Source: Panicum virgatum (lineage: Eukaryota; Streptophyta; Magnoliopsida; Poales; Poaceae). From it: DNA of 64,000 bases. The position numbers and the translations under genes were made by a program. Shown in pieces: positions 1 through 64,000 of the stretch (the stretch's first letter is position 1; each line of letters begins with the position of its first letter). The stretch is from NCBI RefSeq assembly GCF_016808335.1, contig NC_053138.1:53846951-53910950 (forward strand), read 5' to 3'. The notes below the pieces were generated by a model. It saw nothing but the letters and a program-made list of their open reading frames with translations. It ran no database searches and was not told the origin of the DNA.

Positions 1-1426
1 ATTTACTGTTATTATTTACTTGTGCATTTACAGTTCTTAGGATTTGAATTGAAACCCTAGATGCATGATCCTAGGAACCTATGTACTGAACACTAGACTC
101 GAGATCGACTACTTGCTAAGCTTATAGGACCGGTAAAAGTCGAGTGATTGCCTGTCACTCGCGAGCTTTATAGGAATTGTTTGTTTACTTCTGTTATCAA
201 TATAAGGACGACGGACGGGGTTGTGATCGATATCATGACTTTATGTGAGACCCCGTCTGTGTTGATGAACTTGCTAAGGTCGCGGGGTGTGGTAGCGGTG
301 GTTAAGTTTTTGAAAGTACTAGCCACATGCCGTAAATATGGTACGCGGCAAGCCTAGTAGCCGATTGGACCGGGGAGTGGATATACCTTTCACTCTCTCT
401 TTAGAGATAGGTTTTTAAATGTTATTGTTGATCAACACTACGACTTCAAGGGACAAGGGTGGACCGGGCACGGGTGGACCTTGGAGCCCTGTAGTCGGGG
501 AGAGTGACCCTATCCACAAGCCGGAAAGAAAGGTCAACGGTTGCTTAGAAGTGACTCGACGGTGCTTCAAGCGTGTGTGCTAGGTTATCCTTGCAAGGTT
601 GAATTTCGATTCAGAATCGTCCGCCTCTCACGATGAAATGAGACTGCTTGATCCCTTTGCCACACAGAGTAATAAGAGCAACAATATTATTTATTAATCT
701 TGATGTTTGCTTAGTTTTCTACCATGTTTGGATAGTAGTTGCTTACATAGAATGGTTAATCTACTAGAATCTTGAAAGCTAAAACTTGAAAGTAAGGATC
801 TACTCTTTATTGCTTTTCAGCAAAAAGGAAAACCAGAGCCTCACAAACCTTGCATAGTCTAGCTATAGTGGGCTACTTATACCCGTTGACGGTTAAGTCT
901 TGCTGAGTATTAGAATACTCAGCCTTGCTGTTGAAACCCTTTTTTAGGTACGAGTCTTGAGGACCAGGTCGCTATTTTGACCTATCCCTGCTCTTTGCCT
1001 CCTGGCTGGTCTGTAGAGTGGGATTCGTCTTCGGCCGGCAATGACCATGACGAGTGATACCTTGCTTGGGCTAGCTTGGTATACTTTTGCGACGTGTTGT
1101 AGCCATCGTTGTCTCTTTCCGCTGCTTTCAAACTCTGAAGTTAAAGTTATGGTTTGTATAACTGCTTTTTTAAAGTTTGTACTTGTAATAATGTTTTAGA
1201 ACTGGTTTGTAATCATTTTATGCCTGTGTTGTAAACTTGTGGTTGTAATATCTCTGGACTCGCCTTCGTGTGGGGTATGCTTGTTCGATCCGAGAACCGG
1301 TGGTTGTATCGGGACGTTACCCGACAGACCCAGAATTATTCCGTTTGAAGTGCGTTTGAGCTAATGTTGCCTTTATGGTGATGGCCTGCGCACTTGAGCC
1401 GGAATAATTTAGGCGGTTCTGCCACA
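1..1426 (+). repeat. 5' LTR (last 1426 bases) of the gypsy element
   Basis: It matches 7038-8463 with no indel. I found five differences (589, 884, 945, 1074, 1271), all transitions. It ends GCCACA directly before the primer binding site. A 69-codon ORF at 148-357 is identical to one at 7185-7394 in the other LTR. It has no recognisable domain, so I do not call it a gene. Confidence 0.95.
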
Positions 1427-1428
1427 GC

Positions 1429-1440
1429 TGGTATCAGAGC
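1429..1440 (+). other. Primer binding site, tRNA-iMet type
   Basis: TGGTATCAGAGC lies two bases after the LTR end, the standard complement of the initiator-Met tRNA 3' end used by many plant LTR elements. Confidence 0.9.
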
Positions 1441-1709
1441 TGCAAGCGTACACCAGGGGTGTTGGAACCTTGAAAACCATTTTTCCGTATAAAATTGGAA
1501 CAATAAAGAATTTCGGAAAACTACGTTGGATTCGTTAAGAGTTGTGCATAGAACGTAAAGTCCTAGGGAATTTACGGGAATTACTAGGTGGCTGTTTATG
1601 TATGGTTATGTATCTGACTTCCAGCACTTTACATTTTGTCAAACCATACTCACAAGCAACTCTTAATTTTTGTAACGACGCACCTACGTGAGGTAAGATG
1701 GTAAGGATC

Positions 1710-1965
1710 CTCAGTCAGCTGAGGGAGTCTGACCTTCCCGTCGGTGATGCGAGCCGAACGCTGCCCTCAAGCAGTGGCTTACTTGAGGTGCTTCCAATAT
1801 ATCGACGATTAGTTGACTATATTGGAAGTAAAGTGTGCTCAGTCAGCTGAGGGAGTCTGACCTTCCCGTCGGCGATGCGAACCGAACGCTGTGCTCAAGC
1901 AGTGACCTACTTGAGCTGCTGCCAATATACCGATCTCGGTCGACTATATTGGGAGTAAAGGAACT
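1710..1965 (+). repeat. Two tandem copies of a 128-bp unit in the gypsy 5' leader
   Basis: The unit starts CTCAGTCAGCTGAGGG at 1710 and again at 1838. Copy 2 ends near 1965 with TATATTGGGAGTAAAG, against TATATTGGAAGTAAAG in copy 1. The unit contains the short palindrome CAGTCAGCTGA. The copies are clearly diverged, so the duplication is older than the insertion. It lies between the primer site and the gag-like ORF, where leader or packaging sequences would be expected. Confidence 0.8.
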
Positions 1966-2947
1966 CGTGAATACGCCACTAAGTAGCGTATGTTAACGTT
2001 GGTCATACGGCGGAAATTGTATGGCTGCCGCTTCTATAGTGAGCGATACTGTATGAGAACGCTTTCATGGGTGCTGGCATGAAAGGTTCATTGGATATAT
2101 ATATGTTCTGTCAATCTTGTGCAGGTACACTAACCACGATTCGATAAGATAAGAACGATTAGAATGTATCGACTAGCTATATAGGGAGAGCCGTATTTAT
2201 GTTATACCACCGTGCTAACCACGTAAGCCCAACATTAGTTGGCAATTGTTTATCTTGTGAGGACGGTCAGGACGTGCATACATATCTGGTTGATGTTTGA
2301 TTGGTTCATAATATTTGAAGTTGCTACATGAGCTTTTTAAGGAATTTCTAGTATGAATCCTTATAAGATAAGTGTTAGTGTGCTTAAGACATGAGTGAGT
2401 GAAATTTTGATTTTTGTAGCATACTTGTTAAATGCTTAGGTTTCCTTGGATGAAAAATATGGTTTTGAGTCATGCCTTCATCCTAAGCCCCATCTTGATG
2501 TCTAGTGATCTTTTCATTCCTTAGAATCTCAAATGATGAAACAGTACCACTTGGACTACCAGTTTGGAAGATCTTAATCCTTTTCTACTTGCCAAATCTC
2601 TTTATTTGTGCATTTCTACGCTGTTTGATGAATACTAAAAATGTTGCAAATTTTGTGACATGGGTGCTCATCAAATTTTAGCCTATTGAATCTGTGAGAC
2701 TATATTTTTAGTCCAATCACTTCTTTGATCTCTGCTGATTAGCAGCGTAGCACCAGAACCCTGTCTATTCAATCACCGAAGATCTATCTAGAAATATGCC
2801 TTTCTATTGTATCTGGGAAAAACAAAATTAATTGGCCTAGTTTGTGACCTGATCTATAGTTGATCATGTGGAAAGTTTTATTCGAAAATGTGTTCCCTGG
2901 CTGCTACTAAATTTTTTCCTAGTTAATGAAAGAATTACGCATTGCAG

Positions 2948-3625
2948 ATGGTGCAAGGGACACACAATGCTCCTGCAGGGTTGGGAAGTGCTTGTGTTAG
3001 CGGACAGCCACTACTGTCCAACCTGGCTGAACTCGTGGCTACCCAGACCAAACTACTCCAGCAACTTGCTCAGAGACAGCAAGAGATTTATCAACTCCTA
3101 CAGCAGCAACACCAGCTAGGGGATGGGTATAATGTCCCCCAACCTCTGGTTGCGGAATATCAAGAGCTCAATGAAGAAATAAAGGAGACGAGGGATGTTT
3201 ACTTAGACTCCCTAACGCCACCATCGCGACCTCCGATGGAATTTAAGGCTCGCCAAGCAAAGCATCGGACTCTCAAGCATGACCCAAGCGACATAGACTT
3301 GACTGGGTGGGAAATTACCTGCACGGACTTCATCCCACGTGGTGGTTCAGGCAAAATAAAACGTTGCTTCAATTGTGGGAATCCTAACCACTTCGCTCGA
3401 CACTGCTCCCAGCCTAGACGACCAAAACGGGGTCAAGATTCTATGCAGAACAACAAAAATAAGGGAAAGAGACAGGATAGTTTACAAGGAAAGGTTGGAG
3501 GTACCCCACTATCCGATCTTCTTGAAGGTGCACCGGTTATGACGGGTATATTCTCTATTCTCAAACCGTCTAGCCCTTACTTTGCATATCAAAGGGAAAT
3601 CTCATTACCCTCCTTGCTCGTGTAA
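2948..3625 (+). pseudogene. Truncated gag with CCHC zinc knuckle and protease stub
   Basis: An ORF of about 225 codons. I use the ATG at 2948; the open frame extends two codons upstream from a TTG, directly after a TTGCAG that could be a splice acceptor. It has a Gln-rich coiled-coil-like segment (about residues 25-55), then a zinc knuckle, CFNCGNPNHFARHC (C-X2-C-X4-H-X4-C). After a basic linker the text GAPVMTGIFSI matches the start of plant gypsy proteases. The frame ends before the catalytic D-[ST]-G. The capsid core normally found ahead of the knuckle is missing. The product would be a nucleic-acid-binding gag fragment. It may help this element be packaged by a related autonomous gypsy; that is inference. 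Confidence 0.75.
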
Positions 3626-4628
3626 CTCTCCTTGAAAACTAAGAAGAGTGGCAATCAAGAATACTAGAATAACACGCAGGCTCATTACTAGCATGGTTGT
3701 TGCATGGCCATTATTTAAACATGTGCATCAGGGGGCTCAATTACAATTAACATCATATGCGTCTGGGAAGGGTTTTGCGTTTATCACCTAACCCTCCGTC
3801 TTTCTTTCTAGCCATGCACATTATTTAGGTTGCTATATTTTTACCTTGTCGTGGTGTCTGTCACTGACCAATGGTGCCGCGACGGGACCTAGGGCCTCGT
3901 GTGTGCTGCAGCCATACGTTTGTGCCACTAGAAGCGCGCTGGTATCTTGGTACGTGTAAGCAATACCCCGACAATCCATTTTTTCGCGACCTGAATATTG
4001 TGTTAACTTGGGGTTTTGATTCGGCCAACAAAAACTGTGAGTTTTGGTATATCCTTCTGGGTCACTAACCAGCATTGCAATCATACATCTTGAGGATGCA
4101 TCATTCTCATGGTCATCGAGCATATGCATCTCGCATCATAATGTTTAATTTAATCAACAGTTTGAGAAAGAATGTCCTTGAGCAAAAACTCACCTTGATA
4201 TCCTTTCTATCTGGTTTCACCACCAAATCGAGACCTTGATTCTACCAGAACTTAGGTCCTCTCTTCTTTACAAAAATCCTACTATATGTTAGTACTAGAA
4301 TAGTCCACCAGTCTTTTCCAACCAACTTGCTGGTGATTGTGATCTCATGTTTTATCCACCAACTCTTGCTGCAAAGAATGAAATCCTAGAGCCTTTAGTG
4401 TGGAAAAACAATTGATTAGTTCACACAATCGCACAGTAATTCCTCTCGCTCATAATATCATACCTTGTTTCTTGAACTTTCTCTAAGTTCTCAATCCTTA
4501 TCTACAAAAGATCATATCGTCAACATCAACCTTCTCTATTGTGACTTAGTTCTGTTGGCTTTGATGGTTAGTCTACTCCTCTTCCCTTGAGAGTTTTCCG
4601 TTCGGAATCTCGGGACGAGATTCCTTTT
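3626..4628 (+). other. Non-coding internal remainder of the gypsy element
   Basis: There is no ORF with recognisable pol homology. The last stretch, around 4600-4630 (TCTCGGGACGAGATTCC), resembles the codons that end pol in related elements. It probably marks where an internal deletion rejoined the 3' end. Confidence 0.5.
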
Positions 4629-4641
4629 AAGGGGGGTAGGC
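4629..4641 (+). other. Polypurine tract before the gypsy 3' LTR
   Basis: AAGGGGGGTAGGC runs directly into the LTR start TGTAACGG at 4642. This is the position and composition expected for the plus-strand primer. Confidence 0.85.
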
Positions 4642-7600
4642 TGTAACGGCCCGGGTTTTTAAATAGCCAATTTAGGGTAATTAGAACCAAATCATGCATC
4701 ATATGCTTGAATTGCAGGAAAAGGATCTTTTTGTAAATGTAAAAGGTTCTATGTGTAATTATGATTTTATGCAAGGTCCTTTCTGTAGTTTAATTGAATA
4801 GGATGTGCAATTATAGCTTTTGTGGAGGGTGCTTTTGCAAAAATTAAGTGCATTTATTGCATGGCAGCAAACTTTGCTTTTAAATCTAAATTTGAAGTGA
4901 AATTGCTTTGAAAAAGACAAAATTCCTGGAATTCAAAATCCCTCTTATGTTTTAAAAATTAGCTCTTGAATCTTTGATCAAATAAATTTTTGCACAACAT
5001 CAAAGTTGTAGATCTTGAAAAATTGAACAACTTTCATGTTGGGCACTTTTTCATTTGAGCTCTATTTTAAAAGTTATCGCTAGTTTACAGAATGGTCCCT
5101 GGAGTTTTTGGAAATTTCGTTTAGGTCCCTGTCTTCTTCCTGTGTCTGTCTCTCTCTGCTCTCTCTCGCCGCCGGTGCCGTGCGCCGCCCGCCCACCGCT
5201 CTGGGCCGCCCTCCCGCGCCACCTCCCGCCTGCTAGCTTCCACGCGTCGCATAGAAGCTCCTCGACGCCCTCTTCTTCGCGCTGGACCTCCCCTCCCTTC
5301 GCCACGCCGCCCAGAAGCTCCTCGCGGCTGCCACCTCGCCGCCGCCGTGGCCCGGCCAGGACAGAGCCCGCTGCTCCTTTCTCTCGCGCGCACCAGAACC
5401 AGGGGGCTCTCCTTGATCTTTTCCCCTCACTCTCTCGCTCTTTCCCTGCCCAGACGCCACAGACCGCCACCGCCGCTCTACCGAACGCCGGCGAGCCTCA
5501 AGCCGCCGTCGAGCCGCACCTCCACAGCCGCTCCGCCCAAATTAACCCCGCCAGTAGCTCCTACTTGGTCCCGCGCGGCTCACCCACCCTTTTCCCCCTC
5601 CAATCCTTCACCGGAGCGTCGTCTCCGCTGACGCCGACCGCCGCCGACCGCCGGGTTACGCGGAGCCGCCGCCACAAGCCGCCACGAGCCACCCCGAAGC
5701 CACCTAGAGGTGCTCCTGGACCCCCTCTTGCTTTCCCACCCGATCCCCTCGCCGCCGGTGACCCGCTCGCCGGGAAACGTCCGGTCAAACCCCGCCTCCC
5801 CTCTCTGACCCGGCCGAGGACCTCGGGTTGGAATTCGAAGAAGCCCAGGGGGCTGTCTGCAAACCCAAGACACATATGAATAGTGCCTTCAGGGACTTGT
5901 TGGTTAGGATTTGTTGTAAACTTTGAAATTCAGTATAAATTCATAAATTAGCAAATCTTGATGTTTTGGAATCCTTGAGAGTAGATCTTGGCAGTAGAAT
6001 CATAATACGTTAGGCTTTTGTTGAAAGTTTTTGCTGTACAAGTTGTTTTGTGTCACTAGCTTCATAAAGACTAGTTATTTAATCTTTCTCTTATCTGATG
6101 ATTAAAAGCTTGTCTTGCAGTGAAACTTTTATGGTAGTTTACTCATGTAACCCTTGTTTTTCTATAAAAAATTTTATGATCAGTTCTTTGGTGTAGCTAT
6201 TTATTTGATTTAATCCTTGTTTAGTAGGCTTTAATTATGGTAAATAGTTTCTGTTCATAATAAATCATGAATTTATTTCTGCATGCTTTTTCTGAGTAGC
6301 TTAGTTTGTCCAGGAAGTTTGAGCCTCAGTTCATGACTAGAAAAGGAGCTAAAATTGAATCTTGCTAAACTAATGTCTGTTTTGTTTATTTTCTCGGAAT
6401 TATTTATGTGTAGATAAAATCATGCAAATTTCACAGTAACTAGTTCTTTTCTGTGTCAACCTCCTGTTAAATTTTGAGCTTCTACTTTGCTCTAGTTTGA
6501 CCTGTATAATTCAAGCTTGATCTAGGTGTTATCTGAATGAAAGAATTGTTGTGATTAATTGGCTACATGTCTTGGCATGATTTTTGCAGGGTAGCTTAGT
6601 TTGTTCATGCTCTATTTAGGGTAATTGTTGCTAAATTTTATTGCTATTTGTGATCTGAGTTGTTTATTTAATTAGCAAACCTTGAGTTAAATGCTATAGG
6701 AATCAACCACCACTCATTTTATGAAGTTAGTATAACTTGCTTGTGCTGTTGATCATGATGCCTTGTGTAGTTAAATTTGGTTATTTAACTACTCTATAAA
6801 CGATTGCCCATGTATGTTTATAATGTTGTTCTTGCATTACATATAGACACGACTGCCTTATCGGACGGGACGTACGAGCTGATCCCGGAATCTGTCGGAG
6901 GTGATCTCGAAGCTCAAGCGAACACTGCTGAACTAACTGAAGCCCCGAACCAAAGTTCGGAAGAGCCTAGAGCTGAAATAGTTAGCAACTACCGAGAAGG
7001 CAAGCCCCGGACATAACCTATATTTTAAATTATTATCATTTACTGTTATTATTTACTTGTGCATTTACAGTTCTTAGGATTTGAATTGAAACCCTAGATG
7101 CATGATCCTAGGAACCTATGTACTGAACACTAGACTCGAGATCGACTACTTGCTAAGCTTATAGGACCGGTAAAAGTCGAGTGATTGCCTGTCACTCGCG
7201 AGCTTTATAGGAATTGTTTGTTTACTTCTGTTATCAATATAAGGACGACGGACGGGGTTGTGATCGATATCATGACTTTATGTGAGACCCCGTCTGTGTT
7301 GATGAACTTGCTAAGGTCGCGGGGTGTGGTAGCGGTGGTTAAGTTTTTGAAAGTACTAGCCACATGCCGTAAATATGGTACGCGGCAAGCCTAGTAGCCG
7401 ATTGGACCGGGGAGTGGATATACCTTTCACTCTCTCTTTAGAGATAGGTTTTTAAATGTTATTGTTGATCAACACTACGACTTCAAGGGACAAGGGTGGA
7501 CCGGGCACGGGTGGACCTTGGAGCCCTGTAGTCGGGGAGAGTGACCCTATCCACAAGCCGGAAAGAAAGGTCAACGGTTGCTTAGAAGTGACTCGACGGT

Positions 7601-8463
7601 GCTTCAAGCGTGTGTGCTAGGTTATTCTTGCAAGGTTGAATTTCGATTCAGAATCGTCCGCCTCTCACGATGAAATGAGACTGCTTGATCCCTTTGCCAC
7701 ACAGAGTAATAAGAGCAACAATATTATTTATTAATCTTGATGTTTGCTTAGTTTTCTACCATGTTTGGATAGTAGTTGCTTACATAGAATGGTTAATCTA
7801 CTAGAATCTTGAAAGCTAAAACTTGAAAGTAAGGATCTACTCTTTATTGCTTTTCAGCAAAAAGGAAAACCAGAGCCTCACAAACCTTGCATAGTCTAGC
7901 TATAGTGGGCTACTTATACCTGTTGACGGTTAAGTCTTGCTGAGTATTAGAATACTCAGCCTTGCTGTTGAAACCCTTTTTCAGGTACGAGTCTTGAGGA
8001 CCAGGTCGCTATTTTGACCTATCCCTGCTCTTTGCCTCCTGGCTGGTCTGTAGAGTGGGATTCGTCTTCGGCCGGCAATGACCATGACGAGTGATACCTT
8101 GCTTGGGCTAACTTGGTATACTTTTGCGACGTGTTGTAGCCATCGTTGTCTCTTTCCGCTGCTTTCAAACTCTGAAGTTAAAGTTATGGTTTGTATAACT
8201 GCTTTTTTAAAGTTTGTACTTGTAATAATGTTTTAGAACTGGTTTGTAATCATTTTATGCCTGTGTTGTAAACTTGTGGTTGTAATATCTCTGGACTCGC
8301 CTTCGTGCGGGGTATGCTTGTTCGATCCGAGAACCGGTGGTTGTATCGGGACGTTACCCGACAGACCCAGAATTATTCCGTTTGAAGTGCGTTTGAGCTA
8401 ATGTTGCCTTTATGGTGATGGCCTGCGCACTTGAGCCGGAATAATTTAGGCGGTTCTGCCACA
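4642..8463 (+). repeat. 3' LTR of the gypsy element (3822 bp)
   Basis: It starts TGTAACGGCCCGG and ends GCCACA. The left part is AT-rich, then a strongly GC/CT-rich block (about 5150-5850) gives overlapping long frames on both strands (5055-5879 is the longest). These frames are low-complexity Pro/Arg/Ser text and look like composition artefacts. A short frame at 6804-7016, acidic and without a known domain, is the only other open stretch. Only its last 1426 bases have a partner in the window. Confidence 0.9.
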
Positions 8464-9325
8464 AACCGGTCTCTCTGTGTCTAATTAGTAGCCGTTGGAG
8501 TTCTGACACAGTGTCCACGCTTGCGTCATTGCACCGGTGCATGCTCCGTAGGGGCATCAGTTCAACGGGTGCTGAAGAGGTTCACTGATCAACTCAAACA
8601 AGCGTTCTGGAACAAAGTATATCCAATGCACCGGTGCTTTGATTCTGAAGTGTCGGTTCAACCGGTGCTGAAGAGAAGTTGAAGTCCACCAAAACATGCT
8701 CTCTGGAACAAAGTACATCTAATGCACCGGTGCTTTTCTTGGGACCATCGGTTCAACCGGTGCTATAGAGTTTTTGACTTGATTCCTGCCTGCTTCCAGA
8801 GAAGATAGACCGACAGGGCATTGGTCCTTCCGCCATGCATCGGATGCTCCGACGCTAGGGCACCGGTTCAACCGGTGCTGCTGTTTTTCTTTGTTTTCAG
8901 CTGAATTGACTTGGATTTGAATGTAACTTCGATTGTTTTTTCTTCCAAGTGTTGTGTTAACTTCTATTGACCATCTTGAGCTGATTTTGAGCGAGTGTGC
9001 AAGATTTATAAGGCCAACTCAATTTTGATCAAGCTACTAACTCATGAACCCCTCTTAATAGTACGATCAAGAACTAGAAACTATAAAACCTAGCTAAAAC
9101 AAGTGTACTTCATCTCCTTGTGACACTTGAGACTAGAAAGGTCCTTACGCTTTCAAATTGAGTCCTTGGTTCGCAAGATTGTTTCGAATTAAGGGGTCTC
9201 CTTTCATATTTCATATGAGACTAATCCAGTCATTGAGTTTTCCTTCAAAACACACGTTAGTCGCATACGGTTGTCATGAATCACCGAAACTTACCAATAG
9301 CATCTATGGGCCTAGATGCGCTACA
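8464..9325 (-). mobile_element. SIRE/Maximus-like Copia LTR fragment, cut by the gypsy insertion
   Basis: The right border (about 9270-9325, with GGGCCTAGATG near the end) aligns by eye with the outer end of the SIRE LTR at 29440-29481 (GGGGCCTAGATC). AGCCGTTGG near 8490 also has a counterpart in that LTR. Between them are four pairs of ACCGGT-centred motifs (about 8533-8880), such as GCACCGGTGC and GGTTCAACCGGTGCT. The rest of the LTR should lie left of the gypsy element. Confidence 0.6.
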
Positions 9326-9471
9326 ACGGCGAAGTCTTGAGTCGCCGTGTGCTTTTGGTTCGCCGTGTGTTTTGGTCCCGGCGCACGGCAAATGGACTGT
9401 TCACCGTGTGTCCGAGAAATAGCACACGGCAAACCTTGAGGCACACGGCGAACTAGCGGTTTCCGGTAGTG
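9326..9471. mobile_element. Right end of a CACTA transposon
   Basis: It ends GGTTTCCGGTAGTG; the reverse complement begins CACTACCGGAAACC. The sequence before it has several CACACGGC/GCCGTGTG repeats in both orientations, as in CACTA subterminal regions. The matching left end is not in the window. The SIRE-like LTR is inserted in it. Confidence 0.75.
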
Positions 9472-9931
9472 AAGGAAGTCTTTTTAATTTTTTTTAAAAA
9501 CTTGAATAGGATCAATGGCGATGAGGGGGGCTCAAGCCTACCTCTCCAAGAAAGAATGAAGAAGATCTCCAAGAAAGAATGAAGAAGAAGTGGAAGAAGA
9601 AAAGATCTCATCTCTCTTAGTGTGTCGGCTGGATTCGCTCCCAAGTAGGATGACAAACTCAACGAACTCGTTTTCTTAAACAATATCTTAATCCAATAAC
9701 TCATTTTCCTCGTCTCCAAGAAAGTAGCGTCGATGCAAAGCTAGTGGCAAGAGGGAGCACCGCTCAAGCTCGTTATCCCAGCTACTACCTTTTGCCGGTG
9801 CGTGTGAATGTGACGAGTGATGACATGGAAAGAAACCGAAAGAGGCACCCATTTTCCTCCTCCCAGATGATGACAAGGTGGTGAGTCGCCGGGCCGGGAC
9901 AAGATCGTTGCCAAAATGTGTGCAGATCAGG
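9472..9931. other. Unassigned intergenic DNA
   Basis: Moderately AT-rich with a twice-repeated CTCCAAGAAAGAATGAAGAAG near 9545-9590. No supported gene. It is the left flank of the retroposon that follows. Confidence 0.4.
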
Positions 9932-9943
9932 TGCCCCCGGCCG
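9932..9943. repeat. TSD, left copy (retroposon)
   Basis: TGCCCCCGGCCG, identical to 11034-11045. Confidence 0.85.
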
Positions 9944-11033
9944 TCTCCTTCCTCTCGACTGTTCCCCATCCACAGTAAAAAAGGGCGAATCGAGAGCGAC
10001 CAAGTTTCCGGCGGCGATTTCGACGGTTCCCCCTCACCTCCGGTGGCCTCGTCGGCTCCGGAGGTTGGGGGAGCCTCGATTTTGCCGTGCGATGTACATA
10101 CCCATTCCTACTAGATGTGTATTTGGTAGAGTAGGGTTGGTTCTTTCTACTCCGGAGCTGCGGAGTGGATCCGTGTACTGGTGCTATTGCAACTTCGGCG
10201 GATGACGACGAGGTGGCGAGGGTGTCTCCCATTCGAGTTTCGGTGGGAGCTTTTTCGTCGATTTCGGCTTCCCTGTCTCCGCCATCGATAATAGCTCCAG
10301 GTTAGGGTTAGGGTTCGAGTCTTTCCCGAGCTTCTCCGGCATGGGTTCTGTTGTTGGGGGATGGGTTTCTGTGCTGCTCCATGGGCGGGAGTTGGATAGC
10401 AACATTTTCATATGTAGGGGGTTCGACATTGACGAACTTTGTTTGGTCTCATTCTTCTGCGTCGATGTCCAAATCCTCTGGGTTTTTCCTTGTGTTGTCT
10501 GTGCTTCTCGTGTCGTTGGTGCCGCAAAATCTATTACCTATAACATGCCTGCTACTCGGTGGAGTTTCGGTGCTTTTGCCGGTGAAGTTTTCATCGGAAG
10601 ATTATGCTGTTACTCCTTTGTTTATCGGAGGAGTTTTATGTACCAACTTGAATCGAAATCGGGTTGGTTGCTTGATCCCACCCTTGGTGGTTCAGTTCCC
10701 CTTTGGGGTTCTTTGTCGCCCGGCGATGTGGGGTTCCCGGAGATCCTTGAGGCGTCGGATCCCTCGTTGCCTGTCGATTGTCTACCGGATCGTTCATCGT
10801 TCGTACAACATGTCGCTTCTGATGTGCTAGTCAAGACGGCGCCAAAAATCCTTGTTTTTCGCCAGGGAGGAGGTCGGCATCAAGCTGGGAGCTCCGGCCG
10901 CCGTTGGCGAGAACGACCGGGAATGCACAAGGACTTGAGTGTAATTTCTTTTCCTTTCAAGGGTGCCTTTGTAATTTCGGCTGTAATCACCAAATGTCAT
11001 GGATGAATGAAAACCCGGTTTCTCAAAAAAAAA
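9944..11033 (+). mobile_element. A-tailed retroposon of unknown family with 12-bp TSD
   Basis: The 12-mer TGCCCCCGGCCG occurs at 9932-9943 and again at 11034-11045. The second copy follows a run of nine A. A direct repeat plus 3' A-tail is the mark of target-primed reverse transcription (LINE, or a sequence copied by one). The 3' end, AACCCGGTTTCTC then A9, resembles grass L1-type LINE tails. Inside, TTAGGGTTAGGG occurs near 10302, then an ATG-started open frame of 221 codons (10341-11006) ends 19 bases before the A-tail. That protein has no domain I recognise, and a second frame overlaps it (to 10830), so coding status is unproven. It may be a non-autonomous LINE derivative or a processed copy of a host transcript. 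Confidence 0.75.
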
Positions 11034-11045
11034 TGCCCCCGGCCG
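11034..11045. repeat. TSD, right copy (retroposon)
   Basis: TGCCCCCGGCCG, directly after the A9 tail. Confidence 0.85.
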
Positions 11046-12130
11046 GGTTTGATCCACGGCATCCAAATCTTGTAGCGAAAAAGCTGCAGAAAGGAGGGGG
11101 CAAACATGCTACGATATTATTCCTTGCTCGGTTATTCGATCGCCTCCCTTTTACTATTTCCATTCCACGGTTGATGCAGGCGTGTGTGTAGCTTTGTGCG
11201 GACCGGGGCTCAGCTCCAAGTCCTGTCAGGAAAGCAAGCATCGGTGCCCATCTTTCCTTCCACCTTCTTCACTCGCTGGTTTTTAGGGCCAGTGATTTTT
11301 TTATCCTATGTCCCAGATGGACAAACCTCTCTCTCTCTCTTTTTTGTCAAAGTGCCTGGTCGGAAATCATGTGAGCGAAGCAGTTCCGGGTTCGGTGAGC
11401 CCACGCGACGGAGACGTCCTGTGCGGAGCTCGGAGGACGGCGTAGCGCGACCGTGACTGGAATGTTCGCGAAGCCGCCAGATGAAGGTGAGGGAGCTTGT
11501 TGGCGAGGTCCACGTCAGCCGCTTGAGGGCCCGAGCCGGGGCCCACTTGCCGGCGCGCCCCGCCTCGGGGCCCGCGGGCGGAACCCGCGCGGCGCTTCGG
11601 GAGCCCGATTTGATCCCCGCCGCCTCGGGTCCGCAGGCCGCAGCAGGCACGAGCCGGAGCGGAGAAAAAATATTTCACATCCCCGGCGACCTACCCGCTC
11701 CGGACGGACGCCACCGACGCGCGGGCCCGATTGGGTCGGACCCCACCTGGCGGGGAACTGGGACGACGTCGCGGGGCGTGGACGGAGGTGGGGTCCCCGG
11801 CTTCGCCTGGCGCCACTGGCCGCCGGGTTGCGCGGGCGCGGCGACCGAGACCGCCTGGGGGGACGAGGAGGAGTCGGAGGAGCAGCGCCTAGGCCAAGCC
11901 AGCCAACCCGGCGCACGCGCGCGGCGAATGGGGCGGTGGCCAGGTGGGGTTCGCTCGGTTCGGCTGGTCCCACGCGGGCCGGGCCCAACCCACCCGGCAG
12001 CTCCGGCTTCCGGTTCTGCCCCTGCGGTGCGGGGGGGTTCCGCGTCGCGCGCTTCCGCGGTGGTGAAAGAACGAAAACAAAAACAGCCGAGATTGACCTG
12101 CGTCTTGGATTGATCGCAGGGGATTAGAGG
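11046..12130. other. Intergenic DNA with a CpG-rich block (about 11370-12080)
   Basis: From about 11370 the sequence is very GC- and CpG-rich, giving long overlapping frames on both strands (for example 11453-12127 + and 11675-12154 -). These frames are Arg/Pro/Gly/Ala-rich and share no family motif, so they are most likely composition artefacts. The block could be the promoter or first exon of an unrecognised gene. I see no convincing start, splice site or domain. Confidence 0.4.
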
Positions 12131-14176
12131 ATTTCTAGATTTCGTACAGTGCATGTGTCCCTTGCTCCCTTTAATTTGGTTTTAAATTTGTGCTATGTTA
12201 ACACCATATTTTCTAGGAGTGTCGCATAAATAAATGTACTGCAAGCATATTTTATGGCATATATGAGACTAATTTGATATTTTCCACATTTATGTATTTT
12301 TTATAAATCTAATTAAAACTAGAAAAGTCTGACTTTGGATATGTTAAAGAAAAAAGTTTTATTATAATAATTGTAAAATACTAATGGGTATTTTTATGTA
12401 CTTTAATCCCGTTCAACTGCATGGGTTGGAATGGCTGGCTGACCTGGAATAGCTGGCTAGGCTGGAATGAGGAGGGGAGGGGGGGGGGGGTTGGAACCAG
12501 CGCAGATAGAACCAGTCATCCGAACACGGCATTTTGCCTTGAAGTTTTTTCTGGTCGTTGATCAATGAAAGATATTTTTAAAAATTAAATTAAATTAGTA
12601 TTCGGTTCTATTTTTTGGTAGCTAGTCTCATATTTTTGTACTACCAGGTGCTTTAGTCTATGTACTTCCTACTTTGATCACCATACGGTTCTGACAGATG
12701 AACAACTCTTATTTTTTCAATTATTGTAAAAATTCTCTAAAGAAAAACTTACAACTTTGAACGGTACAATTGTATGAAAGTGAGACAAACAGGAGATAAA
12801 TTAGTATGATCTATGCTTGTACCTTATGGAACTATGGAATCATGATTAATATAAAAGAATGTCCAATCTACTCTAGTTGACACAATGTTACTTTAACCGT
12901 ACCGCTCGTGACAAGCACCTATATATTTGTCTAAACTGGGCAATGCAATAGCCCGTCGGCTTGCTTAGAGACTTTGCACTATTGATACTTTTATGTCACT
13001 TTATTTAAAGCGTAACTACTAAGGAAGAGATGAGATGTGGTTCATTGGTTCTCTGACATTGTCAAATTAACGTGGCGACACTTTTTACGTTCTTGTTGGT
13101 TCTTATTCTTTGTCAATATTGATTGATGCAAGTTGCTTTCGAGAAGCAACCATAGATCGTCTTGCGTGGAAATTTTACACCATCGACAAATCCTGCGCCA
13201 CCTCATAAGAAATTACTGGACTATTCAATAATAGCAAATTAGGTAAAGTCAAAACTCACTTTCACATCGTACATAGGACTATATAGTAAACTGATTCAGT
13301 GTATTAGCCTATTAGGTCTTATTGCACAAATAGACAAAAATAGTGCTCAGATTTTTTTGGATGACCCAACAAGAAAGTGGCTAAAATATTAAAAATACAC
13401 AACAAAATGTATTTGGAAGTTTATTTTCCTACACATCATATATTCTAGCTAGAAGTGAACAGAGGGTAGAAGTGAGAAAGCGAGGCGCATAGCCGGATTG
13501 CATAGAGAAATAGAAGATGAAAGCTATGTATTATGGAAAAAATAATAAAATTTCCCTAAAAAATAATAAATGCTTTGAAGAATAGTATTCTTTTTCATAA
13601 TGAAACAATACTAAGTCGTGCCATTAACTTCGAATAAAATTGATATTTTACAAAATGCTCATTCAACTTTGTTTTCTAGTAAAAGACTATCTATACATTG
13701 TCTAAAATGCTATTCATGACCTTCATTCAAAGCAAAATTAAAAGTGAACACCTAAAAGCTTTGCATGAAAAAGATTTCAACTCACATGTGAGGAAGGCAA
13801 GAGAAGAAAACAAGAGAATCTTTTGATTTTTAGGTTACTTATTCTTTGGTTACACTTTTATTCCACCAACTGGGATTAAATTTTTTTTCTCTACCTCATT
13901 TTTCTTAATCACCTATCCAAAAAGATGTTTTGGCCTTCTCCCCGCCTACAGGTAAAAAACCACACATTCTCTGAGGTCCACAAGCAAAATTTACCATGGA
14001 CCAAGGAGCAAAGAGGTGAAAACCCAATTTTGCCCTTAGACCAATAGGCCAAAATCCAAACCCCAGCACAAACCTAGTTTTGTCAAAAACCCAAAAGCAC
14101 AGACTCCCTTTCCCCTCCCTCCGCTTCGCTCTCCGCCATTTTGTCGAACACCTTCTCCGATCGCGCGCCGCCGGCC
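12131..14176 (+). promoter_or_regulatory. AT-rich upstream region and 5' leader of the zinc-finger gene
   Basis: About 1.9 kb of AT-rich DNA with no supported ORF. It includes a G-rich run at about 12470-12490 beside a TGGAATGGCTGGCTG repeat. Composition shifts to C/T-rich (CTCCCTTTCCCCTCCCTCC) at about 14104, typical of a plant 5' UTR. I assign the core promoter to the few hundred bases before 14100 but cannot place a TATA box confidently. Confidence 0.4.
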
Positions 14177-15913
14177 ATGGCGGACGCCTCCGAGGCGGCG
14201 GCCGCCGTTTCAGCGCGGCTCCTGGAGCTCGCGGCCGAAGACGATGCGGCGGCGCTCGGGGACCTCCTCGCCGCGCACCCGTCCCTCGCCGACGAGCCCG
14301 CGCCGTGGTACTCGCCGGCGCGCGGGGCGGAGCCCATGACCCCGCTCATGGTCGCCGCGGCGTACGGGTCCGTGTCCTGCCTCGAGGTCCTCCTCTCGCC
14401 GCCCCACCTCGTCGACCCCAACCGCGCCTCCCCGGCGTCCCTCTCCACCGCTCTCCACCTCGCCGCCGCCGGCGGGTCCTCCTCCGCGCCCGCCGCTGTC
14501 TCCCGCCTCCTCGCCGCCGGCGCGGACCCCACCCTCCTCGACCACCTCCAACGGCGGCCATCCGACCTCGTCGCCCTCCCACCCAACTCGCTCCCGCTCA
14601 AGAACCACCTCCTCTCCCTCCTCGGCGCCCGCAAGGAGTGGCCGCCGGACCCCTCCCTCCCCGACATCAAGAACGGCGCCTACGCCTCCGACGACTTCCG
14701 CATGTACTCCTTCAAGGTGCGCGCGTGCTCGCGCGCCTACTCCCACGACTGGACGGAGTGCCCCTTCGTCCATCCCGGCGAGAACGCGCGGCGGCGGGAT
14801 CCGCGCAAGTACCACTACAGCTGCGTGCCCTGCCCGGAGTTCAAGAAGGGCGCCGGCTGCCGGAGAGGAGACATGTGCGAGTACGCGCACGGGGTGTTCG
14901 AGAGCTGGCTCCACCCGGCGCAATACCGGACGCGGCTGTGCAAGGACGGTGTCGGCTGTGCGCGCCGTGTCTGCTTCTTCGCGCACACGCCGGAGGAGCT
15001 CCGGCCGCTGTACGTGTCGTCGGCGGGGTCGCGCAGCGCGATGGAGATGGCGGCGGCGATGGGGATGGGGCTGCCGTCGCCCGGGGCGTCATTCACGCCA
15101 CCGCTGTCGCCGTCCGGTGGTGGCACCGGCGTGGCGGGCGCGTGGCCGCAGCCAAACGTGCCCGCGCTGTGCCTGCCCGGGAGCGCGGGGAACCTTCACC
15201 TGAGCCGGCTGCGCACATCGCTGAGCGCACGCAGCATGGCGGTGGACGAGCTGCTCGCCTCGGCGGACTACGACGGCCTCGTCGGGTCACCTGCCTCAGT
15301 GCGCTCGGCGAGGGGAAAGACGCTCGTGCCTTCAAATCTTGATGATCTGTTCTCTTCGGAGATGGCGGGCGACGCAGCGTCTCCCTCCCCACGGTATGCC
15401 GACCAGGGCGGTGCTGCTTTCTCGCCGACGCGCAAGGCCGCCATGCTGAACCAGTTCCAGCAGCAGCAGAGCTTGCTGTCTCCCCGGGCCACGGCGGCTA
15501 CGATTGTACCAGAGCCAGTGTCTCCGATGAGCCCTCGGCTTCTTGCTGCCCTTGCGCAGCGGGAGAAGATGCAGCAGCAGACCCTGAGAAGCATGAGCTC
15601 AAGGGACCTTGGTTCGGACGCCTCCGTGCTCGTTGGCTCACCGGTTACCTCGAGCTGGTCCAAGTGGGGAATTCCCTCCGGCACCCCTAATTGGGGCGCC
15701 GATGACGAGGAGCTTGGCCGCCTCAAGCGCTCCTCATCGTTTGAGCTCAGAAGCGGAGCCAACGGCGATGAACCAGACCTCTCATGGGTCAATACCTTGG
15801 TGAAGGAACCAACACCGGAGAAGCCATCCATCAATGGGACAACCGCAATAGAATCCATAGGCACTTTGAGTCAGGCAACAAGTCATGAGGGTATCATCGG
15901 AGGTGACGACTGA
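14177..15913 (+). CDS. Ankyrin + tandem CCCH zinc-finger protein (plant RR-TZF type)
   Basis: A single-exon frame of 578 codons from the ATG at 14177 (GGCCATGGCGG context); the open frame upstream has only a TTG. Two ankyrin repeats lie at about residues 53-76 and 90-122. An Arg-rich region (about 174-220) leads into two zinc fingers: C219-X8-C-X5-C-X3-H238, then after 16 residues C255-X5-C-X4-C-X3-H270. This is the plant-specific RR-TZF plan (Arabidopsis TZF7-11 group; rice C3H homologues). Such proteins bind AU-rich RNA, can sit in cytoplasmic granules and regulate stress and hormone responses. The C-terminal half is Ser/Pro-rich with a conserved-looking [10 protein letters not shown] segment near residue 540. 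The frame stops at 15913, but the expected family tail continues in another frame to 15983, so the reading frame here appears shifted by one base near 15890. Confidence 0.93.
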
Positions 15914-15983
15914 CGAGGACAACACAGCTGGGGTCATCGGCGGCTGGCTTGAGCAGCTTCAGCTGGATGAGATGGTAGTCTAG
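15914..15983 (+). pseudogene. Out-of-frame C-terminal tail of the zinc-finger gene
   Basis: In the frame starting at 15915 the DNA reads EDNTAGVIGGWLEQLQLDEM and two more codons before TAG at 15981-15983. A Trp-Leu-Glu-Gln tail ending the protein is familiar from this family. It would be reached from the main frame if one base were removed around 15885-15900. Either the allele lost its last 20-25 residues or the assembly has an extra base. Confidence 0.65.
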
Positions 15984-16664
15984 AACAAACACATACAGAT
16001 CAAACATGAAAGGTGCCATATTTTTTGCTGTGATTCACCAGTTGCTGCTACTTACTGAAATCAACTAGCCTCATACCTTGCTAGTGATTGCTGGTGATAC
16101 ATTCTTTTGGAGCTGGTTAGCTGGTTAGTGTAGGTGTTGAGATTTCCACCAACATTTAGTATTCTTCTGCACAAGTGAAAGAAATTGAGGAATTGGAGCC
16201 TAGTCAATTTGTATCGAATTGCTGGCTTGTCTAGGCAAAATTTATCTCCTTGTATTTCTTCCTGGTCTCTCCTTGTACCTTCCTTCCATCCCTCTTTTGC
16301 TGATCATTCCAAGGGTTACTTATTCTCTTTCAGGATTGTGAATTATTATGTAGGGTACAGCTAGCATCTACTAGCTCCAATCCTTTGATTCTTGTGAAGG
16401 AGTACGAGGGGAGAGGACCATGGTTGCATCAATGCCTGTAAGGCCTGTGAGGGCTCATGATTGGTGTAAAACACCCTACTGATGTTGTACTATTAAGAAT
16501 CCATGACTGTTGTAAAATGCCCTACAGTATTGTACAGTTGTACTCGGGAGCAATGCTTGTGTGAAATGCTTTCATTGTTGTTGTGCCACAAGATTAAGCA
16601 ATGCAACATCACTTCACTTCAGACCTCATTCATTACATGCTATCAATTATCACCTTTTACAGCA
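15984..16664 (+). other. 3' UTR and downstream flank of the zinc-finger gene
   Basis: AT-rich and without ORFs of interest. It contains near-repeats such as CATGATTGGTGTAAAACACC (16457) and CATGACTGTTGTAAAATGCC (16502). Polyadenylation probably falls within the first few hundred bases; I cannot fix the site. Confidence 0.4.
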
Positions 16665-17001
16665 AGTTCGTGTTTAGTTGTCTTCCGTAAAGTTTTTGAA
16701 AAGGCATCTTTCTACATTTGAAATACTAAACATAGATTAATTACAAAATTGATTACAAAACTCGTCTGTAAATTGCGAGACGAATCTAATGAATCTAATT
16801 AATCCGTCATTAGAGATTGTTTACTGTAGCATTAATGTAGCAATTTAGCGTCTAATTACAGTCTAATTAGATTCATTAGATTCGTCTCGTGATTTACAGG
16901 TAAATTGTGCAATACGTTTTTTTATTTCGTCTAGATTTAAGTCTCCATGCAGGTGTCGGGAAAAAATTTGGAATTTTGAATTTGGGAACTAAACACGGCC
17001 C
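16665..17001. mobile_element. MITE with terminal and internal inverted repeats
   Basis: The left end (GTTCGTGTTTAGTT) is complementary to the right end (AACTAAACACGGCCC). Inside, AGACGAATCTAATGAATC (about 16781) pairs with GATTCATTAGATTCGTCT (about 16872), so most of the element folds on itself. It has no ORF. Such foldback elements are common near grass genes. I did not find a clear TSD, so the superfamily is open. Confidence 0.65.
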
Positions 17002-17006
17002 AAGTA

Positions 17007-17218
17007 TGTCATGGGCAGCCAGCAGGCTGCCACCGAGATGGCAGGCAGAGCCAGCCCAAGGGCCACGCGGAACAGTACCGTGTGAACAGTACCCGCCAAA
17101 TTAGATTAGATGGATTTGGTTTGTTAGGAAAGGAATAAGATAGATTGATTAGGTTAGAATATTACTTAGGGGTTAAGTAAGCCTTGCTTACTGGTCAAGT
17201 AACCCTCTCTATATAATG
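17007..17218 (+). repeat. Partial LTR, direct tandem copy of 17219-17430
   Basis: It matches the next 212 bases with a few substitutions (for example GTGTGAAC against GCGTGAAC, and TTACTGGTC against TTACAGGTC). It stops at ATAATG, where the second copy continues. Confidence 0.85.
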
Positions 17219-17526
17219 TGTCATGGGCAGCCAGCAGGCTGCCACCGAGATGGCAGGCAGAGCCAGCCCAAGGGCCACGCGGAACAGTACCGCGTGAACA
17301 GTACCCGCCAAATTAGATTAGATGGATTTGGTTTGTTAGGAAAGGAATAAGATAGATTGATTAGGTTAGGATATTACTTAGGGGTTAAGTAAGCCTTGCT
17401 TACAGGTCAAGTAACCCTCTCTATATAATGAGAGGAGATGTATCAATCTAATAAAGCAATGAACAATGAAGAAACAATTCTAGTCCCTCTCAATCTCTCA
17501 AGCTCTTGGCAAAGCATAAGGCCTAG
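17219..17526 (+). repeat. Left arm of 308-bp inverted repeat (LTR sense copy)
   Basis: It pairs base by base with 17563-17870 (coordinate sum 35089). I noticed only an isolated G/A mismatch, in the AATAAAGCAATG segment. It contains a TATA-like CTATATAATG at about 17421. Confidence 0.9.
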
Positions 17527-17562
17527 TTACCCCAAAATATCCATCGCCCTTACATCTGGTAT

Positions 17563-17870
17563 CTAGGCCTTATGCTTTGCCAAGAGCTTGAGAGATTGAG
17601 AGGGACTAGAATTGTTTCTTCATTGTTCATTGTTTTATTAGATTGATACATCTCCTCTCATTATATAGAGAGGGTTACTTGACCTGTAAGCAAGGCTTAC
17701 TTAACCCCTAAGTAATATCCTAACCTAATCAATCTATCTTATTCCTTTCCTAACAAACCAAATCCATCTAATCTAATTTGGCGGGTACTGTTCACGCGGT
17801 ACTGTTCCGCGTGGCCCTTGGGCTGGCTCTGCCTGCCATCTCGGTGGCAGCCTGCTGGCTGCCCATGACA
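17563..17870 (-). repeat. Right arm of 308-bp inverted repeat (LTR antisense copy)
   Basis: Reverse complement of 17219-17526. It lacks the last 28 bases of the LTR, which stay in the loop. Confidence 0.9.
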
Positions 17871-17875
17871 AAGTA

Positions 17876-20847
17876 TAGTGATGCTGAGTAAGCGGGCGAC
17901 TCAGATTACACGTTAGAAAAAAATTACAGCTGGTGGAGAGAGAAGAGATGACAGAAGGAGGTGAGCGACTTGTGAGCAGGTTCCCCTTGCCGGTGGGAAC
18001 CGGTCCGGTTTGACCGGTTACCGGTCCCGTCCGATTCCGGTTTGGGCCGGTACCAAACCGGCCCAAATTTTTGAATTCAAATTTGAATTCAATAAAATGA
18101 AAAATTTTCAAAAAAATCCTAAAAATACTTCAAGGTGCGACGGATCTAATGTTGTCAAATTTTTTTAAAAATTCGTTCGTTTAACATACTTTTCGGACAT
18201 TTAAAATTAAAACAAAAAAGAAAAACAAAAAAATAAGACGGCCCATTAAAAAAAATGAGTCGCCGGCGCAAGCAGGCGTATGCGCTCTCCCACGAATCTT
18301 ACTGGTTCACGCTGCCTGCAACACAAAAAACATTTCAGATGTTAGGGCCCGCCACTACACATCTCGGTAGCTGTGGTGAGCTGGAACGCGAGTCGCTCGC
18401 CAGGCCAACGACTCCATTGTCCTTGCTCTTAGGGCGTTCCTAACGGTTGGCGATTTGGCGACGTTTTGATTTTTCTAATCGGTAAACAGTTGCAGCACTC
18501 GCACGCTCGCCGAGAGAGAGCGCTCTCACGCGCACTCTGCCCGAGCGTCTGCCGTCCGTCTCTCTCCTGCCCAAATGGCCAGCACGTTGCGGGTGGCCTT
18601 ACATACGTTTCATGGATTGTGCCCATTTGCTGCTGTGATAGTTTTGCCTGATTGGTGCGGACAGCAACTGTTTTCTGTTGCAGCTGCAGCAATGTCTAGT
18701 GCTGCTGTACTGTGCGTGTTTGACATTTTGTGGATGTTTGCTGGGTCAATGCTAATGCCGAGTGCTAATCTCAGGTCGGCATGGGATTTGATGGGTGCTG
18801 TGATTTTAATCTTTCCGAGGTGGTTTAGCATGATGCGTCGATCTCTGCAAGGGCGATGTTTAATGTGCTCCAGATGAGTGTGACCTGGCCACTGATGGGT
18901 CTTCGTTCTTGTCAGGATAAAACAACTGGGGGGCGGTGGCTCGGTATGGCCGCCTCGTGTCTTGGCTTCTGTTTGGTCCTGGTCACGGGGGACAGGGCTG
19001 ACTCATACAGTGACCTGGATTTTCCGGTTCAGTGTATCTATTCATTCATATTAAAAGCATTATGTGGTTCTGATCTTATAGGAAATAATGCTAGTATGTT
19101 TGTGATATCAATTGAGCTGTATGGGAAAGCATGGCAAATATTTTAATATTACTTTAGTTGTTGGTAAGGTTAGTAGTTTAATTTTCTTTTCGTGAAAGTC
19201 TCCTACTCCCTGTTATTTTCTTCCCAAGGACAAACTTTTTAGATGTTTTATTTACAATGCAGCAAGGAGTACAACATCATTGAATTTCAGTTTTTCTTTA
19301 AAGAATGTTAGACTCAGTTTGGTTTGTATGTACATCAATTTTTTTTTAAAAAATTGTTTTGTAGCTTCCGACTATTTATATGCCGATTGTGCCTTGAAGT
19401 GATGATGTTATTAAACTAAGATCCTTCTACTGATGTAATACTAAACTGATTTGCAGGTTTGCATTGCATCTACTCTTTGATATAGATGGAAAAGATGGTC
19501 GGATTTGTTCAATTATTTGAGTGAGTTCTTTTTAAATGATGTCAAGCATCTTAATCTATTTTAAGAAATGGTTAGGTTCACCATGATTTAAGTTAGAATA
19601 TATGTAGGTTTGATTAGGGCATCTGCCTCCCTCTTGATGACATTCAGGTGCATCTACCTAAGCTAGGTCCAATGATTTCATTTTTTTTTTGTAAAAATTG
19701 TGAGTCCGCAAAAGGGGCACAAAATTGCCTCATAGCCTGGTGTACTTTTGATTTATTATTTTTTTACCACTTTGATTCTCAAAAACCTCTTAGGAATAAA
19801 AGATAGTAAATATGAACAAGTCAGATAGAACATTTGCAAAAGAAAAAAAAACTATGCTTTGGTTCAGAAGAAACGCTTTAGGAGAAGGGATTTGTTGAAC
19901 AAAGTAGCATGAACTGCACAGAGCAATTAGTCAATGAAATGATGCATTGCTTTCAATTTTAAATATGGGTTAGTTGGAAGGTGGAGACTAGAGATTGGAG
20001 ATGGCAAACTAGGTGACACAATGCAGATGTGGATTCCTCTATCTGAGATAACCAACTTTGCTATGTGTTTGTTGGCTGTGGCTCAATCAACCGTTGGGCC
20101 GCCTTGGTAGATTACAAGAGACTCTGCATCAACAAATTTATTTTTGCCACTAAAAGTTGTAATGTGTGCGTAATCGTGATGTAATATTGCGCTTACGGTC
20201 TGGATATTATTTTTTATGCTTATATATTAACATTATAGTTTTGGCTGCTATAAGTTTCAAATCGGTTTATTGAAGCTACTTCAAGGATTATCTTAGCAAA
20301 ACTATTTTGGATAGGTCAATAGGCGCATGTGCAGTTAATTTGTGCTTGAATATAATCTGCTATTTTTTTCTAATGTAATATATACCAAGCTGATTTTCCA
20401 GGATAAACGGGAAGGCATGAGAAGGACGCTGTTAGGCATCATATGTACCAGCGTGGCTTCCTTTTTGACATTTGCTTGTCTTTGCGTGAACTGCTTTTCT
20501 GAACTTCGTCCTTTCGGTTTGGATTAGACCTGATCCTGGTGTTTTTTTTCCCTTCAGCCCGAGCCCCGCCGACCTGACCAACGAGCAGGATTTTTCAGCT
20601 CGAGCCTGATGTAGATAAAATTCCATGACTTTGAATAAATCTAAACAAAGCACCAGTGATACGCTCGAAAATTAAAGCTAAGATTTACTCGATAAACGAA
20701 CACTTACTAGTAAATCAAGTCGCTCGAATATGAGGTGTCTTTGATTAACTCGCAAGAACTCGCAGAAAAAATAGCAAAGTCAGCGATAAGAAAATAGATT
20801 GCAAAGAAATTGTAAAGGTTTGTTTGATTTGGTGTGCACCAACCTTT
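17876..20847. other. Intergenic DNA without a supported gene
   Basis: 18000-18070 holds CCGGTTTGACCGGTTACCGG-type repeats and TTTTTGAATTCAAATTTG, typical of grass repeats. 18430-18620 is GC-richer, beginning GGGCGTTCCTAACGG. The open frames there (18575-18877, 18856-19146) have no domain I recognise. From 19150 to 20850 the sequence is AT-rich with poly-T and poly-A runs and no coding signal. Confidence 0.4.
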
Positions 20848-20852
20848 CTTAG

Positions 20853-21132
20853 TGTGACACCCCGGCCCAGGATTTAATAAGGTTAATAGAATACTCATAT
20901 CAATAATTTGCAACTTCTTTTCCGGAAGCCGGTCTCCAAAGAACTCCGAGATTAAGCGTGCTTGTCCCGGAGCAATTTGGGGATGGGTGACCGACCAGAA
21001 AGTTATTCCCGGATGCGCACGAGTGAGGACAAAGTGTGCAGAAAAGACTTGTGTTGGTCTGTGAGGACAGTCTATGTCCTAAAGAGCTGCCAGATGTAAG
21101 CGGACTCGGCCTCGGGGCGGCGGGACATTACA
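20853..21132 (+). repeat. Cassandra 5' LTR
   Basis: 280 bp, TGTGACACC to CATTACA. The 5S-like segment is at about 20938-21006, with box A-like ATTAAGCGTGCTTG and box C-like GGATGGGTGACC (20981-20992). Confidence 0.93.
20938..21006 (+). ncRNA. 5S rRNA-derived segment in Cassandra LTR (not a functional 5S gene)
   Basis: AGAACTCCGAGATTAAGCGT and GGATGGGTGACC are 5S rRNA internal-promoter text. The segment covers only part of the gene, so it is a pol III promoter remnant inside an LTR, not an rRNA locus. Confidence 0.8.
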
Positions 21133-21135
21133 GAA

Positions 21136-21148
21136 TGGTATCAGAGCC
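21136..21148 (+). other. Cassandra primer binding site
   Basis: TGGTATCAGAGCC, tRNA-iMet type, three bases after the 5' LTR. Confidence 0.9.
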
Positions 21149-21413
21149 GACTCTCGCGGTTTCACGGGCACGTACGGGCGTAAGTGCGCGGGCATGAGCA
21201 CGGGAGCGTGGGGGCGCAGATGCCACCGGCATGTGGACGGGCGCGTTGCGGGTCAGTGCGCGGGCATCTGGGATGCGCCGTTGGCACTGGACGCACGGAC
21301 ATAGCACAGGGACCGTTGGCACTGGATGCACGGACGTGGCACATGGGCCGTTGGCACTGGACGTACGGGACGTGGCCAAGAGAGGACGTTCCTGATTTGG
21401 GATTGGGTGAGTA

Positions 21414-21677
21414 TGTGACACTCTGGCCCAGGACTTAATAGGGTTAATAGGATATTCATACCAACAAGTTGTAATTTTTTTCCGGAAGCCGGTCTCCAAA
21501 GAACTCTGAAGTTAAGCGTGCTTGGCCTGGAGCAACCGACCGGGAAGTTATTCCCGGGTGCGCACGAGTGAGGACAAAGTGTGCAGAAAAAACTTTTGTT
21601 GGTCTGTGAGGGCAGTCTATATCCTAGAGAGCTGTCAGATGTAAGTGGGCTCGGCTTCAGGAAGACGGGACGTTACA
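21414..21677 (+). repeat. Cassandra 3' LTR with deleted 5S box C
   Basis: 264 bp. Bases 20976-20990 of the 5' LTR, including most of GGATGGGTGA, have no counterpart after 21535. Confidence 0.9.
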
Positions 21678-21682
21678 CTTAG

Positions 21683-22000
21683 GTCCCATACAACTACTAT
21701 TTATACTCCTAAACTAAACGACTCATGGCTTATTACGTAAGATACATATCTTGATGCAAAAGAAAAATATTATCTAAATTAAAACAAGCCAAATCAGAAT
21801 AGGACTCCACCAGAATATGAACAAATCTGGCTATTCCGCCGGTTAAGAGAATCCTCATTGGCAACGTCATCATCGGCCGATCTTCATATCGGATCCGCTG
21901 ATACTTTCCAAATCGGCATCCTTTTCCATTCCAACATCCATCTTGACGCGTGTCAAAAAAATGGCATCAACAGAAAGCCCCTGGATAGGCCTGCCAAGCC
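21683..22000. other. Unassigned repeat-like DNA
   Basis: No gene. The text around 21840-21970 resembles LTR sequence of gypsy elements (ending near GGCATCAACA), but no pair or border can be fixed. Confidence 0.3.
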
Positions 22001-22748
22001 CATATATGGGCTCGCCGATCCCATCTAGGGGGAGGCCGCCGCCAACGCCGCTCCTCCGCTCCATCGGGATCCGCTACTAGATCTGCCAGGCACCAACCCT
22101 GAGGCCTGATCCGCGAGCCTTGAGGCTGGATCCAGCCTCCATGCTGGCGAGCTCACCCGCGCCACCCTTGCCATGGAGACACTGTCGTCCTCGTCGTTGC
22201 TGGGTCTGCCCTGCCGGCCGCCGCAGATCTGCCCCCTCCCCCGGCCTTGGCCTCGGCCATGCCCGCGCCGTGCGCCATGACGGAGAAAGGGGCACTGCTG
22301 GCGGAGGGAGGAGGTGCGGCCGGCGTCCCCGGGGGCCGGCATCGGGCGCGGCGGCGGTGGGCATTGGGCGCACGTGTGGAGAGAGAGAGGGAGAGAGAGA
22401 GAGAAGGGGTGCAGCTGGGACTGGGAGAGGGAGGAGGTAGAGTTAGGGTTTACTTGTTTATATACTCCTCCTCAGTAATTGGACTCATGTGGGCCTGCCT
22501 GAGCTTGGTTTATTAACCGAGGCAGACCTTTATAAGTGGCCCATTTCCAAAAATAATATTTTTAACCGAGGCGATCAATTTAGTGGTGACCACCTCGGTT
22601 AATAGGTTTTGTGAGATGATTTTTTAACTACCTCAGTTAATAAGAAATGATCACCTTGGTTAACTAATACCATTAACCGAGGCGGTCGAAGCTCCTGCCC
22701 GTCTCGGATGTGTTTAAAAAAAGTCGCGGTAAATCATTTTTTATAGTG
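22001..22748. mobile_element. Right end of a second CACTA transposon
   Basis: It ends AAATCATTTTTTATAGTG at 22748 (reverse complement starts CACTATAAAAAATG). Before it are TTAACCGAGGCG / CCTCGGTTAA repeats in both orientations (22515-22690), as in CACTA subterminal regions. The GC-rich stretch 22030-22440 ahead of the repeats gives frames without known domains and may be captured host DNA. The left border is not visible. Confidence 0.7.
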
Positions 22749-23815
22749 TCTTTTATGTCCTTTTACTCCTTTTCTAGGCCGCCGGCCCATCTGTTTTTCT
22801 TTTTCTTCTTTCTCTCCGATGTCTCCATTTTTCTCGTGAATTTTATGACCCATCGGCCCGCTCTTTCCCCGTCTTTTTTTTTCCTATCGGCCTGACCACC
22901 TTCCCCTTCTGGCCCAAGTCGGCCTACCCGGCGCCCCTTTCTCCTTTCCTCTATCCGTCACTAACAGGCGGCCCCCGCCCGTCAGCACCTCCTTCTTGGT
23001 TCCCGCACTTGGGGTTGGAGGGCACAATGTGGTTGTTGCTCGCAGGAGTGCCAACGAACTTGGTTCCCGCACGCCACTGGTCCTGCGTTCCCACACCTCA
23101 CCAAAACGATGACATGGCCATCTGAGTAAAGTAAGATATTTGGGGAACACAATATTGCTGTTTGAAGTCCAGAAAAGAAGTGTGAAGGCATTCAAACTAG
23201 AAGTTTGAAAGATGAAAATTCCTCTCTGAAACTCAGAAATTTTCATTTAAGGTAGGAAAAGGACCGATATTCAGAAGGAGCAAAAACCTTTGATTTTTTG
23301 AACATGAGTTGAATCCAAGAATTATGGCTGGGTATACTCTCTACAATTTTGATTCAGAGCTCAGGCTTAGTTTGTGTTTGAAATTTGGAGAAAATTCAAC
23401 TCAAACTTTAAGGTTTAGAGGAAGAAGAGAAAAGTAAGGCAGAGCCCAGCTGAGCACATGCCGCTGCCACACCGCCGATCACTGAGCGGGAGTTTTTGTA
23501 TGTGCCAGAAGCTACTAGCCAAAAGCTACTAGCCAGAGAGGAGCTCGACGCCAAAAGCAGAGGGAAGAAAGGACCGATTGCCGGATCTGTCGATGACTGA
23601 GTTGTGCCGCACAACATGCCTTGACTGGATTCGCGGCTAAGTATGTAGCGCGACTCAGTTTGTCCAGATCAACAATGCGACTGCGCACGTGCAAGCGTGG
23701 CATGCTGGTCACGTCAAAATATATGGCGCGATCATTTAGGAAGTTGCGCCACATGAGTTTCGTCTAACCATAAGGGCTAATAACCGAAAATTTAATTCCA
23801 GAGAGGTTATATAAA
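22749..23815. other. Intergenic DNA without a supported gene
   Basis: Pyrimidine-rich at first (poly-T runs, 22749-22900), then mixed. The short frames have no recognisable content. Confidence 0.4.
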
Positions 23816-23925
23816 ATTTAGAAGGATTACAATAAAAATATTTGACCGTATGAAGGTGCAAGAAGGCTAAAAACAAGGTAATGGACTCTTTGAATGTGCA
23901 CAATGAATCTCTGCAGTCCACTTAT
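23816..23925 (+). pseudogene. LINE reverse transcriptase fragment, left of the CACTA insertion
   Basis: In the + strand the frame reads CKKAKNKVMDSLNVHNESLQ and two more codons up to the CACTA border. After the CACTA, once the TAT duplication is removed, it goes straight on with the Tyr-Leu-Gly-Met that follows this point in plant L1-type LINE proteins. The frame is broken further upstream and the 5' border is unclear. Confidence 0.65.
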
Positions 23926-24170
23926 CACTACTAGAAAATGGGCCTTGGGCACCGGCTGAGAAAGGCCAAAGGCACCGGTTTCCCAACCGGTGCCCCGCAA
24001 CCGCGACCATTGGCCTCGACTTAAGACACCGAGTTTTTCAATCGGTGCCTTAGGCTTCCATTGGTACCGGTTGGAAATACCAATCGGTACCAAAGAGGCT
24101 GCACGCTGACGTAAGGTGGCAGCCCCTTTGGTACCGGTTGGTATTTCTAACCGGTACCAATGACCTTTTC
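23926..24170. repeat. CACTA left terminal and subterminal repeats
   Basis: The terminal CACTACTAGAAAA is followed by GGCACCGG, AACCGGTGCC and GGTACCGGTTGG units in direct and inverted order, the presumed transposase binding sites. Confidence 0.85.
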
Positions 24171-24679
24171 CTTTTTTTTCCCAAATCCAATTTTGTTTGT
24201 TATATTTATTACTGTTTATTCTTTTATAATTGCTAAACACACTCAAGCTCTACAGTACTCTACGTTCATTGGTTGTTCGTGTTTGTTTTCAGAGAATATT
24301 TGAAACTAACTAAAAGTGAAATGCGAGCATATAATTAAGCTAATTAGATGAACTAATATATTTACAAATTTACAAACATCAAGGCATAATGTTTAAAAAT
24401 ATTTACAAATGTACAAGTCATGTTAGCCGTCCAACTACTAGTCCCCTCAGGATGTCGATGGAAGTCCTCTATAGATGTGACCGTCGTGGTAGAACTCGCC
24501 TCTAGGATCCAAGATCTCGTTCAAAATGAATCCAGCGAGCTGCTCGCACACGGTGTTGATCCGATCAGTAGAGTAACATTCATCCCCCATTTGAGACATC
24601 TATCATTTAGGAAAAAAGCATTAACATTATGTGCGTTAGTACAATTATGAAAATATACTAGTGAACGGTTTGGACGTAC

Positions 24680-27600
24680 TCTCGTTTCTTCATCAGTAGC
24701 CTTCCCGCATGGAGTCATGATGTGCAAGTAGTCGCATACGTAGTACCCGCACCAATCAGTTCCTTGTTGTTGTCTCGCACACTTAAGAAGAAACAAATAA
24801 ATTACTCAATTTAGAACAATTTGGGATTATATACTTAACTAGACAAATCTTTATGAATGAACATACCGGATAATCCATGTTAACGTTCAGTTCGGGCCTC
24901 CATTGACCACATCCTTTGTTATTTTTCACAAAAATTTTTCAAACCCTGCGCTCAAAGTTAAGTTTGATATTCAGGAATTGTTATTAACAGAAAAAGGATT
25001 TGATTGTGCAAACTGAACTTACCTGTTCAAGGGGTCTATGATATGTTGGATTGCGGACTTTGGATTTCTCATTGAGTCAAAGACTATAAGATTGCCGGTC
25101 TCTACAGAAAGTATGAGTAAAATCCAATGATAACTGCAGATATAGATAGGATATATACATAAATGTATTAGACAACTTAGTATTTATTTAGTAATATAAC
25201 AGAGGTTTGAGTCGATCAAGTCTTACCCAAAGTTGTATGGTATGAATATATAGGATTTGTAACTTTGCCTAGTCAACGAATCGTACATGTTTTGGCACGT
25301 TTCCTTGTAACTTTCGTTGATCAATTTCTGGTTGACTAGCAAAGGAGACATGAAGCCGATCTGATGGTGTCATCCATGTTTTCGGCTTCTTTGGGTCTCC
25401 TGTCTAAACGATGCAATAGAAATTTTATAATGCACACATATAATTATGTTCTTGTTAACAAAAAGTATTAATGTATAGGTAAGTGATACTTACAAAACCC
25501 AAATGGTGATGATAGAGGCGTCGAGGGCTTGTCGATGGTAAATGTGATATAAATTTTGGAAGTACACCCAGAAGTCGTCCTCCCCGCGGAAGAAATCATG
25601 GTCACGATACTTGACTCCAAACATTTTCCCTTCATTTTTCGCCATTCGCAGGTACCATCTATGCAAATTGAGCATCTGCGTGCCTAGACTTTTCTCCTCT
25701 TCCTCAGTGACAAACAGTTTTCCATGCTGGAATGGAGTAATAGTGCGAGCGACAGGGATTTTTGCCTCCACATGCCCCGTTGCCTCCTCTAGCATTAATC
25801 TAGTTTCAGAAAGAAATATTGCGGCCTGTAGGTCCGCCTAGAGTTGTACGTCCGTCGGGTGTAGGAGTGGCAACCCTGGCACCCGGAGGGGCTCGCGTTC
25901 TTTTTGTTGTGTGCCAAGCTGAGGAATGGTCTTGCCACATTTTTTCTTCAGATTTCTCACCTTGTGTGCCTTTGTCAGAGTACGATCATAGTCCGAGGGT
26001 AAGCTTTTCGGTTTTGGTGGGTTGTCTAGGTTTGCGAGAACCTTTTTCCCTAGTTCTAGAGGTACCTTTTCCCTCGGCGGGGGGACTTTAGGCTTCAATT
26101 GTTCTTTTATATATCGAGCAGTCTCCTCTTCCAACTCCTCAGCGGTTTTCTCGTAGGTTAATTGTCTTTCGACTGTTTTCTGCTTCTTCTTTTAGGGTCC
26201 AGCCGCTGGGAGGGATGCTGTCTTTTTCTTTCCCTTTTCTGGTGCAGGAGGAGTTGGAGTACTCGTGGCCCTTTGCGCCGGCAGAGACGGTGGTTAAGGA
26301 GGTGGCAGTGGGGATGGCGGTGAGGTAGGCCGCGGAGACGGGCGATCAGTTTGCACGGGAGCCGTTGTGCTTGCAGTAAGTTTGATGTCGGCCTTGCGCC
26401 ATAGAATGACCCCGTGCAGTGCGTCTCCCAATGTCTTCTCTCCATCCCCTCCAACGAAGTCGAGCTCAAGATCCTCATTGTTTCCAACTATCTGCTCGAC
26501 TGTGATGGAGGTGTAGCCAGGGGGTATCGGCCTTCCATGAATTGTAGTAGAAGGATTCAGGGGCAGGGCTGACCCGTATGCGACATGAATGGATATATTT
26601 CTTGCTCGCACATGAAGCTCGCACGGTGTCGGCATGGTGACATCATCCACTGGATACCTCTGGTCATCTACCGCCGTTGACTCAATCTGGGGTTGCTTTT
26701 CTGCTTGTACGTCGGGTGCCGCTGTGGATGCACAACTGCTGTGTCGCTGAGAGGCCGGGCTTATCACAACATCCGGGTGCGACCCAGCAGTGCCCCTTCT
26801 GCTCAGAGCTAGCTGCACCGCCTCATTGACCCTGGCGTCCATCTGAGATTCCAAGGACGCAACCTTCTTGTTCATCTTTTCTTCTATGGCACGAAGTTTC
26901 TCTTCCTGTTCGGCTCTGCTCTTTCGGTGAGTCTTTTAAGAGGGATCTCCGGCCCAAGCAACTTTCCATGGGACCACGCCGATGCCGCGGGCTCGTCTAG
27001 GGTGTTCTGGATTCTTTAATGCCCTTGTCAGCTCATCATTCTCCCTTTGAGGATGGAATGTTCCTTGTTGAGTCTCATCTATTGCAGCGACTAGATCGCG
27101 AGACACTTCTTGCATATGCTCGGGCACAACCAAACTTCCATCCAACTGGTTTTGTGTCACGCCATTAGCAAATAACCACCACTTGGATCTATCTGGCCAA
27201 TCCCAAGTTGTCGGCCTGATGCCTCTATCCATAAGGTCCTGCTCCATCTTCTGCCATTTTTTAACTGACTTCTTGTACCCGGCAGCCCCAAGGTGGTGGC
27301 TGTACTTCTTATTTGCTGCATTCACCTTGGCTTGTTCGGATTTTTTTGGGCTTTCTCTGATAGTTTGTATTGTTTGAACTCCTCCCAGTATGGTTTAACC
27401 TGAGGAAGATCGTCCCAGTTCGGCTCCTTATCCTTCTTGATGTAATTGGTGTACAACTTCTTCTTGAAAGTTGCAAAGGCAAGGGCCATCTTTCTCAAGG
27501 CACATTTCTTCACAAGTTCTTGGTCAACTCCTTCAGAAAGAGTGAACATATCCTTGAGTTCTGCCCATAGCATTTCCTTCTGATGTGCAGGCACGGCGTG

Positions 27601-28097
27601 TTGCTGTTCTTCGGGTTTGGTCGTTTTCCATAGTCTTGTGGTGATCGGAATTCTTGCCCGAACAATAACCCCACATTGGTTGACAAATTTTGTGCTAGCA
27701 TCCTCTGGAGCACTTGGACAGCCCTCTGCGTCCACTTCTGTGACGACCTGTCTTCCCTCCATTTTCTTGGTTGACCGACGTCTCCCTTTTGACTGGCTCA
27801 ACGAAGTCGATGCGGAGGTCGACTAAATTACAGAAAAGATATGTTAATCCCAAAACTAATCTATCGAAGTCACAATGCATATAGTTTTAAGATTCGTACT
27901 GGAACATGCTGCTGTTGATTGGGCGGCGGCGCAAAGTCATTATCTTCTTCATCGGCACCTCCAGACATATTCAGGAACGAATCAGCTGTCCGAGCATCTT
28001 CTTCAGCGATTGGCAGGGTGGTGTTGGCCCTCGTAGATTCGTTTATTGTGTCCAACATGTATTGTCCGGTGGCCTGCTCATCACCGAAGGGGTCCAT
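24680..28097 (-). pseudogene. CACTA tnp1-like gene fused to a Ulp1 (C48) cysteine protease domain
   Basis: Inferred exons (minus strand): 28097-27900, 27822-25494, 25399-25227, 25133-25023, 24945-24867, 24781-24680, with GT/AG borders. Exon 2 carries the plant transposase-24 type region (around WDWPDRSKWWLFANG) and a later region typical of grass CACTA proteins. The last exons encode the protease: His in YHWILL (about 25125), Asp in VFDSMR (about 25075) and Gln/Cys in QQQGTDWCGYY (about 24760), so all catalytic positions are present. Breaks: one A missing in an A-run near 27340, stops at 26936, 26294 and 25838, a shift near 25378, and TGA at 24939-24941 where relatives have Trp. It presumably assisted transposition or cut SUMO-like tags; that role is inference. 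Confidence 0.8.
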
Positions 28098-28140
28098 CCT
28101 TAACTGAAACCGTAAAAATGTGTTAGAGTATGTGTCCATC

Positions 28141-29481
28141 TGAAAGGATCTTTAGATGCCTAGAGGGGGGTGAATAGGCAATCTGCAATTTAAAACACTT
28201 AACAAAAGGTCAGACACAGACCAACCCGGATACTCCGGGTATACGCCCGGATACTCCGGGTTTGGTGGTCCAGAGTATCCGTAGTTATATCCGGAGTCTC
28301 CGGGTATGAACAACCTAAAAGGAAACTGTAGAAATCTGAGTATGAAAAGTAGATCGAGCTAAAGTAAGAGTACCAGGGGTTCCTTAAGGTTGATATCCAA
28401 CAGAAATAATTCACTAGAAACTCGTGAGTGAGTAGATCGAGCTCAAACCCTAGAAATGAAGTCTCACAAGCAAATAGCAATGAAATCAAGTAAACTAACA
28501 CGAAGGAGACAAAGATTTGTTTCCCAAAGTTCACACCCGAAGGTGCTACGTCTCCATTGAGGAAGGATTCGAGAGACGGTGCTCAAGAACCCCTATGCTC
28601 CTCTTCCAAGGGTGAGATCACCTCTCAAGCCCAAGGTTACTTACTATGGATTCGTCGGCGAGGAATGGAGCTTACAAACTTCTTGTGCAGCTCACAATCT
28701 TGATTGAGCAATCACAAGCACGCCTAGCCGTCTAGGAGCACAAGGCTCCAAGAGTAACAAACTTGAATCCACGGGCTTGACCAAAACCAAGTGCTCAAGA
28801 GATGGAAATGAGGCTCACTAGCACTAATCCTTGCCCTTGCTTGCTTCTCACTCAAATCCCTCAAGGAATCACTCAAGAAAGGAGAAAGGGGAGTGAGAGA
28901 GCTCTTTCTTGGCTTAGGTTTGAGTTTAGCTCGTCAAAGTGGCAAGAGGGAGGGCTGAAGGGGTATGGAGGGGGTATTTATAGTCTTCAGCTCAAAAATA
29001 GCCGTTGGGCGAAAGGGTACCCGGAGACTCCGGGTATATGCCCGGAGACTCCGGGCAACACAGGTTTTTCAGCCCGAAAACAGCACCCGGACACTCCGGG
29101 CAATGGGGTCCGGAGTATCCGGCCCTATACCCGGAGTATCCGGGTAAGGCAGGGAAAAATTTCGGTTTTTGTTCTTTTGAGTTGTTTTGTGGCTCACAAG
29201 TGTTTGTATAGGTTCTCTTGAGCACAAGATTTAAATCGAAACCCTTGAACCAAGTCCCTCTTGATAGTACGGCGTTCCTATACTCAAATTTCAAATTTAA
29301 AATCTAATTTCTTAAGTAAACTTGAACTCCGCTTTTTCATTTCCTTTTTGAGGGTCGTATATCGTCACTTGATCCATTTATACAAATTCACCACCTGCAC
29401 ACATGCTCAATTACACGATTAAATGCACATGTGTTTTGTCATTAACCACCAAAACCCACTTAGGGGCCTAGATCACTTTCA
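28141..29481 (-). repeat. SIRE 3' LTR (1341 bp)
   Basis: TGAAAG at the left edge and CTTTCA at the right edge form the terminal inverted repeat. It holds motif clusters at 28225-28304 and 29020-29145. It is one 21-base motif unit longer than the matching cluster in the other LTR. Confidence 0.93.
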
Positions 29482-29483
29482 AT

Positions 29484-29495
29484 CTTCCCCTTTTT
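29484..29495 (-). other. SIRE polypurine tract
   Basis: On the minus strand AAAAAGGGGAAG directly precedes the 3' LTR start TGAAAGTGATC. Confidence 0.85.
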
Positions 29496-30107
29496 GGTGA
29501 TTGATGACAACCCACATGTAACTCATTTGATAATCATAAAGTGATAAACATCTAGCATATAAGAGCTCCCCCTAAATGTATGCCACGAACTTTGAATTTC
29601 AATTTTGACTTGATATGTCAACAATTGGCATATATATCAAGAGAGCCACAAAAGCTCTTATATGTTTTACAGTGGGGTGAACAGGTGAGTGCAAAGAAAA
29701 TGTGTGATGCATATGACATATTATTCACTCAAGAAAAGAGGTGTTCGACAGCAGAACCCGGAGATTCCGGGTGTAAGTCCGGAGACTCCGGTCAGGATCT
29801 CCGGAGAATCCGGCCGGTAGCCCGGAGTATCCGGCCCTTCTGAACCAGAACACAGAAAAATAGAAAATAGATAGTTCACAGCTCAAATATGTCGCATACT
29901 AGCAGAAATTCCTTAGAATAAACTCAAGTTCGACAGCTAAGCACAGAGTAGCACACATTACAAAGGTTCTCACACCACATAGTCCTTACAAACGACATAA
30001 GTTCGATACAAAGGCGAAACATGCCCAAATGAGTACATAAATGGCATTTTCACTCCCCCTTTGTCATCAAGTGCCAAAAAGGGAATGAAAAGAAGCAAGA
30101 AGTCCAT

Positions 30108-31822
30108 CTACTCATCATCTTCATCTTGGGCGGCATCCTCGGAGGTATCCTCATCTTCAACGGAGTCGGGGTGCTCACGGTAGCCTATGGGCTCATCTTC
30201 TTTGGTCTCCTCTTCCTCATCAAAGATCTCTTGGCCACTCGGAGGAGCCCGGCGTGAGGAAGAAGAAGCGGGGCGACGAGGAGAGTGGGCTTGGCGTCGA
30301 GCACGAGGAAGTGGAGCATGAGCAGCAGCAACAGCAGCCTCATCGGCGGCATCCCACTCAGCAAAAGGATCATCAAAGTCCGGGAGCTCGCGGTAAGAAT
30401 CCAAAGGAAGCCCCAAGTGACCCCGAATTTCATTGATCGACCTTGTGTTCTCATGAACATCTTGTGCAATGTTCCTGCACATTCCAAACAAGCTGCGGAG
30501 GGCCCTCTTCACAAAAGGAACATTCCAAACAAGCTGCGGAGGGCCCTCTTCACAGAAGATGGAGCAGGATCATGTCTTGGGTTTCTTGTTGCACCAGCAT
30601 GAGATGGAGGAGGAGGTGGTGCATCACCAGAGCGGGCACGCAGGTGAAGAGATTCATGCTTGACTGTCTTTGGAAATGTGACCTTTGTCACCCTCTCTAT
30701 CATGTACATGATGTATGGTGCTGCAGGAAGTGACTTCTTGGCCTCAATCATAGTCCTTCTTAGCTCATTCCAAATGAAGTCCATGGTGCAAAAATGTCTT
30801 CCACTTGGCAAAGTACGGGCTAGAAGATTCACTGCATAGTATCTAAGTGCCACGGAATCACCATCCTTTGCATCAATAGTGGCTCTAAAGAATTGATTCA
30901 TTGCATAGTATACCGGTAGGAGATGGTTTGCCTTTCCTTCTTGAGCACAAATAGGATTGTAGAGCAAGGTAGGTACTTGATATGGCTTGAGTTGTTCCTC
31001 AACATGAATGTGATCTCTTTTCTCATCCTCAGTGCCAAGTCCAAGTAACCTAGAGAATGTCATGTAATCCACTCCATACTTGGCTCCCTCGGTGGTCCAA
31101 TAGAATGCAATCTCCCTTTCATCATAGTACAAAGAAGAGTGAAATTGAGCTAGAATTTCCTCATTCCAATCATAGCGAAAACCCATGATATCATAAAGAC
31201 CCATCTCCTTGCACTTTTCCATAGCCTCATTAAAGAATGGATCCTTCATATTTTCATAGTATTTCCAATCCACGTACTTGCATGGAACAATGGGAGCACG
31301 AGACTTACGCATCACCACTGAGGAATAGAAGTCTTCATGAAGCTTGCACCAAAAGCGCCTCTCAAGACCTTCACTCTTGTCATATTTGTAGACTTCCTCC
31401 TTGCGTGCCTCCCTAAGTGCCACATCTTGCTTGTAGTAATTTCTTTCCATCTCAATAGCAAAGCCATGAACAATTCCAGGACGATGATGCCTTGGAACGC
31501 TTGGATAGTTGCGTTGCTCAGATGTGTATTCAACTCTCAAGCGAGGAGGGGTTTTAGGACAAATGTTATGAGCAATACCCTTGCTTGTTGGAGTTGGACG
31601 GGATGGAGGAGCTGCGGGTCGGCTTTGCATAATGTAAGGAGCTTTCCTTGGCTCTTTTCCTGCACTGCTCCCAGCGGGTTCTTTCCCCGCACGATGACGT
31701 GGATGCAACTCCCTTGGAGGATTTCGAGGGGCATCTTCCCTTTGAGTGTGAGGATCATGACGACTCTTTTGCCTTCTTTGTTCCGCATCCTCCAAGGATT
31801 CACCAGCACGTGGCCTCACCAT
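30108..31822 (-). pseudogene. SIRE additional 3' ORF (env-position protein), split by a tandem duplication
   Basis: The ATG at 31822 opens a 437-codon frame that ends at 30509. The rest (30512-30108) lies in another frame: it begins KRALRSLFGM, the text that ends the first frame, and finishes in an acidic Glu/Asp tail. The break is a direct duplication of at least 34 bases with a 41-base period (30480 and 30521), not a multiple of three. The middle part (Trp/Tyr-rich, such as WNEEILAQFHSSLYYDE) resembles the putative plant transposon protein domain in grass SIRE-like third ORFs. No signal peptide or membrane segment is visible, so an envelope role has no support here. Its function is unknown. 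Confidence 0.75.
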
Positions 31823-32719
31823 GCCTAAGGATGGATAAGAAAGATCAAGACCAAGCTGGATAGAATTGGGAAGAAAAAGATGTTTTGGTGGTGATCAAGT
31901 CCGGAGACTCCGGGTATATTCCCGGAGACTCCGGCCCATAGGGTCCGGAGTATCCGGGTGTATATCCGGAGTATCCGGATTCGAGCATCTAAAATCCTAA
32001 GATTCAAAAATCTAGAGATTTGACCATGGGATTTGAATGAAACTTGAGGCAAAGGTTCCTACACATGCTAGAAAGAGATGCCCTAAAGATCTTTCAAAGA
32101 AACCTACGGCATTGGGAGATCGGGAGATCCGAAGTTCAAAATACCTTTGAGACTATTGAGAGCGCGGGAACTTCAAATCCAAAGCCTCCCCAGAGTTTCC
32201 GGAGGGGAGGAGAGTCTTCCTTCAAAGATTGACGAGTTCTTGATGGTTAGAAGGGTGGAATCGCCCCTAGGGCGTGAGAGGGGAAGAGGAGAAGGGTGAG
32301 GGCGGCGTCGGCAGTGAAAAATGACTTGAAACCATTTGACCCCAACCCCCCGCGGTATATATAGTAAAACTTAATTACCCGGAGTATCCGGCCGCAGGGC
32401 CAGAGTATCCGGACGTTCCGGAGTATCCGGGCCCTGGGCCGGAGACTCCGGCTCCCCCTGAGACTGAGCAAAAAAAGTTCAAAAGAACTTGATCTAGATA
32501 GATTTGGTAGAGATAGATTTTGAAGATCTAATGGTGTGAGAGAAATTACTCAACTCGAGATCAGCCAACAATCAATCAAGGAGAACAATGATCTCAAGTG
32601 AGTAAAGTGAAGAACCAAGCCTTTTTATAGAACAAAAGTCACCCATTTTTGAAAGTTTTCAAGATCTTTTCATTTTGGAGAACCACTTAATCTAGGATCA
32701 CTCAAGTGCATGCAGTAAT
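31823..32719 (-). other. SIRE spacer between pol and the third ORF
   Basis: Non-coding. It contains motif clusters at 31900-31979 and 32379-32451 and could hold a promoter or splice site for the third ORF: TATATATAG at about 32355 reads as a TATA-like element on either strand. Confidence 0.5.
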
Positions 32720-35700
32720 TCAAGCTAGGTTATGAGAATCCAAGATGTTTAGTTCACTTCTCAAAGCACAAAACCTTGACTCATCTAGAGGCTTAGTAAA
32801 GATATCGGCAAGTTGCCCGTCGGTGCTTACATGTTGTAAAGCAATATCTCCCTTAGCCTCATGATCCCTTAAGAAGTGATGACGAATATCTATGTGCTTT
32901 GTTCGGGAGTGTTGTACCGGGTTGTTTGCTAACTTGATTGCACTCTCATTGTCACAAAATAGAGGAATTGCATCAAAATGACAACCAAAGTCACTCAACG
33001 TTTGTTTCATCCACAAGAGTTGTGCACAACACGCACCGGCGGCGACATACTCGGCCTCCGCCGTGGACAAAGCAACCGAATTTTGCTTCTTAGAGCTCCA
33101 AGCTACTAAAGACCGGCCAAGAAATTGACAAATCCCCGTAGTGCTCTTTCGATCCATTTTGCAACTGGCATAATCCGAATCGGAATAGCCAAGTAAGTCG
33201 AAAGATGAGCCCTTGGGATACCATAAACCAAGGTTAGGAGTGAAGACCAAATATCTTAGGATTCTCTTAACCGTCATCAAATGATATTCTTTCGGATTAG
33301 CTTGAAATCTTGCACACATGCACACACTAAGCATAATATCGGGCCTAGATGCACAAAGGTAAAGAAGGGATCCAATCATGGAGCGATATACCTTTTAATC
33401 CACGGCCTTTCCATCTTCATTGAGATCGAGATGCCCATTGGTTGGCATGGGAGTTTTGATGGGCTTGGCATTTTCCATGTCAAACTTCTTGAGCATATCC
33501 TTTAAGTACTTGGTTTGACTAATGAAAGTGCCATCCTTGAGTTGCTTGATTTGAAATCCGAGGAAGAAGGTCAACTCACCCATCATAGACATCTCAAATC
33601 TCTTTGTCATAATCCTACTAAAATCATCGCACCAAGTTTTGTTAGTAGAGCCAAATATAATGTCATCGACATATATTTGGCACACAAAGATATCTTTATC
33701 AACTTTGCGAGTGAAAAGAGTAGGATCGGCTTTGCCTATTTCAAAGCCTTTCCTTAAGAGAAAGTCCTTAAGGCATTCATACCATGCTCTAGGGGCTTGC
33801 TTGAGCCCATAGAGCGCCTTATGGAGCAAGTAGACGTGGTTTGGGAATTTTGGATCTTCAAAACCCGGTGGTTGCTCAACATAAACCAATTCGGAGATTG
33901 ATCCATTAAGGAAAGCACTCTTCACGTCCATTTGATATAGCTTGAAGTCATGGTGAGTAGCAAAGGCAAGCAAGATACGAATTGACTCAAGCCTAGCTAC
34001 GGGAACATAAGTCTCACCAAAATCCAAACCTTCAATTTGTGTGTAGCCTTGAGCAACCAACCTTGCTTTGTTTCTTGTTACCACGCCATGTTCATCTTGT
34101 TTGTTTCGAAAGACCCATTTGGTTCCAATGATATTTTGCTTGGGTCTTTCTACTAAGGACCAGACTTCATTCCGAGTGAAGTTGTTCAATTCCTCTTGCA
34201 TAGCCATCACCCAATCCGGATCATCCAATGCTTCTTCCACCTTAAGAGGTTCCAAGGAAGAAACAAACGAGTAATGTTCACAAAAAGTAGCCAAACGAGA
34301 TCGAGTGGTTACCCCTTTACTTATACTTCCAAGGATATTATCCACGGGATGATCCTTTTGAATTATGTGATAAACTCTTGGATGTGGAATGGAGGATTGA
34401 TGTTGGATTGGTTCAGCTTCTCTATCATCTTGAGACTGATCTTGATGTTGAGTTGATGCCTCGGCTTGAGTAGCCCGGATACTCCGGTATGGAGTCCGGA
34501 TACTCCGGTCAAGATGTCCGGAGTCTCCGGCTTCGTATCCGGAGTTTCCGGGTTTTGCAGCGGATGTAGAGGTAGATGGCCCTTGAAACATCAACTCATC
34601 ATCATTATCATTGTCCACTTGTTCTTGAGGCTTTATTTCACCAATCGCCAACTCCTTGATAGCTTGACTTGATGATTCTTCCATTCCTACAACATTATCA
34701 ACTTGCTCTCCTTGAGGGCCATTAGATTCATCAAATGTCACGTCACACGCTATTTCAACACAACCGGAGGTTTTGTTGAAAACACGATAGCCATGAGCAT
34801 TTGAGGCATAACCAAGAAGAAAACCTTCATCAACTTTAGGTGCAAACTTAGAGTTCTTGGGCTTCTTGTTAAGAATGAAGCACTTACTTCCAAAAACTCT
34901 AAAGTAAGACACATTAGGCTTTTTACCAAGTAGAAGCTCGTATGCCGTCTTGTTCAAGATCTTGTGAAGATACAGGCGGTTGATAGCATGACATGCCGTG
35001 TTGATTGCTTCCGCCCAAAATTGATCCGAGATCTTGTACTCATCAAGCATTGTTCTTGCGGCCTGGATGAGAGTTCTATTTTTCCTCTCAACAATTCCAT
35101 TTTGTTGAGGAGTGTATGGAACCGAGAACTCATGACCAATGCCCTCTTCATTTAGAAACTCTTCTACATTAGTGTTCTTGAATTCGGTGCCGTTGTCACT
35201 TCTCACTTTCTTGATCTTAGTCTCAAATTCATTTTGAGCTCTTTTTGCGAATTTCTTGAAAGTCTCTTGCACTTCACTTTTGTCTTGCAAAAAGAACACC
35301 CAAGTGAAACGAGAATAATCATCAACAATGACAAGACCATATTTGTTACCACCAATGCTAATGTACGCCACCGGGCCAAAGAGATCCATACGTAGAAGTT
35401 CAAATGGCTTGACGGTGGTGACGATGCTCTTTGATGGATGTGGAACACCAACTTGCTTCCCGGCTTGGCATGCACTACAAACACGATCTTTTTCAAAAGA
35501 AACATTTGTTAGTCCTAGGATGTGATCCCCCTTTAGAAGCTTGTTGAAATTTCTCATCCCTACGTGAGCTAGTCGGCGATGCCATAACCAATCCAAGCTA
35601 GACTTTGCTATCAAGCAAGCATCAAGTTGAGTCCTCTCTTGAGAAAAATCCACAAGATAGAGCTTTCCCTTGAGCACCCCCTTGAAAGCAACGGAGTCAT

Positions 35701-35977
35701 CGCTTCTTCTAATGACGGTTACACCCTCGTTAGTGAACAAACAATTGAAGCCCGAATCACAAAGTTGTGAGATGGACAACAAATTGTAACCAAGTGACTC
35801 AACTAAAAGAACTTTTGAGAGAGTGAACTTTGAGTTTAGGTTAATGTTACCGGTACCAAGCACCCTTCCCTTTTGATTTCTCGCAAAAGTAATGAAATGA
35901 TCTCCACTTGATGCGGTTATTGTTTCAAACATACTCCTTTCTCCGGTCATATGATTTGTGCATCCACTATCAATCAC
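32720..35977 (-). pseudogene. SIRE pol: protease end, integrase, reverse transcriptase, RNase H
   Basis: The frame starts at the protease active site (IDSGCTNHM). Then come the integrase zinc finger (His-His then CSACQ) and core residues (MDLFGP, SDNGTEF, QQNGIVERKN), a long linker, RT with YVDDIIFG, and RNase H with STAEAEY. Order PR-INT-RT-RH defines Copia. An in-frame TAA at 33395-33397 (relatives have Gln) separates RT from RNase H (32720-33379), which continues in the same frame. The INT-RT linker contains a motif cluster (34473-34552) translated in frame. Otherwise the frame is open for 860 codons, so the element is fairly young. Confidence 0.9.
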
Positions 35978-36038
35978 CCAAGTTGATCCACCGGAGGAGT
36001 ATCCCTACAAAACAAAGTTACTCTTTTCTTTTAGGTAC

Positions 36039-38648
36039 TCAACAATACTTGGGTCCTTTAATGTTAGTCACAAGAACTTTGGGCACCCATACATGGTTTT
36101 TCACTTTTGTGTTCCATGTACGGTGTCCTACAAACTTGGCAACCACTTTACCACGGTGGTTCCTTGTCAATACATAATCGGCATAAAAGGATACATGAGA
36201 TGATTCTTGTGCCTTGATCTTAGTTGGGTTAGAGGCCTTGAACTTATCTTCTTTGAATGAGGATGCAACAATCTTAACACCCTCATCACTTGTTGTGCCT
36301 CTCTTGATGAAGTTGACATGACCACTTTCTTGAATCACATCATTTGTCTTGTGAATGGGAGTGGTCATGTTCACTAGACCTCCTTGAGCACCCAAGGCGG
36401 TCTTGTTCTTATTCTTGGTGAATGGAATGGCATGTGGAGTACCTTGCCCATTCCTACCAAGTCCCTTACCCACTTCAAACCCAAACTTGCTCATGTATCT
36501 TGACCCAAATCCCTTGGTGTGTTTCTCAAATTCACCTACCCTTGTAAAGGGAATTTTCTTTGGGACTTGAGTATGTGATGGATCCTCTTCTTGCAACAAA
36601 TGAGTGAGTCTAGAGATTTCTTTCTTCATTGCATTCATCTCAACATGGTTAGTAGCACAAGTTTGAATATCGATGTTATAGCACCGTGCACAACCATTAC
36701 TAGTAGAGGGACTAGATGAATTAGATGTCTCTCTAGTCTTAGGAGTACTTTCCCAAAGAGAATTAAATTGAACTTCAAGTGCCGTGTGATTAGCTTGTAA
36801 GCTTGTTATGCTCTCTTGAAGTTTCTCATTATCTTTCCTTAGAAAAGTGTTAGTGTCATTGACAAAAGAAAATTTTCTAGTCAAATCATTCACTTTTTCT
36901 TTTTCACTAGAGAGTGACTCTTTCAACTCAAGAAGAGTGCCATCCTTGACTTTGATTGAGTTCACAAGCATCTTGTTTTCCTCCCTTTCATAGGCGAGGT
37001 CCTTTTCAAGAGCCTTGAATTTTTCTCTCTCAAGTCTAAGCAATTCTTCTTGTGTTTCAAGAGTCTCATCCGCTTCATCTAGTTTCATAACTAATTTTAT
37101 CATTTTAGTTGCGGCTCCTTTACCATATTTCTTGACTAGTTTAGCAACTTCTACTTCATTATCCATTTCATCGTCCGATGAGTTTGGAGATGTTACCTTG
37201 GAGTTTTTAGCCATGAGGCACATGACGGGATCTTCATCCTCATTGTCGGTGAGATCTTCAAACAAGCTTGGAGGATGTGGAGATAATGCCTTGAAAGCCA
37301 TGGTTGCAACATCTTCTTTCTCGGACTCACTTTCTTGTTGTGAATCCCATTCTTGACCAAGATGAGCTTCTCCGGCTTGCTTCTTGTATTTTGATCTATC
37401 TCTCTTGGATGTGCTTTCTTTGGTGTCTTTGTTCTTCTTCTTTTCTTCCGGGCAATCGGCAATGAAATGCCCAACTTTGTTACACCCAAAACACGGCCTA
37501 TTAGATCTTCTTCTTGGCTCAAACTTCTTGTTCTTTCCAAAGTTTCTAAAGTTGCCTCTCTTCAATACTCTTGTGAAGTTCTTGATAAAGAAAGCCATTT
37601 GGTCATCATTAAGCTCTTCATTATCATCCTAGTGCCATCATTTTTTGAGGATTGGTTTGCCTTTTCTTTGCCTTTTGACTTAGCTTGAAATGCCAACCCA
37701 CTATTCTTAGCCGCTTGTTGTTGAAGCTCGGCTAGATTTTGGTTGATCTTGACTCTCTTCAATTGATCATGGTGAGCTTCAATTCTTCCAAGAACATTAT
37801 CGGCGGTGAAATATTTGAATCCTCTTTCGGCTCTAATCAAGCTAGGTAGAGTAACATCCCTAGCCATATACACGGTCAAGAGCTTGTCCACAATCTCACG
37901 GTCACCCCACTTGTCACCACCAAGAGAATTGATTTGGTTTGTGATCTTCTTCATGCGGTTATACATTTTTTTTCACACCTTCATCCTTCTTCATGGAGAA
38001 TAAGCTCAATTCATCTTCCAAAGTTTTGATTCTTGATTCACATACTTTCCTTGACCCTTGATGGTTCACTAGAAGAGTGTCCCAAGCATCTTTGGCGGTT
38101 GGTGCATCCTCTATCTTGTCAAACTCTTCGGGACTCACGGATGTGTGTAGGATGTTCAACGCTTGGAAATTCCTTTGTAGCACATATGCTTGAATCGGTG
38201 TTGGAGTTTCATCTTCATCCGGAATTTCACACCCAACTTCCACAACTTTCCAAAGATCCTTGTGGATTGCATTCATGTAACCGAACATCTTAGTCTTCCA
38301 TTGATTATATCCGGTACCATCAAAGAAAGGTGGCTTGCCCATATGAATTGATGCATTGTGCTCACTAGGTAGAGAAAAAGTGTAATCATGAGCAACTCTT
38401 CGATAATCACCTTTGCCTTTTGACTTTGATGAGCTGCCCTTGTTTGAAGAGCGTGAGGCTCTTCTCTTGGAATCGGTGTCGGAGTCATCACTAGAGTCAA
38501 TGATAACTCGGGAGCTAGTCTTTTTCTTCCTTTTCTCCTTTTTCTTTTTCCTCCATGCCTTCCACTCCTCATAAGACATCTCATCATCGGATGTCTCTTC
38601 TTCACTTTCATCAACCGGATTCACCGGATTCTTTTCATCATCCGACAT
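36039..38648 (-). pseudogene. SIRE gag with CCHC knuckle, frameshifted
   Basis: The ATG at 38648 (MSDDEKN), 44 bases after the primer site, begins an acidic then Lys/Ser-rich region, followed by the Copia gag core (FDGTGYNQWKTKM). The first frame ends at 37959 after a run of eight A, where one A is extra. The second frame runs 37966-37562, and a third shift near 37600 leads to 37598-36039. The last part has the zinc knuckle CFGCNKVGHFIADC, a long coiled coil (about 37150-36750) and the linker to protease. A further shift and TAG lie between 36039 and 35977. The original product would assemble the particle and bind RNA. Confidence 0.85.
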
Positions 38649-38691
38649 CTTGACCTCTCCGGACGGTTAAACCCTTTGAATGGAGAGCCAA

Positions 38692-38703
38692 GCTCTGATA
38701 CCA
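38692..38703 (-). other. SIRE primer binding site
   Basis: On the minus strand TGGTATCAGAGC, two bases after the 5' LTR (38706). Confidence 0.92.
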
Positions 38704-38705
38704 AT

Positions 38706-39916
38706 TGAAAGGATCTTAAGATGCCTAGAGGGGGGGTGAATAGGTAATCTGCAATTTAAAACACTTAACAAAAGGTCAGACACAGACCAGCCCGGATACT
38801 CCGGGTTTGGTGGTCCGGAGTATCCGGAGTTATATCCGGAGTCTCCGGGTATGAACAACCTAAAAGGAAACTGCAGAAATCTGAGTATGAAAAGTAGATC
38901 GAGCTAAAGTAAGAGTACCAGGGGTTCCTTAAGGTTGATATCCAATAGAAATAATTCACTAGAAACTTGTGAGTGAGTAGATCGAGCTCAAACCCTAGAA
39001 ATGAAGTCTCACAAGCAAATAGCAATGAAATCAAGTAAACTAACACGAAGGAGACAAAGATTTGTTTCACGAAGTTCACACCCGAAGGTGCTACGTCTCC
39101 ATTGAGGAAGGATTCGAGAGACGGTGCTCAAGAACCCCTATGCTCCTCTTCCAAGGGTGAGATCACCTCTCAAGCCCAAGGTTACTTACTATGGATTCCT
39201 CGGCGAGGAATGAAGCTTACAAACTTCTTGTGCAGCTCACAATCTTGATTGAGCAATCACAAGCACGCCTAGCCGTCTAGGAGCACAAGGCTCCAAGAGT
39301 AACAAACTTGAATCCGCGGGCTTGACCAAAACCAAGTGCTCAAGAGATGGAAATGAGGCTCACTAGCACTAATCCTTGCTCTTGCTTGCTTCTCACTCAA
39401 ATCCCTCAAGGAATCACTCAAGAATGGAGAATGGGGAGTGAGAGAGCTCTTTCTTGGCTTAGGTTTGAGTTTAGCTCGTTAAAGTGGCAAGAGGGATGGC
39501 TGAAGGGGTATGGAGGGGGTATTTATAGTCTTCAACTCAAAAATAGCTGTTGGACGAAAGGGTACCCGGAGACTCCGGGTATATGCCCGGAGACTCCGGG
39601 CAACACAGGTTTTTCAGCCCAGAAACAGCACCCGGACACTCCAGGCAATGGGGTCCAGAGTATTCGGCCCTATACCCGGAGTATCCGGGTAAGGCAGGGA
39701 AAAACTTCGGTTTTTGCTCTTTTGAGTTGTTTTGTGGCTCACAGTGTTTGTATAGGTTCTCTTGAGCACAAGATTTAAATTGATACCCTTGAACCAAGTC
39801 CCTCTTGATAGTACGGCGTTCCTATACTCAAATTTCAAATTTAAAATCTAATTTCTTGAGTAAACTTGAACTCCGCCTTTTCATTTCCTTTTTGAGGGTC
39901 GTATATCGTAACTTGA
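38706..39916 (-). repeat. SIRE 5' LTR, outer end truncated
   Basis: It aligns with 28141-29372. Similarity stops at 39916, and the final 109 bases of the LTR (29373-29481) have no counterpart. Motif clusters are at 38791-38849 and 39564-39690. Confidence 0.92.
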
Positions 39917-41030
39917 GCTAAAGCTATTCTACGCGTTACAACGATCGCGTGGACATAAAGAACGCCTAAAACGGAGCTAGAACGCGAAAACTAGGCTTAA
40001 AACAAGACCTAGGGGCTAAACTGTAAGAAAAACAGAGTTTCCTGGGGTTTTCTGCAAAAACCAGGGACCTATACGTAATTAACGGGTAGACCCAGGGGCT
40101 AACGCGCAAAACTACGCTGGCCGGATCGCGAGTTCAAAACTGGGAAAGTTCAGGGGTCTAAGTGAATAAAATAGGGCCTGGATGTAATTACTTTTACACT
40201 GGTTAGGACCGCGGGTTAAAAACCTAAAAGGACAGGGACTCTTTAGCAAGAATCCAGGCGTAGGATCTCGATCGGGTGGTCCATGGAAGGTTGGGCGGGG
40301 GAGCGACGGCGGAAGCGCTGGCATGTGGCGGCGCACGACAGCGGGGTCGCCGGAGTTTGCCAATCCGGTGTTCCAGGGCTTGGTTCAGGGTGCTGTTTGG
40401 CCGTGGGTGGAGTACGCGACGCGCGTAACCCAACTGGGAACTCATGGCGGTGGATTAGGGCCTGGTCGGAGCTCACCACGATGAGGGGCAGCGCTGGGTG
40501 GTGACGCTCGCCGGAGTGCGGCGTGCAAGCCGTTCTGTGGCTCGGGCGCGTGTACAAAAAGGGTGTGGGGCTTGCACAAGACACTGGAAAGGCTGTGCAG
40601 GGGTCGTGCGGGGTAGCGCGGCGCTGTGGCGCATCCGCCATGGCGGGGCAGAGGCGTGCGCGTCGGCGAAAACATCGGCGTGCGATGCCCGGCTACCTAG
40701 TGTGCGTCAAGGGCCAATTTAACTAGCGCAAAAAGGACGGGGAGGCCTGGGGGTGCTTACCGAGGCTCGGGTGAGAGCGGTGTAGTCGTGCAGAGATGCC
40801 GGCGTTGATGGCAGCGGCGGGGCACGACGAAGCTCGGGGCGAAGTCGATGCTGCACTCCTCACGGCTTCTGGACTCCGCGGACCGGCTCAAGGAGGTCCT
40901 GTGATGGTGCCACGGGGGTCAGAGAGGCTCGGAGATGGCCGACGGCGAGGGATTGCGGAGATGGAGGGCGGCGGCGGTTGACCGGAGGAAGGTGATGAGC
41001 AGTAGAGATTTGGGAGGAAGAAGGCAGCGG
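39917..41030 (-). other. CACTA interior with inferred tnp1 leader and a possible captured LTR piece
   Basis: 40765-41030 read on the minus strand follows a TATA box and ends at a donor-like CTCGGTAAGC, fitting a 5' untranslated exon of tnp1. 39917-40240 (GGGGCTAAACTG, CAGGGGTCTAAGTG text) resembles gypsy LTR sequence. 40240-40720 is GC-rich, with frames on both strands but no recognisable protein. Confidence 0.4.
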
Positions 41031-41037
41031 CTTTATA
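41031..41037 (-). promoter_or_regulatory. TATA box, presumed tnp1 promoter
   Basis: TATAAAG on the minus strand, followed by a C/T-rich leader. It lies immediately beside the internal ACCGGT repeat array, which would be just upstream. Confidence 0.5.
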
Positions 41038-41040
41038 CTC

Positions 41041-41415
41041 GTAGCCAAGGGTACCGGGTAAAAAATCCAACCGGTGCCTTAGGCAGGCCTTAGGTACCGG
41101 TTGCATCTACAACCGGTGCCTTAGGCGAGGCCTTAGGTACCGGGTCTCAGAACAACCGGTGCCTAAGGCCCAACGGGCGGGAAATGAAAAGACCCTATGG
41201 TACCCGGTGGATATCCAAAACCGGTACCTTAGGCTATTTAAATTTAACTTTTCACAAATCTTTGACCGAGTTGGAACGGAATTCTTCAGTATCTCAATGG
41301 TAACGCTCGGTAATTTGGGCTCCGCGGCCACGGTTCGACTCCCGCGCGACGCCCCACTTTTTTTTACCCAAATATGACCCTAAGGTACCGGTTGGATTTT
41401 CCAACCGGTACCAAA
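41041..41415. repeat. Internal ACCGGT-type repeat array between the two CACTA genes
   Basis: Units such as GGTACCGGTTGGATTTTCC and AACCGGTGCCTTAGGC occur in both orientations, closely like the two terminal arrays. It also holds a B box-like GGTTCGACTCC (41332-41342) and a T8 run (41358-41365). Confidence 0.75.
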
Positions 41416-41950
41416 TGTTCTATTTTTTTCCCTTTTGTTTTTCTCTTGTAAATCTATTAATTGCCTCATAATTCATAATAAATCTGATATTTGCATAATA
41501 AATCTGATAATTGCCTAGAAAATCTGATAATTATCTAATAATTTAAACAATTCTCTAATAGTTAAAATAATTGTCTAATAAATTTGTTATTTGCTCAATA
41601 AATTTATTAACTGCCTAGTAAATCATTCAACTAAGAAAATATTAACTATGGTTTTAGGTGCACAATAATAAATCGTTTAAATGTACAATAATTTTAATTA
41701 CTACATAATAAATCATTTAGGTGCATAACTAATTATTTTAATTACATAATAAATCAAATAATTGCATAATAAATTATTTAAATGCAAAATAATTCTAAAT
41801 ACTACATGATAAATCATTTAGGTGCATAACTAATCATTTTAATTGCATAATAAATCAAATAATTGCATAATAAATCATTTAATTGTCCAATAAATCAATT
41901 CATTGCATAAGAAATCTAATAATGTTCACAGAAAATATTACAAGATATAA

Positions 41951-44900
41951 TCATTCAACTAAGGGAATATTAACGATGGTTCGCTTTACAATCGTCCCTT
42001 CATTATGATCATGACGTGCGTACGGAGCCTCCTCTTCGGCTAAAAGAATACTTGTGTCAACCTCCACTGCGAACGGAGTCATATCTTCAACCTTATTGTA
42101 TTCTTCTTCATCTGTGATATCGTCGACTCCCACAATTTTTCTTTTTCCTGCCAGAACAATATGGCGCTTTACCTCATCTCCGGCACCTACAAAACTTGAT
42201 TTATTCCTGGACTTGTCCTTTCTCGTTTTGCTAGACATGTCCTGCACATAGAAAACTTGAGTGACATCTTTACCTAGGACGAATGGTTCGTCTCGATATC
42301 CAAGCTCTTTGAGGTCAACCGTTGTCATTCCGTACTCGTCGATATCGACACCTTTTCCTGTGAGTTTAACCCATTGACAACGAAATAGAGGTATCTTCAA
42401 CGGCCCATAGTCGAGTTCCCAGATCTCTTCAATGTAACCAAAATATGAGTTCGTTTGGCCACTAGAGTCGGTGGCATCTATACGGACACCACTATTTTGA
42501 TTGGTGCTCTTATTATCTTGGGCTCTTGTATAAAATGTGTAACCATTAATTTCATATCCTTGGTACATCAGGATTGAATTTGCCGGACCCCTGGCCAGCC
42601 AAGCTAGCTGCTCATGAATTTGATCGTTGGCCATGACTTCCTTCTGCAACCAGGTGGCGAATGTATCGTTATGATGTTTTGTAATCCATGTCTCAGACTT
42701 CAAAGGGTATATACTTCGCACAATTTGCTTGTGCTCCTCCATGTATGGAGCCACCAAGGCTGATTGTTGCAGAACTGTGAGACGTGCTTTGCTCAACATG
42801 GCATGATCTGTGGCATTTACTGATTTTCTTCCAAGTGTGCCATTTCCAATCAGCCGCACCTCATGACGTGATACTGGAGTCCCAATTGGGCAGAGTTCTT
42901 CCACATAGTCAACACAAAATTCAATGACCTCCTCCGTGACGTAACCCTTTGCAATGCTTCCTTCTGGACGAGCCCGATTATGAACGTATTTCTTTAGTAC
43001 TGCAAAGTATCGTTCAAAAGGGAACATATTATGAAGGAAAACAGGACCGAGAATACCAATCTCTTTGACCAGGTGAACTAGAAGATGCGTCATAATATTG
43101 AAGAATGATGGAGGAAATATCATTTCAAGACTGACTAAACTTTGGACAACATCCTCTTGTAGCTTGCTTAAACTCGATGGATCGATTGCCTTCTGAGAAA
43201 TTGTGTTGAGAAATGCGCATAGCTTTATGATTGTTGCTCGAACATTAGCTGGTAGAATACCTCTAAGTGCAACTGGAATCAATTGCGTCATCAACACGTG
43301 ACAGTCATGGGACTTTACGTGTGCGAATTTCTTCTCTTTCAAGTTCAGTAGCCTCTTTATATTCGAAGAGTAGCCTGATGGGACCTTGATACTGTTCAAA
43401 CAGTCGAACATACTTTGCTTCGCTTCCTTACTAAGAGTGTAGCACGCATGACCTAGATAATGATGTCATTTATCCCTTTTTTCTGGATGTAGGGCGGCCC
43501 GTTGTTTCATACGTTGAAGATCTTGCCGCGCTTCCAATGTATCCTTTGGCTTACCGTAGACACCAAGGAAGCCTAGAAGGTTCACACAAAGATTTTTTGT
43601 TAGGTGCATCACATCAATTGCGTGGTGGACGTCTAAGACTTCCCAATAAGCTAACTCCCGAAAAATACTCTTCTTCTTCCACATAGGTGCACGTCCGTCA
43701 TCACTCTGCACTGATCTGCTGTTGGGTCCTTTTCCGAATACTACTTTTATATCTTTGACCATTTCAAACACCATTTTCCCACAATAGTGCCTAGGCTTGG
43801 TACGATGATCTGCCTTTCCATCGTAGTGTGCATGCCTCCTCCTTAATGGGTGCTTGATCGGAAGAAATCGACGATGACCCATATACACGATCTTTCTACA
43901 GTGCTTAAGGTACATGCTGTCGGTTTCTTTTAAACAATGGGTGCATGCCCTATAACCCTTATTGGATTATCCGGAGAGGTTACTTAGTGCTAGCCAATCG
44001 TTGGTGGTTACGAAAAGCAATGCACGCAGGTTAAAATGATCCTCTGCGTGCGCATCCCACATACGAACACCCTCATCTTTCCACAACAATAGAAGATCCT
44101 CAATCAGTGGTTTCAGATACACATCTATATCGTTACCGGGTTGCTTCTGGCCGGGGATAAGCTCCAGCATCATAATGAATTTCCGCTTCATACACAACCA
44201 GGGAGGAAGGTTGTATATACAGAGTGTCACAGGCCAGGTACTATGGCCACTGCTCTGCTCACCGAAAGGATTCATGCCATCCGTACTTAAGCCGAACCTT
44301 ATATTCCTCGCTTCATTTGCAAATGTTGGGAATGTTCTGTCCACTTTTCTCCACTGCGACCCATCAGCGGGGTGTCTCAACATATTGTCTTGCTTACGTT
44401 CTTCTTTGTGCCATCGCATCAGTTTAGCATTCGTTTTGTTCATGAACAAACGTTTCAGACGTGGTATTAGAGGAAAATACCACATCACCTTGGCAGGCAC
44501 CCTCTTCTTGACACGCATCCCCTCAACATCGCCTGGGTCATCTCGAGGGATCTTATACCGGCATGCGTTGCATACAGGGCATGAATCCAAATTTTCATAC
44601 TCACCTCGATATAGGATGCAGTCATTAGGACAAGCATGTATCTTCTGTGCCTCTAATCCTAAAGGACAAACAACTTTTTTTTGCCTCGTATGTTGTCTCC
44701 AGCAAGGTGTTACCCTCAGGGAGTAAGTTTTTTATAAGTTTCAGCAACTCCTCGAATCCCTTGTCAGACAAACCATTTGATGCCTTCTATTGCAATAATT
44801 CCAATGTGGTACCCATCTTCTTTTGGTCTTGTTTGCAATCAGGGTACAACAATGTTCTGTAGTCCTCCAACATACGCTTCAGATCTCTCGATTCCTTTTC

Positions 44901-45308
44901 TGTTTCGCAACCTTCCTCAGTTTCGCGCAGCATCTGACCAAGATCATCTTCTATAATGTATCCTTCAGTATCTTCTTCAGGCTCACCCATTGCAGTGTCG
45001 TTGAAAAAGGAATTATAATTGGCTGCAAAGTCAGGAATCCTGTCCTCTTCTTCTACATTATTATCCAGCACAATTCCTCTTTCGCCATGCTTGGTCCAAA
45101 CATAGTAGTTCGGCATGAAACCACTATTGAACAAGTGACTACGGATGGTTCTTGATGATGAGTAATCCTTCTCATTCTTACAGAATTTGCATGGACAACG
45201 AACGAAACCGCCATACTTGTGTTTCTCGGCCGCTTCTATGAATTCATGCACGCCGTCCATGAACTCCTTTGAACGCCGGTCGGCCATGTACATCCATTGC
45301 CGACTCAT
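41951..45308 (-). pseudogene. tnp2: CACTA TNP2 transposase, multiply disabled
   Basis: ATG at 45308. Segments on the minus strand: 45308-44787 (transposase-associated zinc domain, CPCKFC), 44590-43967 and 43915-43466 (TNP2 catalytic region, including STDGMNPFG and AIDVMHLTKN), 43411-41951 (DUF4218/DUF4216-type C-terminal regions, such as FPFERYFAVLKKY). All except the step near 44680 share one frame. Stops follow codons 44787, 43967 and 43466 where relatives have Trp, Gln and Trp. An eighth A in an A-run at 44676-44683 shifts the frame. The protein would bind terminal repeats and cut and join the element. Confidence 0.88.
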
Positions 45309-45718
45309 CTAGGTCCACAATACATTTATATACATCATTGTACTGTACAAATAGTTCATTCATACTACCAATTTATAACAATATATTTATATAATTGATA
45401 ATGCATATAACTATAATAAATAGATGCTATTCACTTATCAAATAAATTGAAAAAAACATATAAATACAATAATTTGATAGTATTCAAATATCAAATAAAT
45501 TGATAACGTATATAACTACGATAATATGCTACAAATAAAAATAATTATCACATATATAAACTAAATCGAGTAATAATTGTTTCTAAAAATTAATTGCTAA
45601 GTTATAAAGAAAAATAACTAACCTTTTTTCAAAAAAAGCAAAAATTCGCCTCCTCTCACCCCACTCAGCTGCCATGAACAGTGAGTTCACGGCAGCTTGA
45701 GAGGGGGAGGAGCTGGGG

Positions 45719-45726
45719 TATTTATA
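45719..45726 (-). promoter_or_regulatory. TATA box, presumed tnp2 promoter
   Basis: TATAAATA on the minus strand, about 410 bases before the tnp2 ATG and directly beside the terminal repeat array. Confidence 0.55.
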
Positions 45727-46074
45727 AGCTCGGGCCAAAGGCACCGGTTGATTTCAATGACCCGGTGTCAAAATTAATTCAATAGAACTGGGTCAAGGCA
45801 CCAACCGGTGCCTTAGGCCCGAGCTCCTGGCAGCTGCCACGTTTCATTTCCATAGGAACCGGTTATTCCCATAAACCGGTTCCTTTAGCGCCGCCATCAT
45901 TTGGTACCGGGTGGTGGTTCAGACCGGTTCCACCCGGTGCCAATTTCCCTCCACTAGATCGTCGATGGCCAAAGGTACCAGATGCAGTTGCAGCCGGTAC
46001 CGATGGGTATCGGTACCGGCTGCAACAGCAGCTGGTACCTTTGGCCAGAATCGATGGCCCGTTTTCTAGTAGTT
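45727..46074. repeat. CACTA right terminal and subterminal repeats
   Basis: ACCGGT units in both orientations, ending TTTTCTAGTAGTT. 45310-45650 before the gene is AT-rich leader without ORFs. Confidence 0.85.
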
Positions 46075-46077
46075 TAT

Positions 46078-47146
46078 CTTGGCATGACAATATGTTGGTC
46101 AATCAGAATGAGCACTTTTAAATTTATTTCGAAGAGTATGTAGAAATGCTTCTGGGATGGAGTGATGGGCCTTTATCTAGAGCAGATAAGGAAATCATGA
46201 TTAAGTCTGTGGCACATGCCATCCCAGTTTATGTCATTGTTTCCAGCTTCCTAATGGTATTTGTGAAACAATGAGGGCAACAGTTTCAAACTACTGGTGA
46301 GGAGGGGGGGTGAAAGAGGTAAAATGAAATTACAAGTGCAATCTTGAGATTGGTTGACAACTCCCAAATTCATGAGAGGAATGGGTTTTTAGAGATATGA
46401 AGCTTTTCAATCAAGCAATGCTAGGGCATTAATGCTGGCGGCTAATGACGAAACCTATCTCTTTGTGTGCAAAAGTTCCCAAAGGGATGTACTATCCAAA
46501 CTGCTCCTTCATGGATTCGGGTCCCACAGGGTCGAGTTCTTCTATGTGGTGAAGCTTGGTGTTGGAAAAATAGCCTCCTTATAGCTTGATCGTGGCATCC
46601 TTTGGCGGGTGGGTAATGGAGATGAAATCCGAACTACAAAGGATCAGATGGTTTCTTGATGCACCCTGTCACCCAATTCTCCCAATTGTCCAAATGCCCA
46701 ATGATCTGAAGGTAGGGATGAAATCGGTATGGGTACTTTCGTCCGACTGTCCGACCAAAAGGGTTCAGAGACTAAACGGTATAGACCGTATCTATACCGA
46801 GTATTCAATATCCATATCATATCTGTATTCAAATATTCAAGTGGGATATATGATGTGCTAATATGATGGGTATCAATATCCGCCATATTAATTTGACAAT
46901 AATTCATATCTGAATCCGAGTAAAAATAGATATCTACATTCTTAATTGTATGTATCCATTTGTATATCCAATCCGTTTTCATCTCCACCTGTGCCTGAAG
47001 GTGAGCTCACTACTGTTGCATCAATCCTCTTAACAATGGAACAAGGAGTTAGTAGTACGGATATGTGTTGGGCCTGCTAATGCTGAGTGCATTCCAAATA
47101 TCTGATGTTTCAGTGAGATTAGAAAGAGACAAATGTATGTTTATGA
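46078..47146 (+). pseudogene. LINE reverse transcriptase fragment, right of the CACTA
   Basis: Frames with breaks read LSRADKEIMIKSVAHAIP, then GFRDMKLFNQAMLG, then a PTGSSSSMWW segment, the usual order in the C-terminal part of plant L1-type ORF2 proteins. The hAT-type MITE at 46714-46994 interrupts it, and WNKELVVRICVG text follows that MITE. The element is old: several shifts and stops, no intact domain. Confidence 0.75.
46714..46994. mobile_element. hAT-type MITE
   Basis: The 8-bp direct repeat CTGAAGGT occurs at 46706-46713 and 46995-47002. The ends AGGGATGAAATCGG and CCGTTTTCATCTCCACC are imperfect inverted repeats. The interior is AT-rich with CCATATC/TATCTG-type text. An 8-bp TSD fits hAT. 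Confidence 0.75.
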
Positions 47147-47151
47147 GTGGA

Positions 47152-48626
47152 TGTTGACGCTCGCTAACGACTCATTTCAAGTGTCACCTAGAGCCTGAAA
47201 TCAGGAGAATAAAGTCTTATACCTGCTGATGTTATCCAGAAAGAGCCAATTCCACGTTTCCTCTTAGAAATATTGCTATATCGGAATTCGGGCAGAAATG
47301 CTGGTAACACAGGCTTCAAGCGTCAAGATACAAACCCTACATCAGAGCAAGCTATCAGCTCCTGCATGAGTGTAGGAAAGACGAGTGTCAACACTAGTGG
47401 TAGGAGACTAACAAATTCCACAAAGTATTGGTATATATTTATGTGCAGGTTGCTTATGCTTGGAAATGAGAGGAGAATGCAGCCCAAAAGCAAGGTGACA
47501 CGCCATGGATCCAAGGCAACAACTTCTCGACGAATTAGACGCGTTCACGAGGATCTACGGGTCCACCAGAGCTACCAAACCGACTTAAGACAGGCCCTTA
47601 CCCATATATATGACATGGGGGCCCACCTAGCAGCCATCTGACCGAAGACCGGGCCAAACTGGTGGTCGGCCGACCATGTGGTGATGGCCCACGGGCCCCA
47701 CCGACTTGCAGATGACACATGGAAAGGTGCTATTGGTCCTCCATGGCGCTTTGGGTCGGTTCTCGAGCAAATGGCTGGTGGCTCCCCCCTATATATATAT
47801 GAGGCGAGGGGGCTCAAATGAAGACACACACACCACACTCATCACATCACACCTTCTCTTGAGTTCTCACTTGAGTGAGAGTTGTCTTAGGGAGTTAAGA
47901 GTAGAGGTACTCGGGAGGGGCGCCGGTAACGGCGCTCTTCTCCAATTTGTACCTCTACACGACAGTGAGGAGGAGTCGGGGGAAGTGCCGGGCTTGTCGG
48001 CGCTCTTCTCCGCTTGTACCTCGACGGATACTTATTCGATTGTAAGTGTTCGAGACTTTCTTTGTTTATTTAGAACTAGAGTCTAGATCGTAAGTTATCA
48101 TCTCTGCCTTATATTAATTGATGTGTATGTTTAGAGAGTAGCATTTGACTCTAAAGTTGGGCTCCGGATAGAAAAGGATAACCCTGTACGTCTCTAGAGT
48201 TAGTAGGGAAAGGCGTAGACGTGGTGTCTAGGCTGGACTATACCACTCAGTTGTTCGATAGTCCCACGGTTTGTAGAGGTAGCCGGCAGGTGGTGATAGT
48301 CCTGTTCGAGCCCTATTAATTCTCCACATTCGGATATTGGATAGAGCACTATTACTGGAGCTATTGGCTTGAATAAGCCAGTCGAAACCGGTAGCTCGAA
48401 GTATAACGGCGACGTGATCTCTTCTTCTAGGCATAGATTCTAGATGTTAGAAAGTCCTCTCTTTCTTATCCTCCTACACCAGTGTGTGTTCTTGGACAGC
48501 CTGAACCCGTAGATAATGTACTCACGTTCATCAGTGGATACGATACTCTGGAATACTCTTGGGTGAAAGCTACAGCGGTATTCGTACACTTGCGGATTTT
48601 ATTCGTGACGTTACAAAGTACCAATA
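47152..48626 (+). mobile_element. Solo LTR of an Athila-like gypsy element
   Basis: It begins TGTTGACGCTCGCTAACGAC, like the Athila LTRs at 55386 and 60678, and shares GCTACAGCGGTATTC near its end. GTGGA flanks it at 47147-47151 and 48627-48631. It ends CAATA where TGTTG predicts CAACA, one C-to-T change. It has a TATA-like CTATATATATATGAGG at about 47790. Only one LTR and no internal region, so LTR-LTR recombination removed the rest. Confidence 0.85.
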
Positions 48627-48749
48627 GTGGATCAAAGCGATTAAAGGGCGAAATCTACTACATGCTGAATCAATCCTAACAAAAATATCCTCTTTTTTTA
48701 ACGAACGGCTAGGCGAGATTGTACCTATATGCACTCTGTTCGCTGTGCT

Positions 48750-49045
48750 GTGGCTGGTGCTGATTTGTTGTGAGAGAAAAGTACTGTTGGCTGGCTGGTG
48801 GCTGGTGCTAGTTTGGTGTGAGAGAAAAACACTGTTGGCTGGTTGCAGCGAATAGAGTGATATTTCATTGATAGAGGAGAATGAAGACATTTTACTAGTG
48901 GCTGGTGCTGATTTGTTGTGAGAGAAAAGTACTGTTGGCTGGCTGGTGGCTGGTGCTAGTTTGGTGTGAGAGAAAAACACTGTTGGCTGGTTGCAGCGAA
49001 TAGAGTGATATTTCATTGATAGAGGAGAATGAAGACATTTTACTA
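48750..49045. repeat. Perfect 148-bp tandem duplication of a MITE-like sequence
   Basis: 48750-48897 and 48898-49045 look identical. The unit contains TGTGAGAGAAAA and CTGTTGGCTGG repeats known from widespread grass MITEs. The copies end CATTTTACTA. Confidence 0.85.
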
Positions 49046-49275
49046 TTTATACGCACTCGATATCTATAATATAGTGGCCAGCAATAAGAGGAACACAAAT
49101 ATAATTAATACACATGCTTCATTAGGGTCAACATGTACATGGACTGGACGACCCATGCATGTGAGGAACGGAAAATCGGAAATGGAACTTTGTATAAGCG
49201 ACTGCTACATGGTAGATTCCTTCCCCAGTTGCCCTGGGCTTTGTACGAAAAGTAGGTGCCATGGATGCTCATGCT

Positions 49276-51373
49276 CTAACCATCCGGCCTGTCCGTGTCC
49301 GAGGCCGGTTTTGATAAAGAAAGGACCTCGGGCATCGGCTTCATGTCTAGCAAGACCATGCGCACATCGTGGATGCTCGGCCTCTGCGGGGGGTCTGGCT
49401 GCTGCCTGCAAACGAGGCCGAGGTGCAGGAGCTTGGATGCCTGGGCTTGATTAAACTCTCCCTCCAGCGCCGGGTCGACGGCGTCGAGAAGGCAGCCTTC
49501 GCCGTGCAGCGTCCTGACCCAGTGGTCCAGGGGCATCGTCGTCGTTGCGTTACCCACCACGACGGCGGTGCTATGACGCCGCCGGCCGGACACGAGCTCC
49601 ATGACAAGGGCGCCGAGGTCCGCGATGTCCTCCTGCAAGGCGGCGTCCCTGTCCGCCAGAGCTGATGCGTCGCCGCCGCCGCCGCTGGCGATTCTCTCGG
49701 GGCGGTAGCCGAAGTGGTCGTCGAGATGCGCGGTGGAGTCGTGGTCAAGCATGATGCTGGACGCCCCGATCGATCCGTGGGGCGCGCCGGTCACGTGCAG
49801 CTGGTACAGCCCCTGGGCGACGTCCTTGACAATGCTGTGGCGGAGCGACCAGCTTAGTGTCGACCCTCTGTTGGCCTCAGGGAAGAGATGCTGCTCTAGG
49901 CTGCCGTTGGTCATGTAGTCGTACACGAGATGGAACCGTCCTTTGCCAAAGCTGTAACCTGCAAGTGTTATCAACGCAACGATTTACTATTAGTGTCGAT
50001 TCAGTTTTGCTAGAGAGAGTTAACAATGCAACGATTATTATTTATCAAAATCGCTAGATTAAAAGAAAAACCATGAAAGTGTTATCGATCTATTTATATA
50101 AAAAGAAACTATCCATGACATGGCGCTCACACATGTCCGACGAAAGATCGAAAAGGGCAGCGATGACCGAGGTGTTTTGCATCAGTTAATTACGCCAGTC
50201 TGAGTGGGAGTTTCATAGGCACAGTTAGACAAATGACACTCTAGCTGAACCCGACGACAAACTTGGTATTGTGCAATGCTATAACTCCACATTCTGATTT
50301 ATCTAATTCACTTTGATGTTTCCCACTTCCTGTCACATAGCTAAAGATAGGAGAGAAATCACTAAACCAATTAGAAAAAAAGGAGAAATCGGCATTGTAG
50401 TAATAAGGAGACATGCATGATAGTAGTACATACAATTCCCAAATTTATTGACTAAAACTACCAGCACTGAAAAAGGACACTCACCGAGTAGGTTGACGAG
50501 GTTCTTGTGCCGCAGGGTGAACTTGAACTTGGACTTGAGATCTCCGCGGATACGCTTGCACTGCTCATCGGTGAATGTGGTGCGGAACCTCTTGATGGCC
50601 ACCGTGGCGGGCAGGCCTTCGTCCTTGACAAATTTGGTCCCTTTGAACACGACCCAGGGCCCACCACGCCGGCCAAGCAGGGACTTCCTCCCGAAGTTGT
50701 TGGTTGCCAAGTGCAGCTGCTCGTAGTCAAATTCCTTGAGCAACACAGAGATGGAAGGCGAGTACATGGCGAGGGGATCCCCCGTCACAGCCCTCTCCTC
50801 CGGCTTTGCACGCCCCGGAACCGGCGGCAGACCTGGCCGCCGCAGCGGAGAACCAGCAGCAGATCGCGCGGGCGAGCGGTGGTGGTTCGTACTCGAGGTC
50901 GAGGGGTGGTGCGAGGGCGAGGAGCCGTGGGATAACCAAAACTGTACCGGACTCCGCACCATGGTCGGGTTGATGGACATCGGGTTGTCGTAGTACCTCA
51001 CGTTCCACGACGAGTCACCGGTCGATCCCGCCGCCGCCGCCGGGGTGGAGCCTTTATCCGCGACGCCAGCCGACGATGACTGCTGGTTACTGTGGCGACG
51101 ATGGCCCTGCAGCTTATTGGGCACGGACGACACAGCCGCGGCGTTCCTGTTTCTGCGGCGGAGGAGGCAGGTCACGAGGGCTACCGCCGCAGCTGCAACA
51201 AGGACGCCGGCGACCGGGAGCGCCACCACGAAGCACAGCTTGCATCGAGGAGGAAGGTGCGCGCCCGCAGGCGGATGGCCTCTGCTTCCTGGGTCATTTC
51301 TGGCAGAACAAAGTTGGCATGAAATCATCAGCAGCGCAAGACAGACCAGTATGGCCATCGACAAGCGAGACAT
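49276..51373 (-). CDS. Receptor-like (pseudo)kinase, two exons, single membrane pass
   Basis: Exon 1 51373-50485 and exon 2 49958-49276, with donor GTGAGT and acceptor TTGCAG; joined frame 523 residues, stop TAG. Signal peptide about 1-24, a short ectodomain, membrane segment about 46-71, then a basic Ser-rich juxtamembrane region. The kinase domain starts near residue 215 (FDYEQLHLATNNFG). The ATP lysine (VAIKRF, K261) and DYMTNGSLEQHLF are present. The catalytic loop reads HGSIGASSIML (H357) where active kinases have HRD, and the DFG region reads DDHFG (376-380). The glycine loop is also weak. The kinase text is closest to lectin-type RLKs, but no lectin domain is present. It probably acts as a binding or scaffold pseudokinase at the plasma membrane (inference). 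The GC-rich first exon and GT/AG intron support a host gene. Confidence 0.88.
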
Positions 51374-51780
51374 CCAAACTTCGTTCTAATGCTTGTGGAA
51401 TTTTTCTCTTTTTTTTGGAAGAAAGAATGTTTGCTTGTGATTTTTGGAGCAGCTGCGGCTGTGCATAAAGTTGCGTGGGTGGGGATCGGTGTATACTAAT
51501 AATGAAACAGAAAGATTCTCATGCAACAAGCAGCTAGCTTTCGTTCTGTTAACGTCTCGGACAATAGAATAGAACAGCACGCAAGCCACTTGTTTTTTGC
51601 GAAAAGCAGCCACCAAATTGGCTGTTGGAAACCGTCGTCATCTTTTTTTCTTGATGGCGAAACCGTGATATGACGATAGACGTGAAGATGTAATAGCTCC
51701 GTAATTTCCTTAACAGGGGTCCACACGCATCTCATTATGGATAAGAAGTCACTCAGTGACCAGTTCACGCGTGAAGTAAG
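51374..51780 (-). promoter_or_regulatory. Upstream region of the kinase gene
   Basis: About 400 bases with no ORF of interest before a retroelement fragment begins. The leader and promoter must lie here unless the retroelement supplies them. No TATA box can be placed with confidence. Confidence 0.35.
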
Positions 51781-53420
51781 TTTTGAGGGACCGATACTGG
51801 CGACAAAAGAGGGGTGAATGGAAGCCGATCAAAATTTCTCTCGAAATCGATCCGTCGGCCTATATCCCAAAATTCACCGCAAACCCTCTACCTAAGGTAC
51901 GTGAGAATAGCTATGGACAAACTATCTCACAGAAGCACACCCTAGGAAACTTCGCGGAAGCAAAACGGGAAAAACTCCCCAATCAGCAGCACTACTGAGT
52001 CAGACCGGTCTGACCACTAGCACAGACCGGTTGGGCTGGAAATTGAATTTCCAGACCGGTCAGGCCGGTTACCCAGACCGGTCAGACCGGTCGCTCCCAG
52101 ACAGCCCGCAACCAAAGCTTCAAATGGCAAAACTCGAGCAAACAAAATCTAAATCCAACGAAACTTGGAGGATACCTTCACACCTGTCCCATGAACATAT
52201 CCTCAAGAGATCTCTCCCAAAAGATTAAAGAATCTTGTGAATTCGGGGGAAGATCAAAGTGGATTGGGGTTTTCCCATGAACACAAAAACTCCAATTCGT
52301 GAGAACTCACGATTCCAGGGGGTTTAGCACTAGGCTAGATGCATCGGAATCGTCACAAAGAGTTCAACAAAACAAGAATTCAAAGGGTTGTCTCCTCCAA
52401 ACACAAAACACACCAAAAGAGGAGAATTCAAACCCAAAACGTAAGAAAGAAAGGAGAGGACGAATACTCTGCACACATAGATGATTTCAACAAGATTTCA
52501 TTCATAAATTTCAGAGGAATTCACCTATACAAAGGCTAGAGCCATCCGCCCATCATCCTACCCACTAATTTGAGAGATTAGCTAAACCCTAACCCTCTTT
52601 TGCTTTGGAGTCCTTGGTCCTAACCTGAAGCAGGGGCAGGGAGAAGGAAAAACGAAGAGAATACAAAAAGACTCAAGAGACTCAACCAGCCACGGGCTGG
52701 TGGGGGTATTTATACCCAGCTGCTGCGGCCAGACCGGTCAGACCTGTCCATGGGACCGGTCAGACCGGTCGGGTCTGCAGCAGCCCGCTGTACAGACTCA
52801 ATCGACGGCGGAGTTTCTTTCTTCAACTCGAAGTCTTTGCTGCGATGCCGCCACGTCGACGAAGTTCCGGTCCGCGGTTTTGGAGGGTCCGCGAAACCCG
52901 GGTAGGTGGCCGGTTTTGAGAAAACCGCCAAAACTTCACGCGCGGGAAGATTCCCGCCTCCACGCTGTGGCCCTAGACGCCGTTCCCACCTCGGCCTTCT
53001 GACGGCCCTAGACGCCGCCCGACGCCCGTCACCTCCTCGCCCGCAGCGAGGCCCTAGACGCCGTCGACGCCCGTCGCATCCGTCAGTCCCGAGACCGACG
53101 CCTGTGCCTCCACGACTTGGCGTCTTCAACCGTCGTCCGCCTGCTTGGTTTTGTGGCGCAAACCAAGAAACCCGCCTTCCGTCGCCGCTTGCGCCCTCGA
53201 TCCAGGAATGGACGCCACAGCTGCCGCCCGGCCTGAGCTCCTCCACGGCAGCTCTCCGTCGACATTCGACGCCCGTGTACCTGCAATCCAAAGACCAAGT
53301 GCACGATCATACCGCACGGTTGACAATTTACTCATCACAAGCAGGATAGAGTACTCTCATTCCTCAAGTTTTAAGGAATATCGCTCAACTCTTAAACTCA
53401 AATTAAGATAAGAAAACGGA
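51781..53420. mobile_element. Retroelement (probably SIRE-like LTR) fragment with ACCGGTC repeats
   Basis: GAGGGGTGAATGG near its start resembles the inner LTR edge of the SIRE element (GGGGGGTGAATAGG). GACCGGTCAGACCGGTC motifs are clustered at about 52000-52100 and 52728-52772, in the same relative places as the motif clusters of the SIRE LTR. The GC-rich 52800-53250 gives frames on both strands without known domains. Borders and TSD not found. Confidence 0.4.
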
Positions 53421-55039
53421 AACGCACGTAATTTGGACCTAGCTGACTGACTTGAAGTCAATAATCTAAGGGAAATGGCAAGGCCATTGTTTGATTTCAT
53501 AGTGATTTAACGACAACATACTTATTGGGAGTAAAATGGTTAGTTGTCAAGCATGTATAATTCTAGGCATTTTAGATCTTAATAAGATAAATTTCCATCT
53601 CAAGTCATAGCAACCTCTGACACATCCTAACGGAGCCTAACGACGTGGGTGTGTGGGCACCTACCCATGTGCAGTCTGAATGTTTTTCTTTTGTTTTGAA
53701 AATACAGTCTGAATGTTTTTCATTACTCATTTCCTAGTCATAGCAACAACCTCTGACACATCCTAAAGACTCAGCGTAGGATTATACTACTGATTTGCAG
53801 CGCGAGTCAGCTCAGTAGTCTCTATCACGGGGCATACGTCAAACAAGTGAACAACCATCGCTAGAGTAGGACGTAATACATTACGTTTACGCGGCGGGCT
53901 AAATAAATAAATATATATAAATAAATAAATAATAGTATGATGTAAGCTTGTTATGAACCTTCCTAGAAATTCCATCTTTCGATTTCAAGCATACGTCGTT
54001 CTCTACCATCTCAGTCTAAATAATGCAAACTTAACTTTGACGTTCAATTAACTTTATCTAATTACAAATAAACTATTTTGTGGGTTACACAGTACGTGTT
54101 TATAATAAAAAATACCCCACGCCTTTTTTATTTTAATTCGCATGTATGCAACCAAACATATATATCTTCCAGCAGTAATAGCCACCAGATACACATATGC
54201 AAAAATACTGGGTAGGCATACAGGTCGCGCTCTGTGTATCTGCATAGGTCAATGAATGCAAAATTATAGTCATTTTGGACAGCGTCACGATCTTCAAAAC
54301 ACAATTTTGATTTTTTGTTTTTATAAAAAATATTTATAAAAATGTGATATATGTATACTTTTATGAAAATATTTTCCAAGACAAATCTATTCATATAATT
54401 TTCACATTTTCAAACTCAACAACTTGAGAGTTATTCATGATTTATATTTCTAAGATTTGACTCAAATTTTATCCTAAACAACTTCCTTTACGAGTATGGA
54501 GGGAGTATTGATTATACTTCATTTGCTACCAGATGGAATTCATCTTAAGGTGGAATTCATTTTGACCTGTACATCCGCGTGTTGCTATCTTCTCCTTCTA
54601 GAACCTTGCCATGCCTATCGAACTCCAAATCTCGTCTTGCAAATTTTGTGTAACGTCTCAAAATATAAGTCTCCGGTATTCTTTGAACTTGGATTTGTAT
54701 GAAAGTTCGCAACAGGTGCACGCAGAAAAGACCTAAAATGTTTGTGGACAATTCAACTGTCATGATTGCATATCCATACATTTATTCTTATATTTCGAAA
54801 ACTTCATTTTTAGCAGTACCTGTATGCTCCCACTTCCTGCACTCGCAAGTGTAGCAGCCTCCCCCTTTGTCAACTTGTACCTTGATCTGGTGTTGGCCCC
54901 ACGTTATAAACGTGTGCCCGATAAATGTACATGCGCTGGAGTTCGAACCCATGACTTGTGGGCTCGCGCATAGTCTTCTCTACTATTCCATCCACACAGC
55001 ACATGTGAGTACATAGGAGATGATATCCTTTTTAAGTAA
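53421..55039. other. Intergenic DNA without a supported gene
   Basis: AT-rich. A repeat of CTCTGACACATCCTAA occurs at about 53616 and 53751, and an AAAT/ATAT-rich microsatellite at about 53903-53932. GTTCGAACCC at 54941 is a B box-like word. Confidence 0.4.
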
Positions 55040-55366
55040 CCCAGGTGGACCATTTAGTATCGGACCATAATCATTTAATACCACGCCATAACACCACCCG
55101 ATACTACTAAATGCCACCATTTATTACTGGATGGTGTTAAAAACCGGTACTAAATGGCTGGGCCCCTCGGGAGCCATTTAATACTGGATCATAACACCAA
55201 TCGGTACTAAATGATAGCATTTAGTACCGGATGATGTTAAAAACTAGTACTAAATGGCTCCGGGGGTACTGTGCTGTAGAACCGATACTAAATTGGCATT
55301 AGTACCGGCTTTAAAGCAACTGGTACTAACTGGAGGTGGACGAATGTCTCTTTTTCTAATAGTGAG
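55040..55366. mobile_element. Right end of a third CACTA transposon
   Basis: It ends CTTTTTCTAATAGTG (reverse complement starts CACTATTAGAAAAAG). The preceding ~300 bases have ACCGGTACTAAATGG / CCATTTAGTACCGG units in both orientations. The other end is not in the window. Confidence 0.75.
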
Positions 55367-55385
55367 TTTTTCACAATTAACCCAT

Positions 55386-56914
55386 TGTTGACGCTCACTA
55401 ACGACAATTTTCAGGCGTCAACTTGATCAGAAAATCATGAGAGTTTGTATTTCTTACACGCATCTTTATCCAATAAAATCTCTAAACCACACTTCACCTT
55501 CTAGAAAATGCAAGTTGTGTTTTTGAGCTAATATGCAGGTTGCAAGCACACTTTGGCCTGACATAAAACCCCAGAAATTATCAGAGCACTGATTCAGGCT
55601 CAATTGGACCAAGTGTAGCCCAAAAGCCAACTCAAACCCACTCAAGATAGACCAAGACCAGTGTGGACCAGACAAGGCAGCCCAGGACAGCCCACCAGAG
55701 AAAGTTGGGGGCAGTTGGAGCCTCGGGCAGGCCAGCCGACCACCCTGGTCGGCCAAGCTGGCCCGTGGGCCCCACCGCCTTAACCAAGCCACGTGTCGTC
55801 TCCTGGATGGTCCTTTAGGTCGGTTTGGAGAATCTCACCCCGTGGCTCGCTGCTATAAATACAAGGGGGTAGAGATTAGAACACACACACACTCACACAT
55901 CTCACAACACTCACCTCTTGCATAGTCTTTAGGCTTAGTGGAGTTTAGGAGAAGTCTAGGAGTCATCGAGTCGTCGGAGTTGCTCGAGAGTTCTAGTATA
56001 GGTTCATCTCTAGCTCTCTCTTGTAATATTCGGTTGTTTGTAATAGAATTAGACTATGGTTATCGATATCTGCTCGAAGTATGCTCTGAGTTATCAGATA
56101 TATGCTTCTTGATCTGGTTGCGTTATTGTTGAATGCTTGCATTGTATGACCGCCCTGTGCTTGTGATGGTTAACATATCGGCCTTTGAACTCTATCAACT
56201 GCTCCAGTATTCGTATGTTTGCTCTAGTGTGATGTCTGTCCATCCAGAGGGTGGGGGCTCCGCGCGGGACATTAGAGTATCGCTTACTAGTGTAGACATG
56301 GTGTCTAGATTAGCTAAGAGTTGCTGGATGTCAACTATACCCATGGTTTGTAGAGGTAGCCGGCAGGTGGTGACAGCCCTGTTCGGCCCTAGTAATTCTC
56401 CGCGTTCGGTATGGGGGGTAGGAGGTGCATAAAGCCGTCGGAGTGTACGGGCTCCTCCCGTTGCTTCGATAGCGGTCTCTCTGTTGTATAGTTTAATCTC
56501 TGACGATCTAATCATAAGATGACATAGATATAGCTAGCCTAGCACAGTTGACTCGAGCTATAACTTCTATCTTGCTCCCGGCCTAAAGCATCTTTTCGTT
56601 TCTTTTATTTATTTATCAAGAGGGTGGTTTATGTGTGTGTCACACTATCTCCTACCACATTATCTATCTTACCCCTGTTTATGCAAGAGAATACCCAATC
56701 TAGATAAAATTCATCAACTAGTCTATATCTCTTCATTCACCGTCTTCCCTGAGGAAATATAAATGACACCGCGGTATAATCCCAGGTAAAATGCTACAGC
56801 GGTATTCCGTGCGCTTGCAGATTTATTCGTGGTTCATGAAATACCTTCCACTCCAATTGGCGTCTGCGGGCGTTATCGCTGTTTTCCCGGTGGCGACGCT
56901 GGTAGGCGCCAACA
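55386..56914 (+). repeat. Athila 5' LTR (1529 bp)
   Basis: TGTTGACGCTCACTAACG to GCGCCAACA. A TATA-like CTATAAATACAAGG at about 55852 is probably the promoter. Confidence 0.93.
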
Positions 56915-56923
56915 AGCAATTTT

Positions 56924-56941
56924 TGGCGCCGTTGCCGGGGA
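56924..56941 (+). other. Athila primer binding site, tRNA-Asp type
   Basis: TGGCGCCGTTGCCGGGGA, the primer site usual in Athila elements, nine bases after the LTR. Confidence 0.9.
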
Positions 56942-57061
56942 AGGCACAGATTGAAGTATATAGATAAAGTTATGAACAAAATCGAAATTGGTATTCGCTT
57001 GCTAAACATGCTAACTTGGCTTTGTTTTCTTGTCTTTGTCTATATTTAAATAGGGTAGTGT

Positions 57062-59245
57062 ATGACCGGTTTCGACTTGCCGCAAAACTTTCATTCCAAT
57101 CCAGAGTCACTTCTGAGAAGAGTTCGTCCTCGTGTCGTACCTCCTCAAATCTCACTCTCGGCAGCCAAACTAGTCATCGCATCATCATCAGCTCCTCGAG
57201 CTATGGCCCAGGAGACACTCCGTGATTACTCTGCTCCGTCGGCTAACCAGGTCCCCACCGGGCCCGAGGTTAATACCAGAGGGGAAAATTTCGAAATCAA
57301 GACGGGTCTCATTACGATGGTGCAGGCCAGGCCATTCTCTGGCAAGGCCAATGAGGATGCCAGCACTCATCTCCAGCAGTTTCTGGAGCTCTGCAGTACT
57401 TTTGTTATCAAGGGTGTATCGCAAGATGCAATCTGGCTCTGTCTGTTTCCGTTCCCTCTCTTGGGGAGAGCGAAGCAATGGTTTTATGCTAACAAGGGTG
57501 TTGTGGACACTTGAGACAAATGTGCCAAGGCGTTCCTCGCGAAGTTCTTCCTGATGGGCAAAACCAATGCTCTTCGTGGATGGATTTCGAACTTCCAGCA
57601 GACATCAAATGAGTCAATTCCTGAAGTTTGGGAGAGACTTCAGGAGTACATTCTAGCATGTCCGCTCCATGGAATAGACAATTGGCTCCTTCTTCAAAAC
57701 TTCTACAATGGTTTGACGCAGTCATCTCGTGATCATGTGGATGCCACTGCAGGTGGAGCTTTCTTCTCGCTGACCATTGAAAGAGCTACATCATTAATCG
57801 AGAAGATGGTGTCCAATCAAGGTTGAGCGATGATCGCCTCGAACCACGCCAGCGAGGCATGCACTCCGTCAAGGAGGCCGACATGCGCGCTATGAAGATT
57901 GATCTCCTCCTCAAGAAATTCAGGATTATTCCCAAGATAATGCAAACACTTCAAGCCTTGGAAACTCACATGACATGTGAGGTCTGCGGGAATGTTAGAC
58001 ATTCGGGCGACAACTGCCCAGAAACCCAAGAAGAAGCACTATATCTCAATGGTGACAACAATGGCTTTCGTCCACAAGGAGCTCAGGGGTGGAATCAACC
58101 ATGCCCATATTATTAAGGAGGTAATGGCAATTCAAATTCTTTCAATCCTAACCAACCTACCTTGAGAGATCTTGTCTACAGCCAAGCAAAGATCAATGAG
58201 TCTCTTCAGAAGAAGTTGGCCGCTACATACAAATCTATGGAGACGATCCATGCCAAGATGGACGGATTCTCCACTGCTATCAAGAACCAGCTGAGTTTCA
58301 ACAAGATGCTCGAAACTCAATTGGCTCAGCTAGCTGCTGCCACACCTGCTGCTGAATTAGGGAAGATTCCGGGGCAACTCGAATCAACTCTAGAGAGCGT
58401 CAATGTCATAAATGCTATGTGGAAAGAGCCACATAGCAGGACACCCTTCAGCTACACAGAGAAGCTCACACACCCAAGAAGAGGTGCGTGGGGCGAGTTA
58501 GCAGCTACAGTACGAGAAGATTCTGGAACCCCAGTAATCAATTGCTCAATATTTGATTATGAGTTTGATCACGCTCTATATGACCTTGGAGCCAGCGTCA
58601 ACATTATGCCCAAGGTAACATTTGAGAAGTTAGGCCATCCATCAATTTCCCCTACTGCTATGTGTGTTCAGCTGGCGGATTCCACTGTGAGATATCCTGA
58701 AGGAGTTGAGGAAAATCTTATGGTAAAAGTCAAGAATACCTACATATTAGTGGACTTCGTAGTCCTCGATATGGAAGGAGATCTTGGGATCCCGCTCATA
58801 CTTGGACGCCTGTTTCTCAAGGATACAAATGCCAGAATTGATGTAGGGACAGGAAGAATCAGCCTCTGTATCATGGGAAAGACCATGAAGTTCAAATTTC
58901 AAAACAAGAGGAAAGTATTCCTGATCCATAAGGATAGTGAAAAATAGGGGTTATGGGCAGAACCCGGTTGGGATGATCAAGATTATCACTCCCCATCCAA
59001 GCCAGCTTGGGAGGATTGGGAGATTCATACACCCCCAACCGAGCCAGTGGAATACGATAAGAAGATCCCCTATTTTATCACCAATACAGTATGAGAAGAT
59101 TTGGAGACCGTCTATCCTACATCCTAGGATCCTGTTCCTGCACCGCCTACACCACCAAAGAAGAATAAGAAAATATGGCACAAGAAGAACAAGACGTCAT
59201 CGACCGCTACTACTTCTCCAGGTACGGACGAAACGACCTCAACCT
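57062..59245 (+). pseudogene. Athila gag-protease, several stops and a frameshift
   Basis: ATG at 57062. Gag core near 57290-57500 (FEIKTGLITMVQARPFSG), TGA at 57512-57514 where relatives have Trp, then the same frame to a lost base near 57822. The second frame has the zinc knuckle CEVCGNVRHSGDNC, TAA at 58114-58116 (Gln in relatives), and a retropepsin-like part with DLGASVNIMP as active-site motif (about 58580). TAG at 58945-58947 is followed by an in-frame tail (GWDDQDY, TPPTEPVEYDKK) to about 59245. The product would be a particle and processing polyprotein. It resembles Athila gag-PR by position, knuckle and protease motif. Confidence 0.88.
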
Positions 59246-60661
59246 GATCAGGTATGGAGAAAGGTCCTGCTTTTCGGACCCTAAACCAAGAGCTAGCTTG
59301 GGGGAGGTTCCCTCCCTTAAGTCAACTGTATCATTTATTTGCTTTTTCAATAAAATTTGATAAAAACCTCCAAAACAAAATAAATATTTACTGCTTTATT
59401 TCCCTTTTTATCATGCGCGATAAGAATATTTTAACTCCTTATGAAAGTTCAAAGGATGAGTTTTGCTTTGCTCTACCATGCCTGATGTACTTAGTTTGGA
59501 AATAAGAGTTCTCTTGAGTTTAAATCTGTTGGTTATGTAAATACCTTGCCAATGAACCTAAAAGTTCCGTGGGTTGCATATGCTTGATCCAAATCTAAGT
59601 TGTTGTGAGTATAGATATGGTAAATAAAGTTGTACAAGTTTGTTCTAGTGATGTTTGAAATATGGAGTTGTTTTTTCAAAAAAGATCTAAAAAGGCAAGT
59701 TCTTCGGTGATAAGCAAAGTCCTACTAGAGCCATATGTCATATTCCGCGAAAAACCTTACACATATGCTGCTTGATGTTCTGTTGAGTTTTGTCAAATTG
59801 TGTGACCCTAGTGAGATGCTTTTCATACTTTCTCGATCATAAGCACGTACACGACCCATCCATTTGCTACATTTTTACATTGGGAATTGAGCACCATCAT
59901 CCATCCATTTCCCATTAATAAATGCTTCATATCTTTAAACTCTCTCGTAGAACATCCCTGAAATAAAATAAAGTCAGATTATGGTTGCCCCAAAAAGAGA
60001 AAAGATGGCATGCCAAAGAAACATGACCCAAAAAAAAGAGAGAAAGAAAGGGGTAGCCATGTCTCAAAAAAAAGAGATAGGGATGATTCGAGAGAGAAAA
60101 CCAATGCCTTAAGGAGTAGATCATATCCATTCATCCATCCACCCATCCACTCATACACTTGCACCTTTTGATTGAGATTGCATGACTTATTTCTCCAGGG
60201 ATTCTCTCTTTGACTTTACAATATATGGAATGCAAGTATGCCATGTACTTATCCTACCTTGAGCTCCACAAAGGCTTTTTAGCAGTAGGAAAGACCGAAG
60301 GCAGATACTGCCCTGGCGAGGATGATAAAAGTTGAGTGCCTCGAGGGAGTCATCCTGGGAACTTTGCCATGTTTTCAAAAAATCTTTCAAAAAAAAGTAT
60401 CTCCAGATGGATTGCAGATCTATGAGCAAGTAAGTACTACTCTATGCACCGTTCTAACTCTTAACAGCCCAAGACAAGGAGACTGCTAAGAAGCCCCATG
60501 AAGGAGTAAGGTAATTGTGCAAAGGTATGATAGCTAACTTATTTAAGCTTATAGATGAACATCAGCGCTTCAGACTATGACATAACAGGTAAGGTATAAG
60601 TCAAAGTGATTTTCTGATCAACAACCTGATTCATCCTACTTTGCTCGGGACGAGCAAAGGA
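59246..60661 (+). other. Non-coding Athila internal remainder
   Basis: No pol motif in any frame. AGCTAGCTTGGGGGAGG at about 59291 and AGCTTGGGGGGA at 60663 are two purine-tract-like boxes, typical of Athila. Confidence 0.6.
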
Positions 60662-60674
60662 CAGCTTGGGGGGA
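60662..60674 (+). other. Athila polypurine tract
   Basis: CAGCTTGGGGGGA three bases before the LTR start at 60678. Confidence 0.85.
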
Positions 60675-60677
60675 TCT

Positions 60678-61174
60678 TGTTGATGCTCACTAACGACCAT
60701 TTCCAAGCATCAACTTGATCAGAAAATCATGAGAGTTTGCATTTCTTACACGCATCTTTATCCAATAAAGTCCCTAAACCACACTTCACCTTCTAAAAAA
60801 TGCAAGTTGTTTTTTTGAGCTAATATGTAGGTTGCAAGCACAGTTTGGCCCGACATAAAATCATAGAAATTATCAGAGCACCAATTCAGGCTCAATTGGA
60901 CCAAGTGTAGCCCAAGAACCATCCCAAACCCACTCAAGACAGACCAAGACCAGCGTGGACCAAACAAGGCAGCCCAGGACATCCCACCAGAGGAAGTTGG
61001 GGGTGGATGGAGCCTCGGGCAGGCCGGCCGACCACCCTAGTCGGCCGAGTTGACCCGTGGGTCCCACTGCCTTAACCAAGCCACGTGTCATCTCTTGGCT
61101 GGTACTTTAGGTCGGTTTGGAGAGTCTCACTCCGTGGCTCCCTGCTATGAATACAAGGGGAGGGGAGAGATTAG

Positions 61175-61231
<57 letters not shown>

Positions 61232-62228
61232 CTTGCATAGTCTTTAGGCTTAGTGGAGTTTAGGAGAAGTCTAGGAGTCATTGAGTCACCGGAGTTGCTC
61301 GAGAGTTCTGGTATGGGTTCATCTCTAACTCTCTTGTAATATTCGGTTGTTTGTAATAGAATTAGACTATGGTTATCGATATCTGCTCGAAGTATTGTCT
61401 GAGTTATCGGATATATGCTTCTTGGTCTGGTTGCGTTATTGTTCAATGCTTGCATTGTATGATCGCCCTGTGCTTGCGATGGTTAACATATCGGCCTTAG
61501 AACTCTATCAACTGCTCCAGTATTCGTATGTTTGCTCTAGTGTGATGTCTGTCCATCCGGAGGGTGGGGGCTCCGCGCGGGACACTAGAGTATCGCTTAC
61601 TAGTATAGACATGGTGTCTAGATTAGCTAAGAGTTGCTGGATGTCAACTATACCCGCGGTTTGTAGAGGTAGCTGGCAGGTGGTGACAGCCCTGTTCGAG
61701 CCCTAGTAATCCTCCACATTCGGTATGGGGGGTAGGGGGTGCATAAAGCCGCCGGGGTGTACGGGCTCCTCCCGTTGCTTCGATAGCGGTCTCCCTGTTG
61801 TATAGTTAAATCTCTGACGATCTAACCATAAGATGGCATAGATATAGCTAGCCTAGCATAGTTGACTCGAGCTCTAACTTCTACCTTGCTCCCAGCCTAA
61901 AGCATCTTTTCATTTCTTTTATTTATTTATCTAGAGGGTAGTTTGTGTGTGTGCCACACTACCTCCTACTATGTTATCTATCTTACCCCTGTTTATGCAA
62001 GAGAATACCCAATCTAGATAAAGTTCATCAACTAGTCTATATCTCTTCATTCACCGCCTTCCCTGCAGAAATATAAATGACACCCTGGTATACTCCCAGG
62101 TAAAATGCTACAGCGGTATTCTGTGCGCTTGTGGATTTATTCGTGGTTCATGAAATACCTGCCACTCCAATTGGCGTCTGTGGGCGTCATCGCTGTTTTT
62201 CCGGTGGTGACGCTGGTAGGCGGCAACA
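60678..62228 (+). repeat. Athila 3' LTR (1551 bp) with CA expansion
   Basis: It matches 55386-56914. It is longer, mainly from a pure CA run of about 27 units at 61176-61229, where the 5' LTR has an interrupted short one. Confidence 0.93.
61176..61229. repeat. (CA)n microsatellite in the Athila 3' LTR
   Basis: About 27 uninterrupted CA units. The equivalent stretch of the 5' LTR (about 55881-55915) is short and interrupted by CTCA and CAACACT. Confidence 0.95.
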
Positions 62229-62233
62229 CCCAT

Positions 62234-62851
62234 GCTTGTCTGGATTTGTCTATCCTAGACCATGTGTTGCTTCAACACTTCTGGTTAGGGCTTAGCAAGG
62301 AGTCTGCCTTACACCTTGACATTACTGCTGGAGCATCTTTTGCGCATAAAACCACAGCCAAAGGAGAGTCACCTCTAGATCGCATTCTAGAGTTCCTTTT
62401 TGCGCAAAAACCTTAGAGGAAGAATAAATTCAACCTCCAGAGTTCCCTTTCAATACCGAGACGGACATATTTCAATATTTTGGAAATACCTCGATATACC
62501 CCCTCTAAAAGGAGATGTCCAGTTCTAGTAGACCCTGCTGATCGTCTCGATAAGGCTTCCCTAAAAGAGACCATCCAGGGTTCAACTTCTATTATGAGTT
62601 GTGAATGGCTGCTGGAAGGGGAACTTTCTTCCGAAGCAATTCAGATTCGATTCCCTTCCGCCTTCCTTGACCATTCGATGCTTCATCAAAGGAACTAAGG
62701 TCACAACTCTTTATAACCCCACGGTTAGAGCAAACATCATTTCTGCTTCTTTTGCACTTGACTATCTAAGCGAGAAACTGATGTTCCCAACTACAAAGAC
62801 CTTGAGGAGTCATGTATGACTCCGAGGTGCTTTGCAGGGTGAAGGCTGAAC
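62234..62851 (+). pseudogene. Relic of another gypsy gag-protease
   Basis: It reads HFWLGLSKESALHLDITAG and later LYNPTVRANIISASFALDY in frames broken by stops. These recall the gag C-terminus and protease region of some grass gypsy elements. The Athila element is inserted at its left edge, and no left part is recognisable beyond the Athila and CACTA end. Confidence 0.5.
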
Positions 62852-63437
62852 TGCTGGAACGAACATGGCCCCATTTAGGCCATTTCGAGTGATTTTAGTG
62901 ATCGAATGACAACGCACTCAATGGGACTAACATTTTATCAAGATATACTTTGAAGGTGGTTATTAGGTTCCGAGGATGTAATGAAGTCATTCAAATGATC
63001 AAATATGAAAAGAAACAAAGCAAAACAAGCAGAAGCGTTGACAAACTAAATCAGTCAATTGACAGACTAAACTCGTTAATTGACAGACTAAATCGGAGCA
63101 ATAGCCCAAGCTGTGCCGAGTCAAGTGAAGAAATGCCAGTGTGACCGGTTGAACTGATGGTCATAAATTGAGGCATCGGTGCATTCGTCAGGGTATTGTC
63201 CAGAGAGCATGAGCATAAGAAGAGACCTGTTGAACCGATAGAGAAATAAAAAAGCATCGGTCTATTGACAGACTAAATCTGTCAATGCTTACTGCAACCG
63301 ACAGCCTCAAGAAAGGCATCGGTGCATTCAGTATGTTACTCAAAGATGATATTTTGGTGGAACCAAAACATCCTTTAGAACTAGTTTAACCGAATGACGC
63401 AAGCCTGCACAAGTGTGTCGGTTCTCCAATGGCTACT
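62852..63437 (+). mobile_element. SIRE-like LTR fragment (start of LTR)
   Basis: GGCCCCATTTAGGCC, then GTGATCGAATGACAACGC, aligns by eye with the outer LTR end of the SIRE element read on its sense strand. GCATCGGTGCATTC / AACCGA-type motifs recur at 63140-63420, and ATTGACAGACTAAA occurs three times. It is cut by the next LTR at 63438. Confidence 0.5.
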
Positions 63438-64000
63438 TGTCGGTGTCCTGACCCCGTAGCCCGGCACCAACTAGTAAATGTGTTGCGTGTCCCTGTCTCC
63501 AAATGGTTGATGTAAGAAGAAACACAATGACACCGTGTTTATCCTGGTTCCGGCCAATGAGGCCGTACATCCAGCAGAGGAGTTTGCACTGTATTACTTG
63601 CACCAGAGTGCTTGTAGTAGGGGATACAAGCTTGTGCGAGAGAGGGAGGAAAGCTCCCAGGTCCCTTGTTGGCTAGGATCGATTGGGTCAAGTGCCAATG
63701 TCGAGAGGTGTGGTGGGCGTGAGCCGGTTCGTGCTCTGTCCGTCCTGTATGAGGCTCTGCCTCCTCCTTTTATAGACCAAGGAGGGGAGAGTTACACGTG
63801 TAGGATATCTACGGGTTGCCTCTTGTTCCCCCGGTCCGAGGGAGAACAGTTGGTCTTCCCTGTCGCCGAGCACTGGGGAGCACGGCGTCAGGCATGGGCG
63901 TCGTCCTTGTGCATCGTTTGACTGGGCCCAGGTCGTGTCCGTGTCCTGTAGCGCTAGTTGACGGCGTGGCGATGACGATTGGGCGCGCGGTGCCTTACGT
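63438..64000 (+). mobile_element. Start of a Tat/RIRE2-like gypsy LTR, continues beyond the window
   Basis: It begins TGTCGGTGTCCTGACCCCG and ACTAGTAAATGTGTTGCGTG, then TTTATCCTGGTTCCGGCC, text typical of grass Tat/RIRE2-type LTRs. The frame at 63535-63921 inside it is not a gene. Confidence 0.65.

What the first reader, a model, noticed from the sequence alone, without database searches (positions are those of the whole stretch)
28225..39690. Eight clusters of a palindromic CCGG-flanked motif through one SIRE element, including inside pol
The unit CCGGATACTCCGG and its reverse complement CCGGAGTATCCGG (with variants such as CCGGAGACTCCGG) occur about 33 times in clusters of 3-5: 28225-28304, 29020-29145, 29757-29834, 31900-31979, 32379-32451, 34473-34552, 38791-38849 and 39564-39690. 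Units are spaced about 20 bases. Most clusters hold units of one orientation then the opposite, so they can fold. They sit in both LTRs, in non-coding spacers and in the INT-RT linker, where they are translated. One family spreading inside an element suggests a selected site (protein binding, CG methylation target, RNA hairpin) or a self-amplifying sequence.
Basis: partly seen in the sequence, partly recalled or inferred. Interest (0 to 1): 0.8.

Follow-up and report, generated by a model that had tools for sequence, protein, structure and literature searches.

The report
Retrotransposon promoter boxes copied into pol
A switchgrass jumping gene carries dozens of copies of a short mirror-symmetric DNA box beside its promoters and once inside its polymerase gene; boxes of this kind are already known in this group of elements, but the set inside the protein-coding part seems to be kept by selection on the DNA letters rather than on the protein.

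Summary
In detail: 30 exact CCGGANNNTCCGG, 0.05 expected, all in 28226-39688, in the eight clusters named. The boxes are a known kind, the CGG-CCG "repeated motif" of Sirevirus retrotransposons, described upstream of the LTR TATA box and of the env-like gene (PMC2829016). Three things go beyond what I read there. (1) A four-box module lies in the coding INT-RT linker. It changes far less than its own spacers (p=2e-8) and its synonymous sites are as constrained as its nonsynonymous ones. Pooled over this and the pre-env cluster, variants shared between copies are depleted in boxes (OR 0.18), single-copy changes are not: selection acted on source elements. (2) The module is absent from a sister clade, whose boxes, where found, have another core. 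(3) A TATA box lies within 40 bp after the pre-env boxes in 37 of 46 loci (control about 0.02), a candidate internal env promoter; other families lack it. Best reading: phased docking sites for a dimeric DNA-binding factor driving both promoters; an RNA role stays open. The factor is unknown. New variant of a known kind.

The parts
28142..29482 (-). 3' LTR of a Sirevirus (Ty1/copia) element lying on the minus strand
   Evidence: TG...CA ends read; 33 mismatches in 1210 aligned columns to the other LTR
38707..39917 (-). 5' LTR, lacking about its first 110 bp
   Evidence: direct repeats D3, D4, D6; similarity stops near 39912
37959..38648 (-). gag N-terminal ORF
   Evidence: PF14223 Retrotran_gag_2 E 8.3e-13
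36039..37598 (-). downstream gag-side ORF with a G-patch domain
   Evidence: PF01585 E 1.9e-8
33395..35977 (-). pol ORF: gag-pre-integrase, integrase, linker, reverse transcriptase
   Evidence: PF13976, PF00665, PF25597, PF07727
32720..33379 (-). RNase H end of pol, in a separate ORF (label from position; no Pfam hit)
   Evidence: no hit; as query it matches downstream of RT in L058, L061 and L062
30509..31822 (-). env-like extra ORF (437 aa), split from 30108-30512 at a 41-bp tandem duplication
   Evidence: 2 of 44 aligned sequences match PF20167
39564..39690 (-). LTR promoter cluster of boxes (5' LTR)
39520..39527 (-). LTR TATA box (TATAAATA on the element's strand), 38 bp after the last box
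38791..38849 (-). U5/leader cluster (5' LTR; one 21-bp unit fewer than the 3' LTR)
34473..34552 (-). four-box module inside pol, INT-RT linker, translated
32379..32451 (-). box cluster upstream of the internal TATA (env-up1)
32356..32363 (-). candidate internal TATA box (TATATATA), 15 bp after the last box
32190..32202 (-). single box between the two pre-env clusters, decayed here, exact in many other copies
31900..31979 (-). four-box module in the leader just before the env-like ORF (env-up2)
29757..29834 (-). four-box module between the env-like ORF and the 3' LTR
29020..29145 (-). LTR promoter cluster of boxes (3' LTR)
28225..28304 (-). U5/leader cluster of boxes (3' LTR)

Best explanation
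The clusters are arrays of the Sirevirus repeated motif. Each box is a dyad of two CGGNN half-sites around one central base (CGG-N5-CCG), suited to a dimeric DNA-binding protein. In this family boxes stand 21 bp apart (two helical turns) in pairs, and two pairs facing each other make a four-box module. Shown here: in the pol and env-up1 clusters boxes are constrained, in pol at the level of nucleotides rather than peptide; boxes stand just before a TATA box in the LTR and again before a TATA box that precedes the env-like ORF; a further module lies in the leader before each start codon. Inferred: one factor binds all arrays and switches on the genome-length RNA and a separate env RNA; the pol module is an added docking site placed in a variable linker of the protein that tolerates insertion. 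Whether host or element encodes the factor is not known.
For: Conservation: in 30 close loci (the window's own copy, L005, included) pol boxes differ at 0.0086 (CCGG letters) and 0.0017 (inner five) per cell, CpG transitions set aside, against 0.0448 in spacers, 0.0243 in flanks and 0.0329 at RT third codon positions. Box against spacer columns p=2e-8; synonymous changes in boxes 17 over 14.7 sites, in flanks 208 over 48.3 sites (39 copies). Shared variants depleted in boxes (22 of 3025 against 663 of 16640, OR 0.18; OR 0.32 if RT is added to the comparison), single-copy changes not (31 of 3025 against 222 of 16640, p=0.19) (pol and env-up1 pooled). The boxes in pol are read in two frames (PGNSG/AGDSG and RSIR), against peptide selection. 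Phasing genome-wide: 158 pairs at period 20, 2859 at 21, 593 at 22, controls 0. Promoter context: TATA within 40 bp in 37 of 46 env-up loci, control 0.02.
Against: No binding, expression or chromatin data were available. Selection on RNA would leave much of the same pattern: the clusters fold strongly, module spacers partly pair, and the pol module folds better as oriented than with boxes 3 and 4 flipped (-43.7 against -35.2 kcal/mol, 12 of 29 distinct copies). With CpG transitions counted, box columns in pol are not significantly less variable than flank columns (p=0.07). Inner bases are only about twofold constrained in env-up1. Another box family has other spacings (33, 95 bp), so 21-bp phasing is not general. 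Of five loci outside the main clade with pre-env boxes, four have no TATA within 120 bp and one has it at 113 bp; L069 and L076 also lack it, and L058 and L061 show none after their pre-env boxes. Copies are related, so p-values overstate independence.
Confidence: 0.56

Rival explanations
1. Selection is on RNA: the modules fold into long hairpins in the genomic and env RNAs, acting in translation or packaging, and incidentally feeding small RNAs as proposed for maize Sireviruses.
For: RNA fold z-scores -2.5 to -9.3 for six clusters. Two modules lie in leaders shortly before start codons (about 140 and 80 bp). Spacers 1 and 3 of modules are complementary beyond chance (23 of 48, null 12.1, p=0.0007); in env-up1 spacers strengthen the fold (z -2.66, 6 copies). 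The pol module folds less well with boxes 3 and 4 flipped. Palindrome clusters are small-RNA hotspots in maize Sireviruses (passages of PMC5311732 and PMC10760457).
Against: Two stretches without boxes also fold better than shuffles (z -4.0, -2.6). In pol the spacers add nothing to the fold (z 0.26, 12 copies) and pair 2.83 of 8 against 2.26 when shuffled (29 distinct copies). In env-up1 flipping boxes 3 and 4 gives a stronger fold (-58.9 against -52.0). Facing boxes recurrently carry AGACT opposite AGTAT, which leaves a mismatch. One array lies upstream of the TATA, and 21-bp phasing has no obvious RNA reason.
Confidence: 0.17
2. The boxes are targets of a factor encoded by the element itself that changes specificity together with its boxes and keeps the element open to transcription, as VANC proteins do for VANDAL transposons in Arabidopsis.
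For: Boxes of one element share a half-site across LTR and env-up, and families in one genome differ: CGGAG/CGGAT here, CGGAA in L080, L082 and L084, GCGGTT in L081 (one env-up box only), CGGTT in L058 and L061, CGGAC in L077. Matched LTR/env-up pairing ranks 1 of 120 permutations in 5 elements. Arrays are spread over the element. VANC targets are likewise arrayed and diverge with the protein (passages of PMC5735166; abstract of PMC10398659).
Against: Published Sireviruses without env have LTR boxes too (PMC2829016), so env cannot be the factor everywhere. Apart from integrase no DNA-binding domain was recognised in seven ORFs, nor for the env-like family. No sign of CpG protection. Three of the five elements share CGGTT, so the pairing test is weak.
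Confidence: 0.15
3. The boxes have no function; they spread within the element by duplication and slippage.
For: Modules share order and partly share spacers (82 identities, null 58.5, p=0.0018); the two LTRs differ by exactly one 21-bp unit.
Against: Boxes stay while spacers drift.
Confidence: 0.06
4. The boxes in pol are kept for the peptide they encode.
For: The pol module keeps its place and the 21-bp steps keep the frame within each pair.
Against: The two box pairs are read in different frames and give unrelated peptides; synonymous sites in boxes are as constrained as nonsynonymous ones; the same boxes occur in non-coding DNA.
Confidence: 0.03

Closest known systems
Sirevirus repeated motif (RM) boxes, Bousios et al. 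2010 (PMC2829016; section 9 read whole, other passages by term search)
   Same: Palindromic CGG-CCG boxes in high copy, in the LTR before the TATA box and before the env gene, each family with its own consensus; extra copies at the start of env in two elements
   Different: The section and passages read report no boxes in pol, no 21-bp phased four-box modules and no conclusively identified internal env promoter; 117 of 127 LTR copies there lay in the upper half of the LTR, whereas this family also has a full module near the LTR end
Palindrome-rich LTR region of maize Ji, Opie and Giepum Sireviruses (Bousios et al. 2016; paper not held; seen only as cited in passages of PMC5311732 and PMC10760457)
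   Same: Clustered palindromes of CCGGAC type in the LTR, with predicted secondary structure
   Different: In the passages read the palindromes are placed in the LTR; this family has a different core and also internal arrays, one of them coding
VANC target motifs of VANDAL DNA transposons (passages of PMC5735166; abstract of PMC10398659)
   Same: Short motif in arrays in several non-coding parts of one element, diverging between related elements
   Different: No dyad or fixed phasing in what I read; there the binding protein is known and encoded by the element; here it is unknown
Fungal Gal4-type sites, CGG-Nx-CCG (recalled, no call)
   Same: Inverted CGG triplets with fixed spacing
   Different: Fungal zinc-cluster proteins; no plant counterpart shown here

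Membership tests
Sirevirus (Ty1/copia) element | Copia order: gag, integrase before RT, RNase H | tested here: met
   Pfam domains in order for gag, integrase, RT; RNase H by position and similarity to relatives only
Sirevirus (Ty1/copia) element | Conserved LTR/PBS junction (here ATTGGTATCAGAGC) | tested here: met
   present after the 5' LTR; 1038 like sites in the genome. The paper's own 16-mer was not compared letter by letter
Sirevirus (Ty1/copia) element | Multiple polypurine tracts before the 3' LTR | not tested
   only the terminal tract next to 29482 was seen by eye
Sirevirus RM boxes | Dyad with CGG-CCG core in many copies | tested here: met
[quoted passage not shown]
   TATA 38 bp after the last box in the window's 5' LTR; in 19 of 22 other LTRs with boxes a TATA follows at 10-88 bp
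Sirevirus RM boxes | Additional cluster upstream of env when env is present | tested here: met
   32379-32451 and 31900-31979
Sirevirus RM boxes | Boxes form CpG islands | not tested
   no island prediction was run
VANC-type anti-silencing target | Element-encoded protein that binds the motif | not testable with these tools
VANC-type anti-silencing target | Motif changes together across the element between families | tested here: met
   5 elements, matched pairing rank 1 of 120; small sample, three of five share one half-site

The most novel reading that the evidence does not exclude
The boxes are the DNA half of a coevolving pair in an LTR retrotransposon: a factor carried by the element recognises a family-specific CGGNN dyad, and each new specificity is fixed at all arrays of the element, including one built into pol, so that one factor controls only its own family and opens it to transcription.
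Probability: 0.13. Interest if true: 0.82.

Novelty: new variant of a known kind. Interest (0 to 1): 0.45.

Why it matters
It puts a number on selection at Sirevirus boxes in young copies by separating source-level from post-insertion changes, shows that a box array can sit inside a retrotransposon polymerase gene under nucleotide-level constraint, and points to a TATA box for an internal env promoter in this family. If the binding factor is encoded by the element, it would be a retrotransposon counterpart of the VANC system.

Tried and rejected
A first ungapped count over the pol linker was spoiled by indels (11 of 41 copies dropped) and was replaced by gapped alignments. A host LBD/LOB factor was considered from memory; four paper searches and one for the literal pattern gave nothing usable, so it is not claimed. 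Excess or lack of CpG decay in boxes was tested and not found. Rfam lists no family at 27500-40500. The env-like ORF has no Pfam hit of its own and its family no PDB relative by sequence. L092, a box-bearing stretch of another element, showed no similarity to the pol or gag queries. A gag identity for the box-bearing ORF of L093 is weak (DUF4219 E 0.033), and its frame is interrupted once before the boxes. L088-L091 held no primer site and were not used as LTR mates. L037 and L038 list identical boxes and may be one LTR counted twice. The pairing test used 5 elements, those for which I had both regions and a primer site. A search for switchgrass LTR palindromes listed two unrelated papers. On re-reading I added a result that I had left out, the weaker fold of the flipped pol module, and moved 0.02 of confidence from the best explanation to the RNA rival for it.
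Full report
What is there. The pattern CCGGANNNTCCGG occurs 30 times in the window against 0.05 expected, all between 28226 and 39688; with four decayed units and without one overlapping match the eight clusters hold 33, and a single further box lies at 32190. The host structure is a Ty1/copia element on the minus strand: 5' LTR (high coordinates, its first ~110 bp missing), gag with a downstream ORF carrying a G-patch domain, pol, an env-like ORF, 3' LTR. The two LTRs differ at 33 of 1210 aligned columns, about one million years at a recalled grass rate of 1.3e-8. The genome has 1.13 Gb in 627 contigs; the lengths of two contigs equal those printed for Panicum virgatum proteins, so I take it to be switchgrass (inference).

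Known kind. Bousios et al. 2010 (PMC2829016; section 9 read whole, other passages by term search) describe such boxes in Sireviruses: palindromic, CGG-CCG core, clustered before the LTR TATA box and before env, with a family-specific consensus. By my count of its Table 3, 8 of the 12 CGG-CCG motifs have five bases between the triplets, as here. The motif is therefore not new. Later maize work ties the LTR palindromes to small RNAs (passages of PMC5311732 and PMC10760457; the 2016 paper itself is not held).

Anatomy. Within clusters, boxes start 21 bp apart in pairs, with 22-23 bp (once 18) between pairs; the five-box LTR promoter cluster has a 45-bp step. Genome-wide, tandem box pairs number 158 at period 20, 2859 at 21 and 593 at 22; reversed-pattern controls give 0. 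In the capped lists many period-20 pairs have core ATGAT, and many period-22 pairs are AACTT or the middle step of the pol module, so period goes partly with family. Five of six cluster types share the order AGACT, AGACT, AGTAT, AGTAT or close variants, on the plus strand in the LTR promoter and before and after env, on the minus strand in U5 and pol; env-up1 differs. Spacers are alike beyond chance overall (82 identities, null 58.5, p=0.0018); LTR, env-up2, U5 and env-down drive this, while pol and env-up1 spacers resemble the others little. I read this as one module duplicated within the element, boxes kept, spacers lost. The 3' LTR has one 21-bp unit more than the 5' LTR, so units also come and go after insertion.

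Other copies. The first RT search scored 148 of 12577 candidates and listed 149 matches. I used 50 of these places: the 30 best (loci, the window's own copy L005 among them) and 20 from the lower identities. Boxes with at least 7 of 8 CCGG letters were counted. In the pol linker 41 of 50 have three or four boxes, most at -362, -341, -319 and -298 from one point of RT; L071 and L078 have two, L085 one, and L079-L084 none. On a tree of RT (28 loci), L079, L080 and L082-L084 form one clade (support 1.0); L081 sits beside L085 with low support, 0.6. L080, L082 and L084 carry TCGGAA-type boxes before env, L081 a single GCGGTT box; L079 and L083 show none of these there. In two further families (L058, L061) and L062 no boxes were seen in the linker. 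The pol module was thus most simply gained on the lineage of this family.

Selection. In the 30 close loci, pol-linker boxes differ at 0.0086 (CCGG) and 0.0017 (inner five) per cell without CpG transitions, against 0.0448 in the spacers between them, 0.0243 in flanks, 0.0329 at RT third positions and about 0.0045 at RT first and second positions. In nine more distant copies plus L005 the figures are 0.035 and 0.062 against 0.277 in spacers and 0.147 in flanks. By columns over 39 copies, box against spacer p=2e-8 and box against flank p=1.5e-4; with CpG transitions included these are 1.4e-6 and 0.07. Box synonymous changes are 17 over 14.7 sites and nonsynonymous 42 over 37.3, the same rate, while flanks show 208 over 48.3 and 381 over 183.7. 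In the non-coding env-up1 cluster of the close loci, boxes are at 0.0225 and 0.0395 against 0.0763 in flanks and 0.0739 in spacers. Splitting changes by sharing, pol and env-up1 pooled: variants seen in more than one copy are depleted in boxes (22 of 3025 cells against 663 of 16640, OR 0.18; with RT added to the comparison OR 0.32), whereas variants in a single copy are not (31 of 3025 against 222 of 16640, p=0.19). Selection acted on the source elements and ended at insertion. Single-copy CpG transitions are equally frequent in boxes and flanks (14 of 931, 8 of 735, p=0.52), so nothing shows that boxes are special methylation targets or shielded. Copies share ancestry, so p-values are too small, but box and spacer share it equally. 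The LTR, U5, env-up2 and env-down clusters were not tested in this way.

DNA, RNA or protein. The two box pairs in pol are read in different frames and give unrelated peptides (PGNSG/AGDSG and RSIR). Another family (L093) has two AAGTT boxes in the frame that opens just after the primer site, interrupted once in this copy, again in two frames; its gag identity is weak. So the peptide is not what is kept. Clusters fold better than shuffles (z -2.5 to -9.3), but two box-free stretches also do (z -4.0, -2.6). In pol the spacers add nothing to the fold (z 0.26, 12 of 29 distinct copies), whereas in env-up1 (6 copies) they do (z -2.66); flipping boxes 3 and 4 weakens the pol fold (-35.2 against -43.7 kcal/mol) but strengthens that of env-up1 (-58.9 against -52.0). 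Across modules spacers 1 and 3 are complementary. The RNA evidence is thus mixed; an RNA role, above all in the leaders, is open.

Promoters. Of 50 loci, 46 have a box in the stretch scanned before env; 37 of these 46 have TATA[AT]A within 40 bp downstream, mostly at 16 bp by the script's count, against about 0.02 in random stretches of like length; three more have it at 46-113 bp and six not within 120 bp. Those six are L069, L076 and four of the five loci outside the main clade; L058 and L061 show no TATA after their pre-env boxes in the pieces held. So the internal TATA belongs to this family, not to Sireviruses at large. In other LTRs with boxes a TATA follows the last upstream box by 10-88 bp in 19 of 22. 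Both transcription units of this element look alike: boxes, TATA, leader, a module, start codon. Bousios et al. favoured an internal env promoter but could not conclusively identify one. A search for Sirevirus with internal promoter listed four papers, of which I read passages of the 2010 one only, so I do not claim that nobody has reported it.

Concerted cores. Families in this genome differ in half-site, and LTR and env-up of one element agree: matched pairing ranks 1 of 120 permutations in five elements, though three of the five share CGGTT and L081 has one env-up box. For the element of L082, TCGGAASTTCCGA pairs lie about 2.3 kb and about 5.1 kb downstream of RT start, the distances of env-up and the 3' LTR (positions; the farther place was not sequenced). 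Of 21 primer-site-anchored LTRs, 20 hold CGG-N5-CCG boxes.

Verdict. A known kind of cis-regulatory box, with a new placement in pol and good evidence for source-level selection on nucleotides. I hold the docking-site reading at 0.56, with the identity of the factor as the main open question.

Noticed in passing
window 8654-8874: CGGTTCAACCG boxes, two of them 95 bp apart, the box type of another Sirevirus family.
   Followed up: partly
window 52057-52767: CGGTCAGACCG boxes, a third Sirevirus box type in the same 64 kb.
   Followed up: partly
window 41043-41250: Inverted, tandemly repeated motif ACCGGTGCCTTAGGC / GCCTTAGGTACCGG with a period of about 43 bp; origin not traced.
   Followed up: no
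window 36039-37598: The downstream gag-side ORF carries a G-patch domain, PF01585, E 1.9e-8.
   Followed up: no
window 30479-30558: A 41-bp tandem duplication lies where the env-like ORF is split in this copy.
   Followed up: no
L093, about 330-370: Two AAGTT boxes 22 bp apart in the frame that opens just after the primer site of another family, read in two frames.
   Followed up: partly
pol linker of L067, L068, L072, L074, L077: The third pol box has core TCTAA instead of AGTAT: the inner bases are replaced while the outer CCGG letters are kept or nearly so.
   Followed up: no
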